Source: Acidimicrobiia bacterium
Lineage (GTDB): Bacteria; Actinomycetota; Acidimicrobiia; Spongiisociales; JAHEDJ01
Length of the DNA: 64,000 nt
Reading direction: 5' to 3'
Assembly: GCA_029210695.1 (NCBI GenBank)
Contig: JARGFH010000009.1
Span: forward strand, 1-64,000
Part shown: piece by piece, positions 1 to 64,000 of the stretch
Position numbering within the stretch: the stretch's first letter is position 1
How the letters are laid out: each line of letters opens with the position of its first letter
Notes under the pieces: model-generated
The model's input: the letters and a program-made list of their open reading frames with translations, nothing else
Databases searched by the model: none
What the model was told of the DNA's origin: nothing
Translations under genes and position numbers: made by a program

Positions 1-319
1 GAGAACGGAGATGACGGGCATCGGCCCGATCTGTCTTGGCCCGCTTCTTGCGACCCCGCAACGACGAGGTGTCCGCCGGCTCCGCCAGATGCGCCTCGAC
101 ACCGGCCGTCTCGAGTTCCTCAACCACAAACCGCCACCCGGTACAACCCTCAGTCGCGAACGACACATCGCTACGGCCGTCGAACCGACCCAACCAGGTA
201 CGGAACTCGGCCCGGTTCGCCGGTGCGATCCGCCCAACCTCGACCTCACCCGTCACGGTGTCGAGATGGTCATATGTGATCTGAGCACGATGCACGTCCA
301 AGCCGCCTACGATCGCCAT
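1..319 (-). CDS. IS110-family transposase, N-terminal part (cut by window edge)
   Basis: Reading the minus strand from the ATG at 319 gives 106 open codons that run off the left edge. The product starts MAIVGGLDVHRAQ and carries the RuvC-like DEDD signature of IS110-family transposases: Asp8 in GLDVHR, Glu57 in ATEGCTG, and Asp97/Asp100 in KTDRADARHL. An AAGGAG ribosome binding site lies 8 nt before the ATG. The C-terminal transposase domain with its catalytic serine is outside the window, so intactness cannot be judged. IS110 enzymes are RNA-guided recombinases in characterised members. The gene lies beside a tRNA-associated integrase, consistent with an integrated element. Confidence 0.9.
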   Translation of the reverse strand, partial: MAIVGGLDVHRAQITYDHLDTVTGEVEVGRIAPANRAEFRTWLGRFDGRSDVSFATEGCTGWRFVVEELETAGVEAHLAEPADTSSLRGRKKRAKTDRADARHLRS

Positions 320-407
320 CAGGGATCTCCTTCGATAGCTCCGCCCCAACCCGGGGCCTTTCAGCACACAAGTGTGCATGAGCCGGAGGGGGTCCCTCAC
401 ATGTCAT

Positions 408-455
408 CTGTCAGGAACCCTGTCAGGGACCCTGTCAGGGACCCTGTCAGGAACC
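408..455. repeat. Four tandem 12-bp repeats
   Basis: Four contiguous copies of CTGTCAGG(A/G)ACC. The outer two read GGAACC and the inner two GGGACC. A further inverted CTGACAGGGT lies at about 499-508. The array is in the noncoding region upstream of the IS110 transposase and of the integrase. Its role is unknown; it could be part of the IS left end or a protein-binding array. Confidence 0.8.
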
Positions 456-475
456 TCCAACTCGACGCTTGTCCG

Positions 476-497
476 AAATAACACTCAAATAACACTC
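476..497. repeat. Perfect 11-bp tandem direct repeat upstream of integrase
   Basis: AAATAACACTC occurs twice back to back (476-486 and 487-497). It is AT-rich in a GC-rich context and lies about 105 bp before the integrase start. Short direct repeats at this position resemble arm-type integrase or excisionase binding sites of tyrosine-recombinase elements; that role is inferred only. Confidence 0.75.
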
Positions 498-601
498 CGC
501 TGACAGGGTGCCGGACCACAATCCTCCACGCCAGTCGTCGAGCCGATCCCGTCGTCGCCGTCTGCTATGACTTTGGGACGCGACGGTTGAAGGAGTCGAA
601 G

Positions 602-1729
602 ATGGCGCACATCCGAAAGAAGGGTACGGGCCAGTGGCAGGTCCGGTACCGGGACCCCTCCGGCACGGAACGAGCGCGCAACTACCGCCGCAAGGCCGAC
701 GCCGAGAAGTTCCTCGTAACGGTCGAGGCTGACAAGTTGCGCGGTACATGGGCCGACCCGCGGCTCGGAAAGATCACGTTCGGCGAATGGCTGCCCACCT
801 GGCAGGCAAGTCGGGTCCACCTCAGGCCATCGACACGAGCCGGAACCGAGTCGCTGTTGCGCAATCACGTACTCCCCTACTTCGGAGTTCGCCGCCTCGG
901 ATCGGTCACGCCGACGGAGGTGCAAGGGTTCGTTGCTCACCTCGAGGAAAAGGGGCTGGCCGCGTCAACAATCCGCCAGGCCTACCTGCTGGTCGCCGGC
1001 CTGTTCGCCTCAGCACTCGACTCGGACCTCATCGTCCGCACTCCCTGTCGTGGGATCAAGTTACCTCCAAAGTCGCAGACGGAGATGCGGTTCTTGAATG
1101 CCGACGAGGTAGCCGACGTCGCCGGTGCGATCGATGATCGGTACCGAGCGCTCGTCCTCACCGCCGCCTACACCGGTTGTCGCTTCGGTGAGCTCGCCGG
1201 CCTGCGAGTGCGCCGCCTCGATCTCCTCAGGCGGAGCCTGACGATCGCTGACACGCTTTCGGACGTGCGCGGTCAGGTCGCACTGGCTCCCCCGAAGACG
1301 GCAGCCGCACGGCGCCAGGTGGCGCTACCGAAGTTCCTCGTCGAGGAGGTGGCCCGGCACCTGAGTCAGTGGCCACCGGGTCCCGACGGGTTCGTGTTCT
1401 CGGCGCCCGAGGGCGGACCGCTGCGTCGCACAAACTTCCGGAGACGAACCTGGCTCCCGGCGGTCAGGGTCTCAGTTGGTGAGCCGCTCAGGTTCCATGA
1501 CCTCAGACATACCCACGCCGCCATGCTCATCGCCCAAGGTGAGCACCCGAAAGTCATCCAGCTGCGCCTCGGGCACTCGTCGATTCAGGTCACTCTGGAC
1601 ACCTACGGGCACCTATTCGAGGGTCTCGATGAGGCGGCTGCGGACCGGCTTGACGCCGCGTTTTTGCGGACTCCCGCGGACTTTTCGCGGACTCTTGGCG
1701 ATTCCAGCGTCTCCGAACTTCCTCGTTGA
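602..1729 (+). CDS. Tyrosine site-specific recombinase (phage/ICE-type integrase)
   Basis: A 375-residue integrase. The ATG at 602 is preferred over an upstream TTG at 587 because AAGGAG sits 6 nt before it. Residues 5-45 look like the AP2-like arm-binding domain, about 60-155 the SAM-like core-binding domain, and 170-360 the catalytic domain. The active-site residues are visible: Arg194 (GCRFGEL), His299 and Arg302 (HDLRH), His325 (LGHSS) and Tyr335. It catalyses integration and excision of a mobile element. The gene ends 34 bp from the 3' end of tRNA-Pro, the usual arrangement for an element inserted into that tRNA. Its cargo would lie to the left, outside the window. It is distinct from the chromosomal XerD at 9459-10349. 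Confidence 0.93.
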   Translation: MAHIRKKGTGQWQVRYRDPSGTERARNYRRKADAEKFLVTVEADKLRGTWADPRLGKITFGEWLPTWQASRVHLRPSTRAGTESLLRNHVLPYFGVRRLGSVTPTEVQGFVAHLEEKGLAASTIRQAYLLVAGLFASALDSDLIVRTPCRGIKLPPKSQTEMRFLNADEVADVAGAIDDRYRALVLTAAYTGCRFGELAGLRVRRLDLLRRSLTIADTLSDVRGQVALAPPKTAAARRQVALPKFLVEEVARHLSQWPPGPDGFVFSAPEGGPLRRTNFRRRTWLPAVRVSVGEPLRFHDLRHTHAAMLIAQGEHPKVIQLRLGHSSIQVTLDTYGHLFEGLDEAAADRLDAAFLRTPADFSRTLGDSSVSELPR

Positions 1730-1739
1730 ACGACAGAAA

Positions 1740-1756
1740 CCCTTGCTGCACAAGGG
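1740..1756. terminator. Small hairpin between integrase and tRNA-Pro
   Basis: CCCTTG-ctgca-CAAGGG forms a 6-bp stem directly after the integrase stop and before the 3' end of the convergent tRNA. On the minus strand it is followed by TTTCTGT. It could end either transcript, but the stem is short. Confidence 0.35.
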
Positions 1757-1763
1757 CTTCCGC

Positions 1764-1800
1764 TGGTCGGGCTGGCCGGATTTGAACCGGCGACCTCTTG
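1764..1800. other. Probable attachment site (att) in the 3' half of tRNA-Pro
   Basis: Integrases next to tRNA genes normally recombine in the anticodon or T-arm to 3'-end segment, leaving an intact tRNA on one side. Here the intact tRNA 3' half lies beside the integrase. The core cannot be delimited because the second att copy would be left of the window. Confidence 0.35.
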
Positions 1801-1840
1801 ACCCCCAGTCAAGCGCGCTGCCATGCTGCGCCACAGCCCG
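1764..1840 (-). tRNA. tRNA-Pro (anticodon GGG)
   Basis: A 77-nt cloverleaf on the minus strand. The acceptor stem CGGGCTG pairs with CAGCCCG, followed by discriminator A and an encoded CCA. The anticodon stem CTTGA/TCAAG encloses the loop CTGGGGG, giving anticodon GGG. The T arm GCCGG-TTCAAAT-CCGGC is perfect. The gene follows der and a small ORF on the same strand. Its 3' end faces the integrase, marking it as the likely attachment site. Confidence 0.95.
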
Positions 1841-1899
1841 TGGACATACGATCATACCCGACTCAGTGGGAGGAAAGGCCCAGCGATCAACGACCGCCT

Positions 1900-2043
1900 T
1901 CACCAGGGGCAGGTTCCCCAATCGAAGAGCCAGTCCCCGACACAGATGACTCCCTCGACTGCCCGGAGGGTCAGATAGAGGCCGACGATGGTGAGCGTGA
2001 GGATGTAGCCGAACGGCGGTCGCCGTCGCTCGGACTCAGGCAT
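1900..2043 (-). CDS. Small hydrophobic protein, 47 aa, coupled to der
   Basis: An open frame of 47 codons starts at an ATG inside the last codons of der, overlapping its end by 8 bp, and ends 59 bp before tRNA-Pro. The product begins MPESERRRPP and has one hydrophobic stretch (GYILTLTIVGLYLTL), so it would be a small membrane protein. The overlap with der suggests translational coupling. No family is recognised, and it may be a chance ORF. Confidence 0.35.
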   Translation of the reverse strand: MPESERRRPPFGYILTLTIVGLYLTLRAVEGVICVGDWLFDWGTCPW

Positions 2044-3358
2044 CGTCACCTTTTTGCGAACGGCGGCGGGCGACGAGCTTGACGGGCGTCCCGGTGAAAT
2101 CTGCGACGCCCCGGATGCGATGCTCGAGGAAACGGAGGTAGTCGTCGCCTATCAATCCTCCGCCGACGAACACGACAATGGTCGGAGGTTCGGCACCCGC
2201 CTGAACGGCATACACGATATGCGGCCGCCGCCCCTTCCGCACCGGCGGCGGATGGGCGGCGTGCCACTCGCGAATCTGACGATTGAGCAGACTGGTCGAC
2301 AGCCGTCGCCCCCTGTTCTCCAGGACGAGTTCGAGTGTCTTGGCCAGCCGGTGGAGCCGGGCGCCGGTTTTGGCCGAGATGCGCAACACCGGAGCCCATG
2401 CGATGAACTGGAGTCGTCTCGCCACCGCGTCCTCGGTGGCCTCTCGTTGCTCGAGATCGGCAATATCCCATTTGTTCAGCAGGACGATCAGGCCGGCGCC
2501 CCCGCCGGCGGCTTCCTCGGCGATCCGCTGATCCTGCTGGGTTACGCCCTCAACGGCGTCGATGATCAGCAGCGCGACATCGGCTGCGGCCAGTACTTCG
2601 CGGGCCCGCACGACTGAGTAGTACTCGGTGGTTTCCTTGACCTTGGGGGCACGGCGGATTCCTGCCGTGTCGACGATGGAGTATTCGATGCCGCCGAGTT
2701 CGACGACCGCATCGATGGGGTCGCGGGTCGTGCCGGGAACGGGTGATACCAGTACCCGGTCATCCTTCAACAGCTGATTCAGCAATGTGGATTTACCGAC
2801 GTTCGGACGCCCAACGATGGCGAGCTTCGGCAGCGGTGACACCGCCGGCAACTCGTCGAGGTCGGGGAGATGATCGACAATGCGGTCGAGCAGGTCGCCG
2901 GTCCCGCGCCCGTGGAGCGCAGAGACACCTATCGGTTCGCCAAGGCCGAGGCTCCAGAGTTCGGGAACGTCGAACTCGCGAGCCGCGTCGTCGACCTTGT
3001 TGGCAACGACGATGACGCGATCCGGCGTGGCGCGCAGCAGCGAGACGACGCCTAGGTCGTCGCCCCCGACCGCCGTCGAGGCGTCCACAACGAAGAGCAC
3101 GACGTCTGCGCTCGCCAGAGCCGCTTCGGCCTGCCCTGAGATGTCGGTGGCGAGTTCGTCTCCTGCTACCTGCCATCCACCCGTGTCGATGAGGAGGAAC
3201 TGGCGACCGTTCCAATCGGCGGCGAACTCGCGCCGATCACGCGTCACGCCCGGCCGTTCTTCGACCACCGCAGAGCGGCGACCGATGATCCGGTTGATGA
3301 GTGTTGACTTACCTACGTTCGGGCGACCTACAACGGCCACAATGGGGAGGCGGGACAT
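2036..3358 (-). CDS. der: GTPase Der (EngA), 50S ribosome assembly
   Basis: A 440-residue double-GTPase. The first G domain starts at residue 5 with GRPNVGKST and has a DTGG G3 motif and NKVD. The second, from about residue 183, again has GRPNVGKST, then DTAG and NKWD. A KH-like C-terminal domain follows. Der binds the 50S subunit in a GTP-dependent way and is needed for its maturation. The start is the ATG of MSRLPIV; a longer frame runs 189 codons upstream, antisense to ispH, and is not credible. The gene follows aroA-cmk in the usual actinobacterial order, but ispH lies between them on the other strand, so it probably has its own promoter. Confidence 0.97.
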   Translation of the reverse strand: MSRLPIVAVVGRPNVGKSTLINRIIGRRSAVVEERPGVTRDRREFAADWNGRQFLLIDTGGWQVAGDELATDISGQAEAALASADVVLFVVDASTAVGGDDLGVVSLLRATPDRVIVVANKVDDAAREFDVPELWSLGLGEPIGVSALHGRGTGDLLDRIVDHLPDLDELPAVSPLPKLAIVGRPNVGKSTLLNQLLKDDRVLVSPVPGTTRDPIDAVVELGGIEYSIVDTAGIRRAPKVKETTEYYSVVRAREVLAAADVALLIIDAVEGVTQQDQRIAEEAAGGGAGLIVLLNKWDIADLEQREATEDAVARRLQFIAWAPVLRISAKTGARLHRLAKTLELVLENRGRRLSTSLLNRQIREWHAAHPPPVRKGRRPHIVYAVQAGAEPPTIVVFVGGGLIGDDYLRFLEHRIRGVADFTGTPVKLVARRRSQKGDDA

Positions 3359-3368
3359 AGTGGGACGG

Positions 3369-3374
3369 ATGGTA
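3369..3374 (-). promoter_or_regulatory. Putative -10 element for der
   Basis: TACCAT on the minus strand ends 10 nt before the der ATG, with no Shine-Dalgarno sequence between them. It fits the TANNNT pattern seen before other genes here. Confidence 0.35.
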
Positions 3375-3532
3375 CTCGGACGGGCGACTACCTCTGTTTC
3401 CCACCGACAAGCATGCGGGGATACTCCGTAGTCACACGGAACGCTGAGGTCAACGGTCGATGCCTGCAGCCTGAGGCCTACTGCCTGACGCGGACTCTCC
3501 GCCGGCTTCCACCTGTATCGCCCGGAGTGACC

Positions 3533-3538
3533 TAGCCT
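3533..3538 (+). promoter_or_regulatory. Putative -10 element for a leaderless ispH transcript
   Basis: TAGCCT lies exactly 6 nt before the ispH ATG and no ribosome binding site is present. Transcription would start at or next to the ATG. No clear -35 is seen. Confidence 0.45.
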
Positions 3539-3544
3539 TGTTTC

Positions 3545-4594
3545 ATGTCCCCATCCACCGTCCTTCTCGCAGAACCGCGCGGGTTCTGTGCCGGTGTCGA
3601 GATGGCGATCAAGGCCCTCACCTGGATGGTGCGGGTGTTCGAACCGCCGGTCTACTGCTTCCATGACATTGTCCACAACCGCTGGGTCGTGAAGGCCTTC
3701 GAGGATGTTGGCGTGATCTTTGTGGACGACATCGATGACGTTCCGGCCGGAGCGCCTGTGATGTTGTCTGCTCACGGTTCCGCCCCGGAGGTGGTTTCCA
3801 ATGCAGAAGCGCGAGCGGGCATCGTTGTCGACGCCGTGTGCCCTCTCGTCACGAAAGTGCATCACGAAGTACGGCGCATGGCCGACCGCGGGTTCGAGAT
3901 CATCTACGTCGGACATGCGGGCCACGATGAGGCCATCGGCACCGTAGCCGAGGCTCCCGAGGCGATCACGCTGGTCGAACCCGAAACAGGTCTAACCGAT
4001 TTCGCGCCGGCGGATCCGTCGAAGGTGGCTCTCCTGGCGCAGACGACGCTCGGGGTGCATGAATGGCAGGCCGTACTCGATGAGGCGCGGCGCTCATTCC
4101 CAGCGGTGTCGATGGCCCGGAAGAGTGATCTTTGCTATGCCACGACGAACCGACAAGACGCCGTGCGGGCTCTGGCTGAGTCGGCCGACCTGATCCTGGT
4201 GGTCGGATCGGAATCATCCTCCAACACTCGCGCTCTCGTCCGCGTCGCCAGAGAGGGTGGAGTCGCCGCCTATCGGATCGACGACGCCGACTCCATCGAA
4301 GACACCTGGATCGACGCGGCAACTGTGGTCGGCCTCACTGCCGGGGCTTCGGCGCCGGATCATCTCGTCCAGGAGGTCATCGATCGCATCAACCCTCGTG
4401 ATGGTGTGCGCCTGCTGTCGGTGACGGAGGAAGGCGAGTACTTCCCGCTCCCACCACAATTACGGTCGCTGCTGCGCGCTCTGCAGCAGACGGTGGAGGC
4501 GGGGTTCGGGGCGCGACCGTCGGTTGTACCGGGTCCGCTCGATCGAGATGTCGATTGGAACGCCACGGAGGCGCTGGCCGCCATCAGTCGCTAG
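3545..4594 (+). CDS. ispH: 4-hydroxy-3-methylbut-2-enyl diphosphate reductase
   Basis: IspH catalyses the last step of the MEP isoprenoid pathway, reducing HMBPP to IPP and DMAPP with a [4Fe-4S] cluster. The three cluster cysteines are Cys15 (GFCAGV), Cys99 (AVCPLVTKVH) and Cys197 (LCYATTNRQ). Other family motifs include HNRWVV and SAHGSAP. At 349 residues it is some 30 longer than many IspH proteins, the excess being a C-terminal tail. It is a lone plus-strand gene between der and aroA-cmk, convergent with the latter. Electrons would come from ferredoxin or flavodoxin systems; ferredoxin-linked enzymes occur elsewhere in the window. Confidence 0.96.
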   Translation: MSPSTVLLAEPRGFCAGVEMAIKALTWMVRVFEPPVYCFHDIVHNRWVVKAFEDVGVIFVDDIDDVPAGAPVMLSAHGSAPEVVSNAEARAGIVVDAVCPLVTKVHHEVRRMADRGFEIIYVGHAGHDEAIGTVAEAPEAITLVEPETGLTDFAPADPSKVALLAQTTLGVHEWQAVLDEARRSFPAVSMARKSDLCYATTNRQDAVRALAESADLILVVGSESSSNTRALVRVAREGGVAAYRIDDADSIEDTWIDAATVVGLTAGASAPDHLVQEVIDRINPRDGVRLLSVTEEGEYFPLPPQLRSLLRALQQTVEAGFGARPSVVPGPLDRDVDWNATEALAAISR

Positions 4595-4604
4595 GGCTAC
4601 TCGA

Positions 4605-6548
4605 TCAGCGGTGCTTCCGTTGCTGAGCCTCGGTCACGATCACGTCAACGACTTGCTCGATTGTGAGATCAGACGTATCGAGCACCAGCGCGTCTGCGGC
4701 TGCCGTCAGCGGCGAGTCCTTGCGCGACGAATCAATAGAGTCCCGACGCTCGAGATCTCCGGCCACCCGCTCTATGTCGGTTCGATCGTGCTCCGTGGCG
4801 CGCCGCCGGGCACGTATCTCCCGGCGGGCGGTCAGGTACACCTTGAGATCGGCATCCGGGAACACGACGGTGCCGATATCCCGACCTTCAACTACGGCAC
4901 TACCGCCATGCTCCCTCACCCACTCCCGTTGGGCCGCCACCATGAGCCGACGCACCTCAGGGATTGCAGAAACGGGACTTGCCGCCCGGGTCACCGGGTC
5001 GGTACGGATCTCCGCGCTGACATCGCGTTCGTCGACCAACATGAGTCCGCCGCGGTAGCCGTATTCGTGGCGATTGACCTCAGCGATGACTGCCGGCGAA
5101 TCATCGGGGTCGATCCCCGCTTCCACCGTCACCAGGGTCGCAGCCCGGTAGAACGCACCCGTGTCGAGGTGCGGGATGCTGAGCCTTTCACCAACTGCCC
5201 GGCTGACGGTCGTCTTGCCGGAACCGCCGGGACCGTCGAGTGCGATGATGACGCCCATGGGGTCAGGAACCCTAGTCGCGTCGACGGTGATCCCATCCAG
5301 AGCATCGAAGAAGCCCGGCCACGTCTTTGCCACACACCCGGAATCGAGAATCGTCATCCCCGGCGCGACCAGTCCTGCCACTGCGAAGGACATTGCGATC
5401 CGGTGGTCGTCGTAGGGTTCGATCTCGCCTCCGTGCGGCCGGCCACCCTCCACGCTGATCGAGTCGGAAGTTGTCCTGGCAGTGATCCCGATCGACGCCA
5501 GTTGCGCCTCCAAGGCAATCAAGCGATCCGACTCCTTGATGCGGAGGTTTCCGATATTGCTGATGATCGATTCACCGTCGGCGAATGCACAGACCACCGC
5601 CAGCATGAGCGCCGCGTCCGGTGCGGAACCCATATCGCGTCTTACCGGGCGCAACCTTTCCGGACCGTGAACCTGCACTCCCCCGCTTGTCCAATCGACA
5701 CCACATCCCATTTCTTCCAGGACATCGAAGAACATCCGGTCTGCTTGTTGCGATTTTTGGGAAAGACCCTCGATCCGAATGTCTCCGCCGGTGATGGCGG
5801 CGGCCGCCGCCGGATACACCGCAGCCGAGAAATCGGGCTCGATCGCGAAATCCGTACCCGAATACCCGGTTGAACCGTGTACGAACAACTCGGGGCCGGG
5901 CCGCAGTTCGACGATGGCGCCGAACCGAGTCATGACGTCGATGGTCATCTCGATGTAGGGCCGGGACACCAGCAAGTCGTCGACGAAGCTGATCGTCGTG
6001 TCACCGGCCAGGCGCGGTGCAATCAACGCCACCGCCGAGACGTACTGACTCGACTTCGCCGCATCCATGGTGATCGAGCGACCTACCGGTTGCCTGTCGC
6101 CGACCCGGAGCGGTGGACCGGCACCGTCCCCCAGCATCTCGATCTCCGCCCCGAGCGCAATGAGAGCGTCCACCAGGTCGGTGATCGGTCGGCTGCGCAT
6201 CCTTTCACTCCCGTCGATCACTACCGCACCCGGCACGAGTACGCCCAGCGCGGTGATGAACCGGGCGGTCGTCCCGGACGCTCCGACCTCGAGGCGACCT
6301 GTCGGAGTGGACAGGCGACCGCCGGAGCCGTGCACGCTCCACGCCGCCGGGTCCCCATCTTCGATCGTCACACCCAGAGCGCGAAGGCACCCCCGCATGG
6401 CCGACGTGTCCTCGGCATCGAGAGGCCGTCGCAAGACGCTTCGTCCGATAGCCAGTGCCGCAGTCACCAGTGCACGATTGGTGAGACTGCGCGATCCTGG
6501 AATCTGGAGTGACCCAACCGCTCTTCCGGGTCGCACCGTACGGTTCAT
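4605..6548 (-). CDS. aroA-cmk: Fused EPSP synthase / cytidylate kinase
   Basis: A single 647-residue frame encodes two enzymes. Residues 1 to about 427 are 3-phosphoshikimate 1-carboxyvinyltransferase (shikimate pathway): PGSRSLTNRAL near the start, GASGTTARF, and the LRIKESDR and DDHRIAM motifs. From about residue 433 a complete cytidylate kinase follows, with P-loop GPGGSGKTT, HLDTGAFYRA, VEGRDIGT and RRDSIDSSR. No stop or internal start with a ribosome binding site separates them. The ATG at 6548 overlaps the rluB stop (TGATG); a GTG one codon upstream is possible. cmk next to rluB and der is the standard actinobacterial order; the fusion brings aroA into it. Confidence 0.95.
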   Translation of the reverse strand: MNRTVRPGRAVGSLQIPGSRSLTNRALVTAALAIGRSVLRRPLDAEDTSAMRGCLRALGVTIEDGDPAAWSVHGSGGRLSTPTGRLEVGASGTTARFITALGVLVPGAVVIDGSERMRSRPITDLVDALIALGAEIEMLGDGAGPPLRVGDRQPVGRSITMDAAKSSQYVSAVALIAPRLAGDTTISFVDDLLVSRPYIEMTIDVMTRFGAIVELRPGPELFVHGSTGYSGTDFAIEPDFSAAVYPAAAAAITGGDIRIEGLSQKSQQADRMFFDVLEEMGCGVDWTSGGVQVHGPERLRPVRRDMGSAPDAALMLAVVCAFADGESIISNIGNLRIKESDRLIALEAQLASIGITARTTSDSISVEGGRPHGGEIEPYDDHRIAMSFAVAGLVAPGMTILDSGCVAKTWPGFFDALDGITVDATRVPDPMGVIIALDGPGGSGKTTVSRAVGERLSIPHLDTGAFYRAATLVTVEAGIDPDDSPAVIAEVNRHEYGYRGGLMLVDERDVSAEIRTDPVTRAASPVSAIPEVRRLMVAAQREWVREHGGSAVVEGRDIGTVVFPDADLKVYLTARREIRARRRATEHDRTDIERVAGDLERRDSIDSSRKDSPLTAAADALVLDTSDLTIEQVVDVIVTEAQQRKHR

Positions 6549-7264
6549 CACCTCACCGAAGCTTCATAGAGTGACCGGACCTCTTCGATAGTCAGCCGCC
6601 GCCACTCTCCCTCTCGTAGATTCCCATCCCTCAGTGGACCGATCGCCGTCCGAAACAGGGCGGTCACCGAACAACCGATCGCTTCGCACATCCGCCTCAC
6701 CTCGCGCTTGCGTCCTTCGCCCATGATGACCTCGAGCATGGTCTTGCCGCCTATCGACTCGACGATCCTGGCCGCAACCGCCTGCGCCGGACCGTCATCG
6801 AGTTGCACGCCCTGGGTCAAGCTACGGACTTCCGCCGTCCGGGGGCTGCCCTCCACCAGCACCGTGTAGGTCTTCGTCACTCCGTGACTCGGATGGGTGA
6901 TGCGTTGGGCGAGGTCGCCGTCATTCGTCAGCAACAGCAACCCTCCCGAGTCCTGGTCGAGACGCCCAACCGGGAACACCCTGGGCTCTGACGGCACCAG
7001 GTCGACTACGGTCGCGCGGCCGTGCGTGTCTTCAGCTGTGCTGATCACTCCTGCCGGCTTGTTGAGTAGGTAGTAGACGAGCCCCGGGGCGATCGGGAGT
7101 GCGATGCCGTCGATCTCGACCTTTTCCTCATTGGTCTCGATCTTCTGCCCGAGGTGCGCGACGACACCGTCGACGGTTATGCGGCCCGCCCGAATCAACT
7201 CCTCAGCAGCTCGCCGCGAACATAGTCCCGACCGCGCTACCACTTTCTGAAGTCGCTCGTTCAA
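6548..7264 (-). CDS. rluB: 23S rRNA pseudouridine synthase, RluB/RsuA family
   Basis: A 238-residue protein with an N-terminal S4 RNA-binding domain (residues 1-48, starting NERLQKVVARSG) and a pseudouridine synthase domain with catalytic Asp103 in GRLDQDSGG. It isomerises a uridine of rRNA; the family and the neighbourhood (scpB-rluB-cmk-der) point to 23S rRNA. The start is TTG at 7264, which overlaps the scpB stop as TTGA, and the stop overlaps aroA-cmk, so translation of the three is coupled. The exact target base cannot be told from sequence. Confidence 0.93.
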   Translation of the reverse strand: MNERLQKVVARSGLCSRRAAEELIRAGRITVDGVVAHLGQKIETNEEKVEIDGIALPIAPGLVYYLLNKPAGVISTAEDTHGRATVVDLVPSEPRVFPVGRLDQDSGGLLLLTNDGDLAQRITHPSHGVTKTYTVLVEGSPRTAEVRSLTQGVQLDDGPAQAVAARIVESIGGKTMLEVIMGEGRKREVRRMCEAIGCSVTALFRTAIGPLRDGNLREGEWRRLTIEEVRSLYEASVR

Positions 7265-7818
7265 GGTTTGAAGGTTTCCTCGAGCGACTCAACCACCGTC
7301 GCCGCCGGTACGTGGTCTGCCAGCGGCGGTAGGTCGCCGAGCGATTGCAGGCCCATCTTCTCGAGGAACAGGTCCGTGGTGCCGTAGACCGCCGGATTGC
7401 CCGGGAGCGCCAGTCGCCCCATTTCGACGATCAGCCCACGTCTGGCGAGTGTGTGCAAAGCCGATTCGGCATCCACTCCTCGTACTTCGGACACCTGCGA
7501 CCGGGACACCGGTTGCTGATAGGCGACGATCGCAAGAGTTTCGAGTGAAGCTTGAGAGAGCCGGGTGGCGGTGGCAGTCGTTGCGAATCGATCGAGATAT
7601 GCGTAGGCGTCCGGCGACGTGTAGAGGCGCCACCCACCGCCGACGCTCCTCAGCTCCAGACCGCGATCGGTCAAGCGGTCCGCCAACACGTCGAGTTCGG
7701 AGCGAACCTCTGATACAGGAAGTTCTAGAACTTCGGCCAGTTCCTCGATCGGGACGGGTGACTCGGCAACGAACAGGATCGCTTCGAGAATCGATGGAAC
7801 ATCCATTACCGACTCCAT
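7261..7818 (-). CDS. scpB: Segregation and condensation protein B
   Basis: A 185-residue winged-helix kleisin partner. With ScpA it binds the SMC heads and helps condense and segregate chromosomes. Family features include the N-terminal LEAILFVAESPV and the conserved LAIVAYQQPVSRSQV segment. Two starts are possible: ATG at 7818, used here, which overlaps scpA by 13 bp, or ATG at 7806, which overlaps the scpA stop as TAATG. The smc gene itself is not in the window. Confidence 0.94.
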   Translation of the reverse strand: MESVMDVPSILEAILFVAESPVPIEELAEVLELPVSEVRSELDVLADRLTDRGLELRSVGGGWRLYTSPDAYAYLDRFATTATATRLSQASLETLAIVAYQQPVSRSQVSEVRGVDAESALHTLARRGLIVEMGRLALPGNPAVYGTTDLFLEKMGLQSLGDLPPLADHVPAATVVESLEETFKP

Positions 7819-8564
7819 TCACTCACGCGCGGGTCGCCATCCCCGGTATGACGTATGTCAATGGGCGAAAGCCAGTCATCCTGTGCGATGTCGACCAGTC
7901 CCCACCTGGCGAGTTCGAGCAGCGCCAGGAAATACGCCACGACTTCCACCTTGCGAGTGCAATGCGCTACGACATCATCGAAGGTGGTCTCGGCCAGCGA
8001 GGCGATCCTGGCCCGAAGCTCATCGATGGCATTCTCCACCGAGGGCAAATCGAGGTCGAGATGGTCGAGATCGAGCTCGGAGGGCCGCTCGGTAAAGACA
8101 CGATGGGCCAGTGACACAAAACCGTTCAGGTCGAGCGGGATTCGCACTTCCGGCGGGTTGGCGGCGAGATCGGGATCGGAACCGGCACGCCGTTCGACGT
8201 ACCGGTTGTTCGCCATGAACCTGTGCCCGAGCACCGCCGCAACGTCCTTGAATGTGACACATTGCAGCAACCGGGTGATCAGTCGATCCCGCTCTTCCAT
8301 CAAAGCCAGTTCCTCGTCGAGGTCGACCTCAATATCGTCCGGGAGCAGATGGCGGGCCTTCAATTGAATCAGAGTGGCAGCGATGAGCAGGAACTCACTG
8401 GTGACGTCGAGATCGAGTTGCCTCATCTCGTGGATGAACGAGACGTACTCCGATACGAGATCGATCAAGCTCAGGCCGGTGATGTCGACTTGATGCCGGG
8501 TCACGAGTTGGAGTAGGAGGTCAAGCGGTCCCTCGAACACGGCCGTTTTCACTTCATACGTCAT
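7806..8564 (-). CDS. scpA: Segregation and condensation protein A (kleisin)
   Basis: A 252-residue kleisin of the SMC-ScpAB complex. The N-terminal FEGPLDLLLQL is the family hallmark, and the C-terminal winged helix (about residues 175-240) should contact the SMC head. It starts at ATG 8564, 9 nt after the HD-domain gene, and overlaps scpB. Acidic runs such as DDIEVDLDEELALMEE mark the central linker. Length and order are typical. Confidence 0.95.
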   Translation of the reverse strand: MTYEVKTAVFEGPLDLLLQLVTRHQVDITGLSLIDLVSEYVSFIHEMRQLDLDVTSEFLLIAATLIQLKARHLLPDDIEVDLDEELALMEERDRLITRLLQCVTFKDVAAVLGHRFMANNRYVERRAGSDPDLAANPPEVRIPLDLNGFVSLAHRVFTERPSELDLDHLDLDLPSVENAIDELRARIASLAETTFDDVVAHCTRKVEVVAYFLALLELARWGLVDIAQDDWLSPIDIRHTGDGDPRVSEWSR

Positions 8565-8573
8565 GATCGGCGC

Positions 8574-9107
8574 TCATCGTATTGCCTTCGAACGGGTGTC
8601 CGGAGGTTTTCCCGGTTCGTCTGCAGTCTCCAGCAACCGCCAATCCTCAGCACTGATCGACGTAGGGCGCTCATCGTGGTGCCATCTGGCAAAGTCGACG
8701 ACGATTGGTTCACAGCCGAGCACCTGCAGCTCCTCGGCTCCGAGCGGGCCGTGTTGGAAGTACGTAGCGTGGCGCCCGCCGAGCGGTAATCGGAGTTTGG
8801 CCGATGCGCTTGCGAGGGAGCGACGGATGATGCCGAGGCCCGAATGGCGTTTGCCGACATCGTGCAACAACGCGGCCCGAATCAAATCGAGCCGATCGGG
8901 TACAAGATGCTGCATGCGTGATGCTGCTCGAAAGGCATGGCGTTGATCGACCACGGGCTGGAAGAAGAAGAGCCGGCCTTCCGCATTAGAAGCCAGCCAG
9001 GCGGCGAGTACGACCCGTTCCAGTTCATCCAGCGGACGTGCGGTTGCCACCTCGAAGAATCTCCTGGCGAGATGCCACCACGATCCGATCCGACGACCGC
9101 CCTCCAC
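8574..9107 (-). CDS. HD-domain phosphohydrolase
   Basis: A 177-residue protein starting at GTG 9107, eight bases after the stop of the zinc-finger gene and preceded by AGGGG. Metal-binding HD motifs are His57, His82-Asp83 (ALLHDVGKRHSG), a histidine in FQHGPLGAEEL and RWHHDE. HD proteins of this kind hydrolyse nucleotides or phosphodiesters; the substrate is not evident. A longer frame to 9368 only reads antisense to the zinc-finger gene. It lies between the dksA-like and scpA genes, probably in one long operon. Confidence 0.8.
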   Translation of the reverse strand: MEGGRRIGSWWHLARRFFEVATARPLDELERVVLAAWLASNAEGRLFFFQPVVDQRHAFRAASRMQHLVPDRLDLIRAALLHDVGKRHSGLGIIRRSLASASAKLRLPLGGRHATYFQHGPLGAEELQVLGCEPIVVDFARWHHDERPTSISAEDWRLLETADEPGKPPDTRSKAIR

Positions 9108-9114
9108 CGCGCCC

Positions 9115-9462
9115 CTAGGAACGGCGGGTCTTGCAGTCCATGCAGAGAACAGACGTCGGCCGGGCTTCCATTCTCGGCGCGCCGATCTCCTTACCGCACT
9201 TGGCGCACATCCCGTAGGTCCCCGAATCGAGCTTGGCCAGCGCTTCGTCAACCTCATCAACTTGCCCTTTGAGGCTCTCGACGAGTCCAAGGACCTCGGT
9301 GCGCTCTGCCGTCGCCGCTCCGGCATCGGCAAATCCATCACCAAACTGGACATCAGAGCGCAAATCACCGGACTCGGTCGCGCCGAGTTCCTCGAGCTGG
9401 TGAACCAGCTTCGTGCGCTCTTCAGTTAGTACCGTTCTAGCGGCGTCGTAGTTGATAATCAT
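9115..9462 (-). CDS. DksA/TraR-family zinc-finger protein
   Basis: A 115-residue protein with a predicted coiled-coil N-terminal half and a C4 zinc finger formed by Cys86, Cys89, Cys107 and Cys110 (MCAKCGKEIG and LCMDC). The family acts on RNA polymerase through the secondary channel in DksA, or has unknown roles in the YteA/Rv1708-region-type actinobacterial relatives. The finger is intact. The start overlaps the xerD stop by 4 bp, so it is coupled to xerD. Whether it is a true DksA functional equivalent is not clear. Confidence 0.85.
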   Translation of the reverse strand: MIINYDAARTVLTEERTKLVHQLEELGATESGDLRSDVQFGDGFADAGAATAERTEVLGLVESLKGQVDEVDEALAKLDSGTYGMCAKCGKEIGAPRMEARPTSVLCMDCKTRRS

Positions 9463-10349
9463 CTGCTTCGTGGGTGCGACTCGACGTAAACCTCAATGAG
9501 GTGCTGAGGCGACACTTTCGTATACACCTGAGTGGTGGAGATACTAGCGTGGCCGAGCATTACCTGTACGGTTCGCAGATCTGCCCCTCCTTCCACCATG
9601 TGTGTGGCTGCCGAATGGCGGAGAACATGGGGGGAAACCGCGTCTTCGTCGATGCCTGCCCGCCTCGCCGCTTTGCGGACCAGACCCCACACCCCTTGCC
9701 GGCTCAGCCGCCCTCCCCTGGCGTTGAGGAACACAGCACCGGGATCGGGCCGCCCGCCCAGCACGGCTCGACGGTCGGGGAGGTATTGCTCGATCGCCGC
9801 CACGGCATGACGTCCCAGTGGGACGAGGCGCTGCTTACTTCCCTTCCCCGTGACCATCGCCGTCCCGTCCTCCAGGTCGACATCGATGACATCGAGGCCG
9901 ACCACCTCCGCCACCCTCGAACCCGAGGCGTACATGAATTCGAGGAGGGCGCGATCTCGCCTCCCTGGTGCCGTGGTCGTGTCCGGCGCTTCGATGAGCT
10001 TCTCTACGAGATCTAGGTCCAGCGCCTTTGGAAGGCGAAGGCCTCCGCGCCGGGCTTCGACGAGCGCGGTCGGATCGTCGGCAGCCGTGCCTTCTGCGAT
10101 CAGGAAACGATGTAGCCCGCGCACTGCCGCCACCTTTCTCGAGATCGTGGCAGCCGCCAGTCCGCGCCGATTGAGGTCTGCAACGAACCCATCCACCAGG
10201 AGAGGCGTCGGCGCTCGTCCTTCGAGGAAAAGCCCATAGTCGGTGAGATCCCGGCGGTACGCCAGGATGGTGGCCGGTGCTAGACCACGCTCAACCGCGA
10301 GCGATGAAAGGAACTCGGCGACTTCAGCTTCGATGCTCATACCCTCCAC
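9459..10349 (-). CDS. xerD: Tyrosine recombinase XerD
   Basis: A 296-residue recombinase of chromosome dimer resolution, acting at dif with XerC at the FtsK-marked septum. Core-binding domain 1-100; catalytic residues Arg145, a Lys in GKGSKQR, His241 and Arg244 (HVLRH), His267 (LGHASIS) and Tyr276. The position between the NUDIX gene and scpAB matches xerD of actinobacteria. The start is uncertain: GTG 10349, or ATG 10340, which has GGAGG only 2 nt upstream. Confidence 0.94.
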   Translation of the reverse strand: MEGMSIEAEVAEFLSSLAVERGLAPATILAYRRDLTDYGLFLEGRAPTPLLVDGFVADLNRRGLAAATISRKVAAVRGLHRFLIAEGTAADDPTALVEARRGGLRLPKALDLDLVEKLIEAPDTTTAPGRRDRALLEFMYASGSRVAEVVGLDVIDVDLEDGTAMVTGKGSKQRLVPLGRHAVAAIEQYLPDRRAVLGGRPDPGAVFLNARGGRLSRQGVWGLVRKAARRAGIDEDAVSPHVLRHSAATHMVEGGADLRTVQVMLGHASISTTQVYTKVSPQHLIEVYVESHPRSR

Positions 10350-10359
10350 GCCGAGACCG

Positions 10360-10905
10360 TTACGACGCCCACCGCGGCATTCCCTCCAACAGGCCGATCA
10401 GCGTCTTGGCATCGGTGATCGAACCATCGGCGATCGCCGACCGCACTTCCGCGAAGCTCAAGCGGATGATCTCGGCATGGCGTTCCTCAATCCCATCCGG
10501 CCGCGCTCCCACCTCCGTCAGATCGGTGGCGAGAAAAAGGTCGATGCGTTCGTCCGAGAAACCCGGTGTCGTGTTGATCGTGCGGAGATGTTCGAGCCGA
10601 CCCGGCCGGTAGCCGGTCTCTTCCTCACACTCACGGGTAGCCGCCATCTCGAGAGGTTCGTTCTCGATGTCGAGTATCCCGGCCGGTATCTCCAGCATCA
10701 GGGCTCCAAGCGGTGCCCTGAACTGCCGGACGAAGATCACGTGTCCATCGTCGATCGGTACGACGGCCACGGCTCCGGGGTGCCGGATCACGACGCGTTC
10801 GAATTCGCTTCCGTCGTGGTCACGGTAACGATCCAACTCGACGGACAGAAAAGCGACCCTGGCAACTACATGGCTTCCGGTCAGAACCGCCGGAAGAGGA
10901 TCCAC
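10360..10905 (-). CDS. NUDIX hydrolase, probable ADP-ribose pyrophosphatase
   Basis: A 181-residue NUDIX enzyme with an intact box (GILDIENEPLEMAATRECEEETGY, about residues 87-110, matching GX5EX7REUXEEXGU). The conserved proline-containing RQFRAPLGALMLEIPAG before the box is typical of ADP-ribose pyrophosphatases. It hydrolyses ADP-ribose-like compounds to AMP and sugar phosphate. It starts at GTG 10905, one base after the pyrG stop, matching the pyrG-Rv1700 order of mycobacteria. Substrate assignment is by family only. Confidence 0.88.
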   Translation of the reverse strand: MDPLPAVLTGSHVVARVAFLSVELDRYRDHDGSEFERVVIRHPGAVAVVPIDDGHVIFVRQFRAPLGALMLEIPAGILDIENEPLEMAATRECEEETGYRPGRLEHLRTINTTPGFSDERIDLFLATDLTEVGARPDGIEERHAEIIRLSFAEVRSAIADGSITDAKTLIGLLEGMPRWAS

Positions 10906-10906
10906 G

Positions 10907-14227
<3,321 letters not shown>

Positions 14228-14231
<4 letters not shown>

Positions 14232-15049
14232 TGCAGTCTGAGCTTCTCCGTGACCAGGCGCGGGTACGACCGTCGGGAGTGGTCGATGAACCTCACGTTT
14301 TGTGGTGCACGGCGGATCACGATCTCCTCACCCTCAGCAGCACTCCCCAGCTCATTCCCGTCCACGTTTACGCCGACCGGCCACTCTCTGACCACGGTGC
14401 ACCGAAGCTCAGTATCAGCCGGGAACACCATGGCACTCCGAAATAGGGAGTGGTGGGCGACAGGCGTGAGGATGATGGACTCGACTCGCGGATGGACGAG
14501 TGGACCTCCTGCTGACAAGTTGTAGGCGGTCGATCCTGTCGGGGTTGAAAACACGAGGCCATCAGCGTGGTACGTGAGAAACGGTTCTCCATCGATTGCG
14601 ACGTCGATGGAGACAAGCCGCTGACTCATCACTTTCTCGACTACGACGTCATTGACGCCCACGAGGGATCCGACACCGGCAATCGATGCCTCGATTGCCA
14701 TTCGCTCGACTTCGATCCAGGTGCCGGCGGCCAGCTGTGCAACGATCGAATCAATTTGCTCGGGCTCGACGTCCGCTAGGAACCCGATCCGACCTAGGTT
14801 CACTCCGAATAACGGCACGTCGATGGAGAGGGCGTGTTGAACAGCCCGTAGAACGGTCCCATCCCCCCCTACGGCCGCGACCACATCCACCGGGTCGACG
14901 TCCAGGTCCATCACCTCGATGCCCAGCACGGCGGCTGCACGTTCATCGGCCACCACCTCGAGGCCTGCGTCCCGAGCGCGGTTTACGAGTGTTCGGGCCA
15001 CCTCCGCGGCCCGATCGAGCTTGTGATGCACCACAACGCCGAGTTTCAC
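14228..15049 (-). CDS. nadK: NAD kinase
   Basis: A 273-residue enzyme that phosphorylates NAD to NADP. It has GGDGT (about residues 61-65), NLGRIGFL, GVNDVVVEK and the STPTGSTAY diacylglycerol-kinase-fold motif. Start ATG 15049 overlaps the tlyA stop by 4 bp, and its own stop overlaps recN by 4 bp, giving a coupled tlyA-nadK-recN operon as in M. tuberculosis. Confidence 0.96.
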
Positions 15050-15828
15050 GCTCGCGTCATCTCCTCGATCTCCTTTTCGCTCACGATTCCGGATCCGGGC
15101 CGGAGGTGCACGAAGAACTCACGATTTCCCTTCGCCCCGCGAATCGGTGATGGAGTAATCCCGAGAGTTCCGAGACCGTAGCCATCGAGACACGCGATCA
15201 CTTGCCGAATCGCCCGGCTGTGGTCCCCAGCCTCGCGCACGATGCCGCCCTTGCCAACCTCCCCCTTGCCCAACTCGAACTGCGGCTTGACCAGCAGGAC
15301 GAGGTCGGCGCCGTCGGCGGCCAGATTCGCCAGAGCCCCACCCACGGTGCAAAGAGAGATGAAGGACAGATCCGCCACGATCAACGCGAATGGACCGCCG
15401 AGGTCGGTGCCGGCTACATAGCGAAGATTGGTCCGATCGTGAACCTCCACCCGCGGGTCCTGGCGGATCGACCAGTCCAGCTGACCGTACCCCACGTCGA
15501 CCGCGCAGACGCTTTGCGCCCCGCGTTGGAGGAGGCAATCCGTGAATCCTCCCGTAGACGCACCGGCGTCCAGACAGCGCTTCTCTGTCGGGTCGACGCC
15601 AAACGTTTCGAGCGCAAACTCGAGCTTCAAGCCGCCCCGCGATACGTATCTGCTCGATCCTCCGTCGTCGACCTCGATGGGGTCATCGTTGCCGACCAGG
15701 GATGCCGCTTTGGGGGTAGAAACCCCGCGCACGAGGACGCGCCCTTCCTCGATGGCACGCTGCGCTTCCGATCTACTCGTAACCAACCCGCGCCGGAGCA
15801 TCTCCTGGTCGAGACGGCGACGGGTCAG
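15046..15828 (-). CDS. tlyA: TlyA-family rRNA 2'-O-methyltransferase
   Basis: TlyA methylates ribose in 16S and 23S rRNA in actinobacteria and affects capreomycin sensitivity. It has an N-terminal S4 domain (LDQEMLRRGLVTSRSEA) and a FtsJ-like Rossmann domain with SAM motif LDAGASTGGFTD. The first ATG (15801) would delete the conserved RRRLDQE start of the S4 domain. A CTG at 15828, preceded by GGGAGGG and overlapping the upstream stop as CTGA, restores it and is used here (260 residues). The rare start codon is inferred from ribosome binding site, overlap and domain completeness. Confidence 0.9.
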   Translation of the reverse strand: MTRRRLDQEMLRRGLVTSRSEAQRAIEEGRVLVRGVSTPKAASLVGNDDPIEVDDGGSSRYVSRGGLKLEFALETFGVDPTEKRCLDAGASTGGFTDCLLQRGAQSVCAVDVGYGQLDWSIRQDPRVEVHDRTNLRYVAGTDLGGPFALIVADLSFISLCTVGGALANLAADGADLVLLVKPQFELGKGEVGKGGIVREAGDHSRAIRQVIACLDGYGLGTLGITPSPIRGAKGNREFFVHLRPGSGIVSEKEIEEMTRA

Positions 15829-15959
15829 CCCGAACCCTCCCGCTCCGGGTCGAGCAGGTGGGCCAGGGTATCGGCGAGCGAATCGGCCTGTTCAGCGGCA
15901 TCGGCCGGGTCGGCCTGTTCGAGGTCCTCGATGAGTTTCACGATCGACGTATGATCCAT
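15825..15959 (-). CDS. Small acidic protein, 44 aa, upstream of tlyA
   Basis: A 44-codon frame begins MDHTSIVKLIEDLEQ, is rich in Asp, Glu and Ala, and is predicted helical. Its TGA overlaps the proposed tlyA CTG. A short conserved gene of similar size (Rv1693) precedes tlyA in M. tuberculosis, so a real operon leader gene is plausible; homology was not tested. GATAAT sits 6 nt before the ATG. Function unknown. Confidence 0.55.
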   Translation of the reverse strand: MDHTSIVKLIEDLEQADPADAAEQADSLADTLAHLLDPEREGSG

Positions 15960-15965
15960 GAGTCC

Positions 15966-15971
15966 ATTATC
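15966..15971 (-). promoter_or_regulatory. Putative -10 element of the tlyA-nadK-recN operon
   Basis: GATAAT on the minus strand, 6 nt before the ATG of the 44-aa gene, the same spacing as at ispH, tatA and pafA. Confidence 0.35.
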
Positions 15972-16007
15972 GCCCGTGTTCCCTGGATCCGAAGCTTTTC
16001 AGACACA

Positions 16008-16769
16008 ATGATCCCAATTCGTGACACCAACCCCACCGTCATCAGGCCATTCGTCAACTGGTTGATCATCGCCGGTGCCGTTCTGGTCTTCTTCATGCTC
16101 CAACCACAGACCGAGCCGGCCGGCACCGCCTTCGCCTTCGAGTGGGCGGCGATCCCCTGCGAATTGACGACGATGGACCCCCTGGATGTTCGGGAACTCG
16201 AGACGGCGATTTGCCTATCGTCCGGCCAAGCAGGATCCGACCTTTTCCCTGAGAAGTCTGTCATGCTGGGGGTCCTGGTGTCGATGTTCCTCCACGGGGG
16301 ACTCGGGCACCTCATCGGCAACATGTGGATGCTCTGGATCTTCGGTAACAACGCCGAAGAGGCGTTCGGGTCCGGCGGATATCTCCTCTTCTACCTGCTG
16401 TCGGGTGTCGCGGCTACCGCCGGTTACGTGCTACTGAACCCCGATGGCACCGTGCCATTGGTTGGCGCATCCGGCGCGATCGCCGGCGTTATGGGGGCGT
16501 ACCTCGTGTTGTTTCCACGGGCACAAGTGGTCTCGCTGGTGCCGTTCTTCTTCTTCATCCCGTTCAACGTCCCGGCCGGGATCTACCTCATGATCTGGTT
16601 CGCCGGACAGTTCGCGATCTCCGGGGAGGCCGGCCAGATCGCCTGGGAAGCCCATGTGGCCGGCTTCGCGTTTGGTGTGGCGGTCGCCCTGCTGCTCCGT
16701 CGCCGGCTCTTGCGACGAGTCGCACGGTTGCAGCGACTGGCGGTTCCGCGCCGGATCAGGAGACGTTGA
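16008..16769 (+). CDS. Rhomboid-family intramembrane serine protease
   Basis: A 253-residue membrane protein with about seven hydrophobic segments. The catalytic dyad is Ser155 in GASGA and His216 in EAHVAGFAFGV; HGGLGHLIGNMWML (residues 96-109) is the conserved loop/TM2 segment. Rhomboids cleave transmembrane substrates; the substrate here is unknown. The start at ATG 16008 gives a normal N-terminus. The 3' end overlaps the convergent HAD gene by 14 bp. Confidence 0.92.
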   Translation: MIPIRDTNPTVIRPFVNWLIIAGAVLVFFMLQPQTEPAGTAFAFEWAAIPCELTTMDPLDVRELETAICLSSGQAGSDLFPEKSVMLGVLVSMFLHGGLGHLIGNMWMLWIFGNNAEEAFGSGGYLLFYLLSGVAATAGYVLLNPDGTVPLVGASGAIAGVMGAYLVLFPRAQVVSLVPFFFFIPFNVPAGIYLMIWFAGQFAISGEAGQIAWEAHVAGFAFGVAVALLLRRRLLRRVARLQRLAVPRRIRRR

Positions 16770-17541
16770 GCGCTGCTGGCAGTTCTGCGAGGGTCGAAAC
16801 CACCAGGTCGGCGACGATCCCGACTGCTTCTGTCGGAGTGGTGATCCCGGACAAAGTCAGTACCGTTGACCATCCTGCCCGACGACCCAATTCGAGATCT
16901 GTCTCTGGACGATCGCCCACGGCGTACACGGGTCCCGCCAGAAGCTTGGCCGCGATGAGACGTCGCATGGGCTCGAACGGCTTGCCGGCCGGTTCAGCCG
17001 TCCTACCGGACGACGCTTCGAGAGCGGCAACCATCGACCCTGCTCCCGGCCACAAGTCGTTGCCGGCGGCCGGAAAGGTGTTGTCCAGATTGCTGGCAAT
17101 GAACCGGGCTCCGCCGAGTAGAGCGAAGGTTGCCTCCCTCAGCCGATCGTAGGTGAGATCCCGATCGAACCCCACGACGACCGCCGTCGCAGTTCTCCCC
17201 TCCTCCACAAGTTCGTGACCGGCGTCCACCATTGCTGTGCGCAGCCCTTCACCGCCGACGATGTAGACGCGCCGGCGACCTGCTCCCAGGAGGGCTGCAG
17301 CCGCTTCGGCCGAGGTCACCACCTGGTCGGGCTTGACCGCGTAGCCAGACAAGCGCCCGATCTTCTCCGCCACCTGGTCATTCGTCTTCGAGGAGTTGTT
17401 CGTAGCGAAGATGATGTTGTAGCCGGCCTGGTCGAGCTTTCGAAGGGCCTCACCGGCGCCCGGAATCACCGTCTCTCCCCGATAGACGACCCCGTCCAGA
17501 TCGCAGACCAGGTTGCCGACCCTGCGGGTTGGATCGCTCAC
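16756..17541 (-). CDS. HAD-superfamily IIA phosphatase (NagD-like)
   Basis: A 261-residue HAD hydrolase of subfamily IIA. Motif I is CDLDGVVYRG (Asp14, Asp16), motif II TNNSSK, the motif-III lysine is in GKPFEP, and VGDRPETDLE supplies the metal-binding aspartate. Family members dephosphorylate small phosphates such as nucleotides or glycerol phosphate; the substrate is unknown. GTG 17541 with AGGA upstream is the likely start. The longer frame to 17763 enters the divergent gene and is rejected. Confidence 0.88.
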   Translation of the reverse strand: MSDPTRRVGNLVCDLDGVVYRGETVIPGAGEALRKLDQAGYNIIFATNNSSKTNDQVAEKIGRLSGYAVKPDQVVTSAEAAAALLGAGRRRVYIVGGEGLRTAMVDAGHELVEEGRTATAVVVGFDRDLTYDRLREATFALLGGARFIASNLDNTFPAAGNDLWPGAGSMVAALEASSGRTAEPAGKPFEPMRRLIAAKLLAGPVYAVGDRPETDLELGRRAGWSTVLTLSGITTPTEAVGIVADLVVSTLAELPAALNVS

Positions 17542-17677
17542 GATTCCTGCAGACAATCGTTTGGCACCCGGGCAAACTACCAGGGCGGCATCGGACGTCC
17601 GGTGCAGACTCACGACGTAGTGTTGTTGCAGTGAGGTCGGCGCAGAGCATCGCTCAACCCCGGCGACTGGTGAGGCA

Positions 17678-18955
17678 ATGGAATTGACGACTGCAATCAG
17701 ATGGCTGGCAGGCGGCCTGATCGCCGCTAGATGGATGGCCTCGATGTGGTTGTTCCTACTCAACCGTCGACACGTGGTGGCTCACGCAAACGCAATACCA
17801 ACGGCGTTTGCCGGAATCATCGACGAGTCAACCTACGGGCGGTCGGTGAGCTACACCCTGGCGAGGAACCGATTCAGCCAGATCGCGGAGACGTACACGT
17901 CGCTCGTTCTGCTGGCAGTGCTGTTCAGCGGTGTTCTGCCATGGGGGTACGAACTGGCGCTGCGCCGAACCGGCACCACGTCCTGGGCGATGGCCCTGTT
18001 CCTCATTTCTGTGGGACTGGGAATGGGCCTATCGAGTTTGCCGTTCGGATGGATCGCCCGGTTCAGGCTGGAAGATCGATTCGGCTTCAACACCAGTACA
18101 CAGAGGACGTGGTGGCTAGATCTGGTCAAAGGGGCACTTCTGGCAATTGCCTTGGGATATCCCCTGCTTGTTGCGATCCTCCGGATCGTGGAGTGGTCGG
18201 GCGCCTCATGGTGGTTGTGGGTATGGGCAACGATCATGGCTCTCCAACTGACGATCACCGTACTGGCGCCTGTTCTCATCCTGCCGCTGTTCAACAAGCT
18301 GACTCCGTTGCCGGAAGGAAGCCTCAGGAACCGTCTGACGGCTCTCGCCGCGGAGACTCACTTCGAAGCTCGGAGTATCCAGGTGATGGATGGCAGCCGG
18401 CGCTCCCGTCACTCCAACGCCTTCTTCACAGGCTTCGGACGCCTTCGGAAGATTGTCCTGTTCGACACGTTGATCGAGCAAATGGAAGAAACGGAACTGG
18501 AGGCCGTGCTGGCTCACGAGATCGGGCATTCCAAGCGAAGGCACGTTCCCAAACTCCTGGTCGGCTCTGCGGCAGGATCACTCGCCGGCCTCTGGGTCAT
18601 GGCCCGACTGGGAACGGAGCCGGCCTTCGTGGAGGCGTTCGGGTTCTCGTCACCGGCCTCCACGACCGGGTTCACCGGACCGGGGGTGGCGCCGGTGCTG
18701 TTGTTGTTCGGTCTGCTCTCGGGGGCGCTGACCTTCTGGCTCAACCCTCTCGTCCATTGGACGTCGCGTCGGTACGAATACGAAGCAGATTCATTCGCAA
18801 GAGAGGTAATGGGTGACTCTCAGCCGATGATCGGCGCGTTGCGAAAACTGAACGAGAAGAACCTGAGCAATCTGACTCCACATCCCATCTACAGCAAATT
18901 CCACTACTCGCATCCGACCTTGGTGGAACGGGAGGCTGCTCTGAGGGCACCGTAG
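17678..18955 (+). CDS. Ste24/HtpX-like M48 zinc metallopeptidase
   Basis: A 425-residue membrane peptidase with several N-terminal transmembrane segments. The zinc site is HEIGH (His280, Glu281, His284), with the third ligand Glu369 in RRYEYEADSFA. The N-terminal half and overall size match CAAX protease 1 (Ste24, M48A) rather than the shorter HtpX. In bacteria such proteins probably act in membrane protein quality control. It is divergent from the HAD gene and convergent with the M20 gene 15 bp away. Confidence 0.9.
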   Translation: MELTTAIRWLAGGLIAARWMASMWLFLLNRRHVVAHANAIPTAFAGIIDESTYGRSVSYTLARNRFSQIAETYTSLVLLAVLFSGVLPWGYELALRRTGTTSWAMALFLISVGLGMGLSSLPFGWIARFRLEDRFGFNTSTQRTWWLDLVKGALLAIALGYPLLVAILRIVEWSGASWWLWVWATIMALQLTITVLAPVLILPLFNKLTPLPEGSLRNRLTALAAETHFEARSIQVMDGSRRSRHSNAFFTGFGRLRKIVLFDTLIEQMEETELEAVLAHEIGHSKRRHVPKLLVGSAAGSLAGLWVMARLGTEPAFVEAFGFSSPASTTGFTGPGVAPVLLLFGLLSGALTFWLNPLVHWTSRRYEYEADSFAREVMGDSQPMIGALRKLNEKNLSNLTPHPIYSKFHYSHPTLVEREAALRAP

Positions 18956-18970
18956 TTGGCGCCCGGCGAG

Positions 18971-20305
18971 TCAGACCCGCGCCAAGAACCCCGCCACGAC
19001 TTCATCGAGCAGTTGGTAGGTGCGGTGCAGGGACTCCACGCTCACCCGCTCATTCCTCCCGTGGAACATGCCGAGGAACTCCGGGAAGTCGATGCGCTCG
19101 TCGTACCAGCCGACGCCGTAGCCCACCGCTCCTCGCTCGCGAAAGAACCTGAGATCGGTGGTCACCGGAGTCAAGGTCGGCACCACCCGGCGTGAGCCCG
19201 CCAGCAGACCGAAAGCGTCGACAATCGCCTCCCACAACGGCCCGTTCGGCGCGCTCGACGAGGCTTGGTGATCCATCACCGGAGCGACCGCGATCCGATC
19301 CCGATCGGCGCCGAGGACCTTGGAGAGGTGATCGTCGACCGTCGATCCGTCCTGGCCGGGCAATGCCCGGAAGTCGACTTCGGCGTGACCAGCTTCCGGG
19401 ATCACGTTGCTCTTCACTCCTGACTGCAACACGGTCGGGCTGACCGTGAGATGCGTGCATGCGTGTACGAACCTGGCTAACCCCATCGACTCAGCTGCCA
19501 GGTCTTCGACCACCTGATCGATGAGTTCGGGATCCAGCCAGGCAGTCGCCTGCTCGTCCGGCAACCCCAAGCCGGCCACGAACTCCCGCCACTCATCAGA
19601 GATCAAGACGGGCGCGGGAGCCTCGGCCAACCCCGCCATCGCACGAGCCAATGGCACCAGGGCGTTATCGGTTCCGTACGGCTGACTACCGTGACCCGGG
19701 GTACCGGTCGACTCGAGCGTTCGCCAGAATGGGCCCTTCTCGCCGACGTTCACCGGAAATACAGGGGACTCGGTCAGCCGGATAGCCGGATAAGCCACTT
19801 CGTTCAACACGTACTCACAGGCAATCTCGCCCCAGTGATGTTCTGTCAGGTACTTCGCACCGAATCTCGCTCCCGCTTCCTCATCGGCGACGGCGAGAAA
19901 CAGGAGATCTCCTGCAGGCTGCGGAGCTTCGCCGGACAGGTACCGATTGAAGACGGCCGCCATGGCGGTCGTCACGTTCAGCATGTCCACTGCTCCGCGC
20001 CCCCAAACGAACCTGTCATGGACTCGACCGCCGAACGGATCATGGTCCCACCCGGTTCGATCGGCCGGAACGACATCGAGGTGGCCCATGAGCATCAGTC
20101 TCGGCGCCGCCGGGTTTCTCCCCGGTACCCTGTACAGGACGCTCTGACGGCCGGGGTGGGGTTCGAAAACCGTCCCGGCCTCCCCGAAGAAACCGGCCAG
20201 CGTCTCCACCGACCGGTGCTCGTAGCCGCTCTCAGGAGTGCCGTCGTTGATGCACTGATTGCGGATCAGCATTCCGAGCAGATCGGCCAGAACCTCGCTC
20301 TCCAT
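18971..20305 (-). CDS. M20-family metallopeptidase
   Basis: A 444-residue peptidase or deacylase of the ArgE/DapE/CPG2 type. Metal ligands are visible in MGHLDVVPAD, GRGAVDM, ADEEAG (catalytic and bridging Glu) and FHGRNERVS near the C terminus; the dimerisation lid is in between. It probably cleaves a peptide or N-acyl amino acid. ATG 20305 overlaps the stop of the NUDIX gene (TGATG), so it is the last gene of a coupled run from DUF4193. The exact substrate is not evident. Confidence 0.92.
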   Translation of the reverse strand: MESEVLADLLGMLIRNQCINDGTPESGYEHRSVETLAGFFGEAGTVFEPHPGRQSVLYRVPGRNPAAPRLMLMGHLDVVPADRTGWDHDPFGGRVHDRFVWGRGAVDMLNVTTAMAAVFNRYLSGEAPQPAGDLLFLAVADEEAGARFGAKYLTEHHWGEIACEYVLNEVAYPAIRLTESPVFPVNVGEKGPFWRTLESTGTPGHGSQPYGTDNALVPLARAMAGLAEAPAPVLISDEWREFVAGLGLPDEQATAWLDPELIDQVVEDLAAESMGLARFVHACTHLTVSPTVLQSGVKSNVIPEAGHAEVDFRALPGQDGSTVDDHLSKVLGADRDRIAVAPVMDHQASSSAPNGPLWEAIVDAFGLLAGSRRVVPTLTPVTTDLRFFRERGAVGYGVGWYDERIDFPEFLGMFHGRNERVSVESLHRTYQLLDEVVAGFLARV

Positions 20306-20712
20306 CAACGTCTCCTGAGCAGGTCGATCAGTTCATGCATGGAGGAGGTCACCGGAAGGTCTGAAACCTCGTCCAACCCGACCCATGCCGCGTTCGCCGC
20401 GTCGTCTCCGGGAGTCAGCGTCCCTCCGACGACCGCTGCTTCGAAATCCATCAAGATGAAATGCCAGTCGGGTCCGATAGTTTGACCGCTCCAGACCAGC
20501 TCGCCGACCTCAACGACGAGCCCGGTTTCTTCATAGACTTCACGGACGACCGCATCCTCGAGCCGCTCACCCCAGCGAACCTTGCCGCCCGGAACGGCCC
20601 ACTCACCGGCCCTGGGCGGCCGGCCACGTTCGACCATCAATAGGGCGCCGTCGCGTACGATCACTGCTCCGACTCCCACCCGGGGAAACCGGATCGGATC
20701 GTCCCTGGTCAC
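20305..20712 (-). CDS. NUDIX hydrolase (MutT-like)
   Basis: A 135-residue NUDIX protein with the box GGKVRWGERLEDAVVREVYEETGL fully conserved (about residues 42-65). The GVGAVIVRDGALLMVERG beta strands resemble MutT/ADPR-type enzymes. It overlaps the GNAT gene by 4 bp and the M20 gene by one base. The substrate, presumably a nucleoside diphosphate derivative, is not known. Confidence 0.88.
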   Translation of the reverse strand: MTRDDPIRFPRVGVGAVIVRDGALLMVERGRPPRAGEWAVPGGKVRWGERLEDAVVREVYEETGLVVEVGELVWSGQTIGPDWHFILMDFEAAVVGGTLTPGDDAANAAWVGLDEVSDLPVTSSMHELIDLLRRR

Positions 20713-21179
20713 CGCTTTCTCCGATGCATGATGATGGAACGGGCGGAGAACCCGGAGCGCTCGAAGAAGTTTTTGGCAAGCCGGTGGCCCGGCAAAACCG
20801 GTGCGTCGAATCGTTCCGCGCCGACGGCGGTGAGATCGGCCAACGCAACGTCGAGCATTGCCTCGGCAATGCCGACTTCGCGGGCTTCCAGTTCGGTGAA
20901 AATGAAGTCGATCACGCCGACCTCCTCGCCGCCGGCCTGTACGAGAAGCGGACGGAGGCGTGAAATCAGAAAACCGACCGGGACTTCGTCGATCATTCCC
21001 AGATACACGTGGTAATCGGTTGACTCAACTCGATCGCTGAGCGAGCCCTCAATCGGCTCATCGAGACCGTCGGCAACGGGCCACATCCCATGGAGTTCGA
21101 CCATCTCGAGTTCAAGACGGCGATACAGTCGAACCAGTTCGGGGAGATCGGTTGGTTCGGCTCTGCGTACGTTGATCAC
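20709..21179 (-). CDS. GNAT-family N-acetyltransferase
   Basis: A 156-residue protein with the GNAT fold: N-terminal VRRAEPTDLPELVRLYR, a central strand ending VGVIDFIFTELEAREVGIAEAML (acetyl-CoA loop region) and a C-terminal KNFFERSGF typical of GNATs. GTG 21179 overlaps the stop of the mannose synthase gene as GTGA, which fixes the start. The loop lacks the textbook R/Q-x-x-G-x-G/A, so activity and substrate are uncertain. Confidence 0.78.
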   Translation of the reverse strand: MINVRRAEPTDLPELVRLYRRLELEMVELHGMWPVADGLDEPIEGSLSDRVESTDYHVYLGMIDEVPVGFLISRLRPLLVQAGGEEVGVIDFIFTELEAREVGIAEAMLDVALADLTAVGAERFDAPVLPGHRLAKNFFERSGFSARSIIMHRRKR

Positions 21180-21907
21180 CCTGGCGAGCGTAGTCGACCG
21201 AAGCGCCGTGACACTGCCCAGCGTGTCACGAGCCACATCGCCTCCGCCACTATTGCGTTGCTCATCTTCGACGTGCCGAATTTCCGGTCTCGAAACGAGA
21301 TAGGCACTTCCTCAATCCGGCACCCCTCATCTGCAGCCCGCATCGCCAGCTCGACCTGGAAGGCGTAGCCCGATGCCCCGCAGGTTTCGGCATGTAGCCG
21401 GCGGAGGCAATCCGCCCGGTAGGCGCGAAACCCGGCGGTGGCGTCGTGCGTGGAAAGGCCGAGGGCAATTCGAGCGTAGAGGTTGCCGCCCCTTGAGAGG
21501 AACCGACGGTGCCACGGCCAGTCGGGAGTTGATCCACCCGGCACGTAGCGGCTGCCCAGCGCCAGGTCGGCACCTCCCTCGAGGGCCCCGATCAAGCGCG
21601 GGAGATCGTTCGGGTCGTGGGAGAAGTCGGCATCCATCTCGCACACGACCGCCGCCCCTCCTTCCAGGGCCACAGCAAACCCCTCTGCGTAGGCAGGTCC
21701 CAGCCCCTGCTTCGTTGAGCGGTGGACGACGTCCATCAACGTATGCTGGGAAGCGAGCTCGTCGGCGAGTGTTCCGGTCCCATCTGGCGAACCGTCGTCA
21801 ACGATCAGCAGCCGGTATCCGTGGGACAGCACCGCGGTCACCAGATCCGGCAGGTTCTGTCGTTCGTTGTAGGTGGGGACTACGACGGTGACGGGGTCAA
21901 GACGCAC
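21176..21907 (-). CDS. Polyprenol monophosphomannose synthase-like GT2 glycosyltransferase
   Basis: A 243-residue GT2 enzyme: VVVPTYNERQNLPDL, VDDGSPDGT, MDADFSHDP (the DXD-like metal site) and GSRYVPGG, all typical of DPM1/Ppm1. It transfers mannose from GDP-mannose to polyprenyl phosphate, donor for lipomannan-like glycans and protein O-mannosylation in actinobacteria. The start is GTG 21907, overlapping DUF4193 by 11 bp. A possible user, the GT87-like membrane enzyme, lies at 51421-52542. Confidence 0.9.
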   Translation of the reverse strand: MRLDPVTVVVPTYNERQNLPDLVTAVLSHGYRLLIVDDGSPDGTGTLADELASQHTLMDVVHRSTKQGLGPAYAEGFAVALEGGAAVVCEMDADFSHDPNDLPRLIGALEGGADLALGSRYVPGGSTPDWPWHRRFLSRGGNLYARIALGLSTHDATAGFRAYRADCLRRLHAETCGASGYAFQVELAMRAADEGCRIEEVPISFRDRKFGTSKMSNAIVAEAMWLVTRWAVSRRFGRLRSPG

Positions 21908-22310
21908 AATCTAAGCAGATCATCTTGCGCCGATTCGCCAGCTGGCTCGTCCGCTTGACGAGAAAACATGAGGAGCAGACGAACTCATCGACCTGCGCCT
22001 GCTGGGCATCGATATTCATCGTCAATTCCTCTCGACGAATCGCCCGCAGCTCGGCAACCTCATCGATGAGCAGCGCTTCGGCCACTTCGTCGTCCAGCAA
22101 CTCGAGTTCCTCGGCTTCGAGTTCGTCGAGCGCTTCGGTCTCCGTCTCGATCTCCGTCTCGTCGTCTTCGTCGTCGATGACCTCGTCGTCGACGATGTCA
22201 TCCACCTCGCTCACCACGTCTTCATCGAGGTCCGCATCCTCATCAAAGTCCTCTTCGACGTCGTCTTCGAGTACTTCGTCGGGGTCTGTCAAAACATCAT
22301 CCTGTGCCAT
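21897..22310 (-). CDS. DUF4193 family acidic zinc-ribbon protein
   Basis: A 137-residue protein. Residues 1 to about 85 are extremely rich in Asp and Glu; the C terminus carries the family motif DEFVCSSCFLVKRTSQLA and a second CxxC (MICLDCAS), which together form a zinc ribbon. DUF4193 is restricted to actinobacteria and its function is unknown. ATG 22310 is chosen for its GAAGAGG ribosome binding site; ATG 22322 is the alternative. Confidence 0.85.
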   Translation of the reverse strand: MAQDDVLTDPDEVLEDDVEEDFDEDADLDEDVVSEVDDIVDDEVIDDEDDETEIETETEALDELEAEELELLDDEVAEALLIDEVAELRAIRREELTMNIDAQQAQVDEFVCSSCFLVKRTSQLANRRKMICLDCAS

Positions 22311-22333
22311 GGCCTCTTCCATCGAGCGGCCGG

Positions 22334-22339
22334 AGTATA
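22334..22339 (-). promoter_or_regulatory. Putative -10 element for the DUF4193 gene run
   Basis: A near-perfect TATACT on the minus strand, 11 nt before ATG 22322 and 23 nt before ATG 22310. Confidence 0.5.
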
Positions 22340-22417
22340 GGTTGCTGAGCCGGGTCCGTGACGCCACGGGCGATTTCGTTCCGGCCGCCGGCTCGAGGCA
22401 GTATCGACCGGTGAACG

Positions 22418-23302
22418 TCAGATCTTGAATTCGATGGCATTTGGCACCATATACGCCTTGAGGGGAGTCATGCCCAGTGGCTCACCGTCGACCTCGACCG
22501 GCCATGGGATCTCCGTCTCGATCGAGACAGAGGCCGCCGGCATCCGGTGAACACCGGGGTGGTTCCCGTGCATGCCCACCTTGATCTTCCGGAACAGCGG
22601 AACGGCAGACCTGCGCAACACCGAAAACGCCTGAACATCGAGCTTGCCGTCCCGGAGTGAGGCTCGAGGAGCGATATTGAGCCCTCCTCCGAAGAACTGA
22701 CCGTTAGCCGCCACGACTGCCAGTGCGGGGCCTTCGAAAGACCTCAACCCCGCCTCGATCTTGACCATGGCCGGCCGAAAACGCGGCAAGGTAGCCCAGA
22801 AAGCGATCTGGTACTTGGCAGCGCCGATGCGACGCGGAAGTCGCTCGGCGATTCCTGCCGTCGCAGCTCCCAGTCCAGCCTGAACCTCGTTGATGAAAGC
22901 ACGCTTGCCCCAGGAGCCCTCTGCGATGCCGACATCGACCGGATAGGTGCGCTCACCAACAAGATGGGCGGCAGCCTCTTCGAGTCGCTGCGGCAACGCG
23001 AACGTCCTGGCGAAATCGGAACCGGTCCCCGACGGCAATAACCCAACAACGGGCGGCGCGCTCCAAGTCCTCTGCATCAGGGCATCGACAACCACGTTGA
23101 GGGTGCCGTCTCCTCCTACAACGGCGAAACGGGTCCAGCCCGCGGCAGCGGCGGAAAGGGTCTGCTCTCGCATCGCCTCGATTCCGTCCGGGGATTCGGC
23201 ATCTGACTCGAGTCCAAATGCGGTCAAAGCGTCGCGGGCCCGGTCCTCGAGGCGACGCCGGTCACCTGCCCGGGCGTTGACCATCACTTTCCAGGCCGTC
23301 AT
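22418..23302 (-). CDS. Diacylglycerol/lipid kinase family protein (YegS/DagK)
   Basis: A 294-residue DAGK-catalytic-domain protein: VMVNARAGDR at the N terminus, VVGGDGTLN (about residues 62-70) and LPSGTGSDFAR, which bind ATP and metal. It phosphorylates a lipid alcohol such as diacylglycerol or a polyprenol. ATG 23302 overlaps the helY stop by 4 bp, so it is the last gene of the tatA-tatC-helY run. Confidence 0.9.
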   Translation of the reverse strand: MTAWKVMVNARAGDRRRLEDRARDALTAFGLESDAESPDGIEAMREQTLSAAAAGWTRFAVVGGDGTLNVVVDALMQRTWSAPPVVGLLPSGTGSDFARTFALPQRLEEAAAHLVGERTYPVDVGIAEGSWGKRAFINEVQAGLGAATAGIAERLPRRIGAAKYQIAFWATLPRFRPAMVKIEAGLRSFEGPALAVVAANGQFFGGGLNIAPRASLRDGKLDVQAFSVLRRSAVPLFRKIKVGMHGNHPGVHRMPAASVSIETEIPWPVEVDGEPLGMTPLKAYMVPNAIEFKI

Positions 23303-25836
23303 TGTTGTCCTCCTGCCGCGACCACGCCACGATCGACGGTCCGAATCGCTTCTCGAGCCAGACTCGCCAGGGCCGGGAACCCGTCCCTGAGCTGCCGGAG
23401 CAAGTCGAGCACTTGCCGCAGATTACGCACGAAGTCCCCTGCCGCGACGTCCTCGTCCTCGAGAACATCCTCGAGCGTAGCCCCGGAAGCCCAGGCAAAT
23501 ACCGTGTCGGCGTATCCCGGTTCGGGTCGACGCGTGGGTTTCAGGCGCCGGTTGGACTCTTCCTCGGTCAGAACCCGCCACGTTCGTTCGATCGCCTTCC
23601 AGCTGTCGCCGAACCGGACCGTTGGGGCCCGAAATCCCTCTCCGGCTCCGCGCGGGTCGTAGACGAATACGGACACCACGGCTGCCAGCTCGGCTGCCGA
23701 CAACCCGTCGAAGACTCCTGTGCGAATCGATTCGGCCAGCAAGAGGTCCAATTCGTTGTAGACGATCCGAAGCCGCTCCCCCGCTTCACTGAGGCTCCAG
23801 CCGCGCACGTATCCCCGTGCCTCGAGGAGATCCAGGATCGAATCGAATTCCTCGATCAAATCCGACTCGCCGGCCCCCAGCCGCTTGCGCCTGCGAGCCA
23901 GGTCTTTCTCCAGCCGCAAAGCCTTCTGCGCAGTCCGAACGTGCTCGGTGACATCAGGGCACGCAGACACAGGATGCCCGCCTGCACGCTCCGATATGGT
24001 CCAACCGAGCACCTCTTCGACCTCGGGTTCAAAACCCTGTAGAAGGCGACCGACGCGATGATGGAATCGTTGATCCTTAGGACGGTACGGCTGCGGAAGC
24101 CGCACGCGGCCGAGGCGGGCTGTTCCGGGAGCGAGGTCGCGGAGGCGAATCCTCCGCAGCTTGCCGGTATCGCTCACGACAACGATCCGTGGGTCGGCGG
24201 ACCGCCACCGATCACGCTGCAGAACAACGGTACGATCTCTTCCCCGGTCACCGAACTGTTCGATCACGTCACCGGCCTCGAGGTCCAACACACCGCGCTC
24301 GGACCGTGCAGGCGCCTCCCCTGCCAACCCCACGAACTCGAACACGTCGCCGCGTTCACAAGCGGCCCGGGACCGCAATTGGGCGAGCTCTGCTTCGAGC
24401 CTATCGATGGATTCCTTCGCCGCTTTCGCAGAACTACGCCGCTGGAATTGGGCAAACGAGGACTCGAGCAAGCGCTCCGCCTCAACCTGTGGGTAGTTGG
24501 CAACGAGATTGGCAGCCATGTTGTAGGTGGGACGGAAGCTCGATCGGAGTGGATGCGCTCCCATCCCGGCGATTGAGGAGACCCGATCGAAACCGACAAA
24601 CGGGGAGTAGAGCGAGATCCCGTAACCGTGATCGTCGATTCCACGCCGTCCGGCCCGGCCGGTGAGCTGGGTGTAATCACCCGATCGAAGCAGCTCGTGC
24701 GTTTCTCCGTTGAACTTGCTCATGCTCTCCAGCACAACCGTCCTGGCCGGCATGTTGATGCCGAGCGCCAGCGTCTCAGTGGCGAACACCACTTTGACCA
24801 GACCCGCCGCGAAGGCCTCCTCGACGCTCTCCTTGAAAGCCGGCACCATTCCTGCGTGATGAGCTGCGACGCCCGACTCCAACTGGGCCACCCATCGTTC
24901 GTATCCGAGCGCCTGCAGGTCCCGGGTGGCCAGATGTGCCGTCCGGCGCTCGACGATCTCCCGCAACGACTGGCTATCACCATCGCCGCCCAGTCGAAGA
25001 CCGGCAGAAGCCAGAGTGGCGGCGGCACTGTCGCACCCTGCTCTACTGAAGATGAAGTAGATCGCGGGCAGCATCTCGGCCCGGGCGAGTTGGTCAACGA
25101 CGTCGAACCTGCGAGGAGTCACGAATCTCCGGCGCCGCCCCTTGCGCTGGCTGAGGAGTCGCTCGATCGCGTGGTTGGGGCGTTTTGCCCCGTCGCCGAC
25201 AAACATCGGGAAGAGTTTGAGAGGGTCTTCTGCCCAGAGGTCCTTGAGGAAATAAAGGCTCTCGAGCGGAACGGGACGCTCGGACTCAACCACCAGCGAT
25301 GTCGGGCCTCGCCGCTCTCTCACCCAGTCGGCCAGTTCCCCCGCATTCGCAATCGTGGCCGAGAGGCAGACCAGCCGGATCTGCGGAGGGGCGTGGATGA
25401 TGATCTCTTCCCAGACCGGGCCACGAACCTGATCCTGTAGGTAGTGGACTTCGTCGAGCACGACGCTTTCGACGTCGACCAGCCCGGGAGTTTCCTGGTA
25501 GATCATGTTCCGCAGCACTTCGGTCGTCATCACAACCACCGGGGCATCGCCGTTGATGGAGTTGTCTCCGGTCAGCAATCCGACTCGTTTCTCGCCGTAG
25601 ACGGCGACGAACTCGGCGAACTTCTGGTTGCTCAGAGCTTTGATCGGGGTCGTGTAGAACGCCCGCTTGCCGCGTTCGACGGCTCGGTAGACCGCCGCCT
25701 CCGCGATCAGAGTCTTGCCTGCTCCGGTCGGCGCAGACACGACAACGGATTCGTTGCGCTCGAGTATTTCGAAGGCCTGGCGTTGAAAACGATCCGGAGT
25801 GAAGTCCAACTGCGATATGTACGCGCCCAGACTCAT
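23299..25836 (-). CDS. helY: Ski2/Mtr4-like DEAH-box RNA helicase HelY
   Basis: An 845-residue superfamily 2 helicase. Walker A is APTGAGKT (residues 35-42), motif II DEVH (128-131), motif III SAT, motif VI QLTGRAGRRG. A C-terminal region of about 300 residues carries an arch/DSHCT-type domain (…DPRGAGEGF… and flanking helices). In mycobacteria helY follows tatA-tatC next to pafABC, exactly as here. ATG 25836 overlaps the tatC stop as ATGA. It probably acts in RNA turnover; the biological substrate is unknown. Confidence 0.93.
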   Translation of the reverse strand: MSLGAYISQLDFTPDRFQRQAFEILERNESVVVSAPTGAGKTLIAEAAVYRAVERGKRAFYTTPIKALSNQKFAEFVAVYGEKRVGLLTGDNSINGDAPVVVMTTEVLRNMIYQETPGLVDVESVVLDEVHYLQDQVRGPVWEEIIIHAPPQIRLVCLSATIANAGELADWVRERRGPTSLVVESERPVPLESLYFLKDLWAEDPLKLFPMFVGDGAKRPNHAIERLLSQRKGRRRRFVTPRRFDVVDQLARAEMLPAIYFIFSRAGCDSAAATLASAGLRLGGDGDSQSLREIVERRTAHLATRDLQALGYERWVAQLESGVAAHHAGMVPAFKESVEEAFAAGLVKVVFATETLALGINMPARTVVLESMSKFNGETHELLRSGDYTQLTGRAGRRGIDDHGYGISLYSPFVGFDRVSSIAGMGAHPLRSSFRPTYNMAANLVANYPQVEAERLLESSFAQFQRRSSAKAAKESIDRLEAELAQLRSRAACERGDVFEFVGLAGEAPARSERGVLDLEAGDVIEQFGDRGRDRTVVLQRDRWRSADPRIVVVSDTGKLRRIRLRDLAPGTARLGRVRLPQPYRPKDQRFHHRVGRLLQGFEPEVEEVLGWTISERAGGHPVSACPDVTEHVRTAQKALRLEKDLARRRKRLGAGESDLIEEFDSILDLLEARGYVRGWSLSEAGERLRIVYNELDLLLAESIRTGVFDGLSAAELAAVVSVFVYDPRGAGEGFRAPTVRFGDSWKAIERTWRVLTEEESNRRLKPTRRPEPGYADTVFAWASGATLEDVLEDEDVAAGDFVRNLRQVLDLLRQLRDGFPALASLAREAIRTVDRGVVAAGGQQ

Positions 25837-26543
25837 TTGCGCAGGGTCCACCTGATCAGCCAGATCGTTATCTCATACAGCAGGTAAAGGGGTCCGCTCA
25901 GCAGGAGCAGCGTGTAGGGATCTCCGGTCGGCGTCACCACCGCGGCCACGATGACGATGATGGTGATTGCCCACCGGCGTGACCCGGCCAGCTTCTCCGA
26001 GGTGATCAGACCTGCTGCGGCGGCGGCGTAGAGGAACACCGGGAACTCAAACGAGAGCCCGAACACGAGCATCACCATGGTTACGAACTTCAAGTACTCC
26101 GTTATCTGCAGCCGGAACTCGACCTCGAGCACGGAGGCAAAGAATTCGAGGCCGCGCGGCAGAATCCAGTATGCGAACACGACGCCGCCCAGAAAGAGGA
26201 TGACAAGAGCGGTGACGATTGGAATCGTCCAGCGGCGCTCCCGGGGGCTCAACGCAGGGTTGATGAACGCCCAGATTTGATACAGCAGGATCGGGCTGGC
26301 CAGCAACACCCCACCGAAGAACGCGATCCGCATCGCAGCCCCGAATGCTTCTGTTGGCTTCAGGGCTATCAGCTCCCCGGCCCCGCCGATGTCCCGGTAG
26401 GGCTGGACCAACACGTCGAGAATCCAGTCGCGGAAGACGAAGGCGACGATCGACGTGATGAGGAGGACAACTGCCGACTTGACGACCCGCCAGCGGAACT
26501 CCTCGAGGTGTTCGAGAATGGTCTGTCGGCGCTCGTCGTTCAA
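25833..26543 (-). CDS. tatC: Sec-independent translocase TatC
   Basis: A 236-residue integral membrane protein with six hydrophobic segments. Family markers are the N-terminal HLEEFRWRV (signal-peptide receptor region with the conserved Glu) and FAYWILPRGLEFF, YLKFV and TPTGDPYT. TatC recognises twin-arginine signal peptides and works with TatA. The start is TTG 26543, overlapping the tatA stop as TTGA; the longer frame to 26645 is antisense-like sequence within tatA. Confidence 0.95.
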   Translation of the reverse strand: MNDERRQTILEHLEEFRWRVVKSAVVLLITSIVAFVFRDWILDVLVQPYRDIGGAGELIALKPTEAFGAAMRIAFFGGVLLASPILLYQIWAFINPALSPRERRWTIPIVTALVILFLGGVVFAYWILPRGLEFFASVLEVEFRLQITEYLKFVTMVMLVFGLSFEFPVFLYAAAAAGLITSEKLAGSRRWAITIIVIVAAVVTPTGDPYTLLLLSGPLYLLYEITIWLIRWTLRK

Positions 26544-26977
26544 TCCGGCTCCCCGTCGAGCAGGTCCTCGCCGGATTCGATTCGATCCAAATCCTCCAAT
26601 GCATCGCCCGGTGTCGGCCCCGAGTCGGCAACAGGTCCCACCCAATCGGCCGACGCAAGCTGTTCGACCTCCTTCAGGTCGTCCTTGAGTTGGTCGAGCG
26701 GCTCGGCGAGGTCCTTCTTCATTGCTTCGACGGGACCCTGGATCTCCTTCTTGAGGTCCTGCATCGGACCAATCAGATCCTGGGTGATCTCCTTGAGAGG
26801 CTCATTGATTGCCGATACCTCGCGTTCGATGCCCCGGCGGAACTCACGGGAGATCGTTCGCAGTTCGCGCGCCCACTTGCCTGCCGTTCTACTGATCTCA
26901 GGCAGCCGTTTTGGGCCAAAGGCGATCAGCACGACCAGACCGATGACGGCGAACTCGGTTAGAGAGACATCAGGCAT
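26540..26977 (-). CDS. tatA: Sec-independent translocase TatA/TatB
   Basis: A 145-residue protein: one N-terminal transmembrane helix (residues 6-20), the hinge FGPKRLPE and a long amphipathic, charged tail. The tail is longer than usual for TatA and closer to TatB; only one TatA/B gene is seen beside tatC. ATG 26977 is chosen over GTG 26983 because a TAGCAT hexamer lies 6 nt upstream, the leaderless pattern seen at ispH. Confidence 0.92.
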   Translation of the reverse strand: MPDVSLTEFAVIGLVVLIAFGPKRLPEISRTAGKWARELRTISREFRRGIEREVSAINEPLKEITQDLIGPMQDLKKEIQGPVEAMKKDLAEPLDQLKDDLKEVEQLASADWVGPVADSGPTPGDALEDLDRIESGEDLLDGEPD

Positions 26978-26983
26978 ATGCAC

Positions 26984-26989
26984 ATGCTA
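26984..26989 (-). promoter_or_regulatory. Putative -10 element for leaderless tatA
   Basis: TAGCAT on the minus strand, exactly 6 nt before ATG 26977. It would drive tatA-tatC-helY-dagK. Confidence 0.45.
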
Positions 26990-27088
26990 GGAGGATCGTG
27001 CGCCTGGTCGACGCGAAGATGAGCGGAATCACATGGAAGGGACGGCCGGCCCACCAACCGGATCCCCGAAGGCTCGAGAACCTGTCGG

Positions 27089-27379
27089 TCAGGTGGCGAG
27101 GAGGCGGACGAGGTCTTCTTCGTCGCGCAGTGCTACGGCAAATGCGGCGATCTCGTCTTCTGTGATCGGATCTGTCGGGAGCACGTCGTAGGCGACGCCG
27201 GTGGCGAGCAGCACACTCACGACTCGAGCGTTCGCCGGGCGCCGCTGGATGTGATCGCAGGCCGGGCATGTGAACCGGTAGTTTCCTGCATCTTTCATCG
27301 GGTCGAGTTCGAGTCGCAGATCCTTGGGATGCAGCTCGATGTCTCCGCACAGCCGACAGGTGGTTTTGATGGTGGTCAT
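27089..27379 (-). CDS. Hypothetical zinc-ribbon protein between pafC and tatA
   Basis: A 96-residue protein starting MTTIKTTCRLCGD. Two CxxC pairs (TCRLCG at residues 8-11 and TCPACD near 40) should form a zinc ribbon; the acidic C-terminal half has no recognised domain. GGAG lies 11 nt before the ATG. The gene sits between the pafC terminator-like hairpin and tatA, so it may be transcribed alone. No function is proposed. Confidence 0.7.
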   Translation of the reverse strand: MTTIKTTCRLCGDIELHPKDLRLELDPMKDAGNYRFTCPACDHIQRRPANARVVSVLLATGVAYDVLPTDPITEDEIAAFAVALRDEEDLVRLLAT

Positions 27380-27537
27380 CTTGTTGGGTTCTCCGCAACC
27401 GCTTGTTGCCAGAGATATCGGTGATAGACAGCTGAAACTGAAGAGGTTTCGCGAAGCCATTCGGGGAAGCCATCCGACTCGGACCCGCCTCGGCGCGGCT
27501 CACACCCTGGTCGGCAGGTCTTGAGTTCCGGCCGAGG

Positions 27538-27572
27538 CCGGTACGCCCCGGCGCTACGCCGGGGCGTACCGG
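27538..27572 (-). terminator. Perfect 16-bp hairpin at the end of pafC
   Basis: CCGGTACGCCCCGGCG (27538-27553) pairs perfectly with CGCCGGGGCGTACCGG (27557-27572) around a 3-nt loop. The loop, 27554-27556, is the TAG stop codon of pafC. There is no U tract downstream, as in many actinobacterial hairpin terminators. Confidence 0.75.
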
Positions 27573-28483
27573 GTGAGGATGCGGCTGCGCAAATCGGCGA
27601 GCGCTTCGGCAACGCCGGGGCCTTCAACTAGTGCGGCCTCGCTCCCGAGCCTGAGCAGGAGTCGTGCGATCACTGCAACATCGCTGGCCGAGAACCTGAT
27701 GACGAGGCTGGACTCGAGATCTTCGACGACCTCGATCGGGTAATACTCTGCCACCCAGCGAGCCCGGTTGGTAAGGCGGATGGTGGCGCGTACGTCATCC
27801 TCACCCGGCAGGTACCGCACTTCCACCGGTGGGGGGTCCTCAGGCGGAACGAATGCCTCGTCTGTGACCTCCGCCCGACGGATCCGATCAACCCGGAAGA
27901 TGCGCTCTCCCCCTGCCGTTCGGCAGTAGGCAGACAGATACCAGTTACCGAGGGCCGAAGCGACACTCCAGGGTTCAACCGATCGAGCCTTCGTCTCGCC
28001 TTTGCCGAGGGAGGAGTAAACGATGTCGACGACCCGGCCGCCGGCCGCCGCCGTGCGGAGCAGACCGACCAGCTCCGGTTCGCCGGATACATCTACCGCC
28101 AGTACCTCTCCGCCCTCAGGGGTGAGCGCGGTGCTGAGCTTCTCAACCGCCCGTTCGAGCGCCGGTGGGGCCTGACCGCTGCTGATCAACGCCAGTCCGG
28201 CCGCCAGCAGTCCCAGCCCTTCTGCCGGGGTGAGTCGGAGCGGTCTTGCGAAGTAATCCGCCATATCGACGATCACCTCGTCGTCCTCCACGTACGCGAC
28301 CATGAGGTCACCGGGCCCGTATCCCGGAAGTCCGCACACGAAGACGAGGTCCAGGTCGGCGATCAGGTCCCTTCTGGAATAGCCGAACCGGTCGCAGACT
28401 TCATCAACCGCGGTACCGGGGTTGGCGATCACCCACGGGAGCATGGAGAGGATCCTGTTCAGTCGCTGCGCAGTGCGGGTCAT
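27554..28483 (-). CDS. pafC: Proteasome accessory factor PafC (WYL-domain regulator)
   Basis: A 309-residue WYL-type regulator: an N-terminal winged helix (about residues 1-75), a central WYL fold (LGNWYLSAYCR with the RIFRVDRIRRAE stretch) and a WCX C-terminal domain. In mycobacteria PafBC forms a heterodimer that activates DNA-damage genes independently of LexA. ATG 28483 overlaps pafB by 4 bp. The stop codon lies in a hairpin loop. Confidence 0.92.
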   Translation of the reverse strand: MTRTAQRLNRILSMLPWVIANPGTAVDEVCDRFGYSRRDLIADLDLVFVCGLPGYGPGDLMVAYVEDDEVIVDMADYFARPLRLTPAEGLGLLAAGLALISSGQAPPALERAVEKLSTALTPEGGEVLAVDVSGEPELVGLLRTAAAGGRVVDIVYSSLGKGETKARSVEPWSVASALGNWYLSAYCRTAGGERIFRVDRIRRAEVTDEAFVPPEDPPPVEVRYLPGEDDVRATIRLTNRARWVAEYYPIEVVEDLESSLVIRFSASDVAVIARLLLRLGSEAALVEGPGVAEALADLRSRILTRYAPA

Positions 28484-29403
28484 CCGGCGCCCTCCACCCG
28501 TTGCATGAGCCTGGCCCGAAGTTCGGCAGGTGCCAGCACCTCCGCCTTTTCTTCGAATGCCAGCAGCCATCCAATGAACGCGTCCTCATTAGCCACATCG
28601 AGCCGGGCTGTGATCGATCCGTCATCGTGGTGTTCGCGCCCGGCATTCGAGGGGAGCTGTCGCTCCGCCCACCAGGCGACATCGGAATCGAACTGCACCT
28701 CCGCCCGGACATCACCTTCTCCTGCCTCCCATGGCGCCTTGGGGAGCGCTTGAGCCGCATTGAACCCAACCGGGCGTTCGAACGTTCCCGGCGCCGAGCC
28801 GACTGCCATGTTGGCGGTCCGGTCGATGCGAAAGGCCTTCACCGCCTCTTCAGATTCCTTACCTACCACGTACCAGTGCCCGCGCTGGTGCACCAGACCG
28901 TACGGGTGGATGCGGCGGTGGCGTTCCCGATAATCAAATTCGAGGGCAGACCGATCCGCTACCGCCTGGAACGCCGTTGAGAGGTCGGTCGACCCGAGCC
29001 CGAGCTCGGCCGCCAGCGGCTCGCCACCACCTGAGAACGGGATGCCACCCAGTTTCAGAATCGCCTCCGGGCCCTGTGGTTGTCCGCCCAGCCGGACGAT
29101 CTGCGCGGCCAGCCACAGCGCGGTGCGTTCTTCGTCCGTCAGTCCCGGATCATCGAGCTGATACTCCTCGGGTGGCAGGACGTACCCGAATTCGATCTCC
29201 CAAATGTCGGTCGGCTGCAGTGAGATGGGAATCCCCATCTCACGCAAGAGCTCCTTGTCTCGCTCGAACATCCGGTGGAAGGCTTCATCCGTCTTTTCCT
29301 CGTACCCGGCCACGGTATAGCGAATCTCATCCGCTGAAACGGGGCGATCCGCGGTCAGCAGGCAAGCGAGCAGGTTCAGTAGGCGTTCGAGCACGTTCTT
29401 CAT
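28480..29403 (-). CDS. pafB: Proteasome accessory factor PafB (WYL-domain regulator)
   Basis: A 307-residue partner of PafC with the same layout: winged helix (residues 1-75), WYL domain (HPYGLVHQRGHWYVVG and AFRIDR) and WCX domain. PafBC is a transcription activator of the DNA damage response; despite its name it is not part of the proteasome. It starts at ATG 29403, 82 bp after pafA ends. Confidence 0.92.
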   Translation of the reverse strand: MKNVLERLLNLLACLLTADRPVSADEIRYTVAGYEEKTDEAFHRMFERDKELLREMGIPISLQPTDIWEIEFGYVLPPEEYQLDDPGLTDEERTALWLAAQIVRLGGQPQGPEAILKLGGIPFSGGGEPLAAELGLGSTDLSTAFQAVADRSALEFDYRERHRRIHPYGLVHQRGHWYVVGKESEEAVKAFRIDRTANMAVGSAPGTFERPVGFNAAQALPKAPWEAGEGDVRAEVQFDSDVAWWAERQLPSNAGREHHDDGSITARLDVANEDAFIGWLLAFEEKAEVLAPAELRARLMQRVEGAG

Positions 29404-29485
29404 GACAACGACAGAGTACGGCGAGCGCCGCGGACTAGGAAGGATCTCGTGGAAGAGCTACCAGGTACCCGATCCGACCGGTGAC

Positions 29486-30841
29486 TCAGAGGCTCTCGAT
29501 CAACTTGTCGACCCGCTCATCTTGCGACTTGAACGGGTCCTTGCAGAGAACGGTTCGCTGAGCTTGATCGTTGAGCTTCAGGTGTACCCAGTCGACTGTG
29601 AAGTCGCGCTTCTTCTCTTTGGCGGCGCGAATGAACTCTCCGCGCAATCGCGCCCTAGTCGTCTGGGGTGCCTGTCTCCTGGCTTCGTCAATAGCCCGAT
29701 CCGTCACCACCCTGTCGGCAAAACCGCGGCGCTGGAGGAGGTAGTAGAGACCGCGCGATCGGTTTACGTCGTGATAGCTGAGATCGATCATCGCCAGGCG
29801 CGAGCTCGACAGCGGCAGGTGATGCCGCTCGCGAAACCGCTCGATGATGTGATACTTCATGACCCAGTCGACCTCACGGTCGAGACGAAGCGGATCCTTT
29901 TCGAGATTCGTCAAGAGGTGTTCCCACATCTCGACTGCGAGTTGCACGGGAGCCGGGAACCCCACAGTGCGCGAGTAGCGCATGGCCCGATCGAAGTACT
30001 CCCACTGAACATCGAGCGCAGTGAGTTCACGACCGTTGTGTAGGCGGATCGGACGCCTGCACGTTATGTCGTGGCTGATCTCCCGAATGGCCCTGATGGG
30101 GTTCTCGAGCGTGAGATCGCGAAATACGACATCGTCCTCGAGCATCTGAAGTATGGCGGCCACCGTCCCCACTTTCACGAACGTGGCGTATTCCGACATA
30201 TTGGAGTCGCCGGCTATTACATGGAGCCTGCGATACCGCTCTGCGTCGGCGTGCGGTTCGTCCCGGGTGTTGATGATCGGTCGGCTGCGCGTCGTTGCCG
30301 AAGACACTCCTTCCCAGATGTGCTCGGCCCGTTGCGCAATGGAGAAGGTCGTTCCGCGAGCGGTCTGGAGCAACTTGCCTGCCCCCGAGAAGATCTGCCG
30401 GGTCACCAGAAAAGGAATGAGGGTGTCGACGGTTCGCTGGAAATCACCGTGCCGGCTGATCAGGTAGTTCTCGTGACATCCATAGGAGTTGCCGGCCGAG
30501 TCTGTGTTGTTCTTGAAGAGGTGGATCTCGCCTTTGATCCCTTCCTCCTCGAGGCGTTCCTCGGCTGCGAACACGAGTTCTTCGAGGATCCGTTCCCCCG
30601 CCTTGTCGTGGGCGATCAGGTCGTGGAGGTTGTCGCACTCCGGCGTCGCGTATTCAGGATGAGAACCTACGTCGAGGTACAGGCGAGATCCGTTTTCGAG
30701 GAACACGTTCGACGACCGTCCCCAGCTGACCACCCGCCGGAACAGATATCTGGCTACCTCGTCGGGACTGAGCCGGCGCTGGCCCTGCCACGTGCAGGTC
30801 ACCCCGTATTCGTTCTCGAGTCCGAAGATGCGGCGCTCCAC
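29486..30841 (-). CDS. pafA: Pup-protein ligase PafA
   Basis: A 451-residue glutamine-synthetase-fold ligase that couples the C-terminal Glu of Pup to substrate lysines using ATP. It has the catalytic-site Glu9 in GLENEYGV and Asp57 in [12 protein letters not shown], plus [13 protein letters not shown] and [10 protein letters not shown], which bind ATP and metal. GTG 30841 is the start, 6 nt after TACGCT. It is a paralogue of Dop at 32498-34009, sharing the same motif order. Confidence 0.96.
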
Positions 30842-30847
30842 GCGCTC

Positions 30848-30853
30848 AGCGTA
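30848..30853 (-). promoter_or_regulatory. Putative -10 element for leaderless pafA
   Basis: TACGCT, 6 nt before the pafA GTG, within the 58-bp prcA-pafA gap. It suggests a second promoter inside the cluster. Confidence 0.45.
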
Positions 30854-30899
30854 CAGCCCTCCTGGTTATCTGCGGGCGACACAGCAAGATGACCTGGGT

Positions 30900-31562
30900 T
30901 CAGTCGCTCAATTCATCCTCTGTGAGTCTTCGGAAGGTCCGACGCCCTAGCGCACGGTCCAGTACCGCTCCTTCCCAGCCTTCGATGTCGCGTCCGGCGG
31001 TGAGTGAGCGGAATGCGTCCTTGGCGAGCGCAAGAGCAGCTTCGAAGGGCAGCCCCTCCTCGTAGTTGCTGCGGAGGTGCGAGACCAGCTCGTCGGCCTG
31101 ACCACCGATCGCGCCGACACCGTGCTCATCCGAGAGGGTTCCGTCGTACAGCACTTTGAACATGTCGCTACCGTCGTCGGAGATCCCTACCAACAGAATC
31201 TCGACTTCATACGGCTTGATCTCGTGGATGAAGATATTGCCAAGCGTCTGGGCAAATGCGTTGGCCAGGCCCTTGACGTCGACGTCCGGGCGCCCGTACA
31301 TATAGCCCTTGACGTCTGCGTACCGGATGCCCGCCACCCGAAAGCTCTCGAACTCGTTGTAACGGCCGACGCCGGCAAAAGCGATGCGATCGTAGACCTC
31401 AGAGATCTTGTGAAGGGTTCCACTGGGGTTCTCAGCCAGGAGCAGCGCTCCCCCGGCAAACTCGAGAGCAACGATGCTCTTCCCCCTAGCAATACCCTTC
31501 CTGGCGTATTCGGCTCGATCCTTGACGAGTTGTTCCGGCGGAACGTACATCGGCATGCTCAT
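30900..31562 (-). CDS. prcA: Proteasome alpha subunit
   Basis: A 220-residue alpha-type subunit. The N-terminal YVPPEQLVKDRAEYARKGIARG is the gate and H0 helix; the NTN fold follows without a catalytic threonine. Alpha rings cap the beta rings and dock the Arc ATPase, whose C-terminal tail inserts between them. ATG 31562 overlaps the prcB stop by 4 bp, as expected for co-assembling subunits. Confidence 0.95.
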   Translation of the reverse strand: MSMPMYVPPEQLVKDRAEYARKGIARGKSIVALEFAGGALLLAENPSGTLHKISEVYDRIAFAGVGRYNEFESFRVAGIRYADVKGYMYGRPDVDVKGLANAFAQTLGNIFIHEIKPYEVEILLVGISDDGSDMFKVLYDGTLSDEHGVGAIGGQADELVSHLRSNYEEGLPFEAALALAKDAFRSLTAGRDIEGWEGAVLDRALGRRTFRRLTEDELSD

Positions 31563-32350
31563 CTGACGGCCTCCAGTGCGGCGGAGGCAATCGGCTCGAC
31601 TCGGGCGTCGTCGAATTCGTCGTGCCCGGACGCGGTGACCGTCACCACCGTCGGGAAAATGGCGCGGCGCGGATCGGGGCCGGCAGTTGCCACGTCCTCC
31701 TCGGATGCCGCCACCAACGCTTCCATGGTGAGTTGAAGGGCTTCGGCTTCTTCGAGGTCGGGTGCATAGCGGTTGCGCAAGTACGAGCGTGCTTCCCGGG
31801 AGCCCGATCCGGTCGCTCCGAAGTCGTTCTCCTCATACCTTCCGCCTACAACATCGAATGTGAAGAGACGGCCCGTCTGATGGATTTCGTCGAAACCTGC
31901 AAAAAGCGGGACCACAACGAGTCCCTGGAAGGCCAGCGGAAGTTGCTGACGGACCATTCTGGCCAGGTATGTGGCTTTTCCGTCGAGACTCAGCCGGGAT
32001 CCTTCGAGCTTCTCGTAGTGTTCGAGTTCGGTCTGGAATAGCCGAACCATCTCGACCGCCAGGCCGGCCGTTCCGGAAATCGCAACCACGCTGAATCGAT
32101 CGGTGGGAAAGACCTTCTGCATCCGTCGATGCGCGACCGAGTGACCCTCGGTAGCCTGTCGATCGCCGATCATCACGACGCCGTCTTTGTAGCGGGCGGC
32201 GAGCACAGTCGTGGACTCCGGGGCTTCGATCCTGCTCATATCACCTTCGGCGGTCGGCCAGGTGGGTTCGAGATGGAGTGATTGGAGCAACTGGGTGAAT
32301 CCGGGGCCTCCCGCGATATCGAGTCCCCGTGGCATTAGCCGGTCGATCAC
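31559..32350 (-). CDS. prcB: Proteasome beta subunit (with propeptide)
   Basis: A 263-residue precursor. Numbering from the mature Thr (Thr47 of the precursor, STTVLAARY), the catalytic triad Thr1, Asp17 (GDRQ) and Lys33 (MQKV) is in register. The 46-residue propeptide would be removed autocatalytically. The residue before Thr1 is Ser rather than the usual Gly. GTG 32350 overlaps the pup stop. PrcB is the peptidase of the actinobacterial 20S core. Confidence 0.95.
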   Translation of the reverse strand: MIDRLMPRGLDIAGGPGFTQLLQSLHLEPTWPTAEGDMSRIEAPESTTVLAARYKDGVVMIGDRQATEGHSVAHRRMQKVFPTDRFSVVAISGTAGLAVEMVRLFQTELEHYEKLEGSRLSLDGKATYLARMVRQQLPLAFQGLVVVPLFAGFDEIHQTGRLFTFDVVGGRYEENDFGATGSGSREARSYLRNRYAPDLEEAEALQLTMEALVAASEEDVATAGPDPRRAIFPTVVTVTASGHDEFDDARVEPIASAALEAVR

Positions 32351-32538
32351 TCGCCACCCTTCTGCACATAGTTCTTCACGAACTCCTCGGCGTTCTCCTC
32401 TAGGACGGCATCGATCTCATCGAGGAGGTCATCGAGCTTCTCAGCGGTCTCGGAGACCTTCGCTTCGACCTTGGCGTCTGCGGCCTCGGTCTTTGAGTCA
32501 GCCGGTGGTTGGCGTCGTTTCTGTTCCTGCTCGGCCAT
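32347..32538 (-). CDS. pup: Prokaryotic ubiquitin-like protein Pup
   Basis: A 63-residue, charged, largely disordered protein. The helical Arc-binding region (ETAEKLDDLLDEIDAVLEE) and the C-terminal FVKNYVQKGGE are typical. It ends in Glu rather than Gln, so no deamidation by Dop is needed before ligation. ATG 32538 is favoured by the strong GGAGG just upstream over a TTG four codons earlier. The 5' end overlaps dop by 41 bp. Confidence 0.95.
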   Translation of the reverse strand: MAEQEQKRRQPPADSKTEAADAKVEAKVSETAEKLDDLLDEIDAVLEENAEEFVKNYVQKGGE

Positions 32539-34009
32539 CGCTACCTCCAAGCGCTTCGAGGAGTTGGGGGACGGTGAGTGAGCTATCGAGCAGCTCCTCT
32601 ACGAGGTCCTTACTTCCTCTCAAGGGCTCCATCATAGGCACCCGTGTGAGTGAACCCTCCCCGGTATCGAAGACGAGCGAATCCCAGTTGGCAGCTACCA
32701 GCGCGGTCGGATACCGGGCAACGCATTCACCCCGGAAATAGGCGCGGGTCCCTTGCGGTGGGTGAGTTGCCGCCTCGTCGACTTCTGAATCTGTGAACAA
32801 TCGGTTGATTGCCCCGCGACGTACCAGGCGTTGGAAGATCCCACGCTCTGGATCAACATCATGGAACTGAAGGTTCAGCGCTCGTAGCTTCGGATCGGTC
32901 CAGGAGAGCCCATCTCGCTCCTGCATCCCCGTGAGTAGGCGAAACTTGGCGGCCCAATCCAGGCGATCTGCGGTCGAGAGAGGGTCGCGCTCGAGGTCGG
33001 TCAGGATCTTCGCCCACTCGGAAAGCAGCAGGTCGTGTTCTCCTTCGAACTGTTCCGCGTACTTGGTGAGCCACTCGTGATACTGCCACTGCAGATCGAG
33101 CGCGGTGGCGGTGGCTCCGCCTTCGAGCCGGAGCGGGCGGCGCATCTCCAGGTCGTGACTGACCTGCCAGCACGACTCCACCGGATGTTGCAAGGTTAGG
33201 GCTTCGGGCAGCGCGCCGTCCTCGAGCGCGGCCAGCAACAGCGCAGTCGTCCCGACCTTCAGGAATGTCTGGGTTTCGGACATCGTGGCGTCACCGATGA
33301 TCACGTGCAATCGACGGTATTTCGAAGGCGTCCCGTGCGGTTCATCCCTTGTGTTGATTATCGGCCGCTTCAGGGTTGTTTCGAGGCCCACCTCCTCTTC
33401 GAAGAAGTCTGCTCGTTGTGTCAACTGGAAGTCCACGTCGGGGCGACCGTTCTCCGAACCGAGTTTGCCGGAACCGGTGAAAACCTGCCGGGTCACGAGG
33501 AAGGCAGTCAGATGATGGATCACGTCTTCAAACGGCAGCGCACGGGCGAGCAGGTAGTTTTCATGGGCGCCGTAAGAGTTGCCCCTTCCGTCGCTGTTGT
33601 TCTTGTAGACACCGACGATCTGGCCGGCAGGAACGAGCTCCTGGGCAGCCCGGGCGGCTCTGGCCATGACGACTTCGCCCGCCTTGTCGTGGAGAGCAGC
33701 TTCGAGAGGAGTACGGCACTCGGGAGTCGAGTACTCAGGATGAGCATGGTCGACGTAGAGGCGGGCGCCGTTCGTCAGAACCACGTTGGCCATCCCAGCC
33801 TCTAGATCCGAAGAAACGGCGACCTCAAATCCAAAGCCGCGGGCATCACGGCCGGGTGACTCCTCCTCGAACGACCATTGCACCCGGGCAGCATCACCGC
33901 GGTAGGCATTGATCACGAGGCCGGACGCTACCGATGGGTTGAAGTCGGGCTGGTTCCGGATGGTGATCCCGAATTCGGTCTCGGTTCCAATCACCTTCGT
34001 CAATGCCAC
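32498..34009 (-). CDS. dop: Pup deamidase/depupylase Dop
   Basis: A 503-residue PafA paralogue with Glu10 (GTETEFGI) and nucleophile-region Asp87 (VDHAHPEYSTPE), YKNNSDGRGNSYG and the Dop-specific loop near residues 40-65. Dop removes Pup from substrates; its deamidase role is unneeded if Pup already ends in Glu. GTG 34009 overlaps the arc stop (TAGTG). A C-terminal tail rich in Gly and Thr extends 41 bp into pup. Confidence 0.95.
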   Translation of the reverse strand: MALTKVIGTETEFGITIRNQPDFNPSVASGLVINAYRGDAARVQWSFEEESPGRDARGFGFEVAVSSDLEAGMANVVLTNGARLYVDHAHPEYSTPECRTPLEAALHDKAGEVVMARAARAAQELVPAGQIVGVYKNNSDGRGNSYGAHENYLLARALPFEDVIHHLTAFLVTRQVFTGSGKLGSENGRPDVDFQLTQRADFFEEEVGLETTLKRPIINTRDEPHGTPSKYRRLHVIIGDATMSETQTFLKVGTTALLLAALEDGALPEALTLQHPVESCWQVSHDLEMRRPLRLEGGATATALDLQWQYHEWLTKYAEQFEGEHDLLLSEWAKILTDLERDPLSTADRLDWAAKFRLLTGMQERDGLSWTDPKLRALNLQFHDVDPERGIFQRLVRRGAINRLFTDSEVDEAATHPPQGTRAYFRGECVARYPTALVAANWDSLVFDTGEGSLTRVPMMEPLRGSKDLVEELLDSSLTVPQLLEALGGSDGRAGTETTPTTG

Positions 34010-35739
34010 TACAGGTACTGTCCCGGCGTCATCGTCTCAATGGTCTTCGACTCGGACTCCCCCTCGATCAGGGTTCGCACGTAGACGATCCGTTCACCCT
34101 TCTTGCCGGAGATCTTCGCCCAGTCGTCGGGATTCGTGGTGTTCGGGAGGTCCTCATGTTCGCGGAACTCCTGCTTGATGGCGGCCAGCAGGTCGCTGGT
34201 CCGGATACCGGCTTCACCGTCGTTGATCTCTCGCTTGATGGCGTCCTTTTTTGCGCGGCGGACGATGTTCTCGATCATCGCGCCACTCGAGAAGTCCTTG
34301 AAATAGAGGACCTCCCGGTCGCCGTTCGCATACGTGACTTCGAGGAACTTGTTTTCGTCGCCCGTGCCGTACATGCGGGACACGGTCTGGCTGATCATGT
34401 CCGAGATCATGTCCCGGGGCTCTCCACCGTGTGCACCGACCTCACCGGCGTCGAGCGGCAGTTCGGGAGAAAGGTAGATCCGGAATATCTCCCCTGCCGC
34501 CTCCTCACTGGGACGGTTGATCTTGATCTTCACGTCGAGACGTCCCGGTCGAAGGATGGCGGGATCGATGAGATCCTCACGGTTCGAGGCGCCGATGACG
34601 ATGACGTTCTTCAGGCTCTCCACACCATCGAGCTCGGAGAGCAACTGCGGGACGATGGTGGATTCCACGTCGGACGAAATGCCGGTTCCCCTCGTCCTGA
34701 ACAGGGAGTCCATTTCGTCGAAGAAGACGATGACGGGCACGCCTTCATCCGACTTCTCTTTAGCCCTCTGGAAAATCAGCCGGATCTGGCGCTCCGTCTC
34801 ACCGACGTATTTGTTCAGCAGTTCAGGGCCTTTGATGTTCAAGAAGTAGGACCGCGCGTCCTCCCTACCCACTCGCTGCGCAACGGCTTTGGCGAGGCTG
34901 TTGGCCACGGCTTTTGCGATCAGGGTCTTTCCGCAACCCGGTGGCCCGTACAGCAGCACACCTTTGGGGGCCTCGAGATCGTACTTCTCGAAGAGAACCT
35001 TGTGTACGTATGGAAGCTCGACCGCATCGCGGATCGTTTCGATTTGTTCTCCGAGGCCGCCGACCATCTCGTAGGTGATGTCGGGAACCTCCTCGAGCAC
35101 GAGTTCCTCGACCTCCGGCCGGGCGAGCTTCTCGTGGACCAGGTTGGCTTTGGCGTCGATCCGAACGTGGTCGCCGGCCCGAAGGAACTGTTCCCGCATC
35201 GGCTCGGCGATCTCAACGACGCGCTCTTCGTCACCGTGGCCGACCACGATGAGCCGGTGTTCGTCGAGGCGTTCTTTCACGGTGGCGATCTCGCCCGTGG
35301 AGTCGAAGTGCCGCACGTCGACGACGTTGAGGGACTCGTTCAGCAACACCTCCTGCCCCCGCTGCAACTGCTTGACCTCGATCGTCGGCTGAGCACTGAC
35401 CCTCATCTTTCGACCGGCGGTGAGCACATCCACGGTGCCGTCTTCGTTGGTGTTGATCACCGTTCCGAAAGGATTCGGCGGTGTGGTGAGTTTCTCGACC
35501 TCCTCACGAAGCACCGAAAGCTGCTCACGAGCCTCTTCGAGCACATTGGTCAGGCGTTCGTTCTGTTCGACTGCCCTGCGCAATTGGGCCTTCTGCTCGA
35601 TGAGTCGTTCTTCGAGAATCCGCACGTGTTTGGGAGCGTCGAGCAGCCGACCGCGCAGGGTGGCAGCCTCTCCCTCGAGCCGGGCAATCGTAGCGAGAAG
35701 GTCACGAATCTCGGCCCGGTCGTGTGGTTCGTTCGTCAT
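34009..35739 (-). CDS. arc: Proteasomal AAA ATPase Arc/Mpa
   Basis: A 576-residue ring ATPase that recruits pupylated proteins and unfolds them into the core. Coiled coil at residues 10-85 (binds Pup), OB domains about 88-220, Walker A GPPGCGKT (265-272), Walker [10 protein letters not shown], the sensor [12 protein letters not shown], and a C-terminal tail ending QYL, the proteasome-docking motif. It is first in the run arc-dop-pup-prcB-prcA. Confidence 0.97.
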
Positions 35740-35756
35740 GAGGTACCTCTATTCGC

Positions 35757-35762
35757 AGTATA
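35757..35762 (-). promoter_or_regulatory. Putative -10 element of the arc-dop-pup-prcBA operon
   Basis: TATACT on the minus strand, 17 nt before the arc ATG. The -35 is not clear. The same 123-bp gap should hold the divergent ferredoxin promoter; TAGGAT at 35823-35828 is a candidate. Confidence 0.5.
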
Positions 35763-35862
35763 CGGATGCAGCCGTCTTGTACATACCAGGGCGGGAAGTC
35801 CCGGCTTGGCGACAACGTGCAGTAGGATGACGCTCCGCAAAACACCGAACCAGGAGTTCGAC

Positions 35863-36108
35863 ATGAAGGTGTGGATCGATCAGGATCTCTGCACAGGAGA
35901 CGGTCTCTGCGAAGAGATCGCACCGGACGTATTCGTGATGCTCGATGACGGACTGGCCTACGTCCGTGAGGGCGAGAAGATCTTCGCCGAGGCGGAGAAC
36001 AACTCGCAGGGAGCAGACGGTGTCGCCGTAGTACCGGCCGGGCAAGAGGACATCACGGTGGAATCTGCCGAGGAATGCCCCGGCGAGTGCATATTCATTG
36101 AGCCCTAG
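35863..36108 (+). CDS. Small ferredoxin (3Fe-4S/4Fe-4S type)
   Basis: An 81-residue ferredoxin starting at ATG 35863 with AGGAG 6 nt upstream. Cys10 (DLCTGDG), Cys16 (LCEE) and Cys74/Cys78 region (ECPGEC) give the single-cluster pattern in which Asp replaces the second cysteine of the first motif, as in 3Fe-4S ferredoxins serving cytochromes P450 and other oxygenases. It is divergent from arc; no obvious partner is adjacent. A much longer plus frame through arc is spurious. Confidence 0.9.
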   Translation: MKVWIDQDLCTGDGLCEEIAPDVFVMLDDGLAYVREGEKIFAEAENNSQGADGVAVVPAGQEDITVESAEECPGECIFIEP

Positions 36109-36110
36109 GC

Positions 36111-36950
36111 TCAACCCTCATCGGGCGGTTGAGAGCCGGAGTCCTCAGACTCCGGCTCTTGCTGTGTGCTCGGTGCTACCTTGCGGGCGACGCAGATGAA
36201 CCCGGTATGTCCGACCATCTGATGGTCCGGACGCACCGACCGTCCTTGCACATTCCAGGTACGCAGAAGTGCCTCGAAAGCCAGAATGTCGTCGAAACGC
36301 CCGCTCGCCCGCAGTTCCTCGACCGTCTGTTGGAGTTGAGGAACGGTGGGAACATAGGCGCAAAACACGCCGCCACTGCTCAACCCGACGGCCGCCGGTG
36401 CAACGCTGTGCCACGGCTCCGGAACGTCCAGCACGATGCGGTCCGGTCGAACCTCGAGAATCTGATCCTCTACCTGTCCGATTCGCAATTCGAGGTTGTC
36501 CGGTATCGACCCCAACCACCGGCTGATCGTCTCCCCGGCATGCTCGGCATGATCTTCACGGCGTTCGACGCTCACCACCCGACCCGATGAGCCAACCGCT
36601 CTCAGCAAACCGAGGGTCAGAGCGCCGGAACCCGTCCCGGCTTCGAGCACAATCGACCCGGGGGCGATATCCGCGTACACGAGGATGGGGCCCAGATCTT
36701 TGGGATAGACCACCTGGGCGCCCCTTCGCATCTTGAGCACATAGTCCGAGAGACGCGGCCGCAATACGATGAACTCGGCGCCGCCGGTCGAGATCGCCCG
36801 CGATCCATCCTCCATGCCGATCAGATGATCGTGATCGATGACCCCATGATGCGAGTGGAAAGCGCCGCCTTCCCTGAGACGGAGAAGGAAACGGCGCTTC
36901 TTGGTGTCGATGAGGAGACACTGATCACCGGCAGAGAAAGCCCTGCTCAT
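36111..36950 (-). CDS. trmI: tRNA (adenine-58-N1)-methyltransferase TrmI
   Basis: A 279-residue class I methyltransferase that makes m1A58 in the T loop of tRNAs. The N-terminal beta-domain precedes the SAM motif VLEAGTGSGALTLGLLRA; DRIVLDVPEPW is the catalytic-site motif. In mycobacteria trmI is close to mpa, as here. The C-terminal tail of about 20 polar residues overlaps a hairpin that may end the ferredoxin transcript. ATG 36950 overlaps the 32-aa gene. Confidence 0.94.
   Translation of the reverse strand: MSRAFSAGDQCLLIDTKKRRFLLRLREGGAFHSHHGVIDHDHLIGMEDGSRAISTGGAEFIVLRPRLSDYVLKMRRGAQVVYPKDLGPILVYADIAPGSIVLEAGTGSGALTLGLLRAVGSSGRVVSVERREDHAEHAGETISRWLGSIPDNLELRIGQVEDQILEVRPDRIVLDVPEPWHSVAPAAVGLSSGGVFCAYVPTVPQLQQTVEELRASGRFDDILAFEALLRTWNVQGRSVRPDHQMVGHTGFICVARKVAPSTQQEPESEDSGSQPPDEG
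36132..36159. terminator. Perfect 12-bp hairpin between convergent ferredoxin and trmI
   Basis: AGAGCCGGAGTC pairs with GACTCCGGCTCT around the loop CTCA. It lies 23 bp after the ferredoxin stop and inside the trmI tail codons. No U tract follows. It may work as a terminator for the plus-strand ferredoxin transcript. Confidence 0.6.
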
Positions 36951-37045
36951 GAAGAGAGCACAGACAGCGCGGCGACCATCATCGTGAGGATCATGCCGGC
37001 CACGACGACAAAAATGACTGCTCGAATGAAGCGCTGGTTTCGCAT
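36947..37045 (-). CDS. 32-residue single-pass membrane microprotein
   Basis: A 32-codon frame begins MRNQRFIRAVIFVVVAG: a short basic N terminus followed by one hydrophobic helix. Its stop overlaps the trmI ATG (ATGA). TAAACT lies 9 nt before the ATG, so a leaderless mRNA is possible. Size and layout resemble the Prli42-type microproteins of Firmicutes, but no homology is shown. Confidence 0.5.
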   Translation of the reverse strand: MRNQRFIRAVIFVVVAGMILTMMVAALSVLSS

Positions 37046-37054
37046 GGGTTGAGG

Positions 37055-37060
37055 AGTTTA
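37055..37060 (-). promoter_or_regulatory. Putative -10 element for the microprotein-trmI pair
   Basis: TAAACT on the minus strand, 9 nt before ATG 37045; no ribosome binding site is present. Confidence 0.4.
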
Positions 37061-37104
37061 GGGCGTCGAGTCGCCTGCCTGGTCGATCAGCCGGCGGCCC
37101 GGGC

Positions 37105-37110
37105 TAACCT
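37105..37110 (+). promoter_or_regulatory. Putative -10 element for the 64-aa gene
   Basis: TAACCT, 9 nt before ATG 37120, with no Shine-Dalgarno sequence. Confidence 0.4.
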
Positions 37111-37119
37111 TGTTCTGCC

Positions 37120-37314
37120 ATGAACCCACTCACGTCCGGTCTGACTCGAACCTTCCGTGGTCTCCGCACCGGCGATCCGCAACTGATCCTGCTGGGCGCG
37201 TCCCTACTTGCTGTTGCCTGGCTCCGCAGTCGCAGCAGTGGGAGGGAGTTGCTCGACAAGCGGACGCTCAAGGTCGGCGAAGGTGTCCAGGTGAAACTGG
37301 CCGAGCCGGCCTGA
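37120..37314 (+). CDS. Hypothetical small membrane protein, 64 aa
   Basis: Starts MNPLTSGLTRTFRG; one hydrophobic helix (LILLGASLLAVAWL, residues 22-35), then a basic C-terminal half. It is convergent with the next gene, three bases away. The upstream TAACCT supports it. No family recognised. Confidence 0.55.
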   Translation: MNPLTSGLTRTFRGLRTGDPQLILLGASLLAVAWLRSRSSGRELLDKRTLKVGEGVQVKLAEPA

Positions 37315-37317
37315 CGC

Positions 37318-37509
37318 TCAGATCCGGTAGACCTCGACGACGGCCTTGCCTTGCTTGCCTTTGCGGCGCCCGAACACAAACGCGAAGACGACGATGGCGG
37401 CAACGCCAACGGCGACCCAGACGGCACTGTTCTTGACGGCCTGCTGGGTTTCTTTCAAGGCCCCTTCGATCTCTTTTGCTTTTGCTTCGATATCCGCACG
37501 AGTGACCAT
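37318..37509 (-). CDS. Hypothetical small membrane protein, 63 aa
   Basis: The N-terminal 28 residues form a charged amphipathic helix (RADIEAKAKEIEGALKE), then a transmembrane helix (VWVAVGVAAIVVFAFVF) and a basic tail. ATG 37509 overlaps the stop of the holin-like gene (TGATG), so the two are coupled. The pattern resembles DUF3618-like partners of holin-superfamily proteins. Function unknown. Confidence 0.65.
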   Translation of the reverse strand: MVTRADIEAKAKEIEGALKETQQAVKNSAVWVAVGVAAIVVFAFVFGRRKGKQGKAVVEVYRI

Positions 37510-37802
37510 CAGCGTGTCGCCCTCCAGATGATGAGGCCGGCGGTTCCCCCGAGCACCAGGGTTGAAATCAGATAGGCAAGAGCCTTCCAGAGATCCCCGT
37601 CCGGGAGCACCATGACCAGTAGTAATGCCAGAGCGATGCCGAGAAAGATGGCGCCGAACGCAAACAAGGCACCCGCCGCCAGGCCCATGCCCGCAACGCG
37701 TCCCAGCCGCTTGGCCGGTTCAATCGTCTCTTGCATGAGGTACTGCTTCGAGAGGTCGGTCAGTTCCGTGACCAGCTGCGGGAGTTCTTTCGGGCCGCTC
37801 AT
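37509..37802 (-). CDS. Phage-holin-family/DUF1469-like membrane protein
   Basis: A 97-residue protein with a helical N terminus (LPQLVTELTDLSKQYL) and two transmembrane helices (GMGLAAGALFAFGAIFLGIA and ALAYLISTLVLGGTAGLII). This layout matches the holin superfamily III/DUF1469 group of actinobacteria, which are cell-envelope proteins rather than phage holins. TAGCCT lies 8 nt upstream of the ATG. Confidence 0.75.
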   Translation of the reverse strand: MSGPKELPQLVTELTDLSKQYLMQETIEPAKRLGRVAGMGLAAGALFAFGAIFLGIALALLLVMVLPDGDLWKALAYLISTLVLGGTAGLIIWRATR

Positions 37803-37810
37803 GATGACTC

Positions 37811-37816
37811 AGGCTA
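37811..37816 (-). promoter_or_regulatory. Putative -10 element for the holin-like gene
   Basis: TAGCCT on the minus strand, 8 nt before ATG 37802. Confidence 0.4.
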
Positions 37817-37902
37817 CTTTCTCGATGCCGCCGGGGCGCAATCCGCACTTGGTGCGCGGAGGCCCAAGACGGGTCTACCGCACACGATAGTGCCCGACGG
37901 TC

Positions 37903-37908
37903 TAGCCT
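37903..37908 (+). promoter_or_regulatory. Putative -10 element for the MFS transporter
   Basis: TAGCCT, 11 nt before ATG 37920, identical to the hexamer upstream of ispH. Confidence 0.4.
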
Positions 37909-37919
37909 GCCCCCTCAGT

Positions 37920-39188
37920 ATGAGAGGCGAGATCTGGACACAACGATCGCGCCCGAGCCGGGGTCGCCATCGAGCGCCTGCCGGACTCGGCGCGCGTTTC
38001 AACGCTCTTTGGGCCGGACAAACGATCTCACAACTCGGCGATTACATCGCCTATTTCACGATCCCGGCCTTCGTCAGATTCCTGATTTCCGATCAACCGT
38101 CAGATTTCGGCCTCATCTACGCGGCAGAGAGCTTCCCGACCTTCCTGGTCGGCGTACTCGCCGGAGTTCTGTTGGATCGACTGCGTCTGCGTTCCGTCCT
38201 GATTGTCTCGGATCTCATCCGGGCCGGTGCATTTCTGGTCCTGGCCAGGTTGGCAGCCGGCGCTCCCCCCGATCTGCCGGCGTTGCTGGCTATCTCATTC
38301 CTCGTGGGAACGTTCGCAGCCACGTTCACGAGTGCTCTGTTCGCATTCGTTCCCTTGATCGTTAGGCCGGATCAGCTGGGCACTGCCAACGCCCGGGTTG
38401 CTCTCAGCCAACAGGTCGCCTTCGTCGTCGGCCCTGCTCTCGGTGGCCTCATCGTCGGCTGGTGGGACTACTCCACCGCATTCACGCTCAATGCACTCAC
38501 CTTCGTCGTTTCGGCGCTCTCGCTCGCGCTCGTCGGGCCTGTGAAGCGCTCTCTGCAAACGGTCCACGGCGGCTATTGGGCTGAGGCGAGAGAGGGCTTC
38601 TCGTTCTTGTGGGAAGAGCGGCGCTTGCGACTCCTGACGGGCGCCGGAGCCATCACCAACTTCGTGGCGGGGTTCCTCGAAGCAATCATCATCCTGATCG
38701 GAGCCGACTACTTCGGAATGACCGACAGCCAGGAGGTGAGCCTCTTGTTCGTCGCCGCAGGCGTGGGTGGTGTCCTGGGAGCGCTCAGTGCAGGAAGCGC
38801 AGGGAAGATCCTCGGATTGGGGAGGACGCTCGTGACGGGAATGCTGGTGTTCGGTACCGGGTTCGCCGTGTTGACCCTGACAGTTTCGCGATGGTCGATC
38901 CTCCTGGTGTTGACGGTCACCTTCCTCGGCCTTTCCTGGATCAACGTCCCGCTCATCACGATGCGACAGCTCTATACGCCCGATCACCTGCTCGGGCGGG
39001 TCACCTCGGCTTCTCGCGCCGTCATGTGGAGCACTTTGCCGTTGGGATCGCTGATCGGCACCTGGATAGCCGATCGCCTCAGTATCGTGACCGTTGCGCG
39101 GGTCGAACCTCTGTTCATCATCGCATTCGGGTTGTACCTCGTGTTTACGCCAATCTGGACCGCCACCAACGAACGAACAGCGTTCTAG
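37920..39188 (+). CDS. MFS transporter (EntS-like exporter family)
   Basis: A 422-residue membrane protein with about 12 hydrophobic segments. The N-terminal FNALWAGQTISQLGDYI and the loop VLLDRLRLRSVLIVSDLIRAG (a variant of MFS motif A) place it in the MFS_3/EntS-type exporter group. The substrate is unknown; relatives export siderophores or drugs. ATG 37920 starts the protein; the longer frame to 37731 lies in the divergent holin-like gene. Confidence 0.9.
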   Translation: MRGEIWTQRSRPSRGRHRAPAGLGARFNALWAGQTISQLGDYIAYFTIPAFVRFLISDQPSDFGLIYAAESFPTFLVGVLAGVLLDRLRLRSVLIVSDLIRAGAFLVLARLAAGAPPDLPALLAISFLVGTFAATFTSALFAFVPLIVRPDQLGTANARVALSQQVAFVVGPALGGLIVGWWDYSTAFTLNALTFVVSALSLALVGPVKRSLQTVHGGYWAEAREGFSFLWEERRLRLLTGAGAITNFVAGFLEAIIILIGADYFGMTDSQEVSLLFVAAGVGGVLGALSAGSAGKILGLGRTLVTGMLVFGTGFAVLTLTVSRWSILLVLTVTFLGLSWINVPLITMRQLYTPDHLLGRVTSASRAVMWSTLPLGSLIGTWIADRLSIVTVARVEPLFIIAFGLYLVFTPIWTATNERTAF

Positions 39189-39268
39189 CCCGGCACCCTG
39201 TTCGAACGCTCGATCAGAACCCAGAACCCACGAATCGAGAACGCCAACCTTGATCCCAAGGAGGATCC

Positions 39269-40885
39269 GTGCAGACGACTCACAAGGTTTTCAATCAGCC
39301 GCTGCCACTCGTCGACTACAACCTCTTCACAAGCGATCGGGCGCTTTCCGGGCATCTGGCCCGGTACCCGGTTCAATGGTCAACTGAGAGCTTCGTCGAG
39401 TTCGGCGCCAGAATCGGCTCAGCGGAAGTGATCGAGTGGGGATTCCAGGCCAACCGATCTGACCCGGTCCTCCATACCCACGATCCGGTCGGGAACCGTG
39501 TCGATGAGGTCGTCTTCCACCCCGCCTATCACTCTTTGATGGCGCTCTCTATGGAGTACGGCTTACATTCCCTGCCGTGGGAGGGAGAACCGGGTGCATA
39601 TGTGGCACGAGCCACCCTCTTCTCTCTGATGGCACAAATCGAGGCCGGCCACGGTTGTCCGATCTCGATGACCACCTCCGTGGTCCCCAGCCTCCGTAAA
39701 CAACCCGACCTCGCCGCCCGGTGGGAGCAGCGCCTGACCCGAGCGTACGATCCGTCCGCACAGCCGGCGGACCGTAAGACGGGTGTCACGTTCGGAATGG
39801 CCTTGACCGAAAAGCAGGGTGGTTCCGACGTCAGGTCCAACACGTCCACTGCCATCCCCATCGACGGCGGCTACTCGATCACGGGCCACAAGTGGTTCTG
39901 CTCTGCTCCGATGTCCGACGCCTTTCTCGTCCTGGCCGTCGCACCCGAGGGACTCACCTGTTTCCTTCTGCCGCGCTGGACTCCGGATGGTGTGCGCAAC
40001 GGCTTCACTATTCAGAGGCTGAAGGACAAGCTCGGGAACCGATCGAACGCTTCGAGTGAAGTTGAGTTCTACGAAAGCTGGGCTGAGCGAGTCGGTGACG
40101 AAGGAGACGGTGTCCGCGTCATCGTTGAGATGATCAATCACACGCGGCTCGATTGCGTGCTTGGTTCGGCCGGCCTCATGCGACAGGCGGTTGCGCAGGC
40201 AACTCACCACGCTTCGCAGAGAACCGCGTTCGGCCGCGTGCTGGCCGATCAGCCGGCTATGGCTAACGTGCTCGCCGACCTGGCTCTCGAATCTGAAGCC
40301 GCCACCGCAGTGATGCTGAGAGTGGCCGGCGCCTTCGACAACAAGGAAGACGAGCAGGAGGAGTTGTTCCGCCGGATCGCCACCCCGGTCGCCAAGTACT
40401 GGGTCACAAAACGTACACCCGGCCTGGCCTACGAGTCACTCGAATGCCTGGGAGGGAACGGCTACGTCGAGGAGTCGATCATGCCGCGTCTCTTCCGGGA
40501 GAGCCCTGTCAACGCGGTGTGGGAGGGTTCCGGCAACGTTATCGCCCTCGATGTGCTGCGAGCGCTGCGCAAATCACCGGATGTCGCAGAGGCGTTCCTG
40601 GCGGAGCTGAGGCTCGCGCAGGGTGGTGACTCGCGCTTCGATGCGGCCCTCGACCATCTCGGTGAGTCGATCCACGGATTGGTGTCCGAGTCGGACGCAC
40701 GCCGGGTCGTTGAGTCGATGGCACTCCTCCTCCAGGCGTCACTGCTGATCAGGTCCGCACCGCCGGCGGTAGCAGACGCGTTCGTGTCGTCGAGGCTCAC
40801 AAACGACCGGGGCGGTCTCTACGGGACACTTCCCGGCAGTGTTGATCAGCGCTCAATCCTCGAACGGGCGACTCCGGCGATGTGA
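39269..40885 (+). CDS. aidB: AidB-like acyl-CoA dehydrogenase
   Basis: A 538-residue flavoprotein. The N terminus (HKVFNQPLPLVDYNLFTSD) and length match AidB of the alkylation response, which binds FAD and DNA. FAD and substrate motifs include GMALTEKQGGSDVR, ITGHKWFCSAPMSDAFL, and the FGRVLADQP/LECLGGNGYVEES region near the base. It starts at GTG 39269 with AAGGAGG upstream. The function may be alkylation protection or a specialised dehydrogenase. It ends one base from the convergent YihY gene. Confidence 0.92.
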   Translation: MQTTHKVFNQPLPLVDYNLFTSDRALSGHLARYPVQWSTESFVEFGARIGSAEVIEWGFQANRSDPVLHTHDPVGNRVDEVVFHPAYHSLMALSMEYGLHSLPWEGEPGAYVARATLFSLMAQIEAGHGCPISMTTSVVPSLRKQPDLAARWEQRLTRAYDPSAQPADRKTGVTFGMALTEKQGGSDVRSNTSTAIPIDGGYSITGHKWFCSAPMSDAFLVLAVAPEGLTCFLLPRWTPDGVRNGFTIQRLKDKLGNRSNASSEVEFYESWAERVGDEGDGVRVIVEMINHTRLDCVLGSAGLMRQAVAQATHHASQRTAFGRVLADQPAMANVLADLALESEAATAVMLRVAGAFDNKEDEQEELFRRIATPVAKYWVTKRTPGLAYESLECLGGNGYVEESIMPRLFRESPVNAVWEGSGNVIALDVLRALRKSPDVAEAFLAELRLAQGGDSRFDAALDHLGESIHGLVSESDARRVVESMALLLQASLLIRSAPPAVADAFVSSRLTNDRGGLYGTLPGSVDQRSILERATPAM

Positions 40886-40886
40886 C

Positions 40887-41858
40887 TCAGTTCCTACGCC
40901 GTCCGATTGCGATGCCGAGTAGGAGCCCGAACACGCCGGACAGCGCAACGCCTGAGGACACCTGGTCCTTCTGGCGCTGTCTGGGGGCCTGAGCGACCGG
41001 TCGAACTACGGCGCCGGACCGAAGGTGTCCGGCATAGACCTTGGTGAGCTCGGCTCCGAAGAGATAGACCTGCCACATCAAGTTGAAGAAAAAGAGCAGG
41101 ATGGCGACGCCGCCGAGCGCACCCAGCGTGCCCTGATTCCCCACCATTCCGAGAATTGTTCCGACCAGGAAGGCAGCCGGGAGCCCCATCAGGGCGGTGG
41201 CGGCGCCACCACGCCGGGCTGCTCGCCAGGGAATCAGCACCGCCGTCATGATTTGAAATGTCAGGCCGACCACTGCCATGAGCAGCACCACCGAAACAAT
41301 CGGCACACTCCACGCCAGCAGGGTTCGCAGCCAGCTCATCGCATCCGGCACCAGCCAACGATTCATGTATTGGATAGCGGCAACCGCCACCACCGGCGCG
41401 ATGACCAGCACTGCCAGGACGAGCGCCGAGACGAAGGCCACACTCCGTTTCCACAGCCACGCGGTGAGGCCGCTCGTCCGGGCGGTCGGGACGTCGAAGA
41501 TCTTGTTCAACACTCCTTGCACTTGCAGGAAGATGCCCGAGGCTGAGAACACAGTGAGGGTGATACCGATGCCCAGTGAGGCACCAGCCTGGCGCTTGGC
41601 GACTTCGAGTAGATCGGAGATCTGGCTCGCCACAGTTTCGCCTGCGGCAGTTTCGACCTGTCCGACGATGGAGTTCAACCGGCCAACGTCCTCGAAGATG
41701 AACCCGGCAATCGCCACGATGAGGAACATCATCGGCACCAGAGAGAAGAGTGTGTAGAACGACAAGGCGGCGGCGGCGCGACCCGCTTCATCCTCCCCGT
41801 AGGAACTGGCCGCCGCCTTGAGCGCCTCGACCCCTCGCCTCAGTCGTGTGGTATCCAT
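40887..41858 (-). CDS. YihY/BrkB-family inner membrane protein
   Basis: A 323-residue protein with six hydrophobic segments. The N-terminal AAALSFYTLFSLVPMMFLIVA and the FLQVQGVLNKIFDVP motif are family hallmarks. YihY/BrkB (UPF0761) proteins were once misnamed ribonuclease BN; their function is unsettled. A basic, disordered tail precedes a last hydrophobic stretch. TACCCT lies 10 nt before ATG 41858. Confidence 0.9.
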   Translation of the reverse strand: MDTTRLRRGVEALKAAASSYGEDEAGRAAAALSFYTLFSLVPMMFLIVAIAGFIFEDVGRLNSIVGQVETAAGETVASQISDLLEVAKRQAGASLGIGITLTVFSASGIFLQVQGVLNKIFDVPTARTSGLTAWLWKRSVAFVSALVLAVLVIAPVVAVAAIQYMNRWLVPDAMSWLRTLLAWSVPIVSVVLLMAVVGLTFQIMTAVLIPWRAARRGGAATALMGLPAAFLVGTILGMVGNQGTLGALGGVAILLFFFNLMWQVYLFGAELTKVYAGHLRSGAVVRPVAQAPRQRQKDQVSSGVALSGVFGLLLGIAIGRRRN

Positions 41859-41868
41859 GTTGCCAAGC

Positions 41869-41874
41869 AGGGTA
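41869..41874 (-). promoter_or_regulatory. Putative -10 element for the YihY gene
   Basis: TACCCT on the minus strand, 10 nt before ATG 41858. Confidence 0.35.
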
Positions 41875-41909
41875 CCTTTGCGATAGGCCGATAGGCCCGA
41901 GCGTGACGC

Positions 41910-43859
41910 CTATGTTGCGAGTGCTGTGGTCGTCACTTCGACCAGTGTCGGCCCATCGGTCACGGCCAGCGCAGCGGTGATCGCCTGGCGCAGGTCTTCG
42001 GGTCGATCGACACGCCACCCACGAGCACCGCACAAGCGAGCGTATTCGGCGAAGTCTGGATTCACGAGTGACGTCCCCCAGATCGGACGCAGCGCCCCCA
42101 CCTGTTCCCGGCTGATCTTGCCCAGTTCGGAGTTGTTGAGGAGCACGTGCGTTATCGGCATAGAGTATTTCACCGCAGTCGTGAGGTCCGCCAGGTACTG
42201 GCCGAATCCCCCATCACCCGAAATCGAGATGACCTTCCGTCCGGTTCCTCTGGTGGCAGCCCAAGCTCCCATGGCGGCGGGGAAGGCAAATCCGATCGAG
42301 CCCAGATACCCGGACATGAGTACATCCTGGTCGGCTCCAGACTCGAAATAGTGGCCGAACGCATACGTGTTGTTTCCAACGTCGACCGACAGGACCGCGC
42401 CGTCGGGCACCAGCGCAGACAACTCATGGAAGATAGCGGAGGGATGCATTCGTCCCTGTTCGTCGGTGATGGCTCTCCGCCGTTCCTTTTCGACACGCCA
42501 CACCTGCTTTCGCCGTTCGACGTCGAGTCGCTGCTCGGGCCGGTCGGCCTGGTTCAGTCGGGTCGCCAGCAATTCGAGCGTCACTCCGATATCTCCCCAG
42601 ACGGGGATGTCGACGGGGGCGAACTTGCCGAGCGTCATCCGGTCGTAATCAACCTGAATGGTTGGCACCCAATTGGCGATGCCTGAGTGATTTGAGAACG
42701 ACGCCCCGAGCACCATTAGCGCGTCCGCCCGGCCCATTACCGCCGAGGCCACCGGAGTTCCCGACCGGCCGACCACCCCGCAGGCCAGTGGATGTGCATC
42801 CGGGATGAGTCCCTTCGCTTTGAAAGTTGTAATCACCGGGGCATCGAGGAACTCGGCCAGAGCGATGATCTCGGCGCGAAATGGGCGTGCACCGTTGCCG
42901 GCAACTATCACGGGTCGTCGCGCTCCGTTCAGCAGTTGCACGGCTTCGTCGATACCGGCGGCGGGTGGAGAGATCCGATGGTCGGCGACCCTCCCTGCTC
43001 GGGGGCGGGCCGGCGAATCGGTTCGCCCCGGCAGATTCTGTACATCGTCGGGAAAGATGAGGTGAGCCACGTCCCGCTGGACGATCGCATGCTTGAGCGC
43101 CAGCGCCATCAACTCAGTGGCATTTTCCTGACCGAGGACGGTCTGGCTCCACTCCGACACGGCCGCGTAGGCCTCGGCCAGCGGTATCTCCTGGAAGGCG
43201 CCGGGCCCCAGGACCTGAGTCTGGACCTGACCCGTCAGCGCCAGGATCGGAGCACGGTCGACCTTGGCGTCCCAGAGGCCGGTGAGGAGGTTTGTTGCCC
43301 CCGGCCCGGCGATGGCCAGGCAGGCGGCCGGGCGGCCGGTCAGCTTGCCGTATCCGCTGGCGGCGAAGGCGGCCGCTCCTTCGTGCCGGATTCCGAAATA
43401 GCTGAGCCTGCCGTCCTTCTCAGCACGCCGGAGGGCGTCGGCCAACCCGAGGTTGCTGTGTCCGACCATTCCGAACACGGTGTCGACGCCCCAGTCGGTG
43501 AGCACATCGACCATCTGATCCATCAGCGTCGGGGCCTCGTCCGCAACGGGCAACTCCACATAGAGGCCATCCGGGCGCAACTCGACCGGATAGGCAGTCG
43601 CCGCGTCCGTGAATCCCGGCGGTGGCTGTCCTGACACCGGGTCGTATTCGTAGCCGTGCCAGGGGCAGAGCAGGTATTCTCCCTCGACCTGTCCCTCTCC
43701 AAGGGGTCCACCCTGATGAGGACAGCGGTTGTCGAGGATGCCCCAGCCACTTTCGGTCCGGGTAACACACAGGGCGCGACCTCCCGCGCTGACCATCGTG
43801 GGCGTGTTCAACGCCAGATCGTCTGCGTCGAGCTTGAACCACGCCGACGTTGCTGCCAC
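41910..43859 (-). CDS. Rieske [2Fe-2S] domain fused to a ThDP-dependent pyruvate oxidase-like enzyme
   Basis: A 649-residue fusion. Residues 1-102 are a complete Rieske ferredoxin domain with both cluster motifs (RCPHQGGPLGEG and LLCPWHGYEYD). Residues 108-645 are a full ThDP enzyme of the acetolactate synthase/pyruvate oxidase family: the catalytic Glu in RHEGAAAFAASGYGKLTG, the central domain, and the ThDP-metal motif GDGGFGQ…LLNN. GTG 43859 is chosen because GGGGAG lies 6-7 nt upstream. It resembles pyruvate:quinone oxidoreductase; an attached Rieske domain could accept its electrons. The gene follows nfnBA on the same strand, 73 bp away. Confidence 0.88.
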   Translation of the reverse strand: MAATSAWFKLDADDLALNTPTMVSAGGRALCVTRTESGWGILDNRCPHQGGPLGEGQVEGEYLLCPWHGYEYDPVSGQPPPGFTDAATAYPVELRPDGLYVELPVADEAPTLMDQMVDVLTDWGVDTVFGMVGHSNLGLADALRRAEKDGRLSYFGIRHEGAAAFAASGYGKLTGRPAACLAIAGPGATNLLTGLWDAKVDRAPILALTGQVQTQVLGPGAFQEIPLAEAYAAVSEWSQTVLGQENATELMALALKHAIVQRDVAHLIFPDDVQNLPGRTDSPARPRAGRVADHRISPPAAGIDEAVQLLNGARRPVIVAGNGARPFRAEIIALAEFLDAPVITTFKAKGLIPDAHPLACGVVGRSGTPVASAVMGRADALMVLGASFSNHSGIANWVPTIQVDYDRMTLGKFAPVDIPVWGDIGVTLELLATRLNQADRPEQRLDVERRKQVWRVEKERRRAITDEQGRMHPSAIFHELSALVPDGAVLSVDVGNNTYAFGHYFESGADQDVLMSGYLGSIGFAFPAAMGAWAATRGTGRKVISISGDGGFGQYLADLTTAVKYSMPITHVLLNNSELGKISREQVGALRPIWGTSLVNPDFAEYARLCGARGWRVDRPEDLRQAITAALAVTDGPTLVEVTTTALAT

Positions 43860-43932
43860 TTGGTGCTCCCCTCGTTGTGGTTCGACGTTAGCGGGCCCTG
43901 CCTTCATCGATCGGGTCGAGGTGGCCCGTCGC

Positions 43933-45384
43933 TCAGACCTGGTCGAAGTCACCGTTGGTGAGATACCGGTTGATGTCGGCGGCGGCACGGCGTCCGGCCC
44001 CCATCGCCAGGATGACGGTGGCACCGCCCGTCACGATATCGCCCCCCGCCCATACACTCTTCTTGGTCGTGCGGCCGCTCGCCTCATCGGCAACTACGGT
44101 GCCCCACTTCGTGAACGCCAACCCGGGGGCGTTTCGCCTGAGCAAGGGGTTGGCATCGTTGCCGATTGCGATGACTGCCACGTCAACGTCGATCTCGTAT
44201 TCTCCGCCCTCGACCGGGACGGGACGCCGGCGACCGCTGTCGTCCGGCTTCCCGAGTTCCATCTGTTGGAGCCTGGCACTGGTGAGCCAGCCATCGTCCG
44301 TGCCGGAGAAACTCAGCGGGCTCGTCAGCAGTTTGAAGACGACCCCTTCGTCTTTGGCGTGGATGATCTCCTCGACTCTGGCAGGCATTTGCTCTTCCGC
44401 CCGGCGATAGATGATGGACGCTTCGGCCGCTCCAAGCCGGAGGGCCGTTCGCACTGCGTCCATGGCGGTATTCCCCCCGCCGAAGACCGCCACCTTCTTG
44501 CCTCGCACGTCGAAGATCGGCGTATTCGACCCATCCTCGTAGGCACGCATCAGATTGACTCTGGTGAGGAACTCGTTGGCGGAGTACACGCCGATGAGGT
44601 TCTCGCCGTCGATGTTCGTGAATTTCGGAAGGCCGGCGCCGACTCCCAGGAAGACTGCGTCGAATCCGTCCCGACCCAGCAGGGCGTTGATTGTTGTCGT
44701 CTGACCGATGACGGCGTTCGTAATGAACTCGACTCCCATCTGGCGAAGGCCGTCGATCTCAGCCCGAACAATCTCCTTTGGTAGCCGGAATTCGGGAATT
44801 CCGTACACCAGCACCCCGCCCAGTTCGTGGAGCGCCTCAAAGACCGTGACGTCGTGGCCGGCTTTGGCGAGATCGGTTGCACAGGCAAGGCCGGCCGGGC
44901 CCGAGCCGACAATGGCGACCTTCTTGCCGGTTCGGTAGGCCGGCACCTCAATGACGCCGAGATCGTTTAGCCGCTCATAGTCGGCGACAAACCGCTCGAG
45001 TGCCCCGATGGCGACCGACTCACCCTTCTTGGTGAGGACACACGCCCCTTCACACTGGTTCTCCTGGGGGCAGACCCGACCGCAGATTGCCGGCAGCGAA
45101 TTGTCGAGTTTGACGATCAGGGCGGCTTCTGCGAAGTGCCCTTCGGCCACCAGGCTCACGAACAGATCGATCTCGACTCCAACCGGGCAACCATCCATGC
45201 AAGTAGGCGTCTTGCACTCCAGGCACCGCATGGCTTCGAGCCTCGCCATGTTCTCCGTGAAGCCGAGATTGACCTCGCTGAAGTTGTGGGCTCGGTCCGC
45301 CGCTTCTTGTTCGGGCATCCGGAGTCGAGCGATAGCACGACGTTCCCGCTTGGGTGGCCAGACATCGGGGACCTCGATGGTCAC
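43933..45384 (-). CDS. NfnB/SudA-type ferredoxin-NADP oxidoreductase large subunit (GltD-like)
   Basis: A 483-residue flavoprotein of the glutamate-synthase small-chain family. The N-terminal region has two sets of cysteines (CLECKTPTCMDGCPVG and CGRVCPQENQCEGAC) for two [4Fe-4S] clusters. Then come FAD motif VAIVGSGPAGLACA, the NADPH motif VAVFGGGNTAMDAVRTA and the second FAD motif GGDIVTGGATVILAMGAGR. It overlaps the small subunit by 4 bp; no glutamate synthase large subunit is near, so a glutamate synthase role is unlikely. Confidence 0.88.
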   Translation of the reverse strand: MTIEVPDVWPPKRERRAIARLRMPEQEAADRAHNFSEVNLGFTENMARLEAMRCLECKTPTCMDGCPVGVEIDLFVSLVAEGHFAEAALIVKLDNSLPAICGRVCPQENQCEGACVLTKKGESVAIGALERFVADYERLNDLGVIEVPAYRTGKKVAIVGSGPAGLACATDLAKAGHDVTVFEALHELGGVLVYGIPEFRLPKEIVRAEIDGLRQMGVEFITNAVIGQTTTINALLGRDGFDAVFLGVGAGLPKFTNIDGENLIGVYSANEFLTRVNLMRAYEDGSNTPIFDVRGKKVAVFGGGNTAMDAVRTALRLGAAEASIIYRRAEEQMPARVEEIIHAKDEGVVFKLLTSPLSFSGTDDGWLTSARLQQMELGKPDDSGRRRPVPVEGGEYEIDVDVAVIAIGNDANPLLRRNAPGLAFTKWGTVVADEASGRTTKKSVWAGGDIVTGGATVILAMGAGRRAAADINRYLTNGDFDQV

Positions 45385-46214
45385 GTCTGGACCTGCTCGA
45401 GGAAAGCCTCTAGTCGGTTTCGCTCGAACCCAAGGTACGCCTTATTGCGCCTTTCCATCAGATCGAAATCGACCTCATGGGCATCGAACTCCGGCCCATC
45501 GACGCACGCAAATCGAGTTTCGCCACCGACACTCACCCGACACCCGCCGCACATGCCGGTTCCGTCCACCATGATCGGATTGAGACTCACGATCGTCTTG
45601 ATGCCGAACGGCCGCGTCACATCTGCGACGGCGCGCATCATGGGTATCGGTCCGATCGCCAGCACCAGGTCGAGGGTTTTGCCCTCATCGATGAGCCCCT
45701 GCAGTTTCTGCGTGACGAATCCGTGGAAACCGTAGCTCCCATCATCGGTGCATGGATAGAACTCGTCGGAGATGTCCCGGAGCGCCGGTTCCATGATTAC
45801 GTACTCCCTGGAACGACCTCCAACGATCGAAATCACGTAGTTGCCCGCACGCTTGAGGGCGACGGCCGTCGGGTAGGCAATCGCAGTGCCCACTCCCCCG
45901 CCGATCGACACGGCCGTTCCGAAGTTCTGAATATGCGATGGCATCCCCAGCGGCCCTGCTACATCATGGATAGAAGCCCCGGCCCCGAGCGTGTTCAAGT
46001 GTTTGGTTGTCTTGCCGACACCCTGGACGATGACGGCAATCCAGCCTCCGGATGCGTCACCGTCGGCGATGGTGAGCGGGATACGTTCACCATCCGCGGC
46101 TACTCGGAGTATGACGAACTGTCCGGCCCGGCGCGAGCGAGCGATCGACGGTGCCTCGATGCGGAAGTACTTGACGTCAGGCGCCAGAAAGCGTGCCTCG
46201 AGAATACGAAACAT
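45381..46214 (-). CDS. NfnA/SudB-type ferredoxin-NADP reductase small subunit
   Basis: A 277-residue subunit of the FNR-like superfamily. FAD motif RAGQFVILRV, NAD-binding IGGGVGTAIAYPTAVALK, and a C-terminal [2Fe-2S] set GMCGGCRVSV…FACVDGPEF. Paired with the GltD-like protein it forms a SudAB/NfnAB-type complex linking ferredoxin, NADPH and NADH. The start is ATG 46214; ATGs further upstream (46226, 46247) are possible. In anaerobes such complexes bifurcate electrons. Confidence 0.88.
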   Translation of the reverse strand: MFRILEARFLAPDVKYFRIEAPSIARSRRAGQFVILRVAADGERIPLTIADGDASGGWIAVIVQGVGKTTKHLNTLGAGASIHDVAGPLGMPSHIQNFGTAVSIGGGVGTAIAYPTAVALKRAGNYVISIVGGRSREYVIMEPALRDISDEFYPCTDDGSYGFHGFVTQKLQGLIDEGKTLDLVLAIGPIPMMRAVADVTRPFGIKTIVSLNPIMVDGTGMCGGCRVSVGGETRFACVDGPEFDAHEVDFDLMERRNKAYLGFERNRLEAFLEQVQT

Positions 46215-46368
46215 GATTGAGCCCATCAGGCAAACGACATTCTTCATCACGCATATTGGCGGGCAACCGGGGCAATACCCAGTGACCAAGGTCCCAACGG
46301 CCCCTCCGTGCGACCCGAACGGAGTCGAAAACCCTCACATAGACACCCGGCGGTCGGCCGGTGCACAG

Positions 46369-47670
46369 CTATTGGCTGGCCCGGCGGCGCACGCCGAGCA
46401 TCCAGGCGCCGGCGACGACCGCCACCGCAGGGACGAAGGCGACACCCGTGGTGTCCGGAGTGACGAAACCGTCAAGAGCCAGCCGGGCGAAGCCCCACAT
46501 GACGACCAACACGCCCGCAACTACTCCGAGGAGCGCCGCCGGTGCAGACGGGCGGTTCTCTTCGAACTGCCCGAAAATCCCAACTAGTCCCGCCAGCGGG
46601 AGGAGCAGGATGGCGAACCAGAGCGGGCGAGACCACCACCACCCGGCACTGAGCGGCTCTATTCCAAAGCCGATTCCATCGAGCCATATGGCAAGTCCCA
46701 GAACCGACACCATCGCGGTCATATGCCACAAATAGACGGTCATGATCCGGCCGTTGCCAGCGATCACAACTGCCCATGGGAACGGGCGTTCGAGCCAGTT
46801 CGAAACGGGCCGGCTGAACACCAGCATGACCCCGATTTGCAGCACGGCGAGCATCATGAGAGCGATTGTTGGAGGGAGGTTGTTGGTCCATTCGGATCCC
46901 GGTACGCCGACCATGCTGACCGGGTAGGGACCCGGGCCGGTCAAAGCAACGAGACCGGCGTAGCCCGCTCCCGCCAGGGCCAACGAGCCCACCCGGCTCC
47001 GCGGCAGCACATCCCGTTGCCAGAGGACACCGAGCTGATGGATACCAAGCCAGACGAACAGGAAGTTGGTCCAACCGACCACCGGCACCCCCATTCCATG
47101 ACCAAGCCAATCGACGGCTGCGGCAATGCTGAACAGCCCGGCCGGCACCGCCCATCCGAATCTGCGGTCGAGTTCGATCATGATCGGAGCCAGCGCAACG
47201 ACACCGATGTACACCGCCAGAAACCAGAGGGGAACCGCAACCACCTGCGTCCCGATCCGTAGAAGGCGGGCGTCCACGCCGGCCGTGACCAGAGCGAACG
47301 TCACGGCTACCCAGGCGCCGGCCAGGATCATCGTCGGCCGGAGCAGCCTGGCCGTCCGGCCCTGAAGCCAGATGGCGTACCCGTGCCCGCCCCGTCGTGC
47401 GGCGGACCAGGAAACGGCGTTGGCGAAACCTCCAACGATGAAGAACACGGGCATCACTTGAAGAACCCAGGTGAGATACTGCATCTTCGGCGCGGCTGCC
47501 AGCAGATGATCAATCTCAACTTCGCCGTCACGAACCAACACGACCGCCATCAACCAGTGGCCCAGTACCACCACCGCGATCGAGAAGAGCCGAAGGAAGT
47601 CGATGTAGCGATCTCGCTCCGGCGGTGTCCGGTCGGCCATGGTCCTGGCTCGTTTCCACATGGTCTGCAT
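46369..47670 (-). CDS. Acyltransferase 3-family membrane protein
   Basis: A 433-residue membrane protein with about ten hydrophobic segments. The N-terminal RDRYIDFLRLFSIAVVVLGHWL (catalytic His in the acyltransferase-3 motif) and the C-terminal pattern match PF01757. The family O-acylates sugars or cell-envelope glycans. ATG 47670 has AGGAGGAG five bases upstream. The next gene on the other strand begins 154 bp away. Confidence 0.9.
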   Translation of the reverse strand: MQTMWKRARTMADRTPPERDRYIDFLRLFSIAVVVLGHWLMAVVLVRDGEVEIDHLLAAAPKMQYLTWVLQVMPVFFIVGGFANAVSWSAARRGGHGYAIWLQGRTARLLRPTMILAGAWVAVTFALVTAGVDARLLRIGTQVVAVPLWFLAVYIGVVALAPIMIELDRRFGWAVPAGLFSIAAAVDWLGHGMGVPVVGWTNFLFVWLGIHQLGVLWQRDVLPRSRVGSLALAGAGYAGLVALTGPGPYPVSMVGVPGSEWTNNLPPTIALMMLAVLQIGVMLVFSRPVSNWLERPFPWAVVIAGNGRIMTVYLWHMTAMVSVLGLAIWLDGIGFGIEPLSAGWWWSRPLWFAILLLPLAGLVGIFGQFEENRPSAPAALLGVVAGVLVVMWGFARLALDGFVTPDTTGVAFVPAVAVVAGAWMLGVRRRASQ

Positions 47671-47824
47671 TGGCTCCTCCTGAATTCCGGACCCTCAGAA
47701 GACCAGATGTGGGCGGTTGCTGCATCGGGGGCCCACCCTGGTTTCCGGGTCGGGGATACCTGGGCTCTCTCCGGGTCTGCCGCCGGCGCGGCTAGCGTGA
47801 TTGGTGGAACCTGAAAGGAGCCTC

Positions 47825-50152
47825 GTGCGGTTGCGGCTAGCCCTGACATTTGTCCTGATGTCGACACTGCTCCCGGTGGCGGCATTCGCCCAGACGACCA
47901 TTGAGTGCCCCGCGTTTGAAGGCATCACGTGCGATGGCGCCGTCACCGATACGACCGGGATGATCCAGGACGACGCCGGTCTGGAAGAAGCGGTCGGGCG
48001 TCTCGTCGCGACGTACGGGCACGAAACGGCCGTTGTCGTCGTCGACGGCACCGGCGGTCGGTCGGTCGAGGAATTCGCCATCGACCTTGGGGACGCTTGG
48101 GGGGTCGGCGATCCGGAGCGCAACGATGGGATCGTCATCGCCGTCGACCTCGCCTCACGTATCACGACTATCCAGCACGGGCCCGGCCTCAACGATGTCC
48201 CGCGGGATTTCGATTCGATCGCGGCGGTGGCCAACAGCTTCTTCGCAGCCGGCAACTTCGACGGTGGCCTGCTCGCCATCATCGGTTCCTTGGATGAAGC
48301 CCTCGCCGCGTTCGCGGCCGGCGAAACAGCTTCGAGCAACACGGTCGGTGAGGTGATGGAAGGCTTCACGCCCGATCAGACGACCACAAGCACCGGGGGC
48401 GGGCCCAACCTGGCGATCATCGGCGGAGCTCTGGGCGTGGCATTGCTCGGCGGCCTCGGTGTAACCGGCGTAGCAGTGCGGAGTCAGCGCCGTACCCGCA
48501 CCCGCCGCCTGCGCAAGGAACTCGTTGACGGAGAACTCGCCCGTCTCGACGTTGCCGGCCACGAGCTCCCCCTGCTGCGGGACTTTCTCATGGAGGTCGA
48601 GGTCGCCACGACCGAAGCGTCGACTGCGGACATCGTGAGGGTCCTCACCGACGTGGCGGAGATCCGGCGACCCGACCTCGATGCTGCGGTTGAGGCGGCC
48701 CACCGTCACCGACTTCTCAACATCATCGACCGGGACCGCATGATGGGTGCTGCCGAAGTGCCCCTGGAGCTTCAGGTCGCAGGCGAGAGAGATGTGCTCG
48801 AAGGGGCAATACAGGCCGCCGCCAGGGAGTCGCTGGAGATCGACCTCGACGATGAACCCACCTTCGAGGTACGACGCCGCGAGCTGACCGACTTGGTGGA
48901 CGGGTTACGCCCCTACCGGGTGGCTGAGGCCAGGGCCCGAGTGGCGGCCACCGTGGACCAGCGACTGGTCGAGACTGCGATCGGGCATGCATTGCTCACC
49001 GACCTGGGCGAGCGGTTCTTGAAGGTTGCTCCGGTACTCCGCGAGACGCCGCAGGTGGGGGTGGCGTTGGAAACGCTGGAACTGGCGTATGCGACGGCGC
49101 GGGCCAAGACGGATGCTCTCGAGACCCTATATGCACAGTTGCCCGCCTCTTCGGCTCGACCGGCGGTCGCCGCCGCCCTGGCCGACCTCGAACCCGACGC
49201 CGATCGGGCCTTTGCCCGCTATGAACGGGTCCGACAGGAACTCGACGAAAAGGCGGCCGACCTCAAGCAGGACGGACTCGACGTCGCCGCGATTGCCGCA
49301 CTGCTGTTGCTCAACCGGGATGAAGGGTCCGTTCCGGAGTTCCTTGCCGCGTATAGCCGCAATCGGGACGAGCAACTCACTCCCTCTGAATCGGTGGAGT
49401 ATGCCCTGGTCGGGCTCTCCAATCCGCGCCGGGTGGCGGCGATCCGGGAACAATCGAAACGATTAGGGCTTCCCGTTGCCATCACGGCCGCGCTGCTCGA
49501 GCGACGCACCGACGGGGTGGCCGTCTATCAGGAGTTGCTCGACGACCTGGCAGAAGTGGGCCTCACCGGCGATACCCGGCGGACAATCGCCGGGATTCTG
49601 GCCGTATCGCTCGAGCCTGCTCAGGCAGTTCGCAGATGGTCGGAAGCCAGAGATGCTCTGGTGGCTCTGGGACTTGAGGGATCCTACGCCGACATCGCAG
49701 CAGCCTTCGGCGCCTCCGATGCACGCGGACCCCGGGAGTTCGCGCTGGCCTATGCCGCCCAGCGCCAGGCGCTTTCCCGCTCCTCGATCGACGACGCCGA
49801 CCGCTTCGCCCCCGAACTAGCCCATACCGGCACGTCGCGCCAGACCGATACATGGACGGGACGTCCCATCCCGGCCAGATTCGGCTCCTTCGATCCCTTC
49901 ACACTGCTCTTCTACCACTGGGTCATTACCGGCGGTCATTCCGGCAGCTATGGCTGGGAGCCCGTCTATCAGGATACTTCCTGGGCCAAGGACACGAACT
50001 CGTGGTTTGGCGGGTTCTCGGGTGGCGGATTCGGCGGTGGCGGAGGTGGTAGTTCAAGCTGGGGCGGCGGCGGATGGAGTTCCGGCAGCTTCGGTGGGTT
50101 CAGCGGCGGTGGAGGGTTTTCCGGCGGCGGCGGTGGATCTAGTAGCTGGTAA
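47825..50152 (+). CDS. Very large TPM-domain membrane protein with Gly/Ser-rich C terminus
   Basis: A 775-residue protein. Signal peptide (residues 1-22, cleavage after AFA), a TPM domain (about 30-150, with VEEFAIDLGDAWGVGDPERNDG), a transmembrane helix (about 193-218), then a long helical Ala/Glu/Arg-rich region (about 230-680) and a C-terminal tail of repeats of GGGG, SSSW and FSGG. Ordinary TPM proteins are 200-300 residues. GTG 47825 has AAAGGAG upstream. TPM proteins are linked to membrane processes; function unknown. The tail suggests surface or cytosolic anchoring. Confidence 0.88.
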   Translation: MRLRLALTFVLMSTLLPVAAFAQTTIECPAFEGITCDGAVTDTTGMIQDDAGLEEAVGRLVATYGHETAVVVVDGTGGRSVEEFAIDLGDAWGVGDPERNDGIVIAVDLASRITTIQHGPGLNDVPRDFDSIAAVANSFFAAGNFDGGLLAIIGSLDEALAAFAAGETASSNTVGEVMEGFTPDQTTTSTGGGPNLAIIGGALGVALLGGLGVTGVAVRSQRRTRTRRLRKELVDGELARLDVAGHELPLLRDFLMEVEVATTEASTADIVRVLTDVAEIRRPDLDAAVEAAHRHRLLNIIDRDRMMGAAEVPLELQVAGERDVLEGAIQAAARESLEIDLDDEPTFEVRRRELTDLVDGLRPYRVAEARARVAATVDQRLVETAIGHALLTDLGERFLKVAPVLRETPQVGVALETLELAYATARAKTDALETLYAQLPASSARPAVAAALADLEPDADRAFARYERVRQELDEKAADLKQDGLDVAAIAALLLLNRDEGSVPEFLAAYSRNRDEQLTPSESVEYALVGLSNPRRVAAIREQSKRLGLPVAITAALLERRTDGVAVYQELLDDLAEVGLTGDTRRTIAGILAVSLEPAQAVRRWSEARDALVALGLEGSYADIAAAFGASDARGPREFALAYAAQRQALSRSSIDDADRFAPELAHTGTSRQTDTWTGRPIPARFGSFDPFTLLFYHWVITGGHSGSYGWEPVYQDTSWAKDTNSWFGGFSGGGFGGGGGGSSSWGGGGWSSGSFGGFSGGGGFSGGGGGSSSW

Positions 50153-50212
50153 CCCGTCACAGCTGCCGACGATCGGATACGCTTGCGTATCGGGACTCAA
50201 TGGAGGTATGCA

Positions 50213-50644
50213 ATGGCGACGATCGGTGATGTGATATCGGAAAAAGGCTCGGACGTGGTTCGCATCGGGCAGGAAAACACGGTCTTTGAGGCAATACGGG
50301 CAATGGTCGATGCCAATTGCGGGGCGCTTCTCGTGACCGAGGACGACGAGATCGCCGGCATTATCACCGAGCGTGACTATCTTCGCCGAATCGCTCTCGA
50401 GGGCCGGACGTCCAAGAAGACCCTTGTGAAAGAAATCATGAGCGCCCCGGTCTTGTACGTGGAGCCGTCTTGTGATGTCGAAGAAGCTCTGGCTCTGATG
50501 ACAGACCGAAGAATTCGCCACCTGCCGGTTGTCGCAGACGACAGCTTGAAGGGCATCGTTTCCATTGGGGATCTCGTCCGATTTCAGACCAAGGAACAGA
50601 GCTTCCACATCCAGTACCTCGAGGAATATATCTCAGCCCGGTAG
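50213..50644 (+). CDS. Tandem CBS-domain protein
   Basis: A 143-residue protein consisting of two CBS domains, residues 5-65 (VDANCGALLVTEDDEIAGIITERD) and 70-130 (MTDRRIRHLPVVADDSLKGIVSIGDL). CBS pairs bind adenosyl ligands such as AMP, ATP or SAM. GGAGG precedes ATG 50213. It may be cotranscribed with the TPM gene 60 bp upstream. No partner enzyme is fused. Confidence 0.9.
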   Translation: MATIGDVISEKGSDVVRIGQENTVFEAIRAMVDANCGALLVTEDDEIAGIITERDYLRRIALEGRTSKKTLVKEIMSAPVLYVEPSCDVEEALALMTDRRIRHLPVVADDSLKGIVSIGDLVRFQTKEQSFHIQYLEEYISAR

Positions 50645-50647
50645 CGG

Positions 50648-51244
50648 TCATTCCGGGGGCAATTGCCAAGGGTTACCCTCGATCATTCGCCCGCGATCTC
50701 GCGCGCCACGACGGGTCACGGGAATCTCATACCCGGAATCCCCGGCGAGACGCCCTCGGTCCCGTTCCGTGAGGTCGGCGTTCGTCACGTTGAGAAACCG
50801 CTCAGCCTCCGGATCAGATCGTGCGTCGGTTCCTCGAACCCTGGCGAGGAAGGCGCGTCGATCGGCCCGTTCGGCACGCCAGCCGTCCTCTGCAGTTCGC
50901 TTCCCCGCTCTTCCGGTCGTCCAACCGGCCAACAGGAGTGCGAGGGCACCCAGTCCGCCTAATCCGGTCGTGGTGAGACTCCCGGCGCCGAACGCCAGCA
51001 CTCCCAGCGCACACCGGATGTCGACCAGGTCGTCTTCAGACAACGCGAACTCGACCGCGGCCGTGCCCGCCAGCACAACCCCAAGGAATGAGGCGGCCAA
51101 CCCCATAGCCCAGGGGATCAACCCGAACGTCATCGGTCCGGAGAAGCTGTGGAATCCGGCGAAGAGCCCAAGCAGAGCCGATGCTGCCAGCAGGACAACC
51201 GTCAGCTCGCGATAGCGTGCTTGGAAGGACGGGCAGAGTTTCAT
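50648..51244 (-). CDS. Hypothetical membrane protein
   Basis: A 198-residue protein with four hydrophobic stretches in residues 12-115 (VVLLAASALLGLFAG, FGLIPWAMGLAASFLGVVLAG, ALGVLAFGAGSLTTTGLGG, LGALALLLAGW), then a highly charged, Arg-rich tail. ATG 51244. No family recognised. Only three bases separate its stop from the convergent CBS gene's stop. Confidence 0.65.
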   Translation of the reverse strand: MKLCPSFQARYRELTVVLLAASALLGLFAGFHSFSGPMTFGLIPWAMGLAASFLGVVLAGTAAVEFALSEDDLVDIRCALGVLAFGAGSLTTTGLGGLGALALLLAGWTTGRAGKRTAEDGWRAERADRRAFLARVRGTDARSDPEAERFLNVTNADLTERDRGRLAGDSGYEIPVTRRGARDRGRMIEGNPWQLPPE

Positions 51245-51265
51245 GCCTGCGCAAACTGATGATGG

Positions 51266-51424
51266 ATGACCAACATGGGGGATCTCAATCGACAGGCAAA
51301 GCTTGTCGCTTCTCTCGTGGTTTTCACGTCTGTTGGTATTGTCGGCATCACAGGAGGTTTCGTGAAGCTAATTGAGTGCGTTCCGATCACGCGTGCGCCT
51401 AGAAACGCGCTCATCCACGCATGA
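51266..51424 (+). CDS. Small ORF, 52 aa, carrying a duplicated ftcD start
   Basis: From ATG 51266 a 52-codon frame encodes an amphipathic N terminus, one hydrophobic helix (LVASLVVFTSVGIVGITGG) and then VKLIECVP, the exact first eight residues of ftcD at 52651. An internal CACAGGAGG plus GTG (51362) marks the duplicated start. The TGA overlaps the GT87-like ATG. It may be a small coupled membrane protein or a leftover of ftcD duplication. Confidence in a functional protein is low. Confidence 0.35.
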   Translation: MTNMGDLNRQAKLVASLVVFTSVGIVGITGGFVKLIECVPITRAPRNALIHA

Positions 51425-52542
51425 TCGACCGCCGATGGCGACTCAAGCGCTATCCACAGGCCGTACTCCTGGCGTTGCTAGCCGGATGGGCATTTGCCGT
51501 GGCGGTTGGCTCCGACAAACCGGCGGACACCGGACTCCTCGGGGGCGACTATCCCGCCTTCTATGTCGCCGGATCCATCGTCAACGAGGGCCTGGCCGAT
51601 CGCCTCTACGATTTCGAGCTGCAAGCTTCCATGCAAGCAGACCTGGTGCCGGACGGGTTCCTACCGTTTGCATATCCACCGTTTGCCGCTGCTGCCTACG
51701 CCCCGTTGGCGCTCCTGCCATATCGAACCTCGTACGCCCTCTTCACCATCATTTCGTTCTCTGCACTCGCATTGGCGATCTGGCTCCTTCGCCCGATCAC
51801 TCCGCTGGTTCGCGATTACCCGTGGATCGCTATGGCCGGTGCCGCCCTGTTCTATCCGATGCTGCGCGCGATCATCGGCGGCCAGAACACCGTGATCAGT
51901 CTCCTGATCGTGGTGGGCACCTGGCGGCTGATACGCGCCGACAGGAACTTCACAGCCGGTATCGTCCTCAGCCTTCTTGCCTTCAAGCCACAATTCCTGC
52001 TGCCGATCCTTGGAGTGGTGTGGCTGGCTCGAAAGCATCGCGCCGTGTACGGGTGCCTGGCGGGCATCGGCGTCCTCTACTTTGCCGGCGTTGCCCTGAC
52101 CGGTTGGTCCTGGCCGATCGATTGGTGGTCCGAAGCGACCTCATTCGCGCTTGCCAACGATGCTGTGAACGGCCTGAATTTCGTGACCTGGCACCAGTTG
52201 GCGCTTTGGCTCGACGTCGAACCGGCATGGATCGCTCTCTCATCGGTAACGGCAGGGTGGATCGCCTGGACTGCCTACCGACATGGAAGGAGCGACCTGT
52301 CGGGCGTCTTAGCCATGACCTTGCCCGGGGCTGTGCTGCTGGCGCCTCATGCGCTCTTCTACGACGTGGGACTCGCTCTCCCTTCACTGTTCATACTGGC
52401 CGACCGGCGCAACGGGCGCGTCGCCGTCGTCCTGTGGATCGCCGGCCTCACTCACCTGCTCGGTTCCGCCCTCGGCTTCAACCCCTTGATATTCCTGCTT
52501 CTGTTCATGGTCATCGCCACCCGGAAAAGCATCCGATCATGA
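51421..52542 (+). CDS. Glycosyltransferase 87 (DUF2029)-like membrane protein
   Basis: A 373-residue polytopic protein with about ten transmembrane segments. The first loop has the conserved acidic GGDYPAFYVAGSIVNEG of GT-C mannosyltransferases; later motifs include ALFYPMLRAIIGGQNT and AFKPQFLLPILG. GT87 enzymes use polyprenyl-phosphate-mannose to extend glycolipids such as PIMs, which fits the Ppm1-like gene at 21176-21907. ATG 51421 overlaps the upstream small ORF. It separates a copy of the ftcD start from the real ftcD. Confidence 0.82.
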   Translation: MIDRRWRLKRYPQAVLLALLAGWAFAVAVGSDKPADTGLLGGDYPAFYVAGSIVNEGLADRLYDFELQASMQADLVPDGFLPFAYPPFAAAAYAPLALLPYRTSYALFTIISFSALALAIWLLRPITPLVRDYPWIAMAGAALFYPMLRAIIGGQNTVISLLIVVGTWRLIRADRNFTAGIVLSLLAFKPQFLLPILGVVWLARKHRAVYGCLAGIGVLYFAGVALTGWSWPIDWWSEATSFALANDAVNGLNFVTWHQLALWLDVEPAWIALSSVTAGWIAWTAYRHGRSDLSGVLAMTLPGAVLLAPHALFYDVGLALPSLFILADRRNGRVAVVLWIAGLTHLLGSALGFNPLIFLLLFMVIATRKSIRS

Positions 52543-52650
52543 ACTGCCCGACTCATCCCCGGTCGTTGTCAGCCGCTCAGGGTTCTGTGGATGCCATGCT
52601 CGAAGTGGTCCGCGACGGCGCGCTGTATCGTCAGCGCGAAAGGAGGCCTT

Positions 52651-54294
52651 GTGAAGCTCATTGAGTGTGTCCCCAATTTCAGCGAGGGGCGGGACCGGAC
52701 CGTCATCGGGGAAATCACGGATGCCGTGGGGCGGGTTGAGGGTGTCCGGCTGCTGGACGTCGACCCGGGGGCAGCCACCAATCGCACGGTAGTGACGTTC
52801 GTCGGACCTCCGGAGGCAGTCGAGCGGGCCGCATTCTCGGCAATCAAGCGCGCCTCTGAACTGATAGACATGCGCACCCATCATGGAGAGCACCCGCGAA
52901 TGGGGGCGACCGACGTTTGCCCCTTTGTTCCGCTCGAAGGAGCGTCGATGGGCGATTGCATCGAGATCGCCAGACGGCTCGGCGAGCGGGTTGGACGCGA
53001 GCTAGCGATTCCGGTCTTCCTCTACGAGCATGCCGCTCCGGAGGGTCGCCGGTCGCTGGCCGATGTCCGGCGGGGCGAATATGAGGGTCTCCAGCATCGA
53101 GCGCAAACACCAGATTTCGGTCCGACCTACAACGCCTCCGCCGGAGCCACTGCAATCGGCGCACGGCAGTTCCTCATTGCGTACAACGTCAACCTCAATA
53201 CCAAGGACCGCCGGCTCGCCCATCGGATAGCCCAGGCCGTACGAGAGCTCGGCACGCCCCAGCGCAACGAAGACGGCACAGTCCAGAAGGATGCCAACGG
53301 ACAGACCGTGTTCGAACCTGGCCGGTTCAAGGAGGTCAAGGGCGTCGGCTGGTATATCGACGAATACCGGCGAGCGCAGGTGTCGCTCAATCTGACCGAT
53401 TTCTCGGAGTCGCCCCTGCATCTCGTCTTCGACGCCTGTCGAGAAGAGGCCGCCAAACTCGGGCTTCGGGTGACCGGTAGTGAGCTGATAGGGCTGGTGC
53501 CCCGCCGAGCCCTCCTCGCCGCAGGTGACCACTACCTGACGGCCCAGGGGGCAACGACGGGCGCCCCGGAAGCCGAACGCATCCAGACTGCCGTCCTCTC
53601 GCTGGGATTGAATGAACTGGCGCCGTTCGACCCGAACACCAAGATCATCGAGTATGCCTTCGCCGATCGGCCCGGAGGTCTGGCAGGCTTGCCCGTTGCC
53701 TCTTTCGTGGACGAGCTCTCCACCGCCACGCCGGCTCCCGGTGGAGGGAGTGCCGCTGCGCTAGCGGGTGCCCTCGGCGCCGCGCTCTCCGCAATGGTGG
53801 CGTCGCTCACCTACGCCAAGCAGGGTATGGAATCAGAACGCCCGGAGATGCAAGACCTCGGCATCACTGCTCAGGATCTCAAAGACTGGTTTGTTTCTGC
53901 GATCGATCGCGACACTGATGCATTCAATGCCGTCCTCAGCGCCAGGCGTCTGCCGCGCTCAACACCGGCGGAAACCGAGTACCGCCTGGCGGCGATAGCA
54001 GCGGCGGACCTCGGTGCAACCCTGGTTCCACTCGAAGTGCTCGAACGAAGCGTCGACGCACTCGAACTGATCTTGACGGCAGCCAGGAGAGGCAATCCGA
54101 CGTCTGTCACCGACGCCGGTGTCGGTGGGTGGTGCGGGCTGGCCGCTGCGGAGGGTGCTTCCATGAACGTGCGGGTCAACCTGAACGGACTCGGGGGTGA
54201 ACACGCCGGACTTCTCCAACGTCACGACACAGCACTCCGCAAGGCGCGAGAACTCGCCGCCGAGATCACGCGGTCGGTAGAGGAACGCCTATGA
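52651..54294 (+). CDS. ftcD: Bifunctional glutamate formimidoyltransferase / formimidotetrahydrofolate cyclodeaminase
   Basis: A 547-residue two-domain enzyme of histidine degradation and folate metabolism. Residues 1-325 are the formiminotransferase (KLIECVPNFSEGRD, HHGEHPRMGATDVCPF); residues 340-545 are the cyclodeaminase (PAPGGGSAAALAGALGAAL). Together they move the formimino group of formiminoglutamate to tetrahydrofolate, then release ammonia to give methenyl-THF. The full-length fusion is typical of vertebrates and found in some bacteria. GTG 52651 has AGGAGG 6 nt upstream. Other hut genes are not in the window. Confidence 0.95.
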   Translation: MKLIECVPNFSEGRDRTVIGEITDAVGRVEGVRLLDVDPGAATNRTVVTFVGPPEAVERAAFSAIKRASELIDMRTHHGEHPRMGATDVCPFVPLEGASMGDCIEIARRLGERVGRELAIPVFLYEHAAPEGRRSLADVRRGEYEGLQHRAQTPDFGPTYNASAGATAIGARQFLIAYNVNLNTKDRRLAHRIAQAVRELGTPQRNEDGTVQKDANGQTVFEPGRFKEVKGVGWYIDEYRRAQVSLNLTDFSESPLHLVFDACREEAAKLGLRVTGSELIGLVPRRALLAAGDHYLTAQGATTGAPEAERIQTAVLSLGLNELAPFDPNTKIIEYAFADRPGGLAGLPVASFVDELSTATPAPGGGSAAALAGALGAALSAMVASLTYAKQGMESERPEMQDLGITAQDLKDWFVSAIDRDTDAFNAVLSARRLPRSTPAETEYRLAAIAAADLGATLVPLEVLERSVDALELILTAARRGNPTSVTDAGVGGWCGLAAAEGASMNVRVNLNGLGGEHAGLLQRHDTALRKARELAAEITRSVEERL

Positions 54295-54668
54295 ACGAAT
54301 TGGTACCCGGGTTGTCGGGGTCCCACCAGGCCGTCGTGGCAGAAGCCGATACCGCCATTGCCCTCGGGAGCGGATCGGTGCCGGTTCTAGCTACTCCGCG
54401 CCTCGTTGCCTGGTTGGAAGCGGCAGCCGTTGCCGCCCTCGCCTGCGCCATCCCGGACGGCTCTACCACCGTGGGAACCCACATCGATCTTCGACACACG
54501 GCACCTACGGCCGTCGGTCGGCAGGTCGACGTCGTCGCCACCGTCTCCTCAGTAGAAGGGCGCACGATCGCGTTTGAACTTCAGGCCCAAGACGGCGGCA
54601 AACCAATCGCCTCCGGTCTGCATCTCCGCGTAATCGTCGACGCGGAGAGGTTCCTCAACAGCCTTTGA
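54291..54668 (+). CDS. Hot-dog thioesterase (FlK-like)
   Basis: A 125-residue single hot-dog-fold protein resembling fluoroacetyl-CoA thioesterase FlK-type proteins: ATPRLVAWLEAAAVAALA, then VGTHIDLRHTAPTAVGRQV. It hydrolyses acyl-CoA or a similar thioester. ATG 54291 overlaps the ftcD stop by 4 bp. The substrate is not known. Confidence 0.8.
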   Translation: MNELVPGLSGSHQAVVAEADTAIALGSGSVPVLATPRLVAWLEAAAVAALACAIPDGSTTVGTHIDLRHTAPTAVGRQVDVVATVSSVEGRTIAFELQAQDGGKPIASGLHLRVIVDAERFLNSL

Positions 54669-55100
54669 TCAGGCCTTGCCGGGCCATTCGCTGACTGGAT
54701 ACGACGCCACGGGAACTACTACGGAATTAGCGAACTTGTCATGCCAGGTCTGCTTTTCGGGATCCCACAGCATCCAGAGGTAACCGATGAAGCACGCAAT
54801 ACCCGACACGATCTTTCCGATCACCCGGATGAAGGCGCCGGCGTAGCCGATGCTGGTTCCGGTCTGCATTCCGACAACCCTGATCGACATCGCTCGCTTG
54901 CCAACGGTCTGTCCCGAGGGGCTTCCCTCCAAATACACGTAGTAGCCGTAGCTGACTACCGCCCCGATGAACGATCCGAAGAGACCTACCCTGCTGAGAA
55001 TCCCGGTAGCCACGCCAACCACAACCGCATCGATGATGGCGGCAATGAGCCTCTCACCGAAGCTCGCTCTCGGGCCTGAAGGTGCTGCGGGTACTGTCAT
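54669..55100 (-). CDS. RDD-family membrane protein
   Basis: A 143-residue RDD protein: R and D pattern in FGERLIAAIIDAVVVG, then transmembrane segments and the closing motif RDD-like DPEKQTWHDKFANSVVV. The function of RDD proteins is poorly known. ATG 55100 has AGGGAGAG upstream. It follows DUF2752 on the same strand by 13 bp. Confidence 0.85.
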   Translation of the reverse strand: MTVPAAPSGPRASFGERLIAAIIDAVVVGVATGILSRVGLFGSFIGAVVSYGYYVYLEGSPSGQTVGKRAMSIRVVGMQTGTSIGYAGAFIRVIGKIVSGIACFIGYLWMLWDPEKQTWHDKFANSVVVPVASYPVSEWPGKA

Positions 55101-55113
55101 GCTCTCTCCCTTG

Positions 55114-55464
55114 TTAGATGAACCCGTATCTCGACAACTCGAACGCCCACATCGCACCGAGGGACACAAGGACGAACGGCATGGAAACCCTTACGCTGGT
55201 CGGTCGGCGGATGAGCAAGAAGAGAGCGACTCCGACCGCGACGATGCCGGCCGGGTTAGCTACAAAAGCTTCTGCAAGATCGAGGTGTACCGTGGCAGTG
55301 ACGCTCGTGGTCATTCCACAGAAGGGGCACGGCACACCCGTCACCGCCCGGAGGGGGCACAGAACTCCAAGCTCCATCGGTATCAAGGGTCTTATGAGAG
55401 CCAGAAGCACCATCAAGCCGCCGGCGAATCGGAGGTCGCCCGCATCTATGCGGTTGGATGCCAT
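55114..55464 (-). CDS. DUF2752 membrane protein
   Basis: A 116-residue protein with three transmembrane helices. The DUF2752 motif CPLRAVTGVPCPFCGMTTS (about residues 35-53) is complete. ATG 55464 is chosen; a GTG at 55512 would add 16 residues. Function unknown. These genes are common near RDD-family genes in actinobacteria, as here. Confidence 0.8.
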   Translation of the reverse strand: MASNRIDAGDLRFAGGLMVLLALIRPLIPMELGVLCPLRAVTGVPCPFCGMTTSVTATVHLDLAEAFVANPAGIVAVGVALFLLIRRPTSVRVSMPFVLVSLGAMWAFELSRYGFI

Positions 55465-55557
55465 CCACCAGCCGCGGGACCGGTGCCGGCGCAACGAATG
55501 CGCTATTGCCACGAACCGAGGATACTGAAGACGCAGGCGGACTCGCGGGATAACGGC

Positions 55558-56889
55558 CTACTTCGCGGCCAGCGCCACACCGTGGGCGACTGCCGCCAGA
55601 TTGCTCTCGCCGAACGGGCCTGCGGCGACGGCCGACCGGAGCGCTTCGATAGGAATCACGCCGCTGTGCTCAACGACCGCGGCCAGCACCACTAGAGCTA
55701 GATCTCCTTTCCCGATCCGCCCGGGCAGGGTGGCCGGATCGAGCACCACGACCCGGGCCGGTGTATCGATAGTGGAGAATTCCGGGAGGACGTACACAAC
55801 GGCATCCCCGGTCATTCGCGCCGCCCGCTTGGCCACTTTCCGATACCCATCGTCCGTCAGTACCACGAGCACGTTCGGCTGCTCGGATCCGGCGTAATCA
55901 ATCGGCCGATTCGCCAGCAGGAGCCTGGAAAGGCTGTGCCCCGTCTTGACCGTGACGGGATAGTCGTCGCGTTGGGAGGCATAGAGACCGCTCTTGATCG
56001 CCGCGATGGCACCGATCCGGACGGCGGAGCGCACACGCCCACCGGCAGATCCGGCCATCTCGATCAGGAACGGGTGATCGAGTTGTGCCGTCCATTCGGA
56101 GGGGATCGGCTGTGGCCCATCCGGGGGCCGACCTAGGGATGACAGTCCGGCCTCACGAATGGCAACCGTAAACTCCGGTCGACCGTCCCGGTACAACACG
56201 CCGGTCTCGAAGCCAAGCTCTTCGAGGGTGGAATCGATGGCCCGTCTGGTGAACTGATTGGACTTGACGAAGTAGGCCGTGCACAGCTCCCAGATATCGA
56301 GCAGAGCGAACGATTCTGACAAGATGGCTTCGCTGATTCGCTCAGTCAGGTCGGTGTCGAAATTCGTGCCGCGCCAGACGTATCCGGCACCGTTGACCCC
56401 AACCGACGCGCAGATGTCGAGCGGACGTTCGGGATTCCCTCCGGGTGTCGTCGAGGTCACGGCTCCCGTCGGAGTGGTCGCCGAGTGCTGTCCGCCGGTC
56501 ATTCCATAGTTGAAGTTGTTGAACACGAGCACCGTGATCCCTATGTTGCGGCGGGCGGCGTTCAGGAGATGCGTGCCGCCGATGCCGGTGCCTCCGTCAC
56601 CCATCACGACAATCACCGTCAGTTCGGGTTGCGCAAGCTTGATCCCCGTTGCGTAGGTGACCGAGCGGCCGTGCAAACCATGAAAGGCACTCGTGATGAA
56701 GTACTGGTCCGAGAGGCCCGAGCATCCGATGTCGCTGACGATGACCGTTTGGGCAGGATCGACCTGCAGTTCGACCAGCGCCGCGTTCAAGTTGTCGAGA
56801 ATCGACTTATGTCCGCAACCTGGGCAAAACGGGTACGGGCTGTCATTCCGGTAGCTACCCAGTGGCGTGATCGTCGTGAGGATGCTCAT
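55558..56889 (-). CDS. korB: 2-oxoacid:ferredoxin oxidoreductase, beta subunit with C-terminal gamma-like domain
   Basis: A 443-residue protein. Residues 1 to about 275 are the ThDP-binding beta subunit: the CPGCGH motif, SDIGCSG, VVMGDGGTGIGG and FNNFNYGMTGGQ. From about 278 on, MAGSAGGRVRSAVRIGA opens a POR-gamma-like domain to the end. The enzyme oxidises a 2-oxoacid (probably 2-oxoglutarate or pyruvate) and reduces ferredoxin. ATG 56889 overlaps korA by 4 bp. Gamma fused to beta is unusual; it is normally on alpha. Confidence 0.9.
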   Translation of the reverse strand: MSILTTITPLGSYRNDSPYPFCPGCGHKSILDNLNAALVELQVDPAQTVIVSDIGCSGLSDQYFITSAFHGLHGRSVTYATGIKLAQPELTVIVVMGDGGTGIGGTHLLNAARRNIGITVLVFNNFNYGMTGGQHSATTPTGAVTSTTPGGNPERPLDICASVGVNGAGYVWRGTNFDTDLTERISEAILSESFALLDIWELCTAYFVKSNQFTRRAIDSTLEELGFETGVLYRDGRPEFTVAIREAGLSSLGRPPDGPQPIPSEWTAQLDHPFLIEMAGSAGGRVRSAVRIGAIAAIKSGLYASQRDDYPVTVKTGHSLSRLLLANRPIDYAGSEQPNVLVVLTDDGYRKVAKRAARMTGDAVVYVLPEFSTIDTPARVVVLDPATLPGRIGKGDLALVVLAAVVEHSGVIPIEALRSAVAAGPFGESNLAAVAHGVALAAK

Positions 56890-58028
56890 ATCAGGACCTC
56901 GAGGAAGTCGGCAGGCGTGATGAGAGTTCCGTCATTTCGGTGCACACCGATCACCTCGGTGCCCGGGCCGGCCAGGCGCTCGATTTCCCTCCGGTATTGC
57001 CCATGATTGAGTTCGCCGATCACCACGCGGTCGTGGCCCTCGAGGATGGCCCGAATCGCCGTCTCGGGGACCGGCCAGATGCTGTGCACGGTGGCGGCCG
57101 AGACTCGTCGCCCATCCGCCCTGGCGATCCGCACGGCTTCGCGCATCGATCCGGCGGTGATCCCGTACGACAAGAAGGCGGTCGTGGCTTTCGGATCGAG
57201 GTCGGTCGCCACCAGGTCTATCTCATCCTGGTGAGCATGGATCTTGGCGACGAGGTGTTCGTTGAGGGCACCCACCGTCGCCGGGTCCTTCGAGATGAAG
57301 GCGCGTTCGTCGTGGGTCGAACCCGTGAATCGTACGATGGCCGGATCACCGTAGGTGGCGACCGCTCCGACGGCATCCGGCGGGTCGTATGAGTACGGGG
57401 GTTCGATCGATGTCTCGGCCGAACGTCGGGAGCGCGGTCGGACCTCAACTCTCTGATAGTCCTCGATGTCTACGGTCGTGGCGGTGAGATTCAGTTCTTT
57501 GTCCGTCAACAAGAACACCGGACAACGAAACCGCTCGGCCAGGTCGAATGCCTTCATCGTCAGCGTGTAGCACTCGGGAACCGTAGAAGGGGCGAGCGCG
57601 ATGATTGGATAACCGCCGCCGGTTCCCCACCGGACAAACTGAATATCGCCCTGGGCGGCGGTCGTCGCACCTCCGGTGCTCGGACCCAATCGCTGTACAT
57701 CGACGATCACGAGCGGGACCTCACCCATCACGGCCATTCCGATGTTCTCTGAGTAGAGACTGATGCCGGGGCCGCTGGTGGCAGTCATTGCCCTAGCGCC
57801 CGCCATCGTTGCGCCTATGCACATACCGATAGAAGAGATCTCGTCTTCGCCCTGAATCGCCACTCCCCCGCGCTTCGGCATCTCGCGGGTCATGGCGGTG
57901 AGGATTTGCGAAGCCGGAGTGATCGGATAACCGGCGAAGAAGTTGCACCCGGCGTCTACCGCCCCCCTGACGATTGCTGTGGATCCATCTGTGAGTTCTC
58001 GCACGCCCTCATTGTCATAGCAGGCCAC
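56886..58028 (-). CDS. korA: 2-oxoacid:ferredoxin oxidoreductase, alpha subunit
   Basis: A 380-residue subunit with the ThDP pyrimidine-binding motif FFAGYPITPASQILTAM, QGEDEISSIGMCIGATMAGARAMTATSGPG, and the transketolase C-terminal domain near the end. It lacks the N-terminal gamma domain of many actinobacterial KorA, which is instead on KorB. GTG 58028 is used; GTG 58004 with GAGGG upstream is possible. Together with KorB and the NADPH-linked Nfn-like pair it can supply low-potential electrons. Confidence 0.9.
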   Translation of the reverse strand: MACYDNEGVRELTDGSTAIVRGAVDAGCNFFAGYPITPASQILTAMTREMPKRGGVAIQGEDEISSIGMCIGATMAGARAMTATSGPGISLYSENIGMAVMGEVPLVIVDVQRLGPSTGGATTAAQGDIQFVRWGTGGGYPIIALAPSTVPECYTLTMKAFDLAERFRCPVFLLTDKELNLTATTVDIEDYQRVEVRPRSRRSAETSIEPPYSYDPPDAVGAVATYGDPAIVRFTGSTHDERAFISKDPATVGALNEHLVAKIHAHQDEIDLVATDLDPKATTAFLSYGITAGSMREAVRIARADGRRVSAATVHSIWPVPETAIRAILEGHDRVVIGELNHGQYRREIERLAGPGTEVIGVHRNDGTLITPADFLEVLI

Positions 58029-58060
58029 TCGTGGAGCGTAGGGGCGAAGGGCCCGTCTCG

Positions 58061-58522
58061 CTATCCGGTTGCCAGAAGCGTCAGACGATCGAGGAACTCT
58101 CGCTGGGCCGGATTCAGCTTCACCCCGGCGGTCTCGAGGTCGAACCAGGCGCCTCGGTCGACCTCCGGGACCTCGACCATCAGGCCAGAACCAGGCGGCC
58201 ACTGCATTGTGAATGTATTCGACTGGATCAGGTCCGGATCGAGGTCGCCCTCCACCGCCCAGGCGTGCACCACCTTTCCGGCTCTCTGCCGCACGCTGCC
58301 CAATGGCAACTCGTTTCCTCGATCCGGCATGACCCCGGTCTCTTCTGAGAACTCGCGATGGGCGGCCGACAAGCGATCCTCGGCACCGGCAAGTTCACCT
58401 TTGGGAATGCTCCACGCTCCCAGATCCTTCGTCGCCCAGAAAGGTCCTCCCGGGTGAACAAGGAAGACCTCGATCGCACCCTGCCGTCGCCGGAACAGGA
58501 GCAGTCCGGCGCTCTCTTTCAT
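58061..58522 (-). CDS. NUDIX hydrolase
   Basis: A 153-residue NUDIX protein: GAWSIPKGELAGAEDRLSAAHREFSEETG (about residues 35-63) carries an intact box with a longer spacer than usual. The FLVHPGGPFWATKDLG opening resembles NUDIX proteins of the Ap4A or DNA-mismatch type. It overlaps the PlsC-like gene by 4 bp. Its substrate is unknown. Confidence 0.82.
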   Translation of the reverse strand: MKESAGLLLFRRRQGAIEVFLVHPGGPFWATKDLGAWSIPKGELAGAEDRLSAAHREFSEETGVMPDRGNELPLGSVRQRAGKVVHAWAVEGDLDPDLIQSNTFTMQWPPGSGLMVEVPEVDRGAWFDLETAGVKLNPAQREFLDRLTLLATG

Positions 58523-59088
58523 TCAGGTTGGTTTTCTTCTGCCAGGCGGATCGGCGTCTCGTTGCCTGGTCTGACACCCTCGACGCCCTCATAGAAGGAT
58601 CGCAAACGATCCATATCATCTGAAACACTGCCGGAGACCCGGATCGGCGGTCCGATCGTGGCTACCCGCGCCGGCCCGTTCACCGACGCAGGAACAATCG
58701 GGACACCTGAAGCCTCTGCAATCCGATAGAAGCCAGATTTCCAGGTGGCGGCCCTTGACCGGGTTCCCTCAGGAGCGATTACCAGAATCATCGTGTCGGC
58801 TTGCTCGAAGGCTGCGGATACCTGCTCAACCAGTCCCTCCGGGCGGTTCCGATGGACCGGGATACCTCCGAGCTTGCGCATCAACCAGCCGAGGGGTCCC
58901 CAGAACAGGCTGTCCTTTCCGATGTAGCTGGCACGGCGGCCGAAATGGCCTAGAACCCCCAAAAAGACGACGAAATCGAGATTGGACGTATGAGGCGCGC
59001 CAAGAGCAACAAACTTGGGATCCGGGGGAAAGGAGCCCTCTATCCGCCATCCGCGCAAACGGAGGTACGTCTTAGCAAGCCAGTACAC
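58519..59088 (-). CDS. 1-acylglycerol-3-phosphate acyltransferase-like (PlsC family)
   Basis: A 189-residue acyltransferase. The first motif is HTSNLDF (a variant of HX4D), then LGGIPVHRN and APEGTRS (the EGTRS motif III). The family makes phosphatidic acid or acylates other glycerolipids. At 189 residues it is short, lacking an extra N-terminal membrane helix. It starts at GTG 59088. Confidence 0.85.
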   Translation of the reverse strand: MYWLAKTYLRLRGWRIEGSFPPDPKFVALGAPHTSNLDFVVFLGVLGHFGRRASYIGKDSLFWGPLGWLMRKLGGIPVHRNRPEGLVEQVSAAFEQADTMILVIAPEGTRSRAATWKSGFYRIAEASGVPIVPASVNGPARVATIGPPIRVSGSVSDDMDRLRSFYEGVEGVRPGNETPIRLAEENQPE

Positions 59089-59122
59089 AACACGATGATC
59101 GCAGGAAAGCTCGGGAAATGAC

Positions 59123-59152
59123 GAAGTGCCCCGCCATCAGGCGGGGCACTTC
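59123..59152 (-). terminator. 13-bp GC-rich hairpin downstream of HU
   Basis: GAAGTGCCCCGCC pairs with GGCGGGGCACTTC around the loop ATCA, 18 bp beyond the HU stop on the minus strand. Some T residues follow on that strand (GTCATTT). Confidence 0.8.
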
Positions 59153-59169
59153 AGATCGAATCAGTTCGT

Positions 59170-59463
59170 TCAGTCGGCGACGCGGTCCCGAAGACCCTTG
59201 GCCGGCTTGAAGGTTGCGTACGTCTTGGCCGCAATGGTGATCGTCGCGCCGGTTGCCGGATTACGGCCCTGGCGCGCCGCCCGCGACTTGGTTCCAAAAG
59301 AACCGAAGCCTGAAATGGCCACCTTGCGTCCGGCGTCGAGTTCGACGGCAATGATTCCTTGACCAGGCTCGGACGAGAAAATCGCGTCGATGACCTCAAC
59401 AGCCTTCGCTTGCGTCAGGTCCGTCTTCTTGGCGAGCTTCTTCGCCATCTCCGTTTTGTTCAT
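59170..59463 (-). CDS. hup: DNA-binding protein HU
   Basis: A 97-residue histone-like protein of the HU/IHF family: MNKTEMAKKLAKKTDLTQ at the start and the DNA-binding arm GFGSFGTKSRAARQGRNPATG. It lacks the Lys/Ala-rich C-terminal tail of mycobacterial HupB. AGGAGGGG lies 6 nt upstream of the ATG, followed by its own terminator, so it is a single-gene unit. Confidence 0.96.
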   Translation of the reverse strand: MNKTEMAKKLAKKTDLTQAKAVEVIDAIFSSEPGQGIIAVELDAGRKVAISGFGSFGTKSRAARQGRNPATGATITIAAKTYATFKPAKGLRDRVAD

Positions 59464-59545
59464 CCACCCCTCCTAGGAGTTCGAAACTGTTGACGATCCA
59501 GCGCCGTCGTAGGAGACGATAACGAATAGTCCAGCAAAAGTGGGG

Positions 59546-59559
59546 GATATCGCGATATC
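59546..59559. other. Perfect 14-bp palindrome upstream of HU
   Basis: GATATCGCGATATC lies between hup and the divergent GNAT gene, about 85 bp from the hup start. It is unusually AT-rich and symmetric, so it may be an operator. No cognate regulator is evident. Confidence 0.4.
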
Positions 59560-59621
59560 TGAACCTACGCAATCGTGGGTCGATCTACCATCGATCCGAC
59601 GCCAGCCGAGGACCTCGACCG

Positions 59622-60092
59622 ATGATCCGACCCCTCCTGCGGATGGAACGTCCGACCGATGGCATCGGCCGGCCGCCACCGCACGGCTTCAGGATCGATC
59701 GATACGAGCGGTCGAGTCACCATGCTGCGATCCCGAACCTGTACGCGGCGGCTTTCGGCAAGGATCCCTGGCCTGATGATTGGGACGTGTTCGACGAGTT
59801 CGATCCACACGGCGTCATGGTGGCCGTCGAGGATGCAACTTGCTCGGCAGTCGGATTCGCCATCAGCTTCAAGCGCTCCGATTTCGGTTACGTCAGCGTG
59901 GTTGCGGTCGCACCTGCCTACCGGCGACGCGGCCTCGCCTCGGCGCTGGTCGGCTCGGCCGCCGCCTACCTCCGCTCACTGGGCCTGCGGTTGGTTCGGA
60001 TCGACGCATGGGAAGACTCACCGCCGGCCGTGCTCACCTACGAGCGGCTCGGGTTCCTGATCTACGACCGGCGTGACGAAGTGGACGACTAG
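59622..60092 (+). CDS. GNAT-family N-acetyltransferase
   Basis: A 156-residue GNAT. The acetyl-CoA loop VSVVAVAPAYRRRGLASALVG (R-R-x-G-x-A) is intact near residues 95-115, followed by VRIDAWEDSPPAVLTYERLGF. The substrate is unknown. The start is ATG 59622; ATG 59643 would shorten it by 7 residues. A hairpin follows the stop. Confidence 0.85.
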   Translation: MIRPLLRMERPTDGIGRPPPHGFRIDRYERSSHHAAIPNLYAAAFGKDPWPDDWDVFDEFDPHGVMVAVEDATCSAVGFAISFKRSDFGYVSVVAVAPAYRRRGLASALVGSAAAYLRSLGLRLVRIDAWEDSPPAVLTYERLGFLIYDRRDEVDD

Positions 60093-60131
60093 GACCAGAC
60101 GACTTACTCGTCCTGGCCGGGCCGGCGCGAC

Positions 60132-60159
60132 GACGGGGCCGACCGTGGGCGGCCCCGTC
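60132..60159. terminator. 10-bp GC-rich hairpin
   Basis: GACGGGGCCG pairs with CGGCCCCGTC around an 8-nt loop, between the convergent GNAT and Ala/Gly-rich genes. It probably ends both transcripts. Confidence 0.65.
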
Positions 60160-60172
60160 TAGTCACTCAGAT

Positions 60173-60637
60173 TCATTCCTGAGGTGTGTCTGTCTGTCCT
60201 TTGAGCACGGCCTTGACACCACCGACCCCGGTGGCGGCGACGTCACGAACAGTGTGCACTGCGGCTTCGCCGATCTCCTCTGCTGCTTCCAGTGCGCCGG
60301 CGGCAGCAGCCGAGGCGACATCCTCGAGGCTCAGCCCGACATCCTTGGCGCCGGAAATGGCACCAGAGATCGCACCCGCGGTCACGTCGGCAATATCGGC
60401 CCCAGCCTCCCCGGCTCCCTGGACCAGTCCTTTAGTCGTGTTCTGTATGTGCGTATAGGCGTCGGCAACCGAACGGAGGCGATCATCTGGGCAACCAGGC
60501 ACGGGGTGCTCGATGACGGATCGAGTGAGACCCACGCTTGAGCCCACCGACCGCACGGATTTCACAAGAGACACGGGCGGACCCGACCCGAGAAGAACGC
60601 CTACAGGAATCGTGCGATTGTCCGATTGACTTCGCAT
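60173..60637 (-). CDS. Hypothetical Ala/Gly-rich protein
   Basis: A frame of 154 codons from ATG 60637. The first 65 residues look poorly conserved in composition; from about residue 70 (NTTKGLVQGAGEAGADIADV) it is low-complexity, helical, and Ala-, Gly- and acid-rich. This part resembles repeat-rich stress or LEA-like proteins. The start is doubtful: ATG 60637 is divergent to, and overlaps, the ATG of the plus-strand frame at 60636. Moderate support only. Confidence 0.5.
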   Translation of the reverse strand: MRSQSDNRTIPVGVLLGSGPPVSLVKSVRSVGSSVGLTRSVIEHPVPGCPDDRLRSVADAYTHIQNTTKGLVQGAGEAGADIADVTAGAISGAISGAKDVGLSLEDVASAAAAGALEAAEEIGEAAVHTVRDVAATGVGGVKAVLKGQTDTPQE

Positions 60638-60812
60638 GTTGGCCGAACTCATCGATCTCGGGCTCACTGCGCTGGCGGTGATGTGGCTCCTGTTCGTTGG
60701 CCTGGTTGTCCACGCTGGTTGGATAGCCGGTCCGGCGATGGACGAGCGAGTTGAAGAAGCCCCGCACGTTTCCGAGGTTCAACTGCCGGTGCTCAGCTCT
60801 CGAAGCGCCTGA
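60636..60812 (+). CDS. Small membrane ORF, 58 aa
   Basis: A 58-codon frame MLAELIDLGLTALAVMWLLF with one hydrophobic helix and an acidic tail. Too short for a family call. It starts at the same palindromic ATG/CAT as the minus-strand neighbour, so only one may be translated. It lies at the start of a patch of decayed genes. Confidence 0.3.
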   Translation: MLAELIDLGLTALAVMWLLFVGLVVHAGWIAGPAMDERVEEAPHVSEVQLPVLSSRSA

Positions 60813-60889
60813 CCCTCCGCAGGATCTCCGCGTAGCTCCCCTCTCTGCAGCTGTGGACGCTTGTAGCGTCACTATCTGGTGTCACTCGA

Positions 60890-61344
60890 GTGAAGCAGCT
60901 TTCCGAAGAGGAGTTTCAGATGGAGCGGAATTGGGCGATCTATCTTGCACGACGGTTGTGGGATTTCCATCCAGGGGTGCGCAGCGGGAACGAGCTAACC
61001 ATGGGCGAACGCGCCGCCGATCGGCTTCGCAACGGCATGGGCTCATGGGCGTTCGTGTTCGTCACACTCCTGTTCCTGGCGACGTGGATGGCGTTCAACC
61101 GCAACACGGGTTTCGATCCGTATCCATTCATCTTGCTCAACTTGCTGCTCTCCTGCGTTGCGGCGCTGCAGGGGGCGGTCCTACTGATTGCCGCTCCCGC
61201 GCCGACCAGATCTCCGCCGAACTGGCCCTCCACGATTACAGCACCAACAACGAGGCTCTCGAACTCATCCGCAAACTCGAGGAGATCACCAAAGACATCC
61301 AGGTACGAGTCGGCGGAGGCGAACCGCCTGAGGGACCACGCTGA
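60890..61344 (+). pseudogene. DUF1003 membrane protein gene with a frameshift
   Basis: The DUF1003 core is readable: GERAADRLRNGMGSWAFVF and FDPYPFILLNLLLSCVAALQG in one frame from GTG 60890. Around 61185-61200 the match moves to another frame, where ADQISAELALHDYSTNNEAL and the EITKDIQ end continue to the TGA at 61344. One base is apparently missing. The gene is broken unless this is a sequencing error or programmed shift. DUF1003 proteins are small inner-membrane proteins of unknown role. Confidence 0.7.
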
Positions 61345-61382
61345 ATGGATGATTCCGTGCCGAGCATGATCGAGCTATCGGC

Positions 61383-61630
61383 ATGAGTGGCGAGGCCGTG
61401 CAAGCCCCCGGGTGGCCGGGCATCGTGCCGACCTGGACATCCAGCGCCAAACAGGGAGTCGGAGCAGCTGTGTCGGAGGCCAGTCGCGTCTGATTCACGC
61501 TAAGTCACGGGATTCTCAACGAGGTGTTCGCGGCCGTTGAAGGCATGGCGATGGCACTCGCCTGTTCATCAGGGTGGATCAACGCGTCCGCGGCTACGTC
61601 GGAATCTCCGACGGATGGCAGGACGTGTCG
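61383..61630 (+). pseudogene. Remnant of a GH15 glucoamylase-like gene
   Basis: An ATG at 61383 opens a frame containing PGWPGIVPTWTSSAKQGVG, very like the N terminus of bacterial GH15 glucoamylases (PxWTSSAKxGVG). A TGA at 61491 replaces the conserved Trp codon in RVWFTLSHGILNE. The frame then matches FTLSHGILNEV, after which a large deletion brings RGYVGISDGWQD, a later GH15 motif. The gene is clearly broken. It identifies the parent family but not a working enzyme. Confidence 0.7.
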
Positions 61631-61635
61631 AAACA

Positions 61636-61819
61636 ATCGCCTCGCTTGCCCCTACACCGGGAGGCCTGGGCGCACTGGAAGCAGCTCTGGTGGCCGGACT
61701 CACCGCGGGCCGGTACCGCAGTCGGTGGAGTTCTCGTGTTCAGGCTGCTGACCTTCTGGCTGCCGATTCTCCCTGGTGCCTGGATGCTGAAGAGCCTTCG
61801 CAGCCGCGGACTCGTTTGA
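61636..61819 (+). pseudogene. C-terminal remnant of a flippase-like (UPF0104/LPG synthase TM) protein
   Basis: Directly after the GH15 remnant, one frame reads SLAPTPGGLGALEAALVAG, typical of the last transmembrane part of MprF/AglD-type flippases. After a frame change near 61700, the other reads GVLVFRLLTFWLPILPGAWM to a TGA at 61817. Both halves fit the C terminus of one gene in two frames. The rest of the gene is missing. Confidence 0.7.
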
Positions 61820-61888
61820 CCTACACCGGTTGGAACGCGTTGGCACGGCAGTCATCGATCCACGGCGCGTTCCTGCCACAATGGGCCG

Positions 61889-62860
61889 GTGATCATCGAC
61901 TGCGCTATCTACGACAACGGTGTGCGCCGACCGGGTGACCAGCCGACGGTAGGAGTCCGACGGGCGGCCTCCCAGCCGGGCTCGTTCGTCTGGATCGGCC
62001 TCTACGAACCGACCACTGAAGAATTCGACGCCGTTCGCCGGGAGTTCGACCTGCACGAGCTCGCCGTCGAGGACGCCATGAAGGCGCACCAGCGGCCCAA
62101 ACTCGAGGTCTACGACAACACGCTTTTCGTCGTCTTGAAGAGCGCTCGCTACATCGACCTGGAGGAGGAAATCGAGTTCGGCGAGATCCTTCTCTTCATC
62201 GGCGACGATTTCGCCGTCGTGGTCCGCCACGGCCAGGCGAGCGGACTTACCGAGGCGCGCCTGAGCCTCGAACGCGACCCGGAACTGCTCCGGATGGGCC
62301 CACCCGCCGTGCTGCATCGAGTAATGGACCGGGTAATCGACGATTACGTCCCCGTCGTCGATGGACTGGGCAAAGACATCCAGGAGGTGGAGAAGGAAGT
62401 GTTCTCCACAGAGTGGACGAATCCCGCCGAACGGATCTATTTCCTCAAACGGGAAGTCCTCGAATTCCAGCAAGCGGTGGCCTCGCTGATCGATCCTCTC
62501 AATCGCCTCGGACGAGGATTCTTCGAGGTGATCCCGGACGATATGCGAGAGTATTTCCGGGACATCTCCGACCATGTGCTGCGCTTGTCCGATCAGGTGG
62601 CCGCCTACCGCGACCTCCTCACCAGCGTGCTCGAGGCGACCCTCACCCAGGTGAGTGTCCGCCAGAACGAGGATATGCGCAAGATCTCGGCCTGGGTGGC
62701 GGTGGCAGTGGTCCCTACCCTGATCGCCGGCGTCTTCGGCATGAACTTCCAGCGAATGCCCGGCGTTGATGCCAGCTGGGGGTTTCCCGTCGTCGTAGGT
62801 CTCATGGCCCTCGTGGCAGGAACCCTCTACGGTCTATTCAGGCGAAGCGACTGGCTCTAG
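61889..62860 (+). CDS. corA: CorA-family Mg2+/Co2+ transporter
   Basis: A 323-residue divalent-cation channel. The long helical cytosolic domain runs to about residue 255, followed by two C-terminal transmembrane helices; the selectivity motif is FGMNFQ (canonical YGMN with Phe) at the end of TM1. The C-terminal tail is basic. It starts at GTG 61889; no good ribosome binding site is seen. It follows the decayed patch. Confidence 0.94.
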   Translation: MIIDCAIYDNGVRRPGDQPTVGVRRAASQPGSFVWIGLYEPTTEEFDAVRREFDLHELAVEDAMKAHQRPKLEVYDNTLFVVLKSARYIDLEEEIEFGEILLFIGDDFAVVVRHGQASGLTEARLSLERDPELLRMGPPAVLHRVMDRVIDDYVPVVDGLGKDIQEVEKEVFSTEWTNPAERIYFLKREVLEFQQAVASLIDPLNRLGRGFFEVIPDDMREYFRDISDHVLRLSDQVAAYRDLLTSVLEATLTQVSVRQNEDMRKISAWVAVAVVPTLIAGVFGMNFQRMPGVDASWGFPVVVGLMALVAGTLYGLFRRSDWL

Positions 62861-62893
62861 CCGGCGTCACCGGACGCATGGTCGCTGCCCGGC

Positions 62894-64000
62894 CTACGGC
62901 TGCTTCCCATCCGGACCGGTGCAGTCGCCGAACCGTTTCAGATCCGCTGCCACCGCTACCCCACCCCGTTCTTCCGCTTCGGCCCGCAGCTTCTGGGCGT
63001 CGTCGAACCTGCCCCGGTGCTCGTACCAGCAAGCCACCCGGATCTTCTCCTGCGCGTAGATGATCGGATATTCGGAGTGCCAGCCGACCGCATCTACCTC
63101 CGTGTCTTGCGCGCCGGGAACCAGCACGAGGTGGAGCACGTCGGCATGTACGACTTTCCACTCACCGCCGTTCACGAGTTCGGCCATTCTCTCCTGCACA
63201 TCGGGGAGGCGCAGCTCGGCGACGATCCACGAGGGCTGCCACTCCTGGATCTGCCCGGCCAGCACATCCGGATCTTGCATGGCCTCGACGCTCTCCAGCA
63301 GGAAGGATTTCGGGTACGTTTCCCAGCGGGGATCCACGAATACTTCGAACCCCTCCCAAATGAGCACATTGGCCGCCGCCCACCCGATGTTGAGCATGCG
63401 GCCTTCGGGTTGGTGTTCGTCGAGATAGTCGATCGTGGCGTCCGGCCACTCCCCTACAGCCCGGCCAATGCCGTACTGGTTGCGAAGAAAGGAATCGGGT
63501 GAATTGAATGTGGTGGCAATGAGGAACGTACAAGCGATGACGGTGATAACCGAAGCCGCCGCACTGAGGAGACGAAAGGGGACCGCTCTGGGCTCTGCTC
63601 GAATGAGCCATCGGACGGCCACACCCATGGTGAGCACACTGAAGAACCCAATTCCTCTCAGTGCCGCCACAACGAGCACAACAGCCAGAACCAGCAGCGC
63701 CGCCTCAAACCACAACCAACGACCGTAGCTTCGGATGCCCGCGTACAGCACAACGCCGAGTGCCACGATCACCACAACTGTTGCGATTGGGTCGGTCCAT
63801 ACCGGAGCCAGTTCAGCCGACTGAGCAGCTCCAGTAGTGGCTCCCTGTGTCAGAACCGTCAAGATCGACTGGTATGGAATCAGCAGTGAACGCACCCCCA
63901 GCGGCGTGATCAAGCTCGCCAACACCCCACCGGCGAAGAGCGCGAGCGGTTGGAGCATGGACTGGTCTCGGTCTTCGTCTGAAAAGCCGAGACGAGCGGA
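62894..64000 (-). CDS. Membrane protein, C-terminal part (cut by window edge)
   Basis: The frame is open from 62894 to the right edge (14 codons precede the first Met at 63958), so the start is outside. The visible 369 residues contain about six hydrophobic helices, then a soluble C-terminal domain (from about residue 185 of the visible part) with Trp-rich segments such as FVDPRWETYP and HLVLVPG. It resembles the extracytoplasmic domains of GT-C or O-antigen ligase-like membrane proteins; no family is assigned with confidence. Confidence 0.75.
   Translation of the reverse strand, partial: SARLGFSDEDRDQSMLQPLALFAGGVLASLITPLGVRSLLIPYQSILTVLTQGATTGAAQSAELAPVWTDPIATVVVIVALGVVLYAGIRSYGRWLWFEAALLVLAVVLVVAALRGIGFFSVLTMGVAVRWLIRAEPRAVPFRLLSAAASVITVIACTFLIATTFNSPDSFLRNQYGIGRAVGEWPDATIDYLDEHQPEGRMLNIGWAAANVLIWEGFEVFVDPRWETYPKSFLLESVEAMQDPDVLAGQIQEWQPSWIVAELRLPDVQERMAELVNGGEWKVVHADVLHLVLVPGAQDTEVDAVGWHSEYPIIYAQEKIRVACWYEHRGRFDDAQKLRAEAEERGGVAVAADLKRFGDCTGPDGKQP

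Follow-up and report, generated by a model that had tools for sequence, protein, structure and literature searches.

ThDP-dependent enzymes are known to pass electrons to lipoamide, FAD, a quinone, oxygen or 4Fe-4S clusters, and the pyruvate/acetate couple has a potential of about −700 mV. The closest described relatives of the gene analyzed here are PoxB of E. coli (3EY9/3EYA), PQO of C. glutamicum (9EV3–9EV6) and POX of L. plantarum (LpPOX, 1POX), with which its product shares the fold over three domains and, at the same places, the ThDP/Mg motif, the catalytic Glu, the F-Q pair and a second Glu. It differs from all three by an N-terminal Rieske domain, a Lys in place of Phe465/479 and an altered FAD-contact motif; the identity is about 27%, and the scores lie far under the NCBIfam cut-offs. 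The gene is located in a 64,000-nucleotide stretch of DNA from an Acidimicrobiia bacterium (contig JARGFH010000009.1), which is referred to as the window.

The preliminary description had placed a complete Rieske domain ahead of an intact pyruvate-oxidase-like enzyme in one frame, and this is borne out: the Rieske and TPP_enzyme_N, M and C domains fall within a single stop-free open reading frame, all above the curated Pfam cut-offs. On re-reading, the coordinates, strand and frame were correct and yield a single product (Table 1). The GTG at 43859 is preceded by GAGGGGAG at a spacing of 6 nt, which makes a strong ribosome site. Since the nearest relative (L008, 84% identity) has an ATG at the codon matching the GTG, the start is right and the two domains are co-translated. 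The same description would have considered itself refuted by a wrong GTG together with a stop between the domains in relatives, or by two separate genes in relatives. The ATG of L008 confirms the start, and the related loci consist of one open reading frame through both domains, except for copies ended by a contig boundary. A start-codon error or a split gene is thus excluded by the ribosome site, the ATG of L008 and the single open reading frames in relatives.

Table 1. Coordinates of the fusion gene, its motifs and neighboring genes (window positions unless a locus is given)
Feature	Position	Strand	Details
Rieske-ThDP fusion gene	41910..43859	-	649 aa, GTG start; same start codon as the ATG of L008
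Shine-Dalgarno sequence	43866..43873	-	6 nt before the GTG, read directly
Rieske [2Fe-2S] domain	43539..43841	-	residues 7-107; Pfam PF00355 at 11-78
First cluster motif C46-P47-H48	43716..43724	-	C46 and H48 invariant in alignment A1
Second cluster motif C65-P-W-H68	43656..43667	-	invariant in alignment A1
ThDP enzyme N-terminal (PYR) domain	43185..43529	-	residues 111-225; PF02776; catalytic Glu160, F222-Q223 (PoxB E50, F112, Q113)
ThDP enzyme middle domain	42570..42953	-	residues 303-430; PF00205; dinucleotide-site region G361-G367, GASFSNH 385-391, D404
ThDP enzyme C-terminal (PP) domain	41934..42383	-	residues 493-642; PF02775
ThDP/Mg-binding motif GDG(548-550)...N576	42132..42218	-	from alignment
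Fusion-specific Lys581 and Glu585	42105..42119	-	Lys581: Phe in PoxB/LpPOX, Met/Gln in other relatives
NfnL/GltD-like and NfnS/DHODB-type genes	43933-46244	-	4 nt overlap, upstream of the fusion
701-aa open reading frame	34003-36108	+	mostly spurious
DUF3179 gene, acidimicrobial MAG	L008:2067-3434	-	flanks fusion
DUF3179 gene, Haloferax plasmid	L099:9047-9985	-	flanks fusion
Membrane-anchored protein with OB-like domain	L066:4918-5679		22 relatives
Na_H_Exchanger (PF00999) genes	L066:602-1864; L055; L057; L083:7923-9056; L069:8782-10026; L098:8991-10223; L101:2223-3842		beside or near fusion

The Rieske domain of the window protein scores 46.1 bits against a Pfam cut-off of 20.3, and its ligand pattern, C46-P-H48-(16)-C65-P-W-H68, is of the ferredoxin type, as judged by the fit to CxH-(16–21)-CxxH and by the Pfam cut-off. 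The extra disulphide cysteines of the high-potential, bc1-type proteins (CTHLGC...CPCHG) are absent from the window protein, which reads CPHQGG...CPWHGY. CxH...CxxH is kept at 80 of the 81 loci, the lone exception being cut off by a contig end. All four ligands are invariant in the family alignment and persist across about eight phyla and in archaea; the cluster is therefore under selection. A one-electron acceptor role of this centre, in line with the acceptor role that the preliminary description considered for it, is plausible, because the fusion is conserved and the ThDP active site intact.

The three ThDP-enzyme domains score 113–114 bits each in Pfam, and the top PDB sequence match of the window protein is E. 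coli PoxB. The AlphaFold2 model (pLDDT 91, pTM 0.89) matches LpPOX with E=2e-46, PoxB with a TM score of 0.91 over the target and the AHAS-type structure 6lpi with E=3e-44; as judged by this predicted model, the ThDP part has the fold of pyruvate oxidase, and pyruvate oxidases are its best structural match. Glu160, F222-Q223, GDG...N and Glu585 align with PoxB E50, F112-Q113, GDG-N460 and E469, and the catalytic Glu, the GDG...N motif and the three domains of the PoxB family are all present. Invariant on the ThDP side of the family are E160, F222-Q223, D549-G550, N576 and E585. Every fusion whose sequence extends over the alignment column of PoxB Phe465 (LpPOX F479) has Lys581 there, and none of them has the active-site Phe of pyruvate oxidases; in the closest relatives lacking a Rieske domain, the residue is Phe, Met or Gln. 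Lys581 would face the substrate or an intermediate, and its presence suggests an altered substrate or a charge-stabilised intermediate. The TQFPY stretch of PoxB, which we take to be an FAD contact, reads ASFSN in the fusion, with the middle domain and D404 kept. Because Lys581 replaces Phe and TQFPY reads ASFSN, neither pyruvate as the substrate nor FAD is assured.

In a difference from PoxB and PQO only, the C-terminal lipid-binding tail is absent: the fusion protein ends near PoxB residue 530, where the tail would begin. The NCBIfam pyruvate oxidase models NF006377 and NF006591 give 396 and 300 bits (cut-offs 742 and 792), the AHAS model TIGR00118 gives 290 bits (cut-off 538), and no curated NCBIfam enzyme model among the matches listed has its cut-off reached by the fusion. 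The fusion is pyruvate-oxidase-like in fold and ThDP machinery, yet we withhold the name pyruvate oxidase, because the Phe (479/465) and the tail are missing and the curated cut-offs are not reached.

A scan of GTDB genomes returned 80 related loci with 52–84% identity to the window protein; neighbor counts are based on 81 loci. They belong to the Actinomycetota, Chloroflexota, Pseudomonadota (including Alphaproteobacteria), Bacteroidota, Planctomycetota, Ignavibacteriota, Acidobacteriota and SAR324. Further copies reside on plasmids of the haloarchaea Halorubrum, Halorarius, Haloferax and Salinirubellus and on one of Mycobacteroides abscessus. Among 148 genomes from the class of the window organism, all matches of at least 435 bits include the Rieske part, and the next ones, at 307 bits or less, are ordinary ThDP enzymes that begin near residue 110 and lack it. 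In a tree of the ThDP part only, a branch with 96/96 support separates the 36 fusions sampled, without exception, from 10 Rieske-less relatives; its outgroup branches are long, and it does not fix the exact sister of the fusion clade. Because the fusions are separated in this way, a single fusion event is the simplest reading.

Neighbor clustering identified a dominant companion gene, present near the fusion at 34 of the 81 loci and in at least five phyla. Its 540-residue product combines an N-terminal Rieske domain with a glutamate-synthase FMN domain (Rieske-GltS), in which the FMN region of GltS and the three Cys residues of the [3Fe-4S] site are retained. It departs from glutamate synthase in three respects: SPxRFxD in place of SPPPHHD, a Rieske domain of its own, and the absence of the glutaminase domain. 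The gene is often found directly upstream of the fusion, where the spacer is frequently 1–28 nt, and within approximately 1.5–4 kb in two haloarchaea; in the genome of the window organism it lies on a different contig (68% identity). Within the class, 13 of the 21 fusion genomes (148 in all) also encode Rieske-GltS, against 2.6 expected if relatedness is ignored, and among 199 Rhodobacteraceae 12 of 13 do so, against 1.4 expected on the same terms; many of the genomes are drafts. As would fit a pair gained or lost together, both genes are missing from two other genomes of the window's genus. The distances of fusion and partner correlate (34 loci gave a rho of 0.85 and 12 divergent ones a rho of 0.42, a value reached in 48 of 2000 permutations), which lends weak support to their linkage, because shared species history also yields such a correlation. 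Also common in Rhodobacteraceae is a paralogue of this partner that lacks the Rieske domain; it is about 70% identical over residues 131–536 and has no N-terminal match.

The Rhodobacterales add a third protein, with an MsrQ-like Ferric_reduct (haem-b) membrane domain and a C-terminal Rieske domain; it matches MsrQ/Ferric_reduct but differs from MsrQ in bearing this Rieske domain. It is encoded in 12 of the 13 fusion-bearing genomes among the 199 Rhodobacteraceae, where 1.3 would be expected with relatedness ignored. No homologue was found in the draft genome of the window organism, and 8 of the 21 fusion genomes of the class are without Rieske-GltS; hence both partners are dispensable, or other proteins can take their place. 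The Rhodobacterales operons also encode three small membrane proteins that were assigned to no family, and for the cluster-3 membrane protein a fair model (pLDDT 83) had no PDB match at E<0.001. Linked to the haem-b/Rieske protein is a protein that is anchored in the membrane and combines an OB-like domain with the motif D-x-K-C...GAMRP...H-x-ACA..C; it has no match in Pfam, NCBIfam or PDB.

The fusion has Na+/H+ antiporter genes next to it or close by in Rhodobacterales, Nocardiaceae, a flavobacterium, a haloarchaeon and a mycobacterial plasmid, and at L011 an ion channel gene follows it. The haloarchaeal plasmid copies are near merA, DsrE and TauE-type genes. A DUF3179 gene flanks the fusion both in an acidimicrobial MAG and on a Haloferax plasmid. 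The Acidimicrobiia neighbors for a peptide ABC transporter, ThiI and an OmpA-family protein were set aside: they differ between subgroups and resemble the general genome background. Elsewhere in the window, the last part of a mostly spurious open reading frame reads, by eye, as a small ferredoxin (MKVWIDQDLCTGDGLCEEIAPDVF...).

We propose, with a probability of roughly 55%, that the fusion is a soluble, cytosolic 2-oxoacid oxidoreductase that depends on ThDP, has the pyruvate oxidase fold and possesses its own Rieske outlet to a membrane or quinone-level acceptor. A 2-oxoacid, either pyruvate or a close relative that is probably more polar, would be decarboxylated on ThDP; the carbanion/enamine would be oxidized directly or via bound FAD; and the two electrons would exit singly through the Rieske [2Fe-2S] centre. 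The Rieske domain may provide protein–protein access to a redox partner, replacing the quinone-accessing lipid-binding tail of PoxB. We infer the substrate, oxidation over carboligation, the involvement of FAD, the direction of the electrons and the acceptor in the organism of the window. Ferredoxin-type Rieske centres have potentials near −150 mV (PMC11638306), and in glutamate synthase the FMN is at −240 mV and the [3Fe-4S] cluster at −280 mV (PMC8097209). A Rieske centre near −150 mV thus lies above the FMN and [3Fe-4S] of GltS and far above the pyruvate/acetate couple, so that transfer from the ThDP intermediate via the Rieske centre to haem b or quinone is feasible and transfer to ferredoxin hardly so; the reported values also permit flow from the FMN or [3Fe-4S] of GltS into a Rieske ferredoxin.

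In Rhodobacterales, the membrane haem-b protein with its C-terminal Rieske domain would be the likely hub, feeding the quinone pool, and the Rieske-[3Fe-4S]-FMN protein probably uses the same hub or swaps electrons with the fusion. The architecture suggests that the Rieske domains on the three linked proteins are docking and transfer units of one module. More tentatively, the Rieske-ThDP and Rieske-[3Fe-4S]-FMN enzymes might form a widespread Rieske-wired respiratory entry module, converging on a haem-b/Rieske hub and lying beside a Na+/H+ antiporter in several lineages.

An assembly or annotation artefact fusing two genes has a negligible chance of being right: we found no point in its support, and it is already refuted by dozens of assemblies, made independently of one another and comprising isolates and complete plasmids too, in which the same single open reading frame is present. 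The surroundings of the fusion in the window, where an otherwise normal Nfn pair is directly upstream on the same strand, would agree with the Rieske centre reducing ferredoxin in concert with the adjacent Nfn transhydrogenase. This is very improbable, since the arrangement recurs at none of the 80 related loci and none of the 5 plasmid loci, and L008, which has the same acyltransferase gene upstream, carries the unrelated DUF3179 gene on the opposite strand at the place of the Nfn genes. With a Rieske centre near −150 mV as the donor, the reaction would also be energetically uphill. The preliminary description had pointed to the Nfn pair as neighbors of the fusion, but a functional link to them is not supported; it had also considered that the Rieske centre could pass electrons to a quinone or ferredoxin, and delivery to a low-potential ferredoxin is unlikely at that potential (PMC11638306). 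The conserved partners, Rieske-GltS and, in Rhodobacterales, the haem-b/Rieske protein, were not visible to it.

A more serious competitor, although we consider it unlikely, is a non-oxidative carboligase or decarboxylase of the AHAS kind, in which the Rieske domain would act as a redox sensor, a regulator or a structural appendage, comparable to the FAD of AHAS, which has no redox function. AHAS-type enzymes match well (TIGR00118 and 6lpi, as above); the FAD-contact motif departs from POX, and the exchange of Phe for Lys on the acceptor side of the active site would mean changed chemistry. Against such a carboligase, the top families and structures are pyruvate oxidases, and the recurrent linkage with other Rieske-bearing redox proteins argues for electron traffic. 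The antiporter genes in several lineages and the merA, DsrE and TauE-type genes near the plasmid copies would instead fit a stress or detoxification oxidoreductase that acts on an electrophilic 2-oxo compound or aldehyde and is connected with ion homeostasis. We regard this as quite improbable: the antiporter is missing at most loci, and the plasmid neighborhoods are mixed cargo. The proposal is, moreover, silent on chemistry and would be compatible with the 2-oxoacid oxidoreductase that we favor.

In the open-access papers searched, we found no description of the Rieske-ThDP fusion, of its breadth or of the two other Rieske fusions being linked to it; the individual domains are known, and their combination, breadth and partner linkage are apparently undescribed there. 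Although many bacterial phyla as well as haloarchaea possess the gene, its plasmid copies carry only the generic annotation 'thiamine pyrophosphate-binding protein', and the partner genes offer a concrete, testable pathway. With the Rieske-type ferredoxins of aromatic oxygenases (BphF/HcaC type) and NirD, the fusion has the ferredoxin-type CPH...CPWHG in common, and it differs in that its Rieske domain is joined covalently to a ThDP enzyme; in the fusion-gene neighborhoods examined, no oxygenase genes were seen. Acetohydroxyacid/acetolactate synthase belongs to the same superfamily and has the same fold; the fusion lacks the FAD motif of AHAS (RFDD), gives weaker scores and has the Rieske domain added. 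PFOR (2-oxoacid:ferredoxin oxidoreductase) is alike in principle, combining ThDP chemistry with one-electron Fe-S acceptors, and differs in its domain layout, with no PFOR domains detected by Pfam in the window fusion protein, and in having 4Fe-4S clusters where the fusion has a 2Fe-2S Rieske centre. If the Rieske centre is indeed a built-in outlet of a ThDP enzyme, it would add another solution to the known electron acceptors of these enzymes, operating at a much higher potential than in PFOR.
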